This document shows, in pieces, positions 1 to 10,696 of a stretch of 10,696 nucleotides of DNA (positions are counted from its first letter, which is position 1; each line of letters opens with the position of its first letter). The DNA comes from Chloroflexota bacterium (GTDB taxonomy: Bacteria; Chloroflexota; Dehalococcoidia; Lucifugimonadales; UBA826): contig PBDP01000002.1 in assembly GCA_002718095.1 (NCBI GenBank), positions 105,240 to 115,935 on the forward strand, written 5' to 3'. A program made the position numbers and the translations under genes. Below the pieces are notes generated by a model. That model did not search any database. It was not told the DNA's origin and saw nothing but the letters and a program-made list of their open reading frames with translations.

Positions 1-525
1 GCATTTCGAGATCAAGCTATGCTTCAAATAACATATGCAAGTGGCCTACGGGTATCTGAGTTGATTAATTTAGATGTTGGGGATGTAGATCTAACAAGCC
101 AAAAAGTAAGATGCATAGGAAAAGGAAATAAAGAAAGAATAATCCCATTCCATAATCAAGCCAAGATATCTATACAAGAATATCTTAAAAAATTTAGGTC
201 TCAATATAAAAATCAACGCTCTGGCAATGCCTTATTCATAAACAACAGAGGTTCACGACTTACGAGGCAAAGTTTTTGGCTAATAATAAAAAAATATTCC
301 ATAATAAACGGAATATCAGATAAAATGACTCCTCACACATTAAGACATAGTTTTGCTACTCATTTATTACTAGGAGGAGCACCTATTAGACATGTCCAAG
401 AATTGCTCGGGCATGCTAATATTGCAACAACACAAATTTATACTCATCTAACAAAAGAATTTATTAGAGAAGAATACGAACAAGCTCATCCGAGATCAAA
501 ATTAAATAATTACAAATACATATAA
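1..525 (+). CDS. xerD: Tyrosine recombinase XerC/XerD, 3' part (5' end outside window)
   Basis: Xer recombinases resolve chromosome dimers at dif sites during division. The open frame runs from base 1, where Ala-Phe-Arg-Asp-Gln-Ala precedes the first Met, so the gene starts upstream; an ATG at 19 would lie in mid-domain. The visible 174 residues are the catalytic domain with the full active-site set, numbered from the Met at 19: Arg11 (SGLRVSEL), Lys35 (IGKGNKER), His106 and Arg109 (HTLRHSFATHLL), His132 (GHANIATTQ) and the nucleophile Tyr141 (IYTHL). The tail ending in AHPRSK is typical of housekeeping XerC/XerD proteins rather than phage integrases. The next gene starts 13 bp after the stop. 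I cannot tell XerC from XerD, so the symbol is a best guess. Nothing suggests the gene is broken. Confidence 0.9.
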   Translation, partial: AFRDQAMLQITYASGLRVSELINLDVGDVDLTSQKVRCIGKGNKERIIPFHNQAKISIQEYLKKFRSQYKNQRSGNALFINNRGSRLTRQSFWLIIKKYSIINGISDKMTPHTLRHSFATHLLLGGAPIRHVQELLGHANIATTQIYTHLTKEFIREEYEQAHPRSKLNNYKYI

Positions 526-538
526 AGGAGTAAATGAT

Positions 539-844
539 ATGCCAAGCAAAGGTAAAAACAGAGCTGCAAGGCAATCGCAACTCAGGAACAAAAGAAAAAA
601 AGGTTCAGCCAATGTTGTAGATTCTAGGACACAACAATCAAAAGCTTCAACAGAAATATCATCTCCAGTGATTGAGTCTAGTGCAATCCCTCAAAAAGAA
701 GTTACTAAAAAAATGAGATCTTCTTCTTCAACTACATTGTTGAAATATCCTTACTTAAAAGGCGAACTAATTAGAATATCATCTATATCTGTCATAATAT
801 TACTGGCATTAATATCATTTAATTTCATATCACTATTTGAGTGA
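539..844 (+). CDS. Small basic protein with one C-terminal membrane helix, function unknown
   Basis: I do not recognise a named family. The 101 residues divide into a very basic N-terminus (residues 1-22, rich in Lys/Arg, with RAARQSQLRNKRKK), a polar Ser/Thr-rich linker (23-70), and a single hydrophobic helix at 79-99 (ISSISVIILLALISFNFIS) ending at Phe-Glu. This looks tail-anchored, with the basic part probably cytosolic and perhaps contacting nucleic acid or membrane phosphates. The ATG is preceded by a clear AAAGGAG about 9 nt upstream, which supports the start and real translation. The gene is 13 bp after the recombinase stop and 30 bp before uvrC, so all three are probably co-transcribed. 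Similar short basic proteins beside uvrC in Chloroflexota are a recollection, not something tested here. Confidence 0.7.
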   Translation: MPSKGKNRAARQSQLRNKRKKGSANVVDSRTQQSKASTEISSPVIESSAIPQKEVTKKMRSSSSTTLLKYPYLKGELIRISSISVIILLALISFNFISLFE

Positions 845-874
845 TATAAATGATTATTTCCAAATATAAAATTA

Positions 875-2725
875 ATGGTCAGTACTAATTTCACAGAAAG
901 ATTAAAACAAACTCCCAAATCTCCTGGCGTTTATCGAATGTACAACAAATCAGGAAAGATAATTTATATTGGCAAAGCATCTAACCTACAAAATAGACTA
1001 AGGTCATATTTTAATAAATCAAAAACGCAAACCCCCAAAATCAAAACTTTAATAAAAGTCTTAAAAAATTTTGATTTCACAGTAACAGAATCAGAACAGG
1101 AAGCTTTAATACTAGAATGTAATCTTATAAAAGAATATCAACCTCGATTCAATTCTCGTTTAAAAGATGATAAAAGCTATCCATTTATTAAAATTGATAC
1201 TTCCGAAGAATTTCCTCAAGTATATATAACTAGAAACATATCCTTCAATAATCCTAATGATAAATATTTTGGTCCTTATGCAAGTGCTAGCAGTATCCGC
1301 AAAACTCTAGCTTTATTAAAAAAGTTATTCCCATATCGATCGTGCACAAAACCTATAACTGGAAAAGATGAAAGGGCTTGTTTAGATTATCATATCGGAA
1401 GGTGTGTAGGCCCATGTATAGGAGAGTCTAGCAAAGAACAATATAATGAGATTATAAATCAAGTAATAATGTTTCTTGAAGGAGATACAAGTAAAATTGT
1501 TAAGTCACTTAAGGCAAAAATGATGTTCTCGGCAGACAACTTAGAATTTGAAAAGGCCTCTCATTTAAGAGATCAAATCAGAGCCATAGAAAAAGTCCAT
1601 GAAGGTCAGAAAGTCCTAAAAATTAATTCTTCCAATTTTGATGCCATAGCTTTATCGCAATCACAAGATGAAGCTTGGGTGGAAGTATTTTTTATTCGCC
1701 AAGGCAAATTAATAGGCCGTGATAATTATTTAATGAGTATTGGAGAAGATGACGATGAATCTTCTATCCAAACAGCTTTCATAAAACAATTTTACAAGGT
1801 CACTCCTTATGTACCACCACTAATATTAACTCAGCATGAGATTACAGAAGAGGAAGAAGATATATTAATAAGTTTTTTAAGTACTAAAAGACACGGTAAA
1901 GTAAATATACATACTCCTAAAAGAGGTGAACGCCGAAAACTTGTCAAAATGGTAGAAGAAAATGCTTCTAAAGGCATGGACCAATTAAAAATATCTAGAT
2001 TTGTAGAAAGTGATAATAGTGAAACGGCATTAAAAGAAATTCAAGAAGCACTCAACCTTCCTCAAAAACCTTACCGGATAGAATGCTATGACATATCAAA
2101 TATCCAAGGAACAAATGCAGTTGGGAGTATGATTGTATTTGAAAATGCGAGTCCCAAAACATCTGATTACCGAAGATTTAAAATTAAATCTGTAGAAGGC
2201 ATTGATGACTATTCAATGATGCAAGAAATGCTATCAAGACGTTTTAAAAAGATTGTATATTCCGCTAAATCATCTCCCGACAATCAAAATTCATGGATTA
2301 AGAAACCTGATTTGGTGTTAATAGATGGAGGAAAAGGACATCTAGGTGCTGCTTTACAAGTATTTCTAAACCTTGGAATAACTGACATATCAATAGCGAG
2401 TATCGCAAAATCAGAAGAAGAAGTATTTGTTCCAAAAACTCCCGAACCAATCATCCTTCCTCGAAATTCACAAGGTTTATTTTTATTACAAAGAGCAAGA
2501 GATGAAGCTCATAGATTTGCGATAACGTATCACAGGACACGCAGATCAAAATCCGCCACATCCTCTTCACTTGATATGATCCCCGGAATAGGTCCTAAAA
2601 AGAAACGACATCTTATACGAAAATTCGGTTCAGTAAAGGTAATAAAGGAATCTAGTGTGACCGAAATAGCCTCAACTCCAGGAATGACGTTAAAATTAGC
2701 CAATCTACTGAAAGAATATCTATAA
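875..2725 (+). CDS. uvrC: UvrABC excinuclease subunit C
   Basis: UvrC joins the UvrB-DNA complex in nucleotide excision repair and makes both cuts around the lesion. The 616 residues match the usual length (about 600). Domain order: GIY-YIG nuclease at about 15-95 (GVY 18-20, YIG 31-33, conserved Glu in EALILECNLIKEYQPRFN); a four-cysteine segment with Cys157, Cys169, Cys177 and Cys181, the iron-sulfur ligands of this family; a UVR helix hairpin at about 204-240 that binds UvrB; an RNase H-like nuclease with Asp406 (ECYDISNIQG), Asp484 (LIDGGKGHL) and His546 (RDEAHRFAI); and tandem helix-hairpin-helix motifs at 566-616 (IPGIGPKKK, then TPGMTLKLA). All key residues are present. No good Shine-Dalgarno precedes the ATG. 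An in-frame stop lies 24 bp upstream, so no longer start is likely. The 3' end is 18 bp from the convergent PIN gene. Confidence 0.97.
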   Translation: MVSTNFTERLKQTPKSPGVYRMYNKSGKIIYIGKASNLQNRLRSYFNKSKTQTPKIKTLIKVLKNFDFTVTESEQEALILECNLIKEYQPRFNSRLKDDKSYPFIKIDTSEEFPQVYITRNISFNNPNDKYFGPYASASSIRKTLALLKKLFPYRSCTKPITGKDERACLDYHIGRCVGPCIGESSKEQYNEIINQVIMFLEGDTSKIVKSLKAKMMFSADNLEFEKASHLRDQIRAIEKVHEGQKVLKINSSNFDAIALSQSQDEAWVEVFFIRQGKLIGRDNYLMSIGEDDDESSIQTAFIKQFYKVTPYVPPLILTQHEITEEEEDILISFLSTKRHGKVNIHTPKRGERRKLVKMVEENASKGMDQLKISRFVESDNSETALKEIQEALNLPQKPYRIECYDISNIQGTNAVGSMIVFENASPKTSDYRRFKIKSVEGIDDYSMMQEMLSRRFKKIVYSAKSSPDNQNSWIKKPDLVLIDGGKGHLGAALQVFLNLGITDISIASIAKSEEEVFVPKTPEPIILPRNSQGLFLLQRARDEAHRFAITYHRTRRSKSATSSSLDMIPGIGPKKKRHLIRKFGSVKVIKESSVTEIASTPGMTLKLANLLKEYL

Positions 2726-2743
2726 TTTGTGAGAAAAATTAAG

Positions 2744-3193
2744 TTATAATTCTTCCAGCATAATCCATTCAATGTCGATGTCCTTTAACAAGTTATTTCT
2801 AGTACTAATAACTGGACATCCCATATTTTGTGCAAGCGCACATGTAACTGAATCTTCTATCAAGTCCAAGTTTGGATCTGATAGATTGAACAAATCAACT
2901 TGCCCATATGGATTTGTATCTAGAGATGCTGACCTATAAAAATATCCCGCTTTCATGGCCATATCAACAGTCAAAGAAATAGAATTTATAAATTTCAATA
3001 AACTTAAAAAACCTATCTCAGATTTTCTATCAAAAGAATTTGATTTCGATAAAACAAATAAAGAATATGCCGAAACAGATATCACAATACTCTCATCAAT
3101 GGCATCGTGGATAAGCTTCTTTGCACTTAAATCGCCTTCCTTATACGACAATAATACTGATGAGTCTATTACAACGTTGTCCATCTCTCTCAC
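2744..3193 (-). CDS. PIN-domain protein, VapC-like toxin with incomplete acidic site
   Basis: PIN proteins of VapBC modules are Mg2+-dependent RNases that cut tRNA or rRNA unless held by the antitoxin. The 149 residues show the PIN pattern: VVIDSSVLL at the start with Asp10, an ISVSAY strand at 38-43, and a closing EDSVTCALAQNMGCPVISTRNN block with Asp114. Two expected acidic positions differ. The Glu that normally follows the IS strand aligns with Leu45, and the last Asp of the usual T-x-D aligns with Asn133. Nuclease activity may therefore be weak or lost, though this alignment was made by eye. The start is a GTG at 3193 whose GTGA overlaps the stop of the upstream antitoxin gene, a layout typical of coupled translation. 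An in-frame ATG at 3184 is the alternative start. Confidence 0.7.
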   Translation of the reverse strand: MREMDNVVIDSSVLLSYKEGDLSAKKLIHDAIDESIVISVSAYSLFVLSKSNSFDRKSEIGFLSLLKFINSISLTVDMAMKAGYFYRSASLDTNPYGQVDLFNLSDPNLDLIEDSVTCALAQNMGCPVISTRNNLLKDIDIEWIMLEEL

Positions 3194-3489
3194 TCAAATG
3201 CCTCACGTGCTATTCTTTTAGCATCTTCTTCAGATATATCAATTGGTGACCCAAGCGGCTCATTAACCTGAATACTTATAGTAGAATTATCCCAAACAGA
3301 ATCCACGTTACTGCGAGCCTCTACGCTCACATTATCCGGTATATCAAGATATAAAGATAATGATTTTTCTAAAATATCTCGCATAGACAATCGTTGTTCT
3401 GTAGCCTTAGACTTAGCTTTTATATAAATATCTTCTCGAATATTTGCGAATATTTGCCTGGTGGGTCCTTCGTTTTTGCGTCTAGGCAT
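3190..3489 (-). CDS. Ribbon-helix-helix antitoxin, VapB-like
   Basis: The 99 residues carry a short ribbon-helix-helix DNA-binding segment at about 11-49 (RQIFANIREDIYIKAKSKA, then helix-forming SMRDILEKSLSLYL). An acidic, less ordered C-terminal half would be the toxin-binding part. Antitoxins of this type bind the toxin and repress their own promoter. The ATG at 3489 is preceded by AAAGGTG at suitable spacing. The gene overlaps the PIN gene by 4 bp in toxin-antitoxin order (antitoxin first). The pair is on the minus strand between plus-strand operons, as expected of an inserted module. Within the gene, at 3437-3456, a 10-bp tandem repeat CGAATATTTG encodes part of the DNA-binding strand. 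The exact antitoxin family cannot be fixed from sequence alone. Confidence 0.65.
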   Translation of the reverse strand: MPRRKNEGPTRQIFANIREDIYIKAKSKATEQRLSMRDILEKSLSLYLDIPDNVSVEARSNVDSVWDNSTISIQVNEPLGSPIDISEEDAKRIAREAFE

Positions 3490-3514
3490 AAGTCACCTTT
3501 ATATAATAAATAGT

Positions 3515-3546
3515 TATATATATATATGTATGTATACGTGTGCACG
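3515..3546. promoter_or_regulatory. 32-nt alternating pyrimidine-purine tract in divergent promoter region
   Basis: The 118 bp between the antitoxin start and the glycerate kinase start must hold both promoters. It contains 32 consecutive bases of strict pyrimidine-purine alternation, first TA repeats, then TATG units, then GTGTGCAC. Such tracts can melt, extrude cruciforms or adopt Z-DNA under supercoiling. The short dyads inside could also be the antitoxin's operator. I found no convincing -35/-10 pair. The alternation is seen directly; the role is inferred. Confidence 0.4.
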
Positions 3547-3607
3547 AACTTTACCACATACATTAGAATATTGCATATGTTAACGTATTTATACACAAGG
3601 ATATAAA

Positions 3608-4762
3608 ATGAAAATAATAATAGCTCCACAAGCGTTTAAAGGAAGTATTAGTGCCCTAAAGGTTGCAGAGGCAATGTCTGAAGGAGCTTTAAAGATTTTC
3701 CCTAAAGCTAAAATTGTTATATGTCCTGTCGCTGACGGAGGTGATGGCACATTAGAGACTCTTGTAGATATTTCAAATGGGGAAATAAATAAATGTTCTG
3801 TTCATAATCCTATGGGAAAAATAATCGATGCTGAATGGGGTGCTATGGGAGATGGCAAAACTGCTGTTATAGAAATGGCAAGATCTTCAGGTTTAGCTTT
3901 ATTAGATCCCAAAAAACTAAATCCTTTAAAAGCCTCAACATATGGATTAGGAGAATTGATACAAGACGCGTTAAATAAAGGTTTTAAAAAATTTATAATA
4001 GGAATTGGTGGTAGCGCAACAAATGATGCTGGCGCAGGAATGGCTCAGGCGTTAGGCGTAAAATTACTAGATCGCAAAGGTGTAGAAATTGCTCCTGGAG
4101 GAATCAATCTGATGAATCTAACTACAATAGACATGTCAGGTATTGATGAGAGGATTTTAGATTCAGATTTCCAAATTGCGTGCGACGTTACAAATCCTTT
4201 GACAGGACCGGAAGGTGCTTCTGAGGTATACGGACCTCAGAAAGGGGCAACACGCAAAATGATAGATGATTTAGATGCATCTCTTCAACATTTTAATGAA
4301 ATAGTGATAAAAACATTTAATAAAGATATTTCAAAAGTACCAGGTTCTGGTGCAGCAGGTGGGCTAGGTGCCGGAATGATTACTTTTACAGACGCAACAC
4401 TACGTCCAGGAATAGATATAGTATTGGACGCGGTCGCATTAAATGAAAAGATTGCAAAAGCCGACCTTGTTATTACAGGAGAAGGTGCTATGGATTTTCA
4501 AACTATATACGACAAAGCTCCTATTGGTGTAGCTAAAATAGCTAAACGACACGGAATACCTACAATAGGAATATCTGGAATGCTTGGTAAAAATTATCAA
4601 CTAGTTCATGAACATGGCATTGATGCTGCAATGTCTATAGTAACAGGACCAATGACTTTGCCAGAAGCGTCTGAGAAATCTTATGAACTAATATCCAATT
4701 CAGTCTCAGAATGCCTTAGATTGATTAATATAGGTTTTAAAATTAAGAATCCTGGAAAATAA
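3608..4762 (+). CDS. glxK: Glycerate 2-kinase, GarK/GlxK family
   Basis: Glycerate kinases of this family phosphorylate D-glycerate with ATP, usually to 2-phosphoglycerate, linking glyoxylate or sugar-acid breakdown to glycolysis. The 384 residues match the family (about 380). Family signatures: N-terminal IIIAPQAFKGSISALKVAEA; PVADGGDGTLETL at 40-52; GIGGSATNDAGAGMAQALG at 132-150; CDVTNPLTGPEGASEVYGPQ at 192-211; GSGAAGGLGAGM at 246-257; and an ITGEGAMDFQT segment near 289. That last block usually reads GEGR-I/L-D followed by GKAP, whereas this protein has GEGAMD and YDKAP, a mild departure. The ATG has a modest AAGG 7 nt upstream. The stop is separated by one base from the next start, so the two genes form a coupled operon with the hydroxy-acid enzyme. 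Confidence 0.93.
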   Translation: MKIIIAPQAFKGSISALKVAEAMSEGALKIFPKAKIVICPVADGGDGTLETLVDISNGEINKCSVHNPMGKIIDAEWGAMGDGKTAVIEMARSSGLALLDPKKLNPLKASTYGLGELIQDALNKGFKKFIIGIGGSATNDAGAGMAQALGVKLLDRKGVEIAPGGINLMNLTTIDMSGIDERILDSDFQIACDVTNPLTGPEGASEVYGPQKGATRKMIDDLDASLQHFNEIVIKTFNKDISKVPGSGAAGGLGAGMITFTDATLRPGIDIVLDAVALNEKIAKADLVITGEGAMDFQTIYDKAPIGVAKIAKRHGIPTIGISGMLGKNYQLVHEHGIDAAMSIVTGPMTLPEASEKSYELISNSVSECLRLINIGFKIKNPGK

Positions 4763-4763
4763 C

Positions 4764-5909
4764 ATGAGAATCAAAGACTGCTACAATTCAGATGATTTCA
4801 GAAATTTAGCCAAAAAAAGGTTACCTTCACCTATTTTTCACTATATAGATGGAGGAGCAGATGATGAAGTAACCCTGACGCGTAATCGTAAAGCATACGA
4901 AACCTGTGATTTAGTGCCTAATGTATTAACAGGTGTAGAAAAAGTTGATTTATCCACTACTGTAATGGGACAAAAATTAGAAATGCCTCTATTTTGTTCT
5001 CCTACAGCATCCCAGCGATTGTTTCATCATGAAGGGGAACATGCTGTTGCAAAAGCTGCTGAAAAATTTGGAACTATGTTTTCAATTTCATCACTGGCCA
5101 CAATAGATTTAGAATCAGTAAGTTCAATCAATACTCCTAAAATGTTTCAAGTGTATTATCACAAAGATAAGGGTTTGACCGAAAGTATGTTAGAAAAATG
5201 TCATGAGGCAAATTTTGATGTCTTAGCACTAACAGTAGATACTGTAGCATTAGGAAATCGAGAAAGAGATTTAAGAACAGGATTTACTGTTCCACTTAGA
5301 TTATCTTTATCTAGTATATTGAGCTTTATAACTCATCCTTCTTGGGGTATAAATTATCTTACTCATTCAAAATTTGAATTACCTATCTTAAAAAAACATA
5401 TAGAAGAAGCTAATTTTGCGATAGCCCTATCTGACTATTTTTCAAAAATGATAGACGTTTCTATTAACTGGAAGGACGCTGAAGAACTCCGAAAAAAATG
5501 GGGTAGAGAATTCTGTATCAAAGGAATTATGAGTGTTGAAGATGCCCAAAAAGCAGTTGATATAGGCGCAACAGGAATAATAGTTTCAAATCATGGTGGG
5601 AGGCAGCTAGATGGAAGTCGTGCTCCTTTTGACCAATTAGAAGAAATTGTAGATGCTGTCGGAGACAAGATAGATATTATTTGCGAAGGAGGAATTTCTA
5701 GAGGGACTCATGTACTAAAAGCTTTAAGTTTAGGTGCTAAGGCTTGTAGTGGAGCTCGCATGTACTTATATGCATTAGCTGCGGGGGGTCAAAATGGAGT
5801 AGAGAAAGCTTTAAGCAATATGAAATCTGAACTAATCCGTGACATGACTCTGATGGGATGTCAAAATATAGATTCACTTTCTAGAAAAAATATCCGGTTT
5901 AGGAATTAA
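4764..5909 (+). CDS. FMN-dependent alpha-hydroxy-acid dehydrogenase/oxidase (LldD/glycolate oxidase family)
   Basis: Members oxidise 2-hydroxy acids (lactate, glycolate, mandelate) to 2-oxo acids with FMN in a TIM barrel. The 381 residues match the family length. Visible landmarks are HYIDGGADDE at 26-35, the SISSLAT flavin segment at 107-113, a YY substrate/flavin strand at 131-132, VDT at 158-160 followed by NRERDLR, Lys253 in CIKGI, and the catalytic block SNHGGRQLDG at 275-284 with base His277 and Arg280. The C-terminal phosphate-binding loop reads EGGISRG, where D-G-G-I-R-R-G is more usual, then SGAR before MYLYALAAGG. It starts 1 bp after the glycerate kinase stop, so the substrate may be a C2-C3 hydroxy acid such as glycolate, glycerate or lactate; sequence alone does not decide. 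Its 3' end overlaps the convergent membrane gene by 4 bp. Confidence 0.9.
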   Translation: MRIKDCYNSDDFRNLAKKRLPSPIFHYIDGGADDEVTLTRNRKAYETCDLVPNVLTGVEKVDLSTTVMGQKLEMPLFCSPTASQRLFHHEGEHAVAKAAEKFGTMFSISSLATIDLESVSSINTPKMFQVYYHKDKGLTESMLEKCHEANFDVLALTVDTVALGNRERDLRTGFTVPLRLSLSSILSFITHPSWGINYLTHSKFELPILKKHIEEANFAIALSDYFSKMIDVSINWKDAEELRKKWGREFCIKGIMSVEDAQKAVDIGATGIIVSNHGGRQLDGSRAPFDQLEEIVDAVGDKIDIICEGGISRGTHVLKALSLGAKACSGARMYLYALAAGGQNGVEKALSNMKSELIRDMTLMGCQNIDSLSRKNIRFRN

Positions 5910-6154
5910 TTTAATACTAATCCCTTAATCATAAATCCTATAATCCAAGCAATAATTAGAATTGGACCACCAGAAAAAAGAAGGCCTTCTTTTTTTTCTT
6001 CTGCAGGACCGGCTAGTTTCATGAAAATTAAAAATCCTACTAACAATAAGGTTAGAAGTATAACTGACGTATTATTAGCACCTAAAAAAGCTCCAATAAT
6101 AAATCCAAAAAGACCCCAAACAAATGGAAATCGTAATACCGTCATTAAATACAT
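5906..6154 (-). CDS. Small three-helix membrane protein, function unknown
   Basis: The 82 residues form three hydrophobic segments at about 9-26, 30-49 and 62-80. They are joined by a short loop and by a charged cytosolic-looking loop AEEKKEG at 51-57. No family is recognised. The ATG at 6154 directly follows the TAA of the DUF1501 gene with no bases between, so translation is probably coupled and the two products may act together; Met4 (6145) is an alternative start. The 3' end overlaps the convergent hydroxy-acid dehydrogenase stop by 4 bp. The stretch encoding the charged loop also forms, on the other strand, a hairpin with a T run that may end the plus-strand operon. Confidence 0.65.
   Translation of the reverse strand: MYLMTVLRFPFVWGLFGFIIGAFLGANNTSVILLTLLLVGFLIFMKLAGPAEEKKEGLLFSGGPILIIAWIIGFMIKGLVLN
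5974..5998 (+). terminator. Possible terminator of the plus-strand operon, inside the antisense membrane gene
   Basis: A perfect 22-nt palindrome centred on GGCC (5974-5995) has an A-rich left arm and a right arm that runs into eight T. Read on the plus strand, it can fold into a 9-bp stem with a GGCC loop ending in a U run, about 65 nt after the dehydrogenase stop. The stem is mostly A-U, so efficiency is uncertain. It lies within the coding sequence of the convergent small membrane protein, where it encodes the Glu/Lys loop, and could be coincidental. Confidence 0.4.
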
Positions 6155-7285
6155 TTATTTATCTATAAAGTCGAATTGCTCAAAAGTACCATTTACTATC
6201 GGTACAGAATCTAATCCAAACCATCTTTCAACTACTGTTGAATAAGTAGACCGAAAATCATTGTTATAGTGTAAGTCACCCTCAAGTTGATCTGCCTCTT
6301 TCAGTGAAGGATACTGTCCGTATAATCCACCTTTTACATCACCACCTATAACGAAAGCAACTCCACCTGAACCATGATCTGTTCCCGAACCATTATCTTT
6401 TATTCTTCTGCCAAATTCAGAGAACACTAATATAATAACTTCATCTTCTCGGCCATGTTCTCTGAGATCGTCATAAAAATCGCCTATGGAACTTGAAACT
6501 TCATTCCATAACTTCGAATGTGTTACTAGTTCTCCAGAATGTGTGTCAAAGCTACCATGCTGAGTATAAAATACTTTTGTACCTAAATCTGCAAGAAAAA
6601 CTTGAGCAATACTTTTCATGTTCTGAGCGAGTGGGTTCGCGGCATATTCTATAGTTGAAGAGTATTTTGCCGGAGCCGTTCTTAATATATCGGCTCCTTT
6701 AAGAGCATCAGAACCAGTTTGGCCTAGAAAATCCATTACAGGGTCTTTTCCTTGTACAGCTCCATACATATGAGAGAAAGCCCTTAAAGCCAACTCTCTA
6801 GTCGATTCATCAGCAATATCTGTAAACAAGCCATAATTTTCTAAATTTCCAACTGATGCCACTGGAACTCCCCGTACAGCTAAAGCTCTTGGCAAACCTC
6901 TTCCAAAATTAACACCAGTTAATACATTTTCAGACTTAGGATCTAAGTCCCTTATAACTCTGCCTAACCATCCTTCAGTTCCTATCTCATCAGGTAGAGC
7001 TGTATGCCATATATCCATGGATCTGAAATGAGATCTATTTGGAGTTGGGTATCCTATCCCATTTATTACTGCCACTTTACCTTCATCATAAAGTCTTTTA
7101 ATAGCATGCATATCAGGATTAAAGCCATACATGTCATCTATTTTCAAAACATTTTCTTGTTCTATGTGAATAGTCTTACGAAAGTCGTAATATTCATCAT
7201 CACCATATGGGACTAGAGTATTTAGATAATCGTTACCACCACTCAATTGAACTACAACTAATGCTTTTTCTTTGGACGCAACCAT
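6155..7285 (-). CDS. DUF1501 family protein (alkaline phosphatase/sulfatase-like fold)
   Basis: DUF1501 proteins are common in marine and environmental bacteria and are related to the alkaline phosphatase superfamily; their substrate is unknown. The 376 residues carry the family marks: LSGGNDYLNTLVPY at 14-27, NRSHFRSMDIWHTA at 83-96, GWLGR at 105-109, HGSFDTHS at 243-250, SEFGRRIKDNGSGTDHGSGG at 289-308 and VIGGDVKGG near 312. Most relatives begin with a Tat signal. This one starts almost directly at the domain, so it lacks an obvious export signal and may be cytosolic. The ATG has AGGAGT 8 nt upstream, which supports the start. Many relatives sit beside a DUF1800 gene; none is seen here. 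The next gene begins right after the stop, and the upstream neighbour is divergent. Confidence 0.88.
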   Translation of the reverse strand: MVASKEKALVVVQLSGGNDYLNTLVPYGDDEYYDFRKTIHIEQENVLKIDDMYGFNPDMHAIKRLYDEGKVAVINGIGYPTPNRSHFRSMDIWHTALPDEIGTEGWLGRVIRDLDPKSENVLTGVNFGRGLPRALAVRGVPVASVGNLENYGLFTDIADESTRELALRAFSHMYGAVQGKDPVMDFLGQTGSDALKGADILRTAPAKYSSTIEYAANPLAQNMKSIAQVFLADLGTKVFYTQHGSFDTHSGELVTHSKLWNEVSSSIGDFYDDLREHGREDEVIILVFSEFGRRIKDNGSGTDHGSGGVAFVIGGDVKGGLYGQYPSLKEADQLEGDLHYNNDFRSTYSTVVERWFGLDSVPIVNGTFEQFDFIDK

Positions 7286-7421
7286 GTTTATTAACTCCTA
7301 AAAATTAGGTAAAACGAGTATTTACAACTGAGGTATAGTATACATAAATTTTATTTTAGATTCCAATATTAAAATAATTAGATATTTTTCAAAATGCATG
7401 TATGTCTATAAGTAGGTAAAT
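7286..7421. promoter_or_regulatory. Divergent promoter region
   Basis: This 136-bp AT-rich gap separates the DUF1501 gene (leftward) from the selenoprotein operon (rightward), so promoters for both should be here. Candidate elements are TTTACA at 7321-7326 with ATAAAT 17 nt further on. There is also a GTATAC dyad at 7338-7343 and an 8-bp A/T inverted repeat (7351-7358 with 7370-7377). None is strong enough to name a start site or regulator. The rightward gene has only a weak TAGGT before its ATG. Confidence 0.35.
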
Positions 7422-8447
7422 ATGGCTGAATTATCATCAAATTCATTCGAATTTGAAACTGACTCTGACGTAATAGAATATTTCATAACAAAAGGATGGA
7501 CTGACGGGCTGCCAATAATCCCTCCTACAATAGAAAGAGTCACAAAGTTTCTAGAAACAATTCCTAATATCTCTTCAGATGTGATCGGACATGAACCTGT
7601 TAAAAATAGAGAAATAACTGTTGAAAAAATAGCTATAAATGCTGTTATGGCTGGATGTCTGCCAGAATATTTTCCTGTGATACTTAAAACTGTAGAATCA
7701 ATTTTAGAACCTGACTTTGATCTACATGCTATAACATCTAGCACAATGGGAGCAGGGATATTAACTGTTATTACAGGACCAATTGCCTCTCAAATAAAAT
7801 TACATGGTGGAACCAGTGTATTTGGCCCTGGACACAGAGCAAATGCCACTATAGGAAGAGCAGTGAGATTATCTATCATAAACACAACTGGTTCGAACTC
7901 AAATCAAATAGATAAGGCAACTTTAGGACATGCAGGCAAATATACATGGTGTATAACTGAAAACTCTAACTCCCCATGGGCAAGTCTACATGAAGACAGA
8001 GGATTTAAGCCTACTGATAGTACTACAAGCGTATTTGCAGGATTATCTCCGATACAAGTATCAAATCATCATTCTCAAGAACCAGAAAAAATTCTGAGGA
8101 GTTTCCGAGACGCTTTATTTACAATTGGGCCCAATCAAGGTGAAATCGTAATAATTTTATGTCCAGAGCATGCCACTCATATAAGTAATTCTGGGTGGGA
8201 TAAAACTCAAATTAAAGATTACTTGTATGACATATCCATAAGATCGAATGATGATTGGAATCAAGGTTCATATGCTCCTTCTGCTTCACAAGGCGGTGTA
8301 GCTAATGACACAAAGTTAACTAATGTTGCCCTTGGACCAGATGCATTTACGATAATGGTAGCAGGCGGAAATGCAGGAGCATTTTCTTCTGTTATTCCAT
8401 TGTGGGGTGGCGGCAGTCGTTCCAAATCTATAACTAAAGTTATATAA
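7422..8447 (+). CDS. Conserved protein of unknown function, partner of UGSC selenoprotein
   Basis: I recognise the sequence pattern but no established function. The 341 residues contain GWTDGLPIIPPTIERV at 25-40, INAVMAGCLPEYFPVI at 72-87, FGPGHRANATIGRAVRL at 134-150, GKYTWCITEN at 172-181 followed by SPW, and ILCPEHA at 246-251. From memory, homologues in Actinobacteria, Proteobacteria and Chloroflexota share these blocks and often sit next to or are fused with a UGSC domain. Three cysteines (79, 177, 247) are candidates for thiol chemistry. There is no signal peptide or membrane helix, so it is probably cytosolic. The C-terminus is rich in Gly (VAGGNAGAF, WGGGSR). It lies 32 bp ahead of the selenoprotein gene, indicating one operon and probably one complex. 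The weak ribosome site (TAGGT) contrasts with the strong one of the next gene. Confidence 0.8.
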   Translation: MAELSSNSFEFETDSDVIEYFITKGWTDGLPIIPPTIERVTKFLETIPNISSDVIGHEPVKNREITVEKIAINAVMAGCLPEYFPVILKTVESILEPDFDLHAITSSTMGAGILTVITGPIASQIKLHGGTSVFGPGHRANATIGRAVRLSIINTTGSNSNQIDKATLGHAGKYTWCITENSNSPWASLHEDRGFKPTDSTTSVFAGLSPIQVSNHHSQEPEKILRSFRDALFTIGPNQGEIVIILCPEHATHISNSGWDKTQIKDYLYDISIRSNDDWNQGSYAPSASQGGVANDTKLTNVALGPDAFTIMVAGGNAGAFSSVIPLWGGGSRSKSITKVI

Positions 8448-8479
8448 TCAAAAAATATTCTAATCTCTAGGAGGATGAT

Positions 8480-9010
8480 ATGGTGCAAAAACTAACTGTT
8501 CTTGACCCTACCATAGAGGCCAAAATTGAAAACTCTATTCTTTCAGATCGCCCCGAATCACTAGACGGATTAACTGTTGGGCTTTTAGCAAATGGTAAAA
8601 GAAATTCTGAAGAATTACTTCAATATGTTTATGAAGTAATTAAAGAAGAGTATAAGTTAAATGAACCTATCTATGCTAATAAAGGCAATGCCTCAAAACC
8701 TTGCCCTCCAGATCTTCTAGAAGATCTGGCAGACAGATGTGATCTTATCATCACATCTTCTGGAGACTGAGGCTCCTGTTCATCGTGCAGTGTGCACGAC
8801 GGCATAACTTTTGAAAAACAAGGTCTCCCAACAGCAGTTATATGCACTGAGCCATTTGTTACAAGCGGTGTAGCCATGGCAAAGATGGGAGGAATACCTG
8901 ACTATTCTTTTGTAGTAACTGACCATCCATTAGGAAGCTTAACCCAAGATGACCTTAAGAAAAGAGCACGAGATATTGCTCCTGAAATAATATCTTTACT
9001 GCTTAACTAA
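8480..9010 (+). CDS. UGSC family selenoprotein, UGA at 8768 read as selenocysteine
   Basis: One continuous frame of 176 residues is split by TGA at codon 97. The parts on either side are in the same frame and join into one conserved domain: DLIITSSGD, then Sec97, then GSCSSCSVHDGITFEKQG and PTAVICTEPF. The motif U-G-S-C-x-x-C names the family; Cys homologues carry Cys at the Sec site. Other cysteines are 75, 87, 100, 103 and 122. From family memory, the segment resembles the U-x-x-C region of glycine/proline reductase B subunits, which suggests selenol-based reduction; the substrate is unknown. The start has a strong AGGAGG 5 nt upstream. The downstream piece alone has no ribosome site and would begin at a GTG within the motif. 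A SECIS-like hairpin follows the UGA, and tRNA-Sec is about 1 kb away. Release at UGA would leave a 96-residue stub without the redox motif. Confidence 0.92.
8708..8758 (+). repeat. Two perfect hairpins just upstream of the Sec codon
   Basis: Bases 8708-8729 are a perfect 22-nt palindrome: 9-bp arms starting CCAGATCTT around CTAG. After 5 nt, AGATGTGAT (8735-8743) pairs perfectly with ATCACATCT (8750-8758) across a 6-nt loop. The second hairpin ends 9 nt before the UGA. With the hairpin after the UGA, the message would have three stems in about 92 nt. The pairing is seen directly; a role in slowing ribosomes or in Sec insertion is inferred. Confidence 0.55.
8768..8800 (+). promoter_or_regulatory. 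Sec UGA codon and bacterial SECIS-like hairpin
   Basis: After the UGA (8768-8770), TCGTGCA (8783-8789) pairs perfectly with TGCACGA (8793-8799) around a GTG loop (8790-8792). Bacterial SECIS elements are stem-loops in the coding region with a small apical loop, a G among its first bases, and roughly 16-37 nt between UGA and loop. Here the distance is 19 nt and the loop starts with G. SelB would bind this loop and deliver Sec-tRNA. The hairpin must also encode the SSCSVHD residues, so its form is constrained by protein sequence. Confidence 0.75.
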
Positions 9011-9019
9011 AATATACTG

Positions 9020-9074
9020 TTAACCTGTTACCAAGGACCAATTTGACTATATATGTTCCTTGGTAACAGGTTAA
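9020..9074. repeat. Perfect 18-bp inverted repeat, possible bidirectional terminator
   Basis: TTAACCTGTTACCAAGGA (9020-9037) is repeated in inverse at 9057-9074 with a 19-nt spacer. It begins 10 bp after the selenoprotein stop and lies between convergent genes, where a shared terminator is expected. There is no real T run on either side, so a factor-independent terminator is not certain. An RNA-stabilising 3' hairpin, an operator or the remnant of a small mobile element are alternatives. Confidence 0.5.
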
Positions 9075-9187
9075 ACTGACAATTTAGAATTCTTTACTAA
9101 GAACATATGCTGAAGTTTTTCTTCAGATTTTATATCTGCTAAAGAAACCATTTTAGAAAATGTTTCATGTGCTTTTATATCAATCAT
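9071..9187 (-). CDS. Doubtful 38-codon ORF in intergenic region
   Basis: A short frame starts at ATG 9187 after a GAAGG about 5 nt upstream and encodes 38 residues beginning MIDIKAHETFSKMVSLADIK. Its stop codon falls inside the right arm of the inverted repeat, so the hairpin would follow it directly as a terminator. No family is recognised. It could be a small protein, the decayed start of a lost gene, or chance in AT-rich DNA. Otherwise the 261-bp gap 9011-9271 shows only the inverted repeat and a weak hairpin. Confidence 0.2.
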   Translation of the reverse strand: MIDIKAHETFSKMVSLADIKSEEKLQHMFLVKNSKLSV

Positions 9188-9229
9188 ATACCTTCAAAAA
9201 GAGTTATAAAGTTCCTACGATAACTTAGA

Positions 9230-9247
9230 AAGAGTAAAGGGACTCTT
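9230..9247 (-). terminator. Weak hairpin downstream of yaaA
   Basis: On the minus strand, a 6-bp stem (AAGAGT with ACTCTT around a 6-nt loop) lies about 25 nt after the yaaA stop, followed by a pyrimidine-rich stretch. It is short and lacks a proper U run, so it is a low-confidence terminator. Confidence 0.2.
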
Positions 9248-9271
9248 GGAGAAGAAAAAGGCCATCAAAAT

Positions 9272-9964
9272 TTAAGTGATGATTTTTATAAAATTTTTCC
9301 CGTCCCACTTATAATGATCAAATGTAAAATTATCTAATTCATCTAACCCTTTAGCTTGTGTTTCACATAAAAATTTTATGAATTGTCCCTTTACTACTTT
9401 ACCCATATGACCAGCAGATTTTAATTTTCCATCTTTAATTATCTTAAAATCTATCCTAACGATATTTTCATGAGAGTATGATTTACTATGAATTTGAGGA
9501 AGTAAATCAATTATTATATTTTCTTTACTTAAGTGTTTTGTAAGAATAGGGAACCAAAATTTAGTTAGAGATAAACTATTCATTTTTAGTTTGTAATCAG
9601 GTATTAGTGTTTTAGGTGTAACTATTCCAAATAAACCACTAAATATTCTTATATTTTTCTCAAAATATGACTTTGATTCATCAGATAAATTTTGCCAATC
9701 AATTTGGTTGTAAACAACTCCAGTGTATCTTTCAATTGAATATGAACAATTATTTTCCATAGCATTCAAGTTTAATTCATTGAATTGTTTTGCTTTTTGA
9801 AGTGTTACTCCATATATTTTTTGCAATTCTGCATCATCACTATTAGAAAGTTGTTTCTGAATAGCCTTAACTTCATTTTCAAAAATAAAATTCGTATCCT
9901 TGAATTTAATATTACTGGAATTTTTACTTGATTTACCTTCGCTTGGAGGAATAAGAATTAACAT
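9272..9964 (-). CDS. yaaA: YaaA family protein (DUF328/UPF0246), peroxide stress
   Basis: In E. coli, YaaA limits free iron and DNA damage during peroxide stress; it is cytosolic and binds DNA in vitro. This protein has 230 residues, somewhat shorter than the E. coli form (about 258). It shows the family marks: MLILIPPSEGKS at 1-12 (the start form common outside Proteobacteria), RYTGVVYNQIDW at 79-90, IRIFSGLFGIVTPKTLIPDY at 105-124, KFWFPILTKHL at 135-145, and HMGKVVKGQFIKFL with KGLDEL near the end. I chose ATG 9964 because the family begins here; a longer frame would run into tRNA-Sec. No Shine-Dalgarno is visible, and the leader from the tRNA 3' end is only 17 nt. It is probably transcribed with trxA and the tRNA. 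Confidence 0.85.
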   Translation of the reverse strand: MLILIPPSEGKSSKNSSNIKFKDTNFIFENEVKAIQKQLSNSDDAELQKIYGVTLQKAKQFNELNLNAMENNCSYSIERYTGVVYNQIDWQNLSDESKSYFEKNIRIFSGLFGIVTPKTLIPDYKLKMNSLSLTKFWFPILTKHLSKENIIIDLLPQIHSKSYSHENIVRIDFKIIKDGKLKSAGHMGKVVKGQFIKFLCETQAKGLDELDNFTFDHYKWDGKNFIKIIT

Positions 9965-9981
9965 ATAATTAAACACATAAA

Positions 9982-10079
9982 TGGCGGGAGCGCGAGGGAG
10001 TCGAACCCACTGCACCAATCGAAGGATTGCTGCCAACGGATTTGAAGTCCGCGGAGGCCACCAGGCCTCATCCGCCCCC
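9982..10079 (-). tRNA. selC: tRNA-Sec (anticodon UCA)
   Basis: The 98 nt including an encoded CCA fold as selenocysteine tRNA: long acceptor stem GGGGGCGG with GCGCTCCC, 6-bp D stem GAGGCC/GGCCTC with a four-base TGGT loop, anticodon loop CTTCAAA with UCA at 10043-10045, a long variable arm (GCAGCAATC paired with GATTGGTGC around CTTC), T loop TTCGACT and discriminator G. UCA reads UGA. The 6-bp D stem and long variable arm are hallmarks of tRNA-Sec and separate it from Ser and Leu tRNAs. Oddities: the eighth acceptor pair is G-G, one T-stem pair is U-U, and there is one G-G in the variable stem. It lies 22 bp after trxA and 17 bp before yaaA, so it is probably processed from a joint transcript. 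It serves the UGSC selenoprotein. Confidence 0.95.
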
Positions 10080-10101
10080 TTAAATTTAAATTAACTTTAT
10101 T

Positions 10102-10431
10102 TTATTTTGACAAAACTTCTTCTATTTTTTTCTGTATTATAGACTTAGGCACAGCTCCTACAATTTGATCAACGGGTTTCCCGTTCTCAAAAATCAAAAG
10201 AGCAGGAATTCCTCTAATGCCATATGTCATAGACAAATTACTATTGGTGTCAACATCTAACTTTCCAACTTTAACCCTTCCATCGTATTCCTCTGCTATT
10301 TGTTTTACAGACGGTGCAATCATACGACAAGGTTGACACCAATCAGCCCAAAAATCTACAAGTACTGGAATTGAAGAGTTTATAACTTCTTCATCAAAAT
10401 TATCTTCATTTATTTCTACTGGCTCTGACAT
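10102..10431 (-). CDS. trxA: Thioredoxin
   Basis: Thioredoxin reduces disulfides in target proteins and is recharged by thioredoxin reductase. The 109 residues are the full single-domain length. The active site reads WCQPC at 31-35, where WCGPC is usual. The buried Asp is in VDFWADWC, and the cis-proline is Pro76 in GIRGIPALLIF. No signal peptide is present, so it is cytosolic. The ATG is preceded by AAGGAGGG about 7 nt upstream, a very strong ribosome site. The tRNA-Sec gene follows after 22 bp and yaaA after that. Thioredoxin is the electron donor in glycine-reductase-type selenoenzymes (established for that system), so a link to the nearby UGSC protein is possible but inferred. Confidence 0.95.
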   Translation of the reverse strand: MSEPVEINEDNFDEEVINSSIPVLVDFWADWCQPCRMIAPSVKQIAEEYDGRVKVGKLDVDTNSNLSMTYGIRGIPALLIFENGKPVDQIVGAVPKSIIQKKIEEVLSK

Positions 10432-10459
10432 ATAAACACCCTCCTTCTTAAGGTATAAA

Positions 10460-10696
10460 TCAATTTTCTAAGTAATTAACAAAGTCTACAGGAATATATT
10501 CAACCTCATCCCAAAATAATGTACCTAATAATAACCCTTTAGGTACATCAAAAATCAAAAATCCTTGAATCTCATATCCTCGCGCTAAGTCAAATGAATC
10601 CCATAAAATTGGAGACACATTTTTAATTCCTTCATTTGTACTAATAGATTCTACAATAATTGAGTCTTCATAGGGGTTAACTGGAGGATATTTTTT
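10460..10696 (-). CDS. C-terminal end of a DUF4352-like protein (5' part outside window)
   Basis: The frame is open at the right edge and ends at TGA 10462-10460, giving the last 78 residues. The end pattern, a GFLIFDVPKG strand, then LLLGTLFWD and EYIPVDF, matches the closing strands of DUF4352-type immunoglobulin-like domains, which are usually found in secreted lipoproteins. The N-terminus, where a signal or lipobox would be, is not visible. It ends 28 bp before the trxA start on the same strand, so it may lead a trxA operon. It has no start in the window. The family call rests on a short C-terminal pattern. Confidence 0.5.
   Translation of the reverse strand, partial: KKYPPVNPYEDSIIVESISTNEGIKNVSPILWDSFDLARGYEIQGFLIFDVPKGLLLGTLFWDEVEYIPVDFVNYLEN

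Follow-up and report, generated by a model that had tools for sequence, protein, structure and literature searches.

A predicted UGSC-family selenoprotein gene in a Chloroflexota genome and its distant relation to the GrdB/PrdB domain

The UGSC family and the copy in the window

UGSC has been described as a selenoprotein family since 2008, together with its fusion to a second protein, Unknown_1 (PMC2398784); the family is catalogued as NF041046 and PF24696. GrdB (TIGR01917/PF07355) and PrdB (TIGR04483) are the other described proteins closest to it. Glycine and D-proline reductase make and break selenium-carbon bonds (PMC10298544). The passages considered here from papers that name both UGSC and GrdB state no relation between the two.

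The window, i.e., the whole stretch of 10,696 nucleotides analyzed here, comes from a Chloroflexota bacterium and encodes a further member of the catalogued UGSC selenoprotein family. Its copy resembles the family as described (PMC2398784; NF041046; PF24696) in the whole-length match, the Sec/Cys-G-S-C motif, and the association with Unknown_1, which is fused or adjacent. Nothing essential differs: the copy in the window is unfused, with Unknown_1 upstream and with tRNA-Sec and trxA genes nearby (Table 1). The novelty implied by the earlier note thus does not hold, since both the family and its use of selenocysteine were already known (PMC2398784; NF041046). The additions made here are the identification of the gene at 7422-8447 as Unknown_1, the near-constant pairing of the two genes, the recurrence of thioredoxin genes beside them, and the link to GrdB/PrdB.

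Table 1. Features of the UGSC locus (window coordinates)
Feature	Position	Strand	Basis or remark
Unknown_1 partner protein, 341 aa	7422..8447	+	32 nt upstream of UGSC; adjacency/fusion in relatives
Ribosome-binding site AGGAGG	8469..8474	+	5 nt before ATG 8480; sequence
UGSC-family selenoprotein gene (predicted)	8480..9010	+	176 aa through TGA; PF24696, NF041046, translation
Selenocysteine 97 (predicted), in-frame TGA	8768..8770	+	Cys in seven homologues; one TGA per listed relative
Bacterial SECIS hairpin (predicted)	8783..8799	+	stem 8783-8789/8793-8799, 7 bp; loop GUG 8790-8792
tRNA-Sec gene	9982..10079	-	ARAGORN; Rfam RF01852, 69.5 bits
Thioredoxin gene, candidate electron donor	10102..10431	-	PF00085 E 3.3e-32

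Selenocysteine at the in-frame TGA

The locus consists of two open reading frames in the same frame, 8480-8770 (96 aa) and 8792-9010 (72 aa, starting with GTG), which join through the TGA into one protein. As the earlier note had proposed, the two halves form a single conserved domain: the joined protein matches PF24696 over residues 6-175 (E 1.8e-57, 194.6 bits against a cut-off of 25) and NF041046, "UGSC family (seleno)protein" (146.2 bits against a cut-off of 125), with the motif GD-U-G-S-C-S-S-C. Its remark that the downstream half has no ribosome site of its own also stands, with nothing like AGGAGG preceding GTG 8792. Collectively, these matches support 8480-9010 being one UGSC-family selenoprotein gene.

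Of 197 genomes from the order of the host, 121 encode a member of the family, and every UGSC copy among the matches listed for that order, a table of the stronger matches, has exactly one internal TGA. Relatives in named records come from Chloroflexi, Dehalococcoidia, and SAR202 metagenome-assembled genomes. In the alignment, all seven non-Sec homologues (two from Natrinema and one each from Halorientalis, Halalkalicoccus, Arthrobacter, Roseovarius, and Embleya) have the motif D-C-G-S-C, with the expected cysteine in the TGA column; these Cys-type homologues come from plasmids of haloarchaea, Arthrobacter, Roseovarius, and Embleya. Across 17 diverse members, the residues P10, D96, U/C97, G98, C100, D107, and F126 are invariant, so that all carry D-U/C-G-x-C, in keeping with the family signature [U/C]-G-[S/T]-C. 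The second cysteine, C103, varies among the 17, and the working pair would therefore be U97-x-x-C100.

The host genome (1.44 Mb, 94.6% complete) has the complete gene set for bacterial selenoproteins, namely SelA, SelB, SelD, and tRNA-Sec. Profile searches found selA (541.9 bits, cut-off 267.9), selB (314.6 bits, cut-off 242.25), and selD (362.9 bits, cut-off 125), i.e., all three genes that the earlier note had suggested looking for, each above its curated cut-off, and the tRNA-Sec that it had placed in the window was called by both programs given in Table 1. The selD gene (L012, G000:C5:336900-337820) contains one in-frame TGA, so that the selenophosphate synthetase of this genome is probably itself a selenoprotein.

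Bacterial SECIS elements are described as having a stem of 4-16 bp, a loop of 3-9 nt with G in one of its first two positions, a distance of 16-37 nt from the UGA, and an energy of at most -7.5 kcal/mol (PMC13188914). The hairpin in the window lies within these limits (7 bp, loop GUG, 19 nt from TGA to loop and 12 nt to the stem, -10.2 kcal/mol). Its folding z-score against shuffles is unremarkable (-0.3); the folding energy being no better than that of shuffles, the evidence for the hairpin comes from conservation and from a synonymous-codon test. In nearly all Sec copies the TGA is followed, at constant spacing, by a hairpin of 6-7 bp whose loop begins with GU, so the SECIS-like structure seen by the earlier note is both present and conserved. 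When the stem is taken as 16-22/26-32 in a numbering that starts at the T of the TGA, mean pairing over 38 distinct Sec copies is 6.61 of 7. The expectation under synonymous recoding from each gene's own codons is 4.47 of 7 (sd 0.19), and none of 2000 trials exceeded 5.18. The serine codon 7 after the TGA contributes to both stem and loop. All 37 Sec copies with serine there use AGT, a codon that makes up 14% of the serine codons in those genes and is absent at this site in the Cys copies. Both the pairing and the codon figures overstate independence, because the copies are related. Paired changes preserve the stem in L037 (C-G to T-A) and in L055 (C-G to G-C, accompanied by Cys to Trp). The Cys copies retain residual pairing (5.57 vs 4.43), because the protein sequence alone favors part of the stem.

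The alternative is that translation really ends at this TGA, or that sequencing introduced it by mistake, and that the gene yields two fragments or has decayed. In its favor, gene calling under table 11 splits the reading frame. However, the same TGA occurs in more than 100 genomes with both flanks conserved, and it is accompanied by Cys homologues and a conserved hairpin, which effectively refutes this explanation as far as sequence comparison can. Recoding is thus the best reading, as previously proposed, given the family match across the TGA, the Cys homologues, the machinery, and the conserved hairpin; we put the probability that UGA 8768 is decoded as selenocysteine at about 0.98. Decoding would be carried out by the genome's own SelA, SelB, SelD, and tRNA-Sec, directed by the downstream bacterial SECIS hairpin.

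As the earlier note had foreseen, annotation splits genes of this kind. The Acidovorax conjugative plasmid p2-T1 carries, from position 5001 of locus L055, a Sec-type UGSC-Unknown_1 fusion that is recorded as a 291-bp, 96-aa "hypothetical protein" stopping at its in-frame TGA. In the public record of this plasmid, a UGSC-type gene is thus still represented by a short fragment.

The Unknown_1 partner and the relation to GrdB and PrdB

In nearly all loci examined, Unknown_1 adjoins UGSC on one side or the other or is fused to it; this arrangement supports a pairing of the two genes, and we infer that UGSC and the adjacent Unknown_1 form one enzyme. The genome of the window encodes UGSC a second time (L002 1435-3075; G000:C3, about 44216), here fused to an Unknown_1 domain. 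In this 546-aa protein, UGSC precedes the Unknown_1 domain, the motif is U-G-T-C, the reading frame has its own in-frame TGA, and the hairpin is slightly different. We take this fused copy to represent the UGSC/Unknown_1 fusion of PMC2398784.

Searches of Pfam and NCBIfam assigned no family to Unknown_1, and its predicted model (pLDDT 74.6) gave weak fold matches in the PDB, with no convincing relative among them. Cys79 and Cys177 are near-invariant.

Several comparisons link UGSC to GrdB and PrdB. The GrdB model TIGR01917 matches 12 of 17 UGSC members with E values no higher than 1, the best being 1.6e-6, and further matches are to the GrdF, GrdH, and PrdB models. UGSC scores 14.8 bits with TIGR01917, below the curated cut-off of 602.2 bits, and the score of the window protein with PrdB is weak (E 0.094). 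In hhalign, UGSC aligned with a GrdB/PrdB profile built from four sequences at a probability of 96 (E 4.3e-9), Sec on Sec, and the probability fell only to 94.6 when the Sec column was masked. The controls gave at most 0.4 for 40 column-shuffled profiles and 0.1 for a reversed one. GrdB-/PrdB-like genes of the same class, when read through their own in-frame TGA, share the UGSC layout of a hydrophobic strand, the Sec motif, and E-x-x-G-I-P, with P-H-P-x-G in GrdB. These results support UGSC being a distant relative of the GrdB/PrdB C-terminal domain.

In the aligned C-terminal domain, where Sec falls on Sec, the likeness to GrdB includes the E-x-x-G-I/L-P and H-P-x-G stretches, and the link with thioredoxin is a further likeness; the likeness to PrdB lies in the same domain with the same Sec position in the PrdB-like L069 and L070. 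Unlike GrdB, UGSC has only 176 aa and is without the GrdB N-terminal part. Its partner is Unknown_1, whereas PrdB has PrdA, and no GrdE or GrdA was identified as a partner. A role of Unknown_1 as a GrdE- or GrdB-like partner is not supported, its profile resembling neither GrdB nor the one GrdE-like protein compared. By the same comparison, no pyruvoyl partner of the glycine/proline reductase kind was seen, and UGSC is therefore not filed as a glycine reductase.

The same-class GrdB-/PrdB-like genes with an in-frame TGA at the motif are found in L062, L065, L069, and L070. PF07355 has no match in the genome of the window. The Pfam GRDB model (347 positions) stops just short of the in-frame TGA, since it was probably built from truncated entries.

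Thioredoxin genes and the proposed reaction

A trxA gene lies beyond UGSC in the window and in L030, L034, L044, and L049; in L056 (Arthrobacter), trxB-trxA precede the gene pair, and a trxB-like gene is directly downstream of UGSC in L019 to L022 and L057. The reductases of L020 to L022 score under the strict thioredoxin-reductase cut-off, and a thioredoxin reductase above the cut-off is encoded elsewhere in the genome of the window. Altogether, trxA or trxB stands beside UGSC in 11 distinct loci, about a quarter of the loci, many of them related. Thioredoxin is the likely electron donor for UGSC. The order Unknown_1, UGSC, tRNA-Sec, thioredoxin is conserved between the window (7422-10431), L034, L044, and L049.

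Given the kinship with GrdB/PrdB, the constant partner, and the likely electron donor, UGSC becomes a testable enzyme. We propose, at roughly even odds for the mechanism as a whole, that UGSC and Unknown_1 constitute a thioredoxin-fed reductase using a Sec-Cys pair. The pair Sec97-x-x-Cys100 would be carried by an alpha/beta domain of the GrdB/PrdB type. After attack of the selenolate on the substrate, Cys100 would resolve the product as a selenenylsulfide, from which the selenol would be regenerated by thioredoxin and thioredoxin reductase.

UGSC could instead be a simple redox protein of the thiol-disulfide or peroxide type with a thioredoxin-like fold, and Unknown_1 its substrate-specific partner. 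This would also account for the UxxC motif and the thioredoxin gene neighbors, and a likely thioredoxin-like fold was stated for UGSC in 2008 (PMC2398784). However, the hhalign probability is 1.6 for thioredoxins vs 96 for GrdB/PrdB. The predicted fold (pLDDT 87), an alpha/beta sheet in which the motif follows a strand and opens a helix, agrees better with GrdB/PrdB than with the thioredoxin-like fold of 2008. Its PDB matches are common flavodoxin-like folds, which do not point to the reaction; no thioredoxin fold is among the fold matches listed, beside which others may exist. We consider a thioredoxin-like protein unlikely.

It is also conceivable, albeit quite improbable, that selenocysteine is indeed inserted but the Sec-Cys pair serves mainly to bind a metal or an alkylating compound, Unknown_1 being an enzyme that it modulates. 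The near-invariant cysteines of Unknown_1 would suit such a role, whereas the thioredoxin reductase genes found directly downstream of UGSC in L019-L022, and next to it in two plasmid relatives, point to redox cycling.

As to the substrate of the proposed reductase, the neighbors of the plasmid relatives include CoA-transferase, PEP-mutase-family, and TRAP-transporter genes, a hint that it may be a small organic acid. More tentatively, with the odds against it, UGSC and Unknown_1 might represent a third branch of GrdB/PrdB, a minimal, pyruvoyl-free, thioredoxin-dependent reductase that cleaves a bond between carbon and a heteroatom in a small organic acid, ranges from marine Chloroflexota to haloarchaea, and also travels on plasmids.

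Finally, an inverted repeat with 34-nt arms (79% complementary) lies at 9007-9087, right after the UGSC stop. Its perfect 18-nt core has no other occurrence in the genome, and the repeat may be a terminator.
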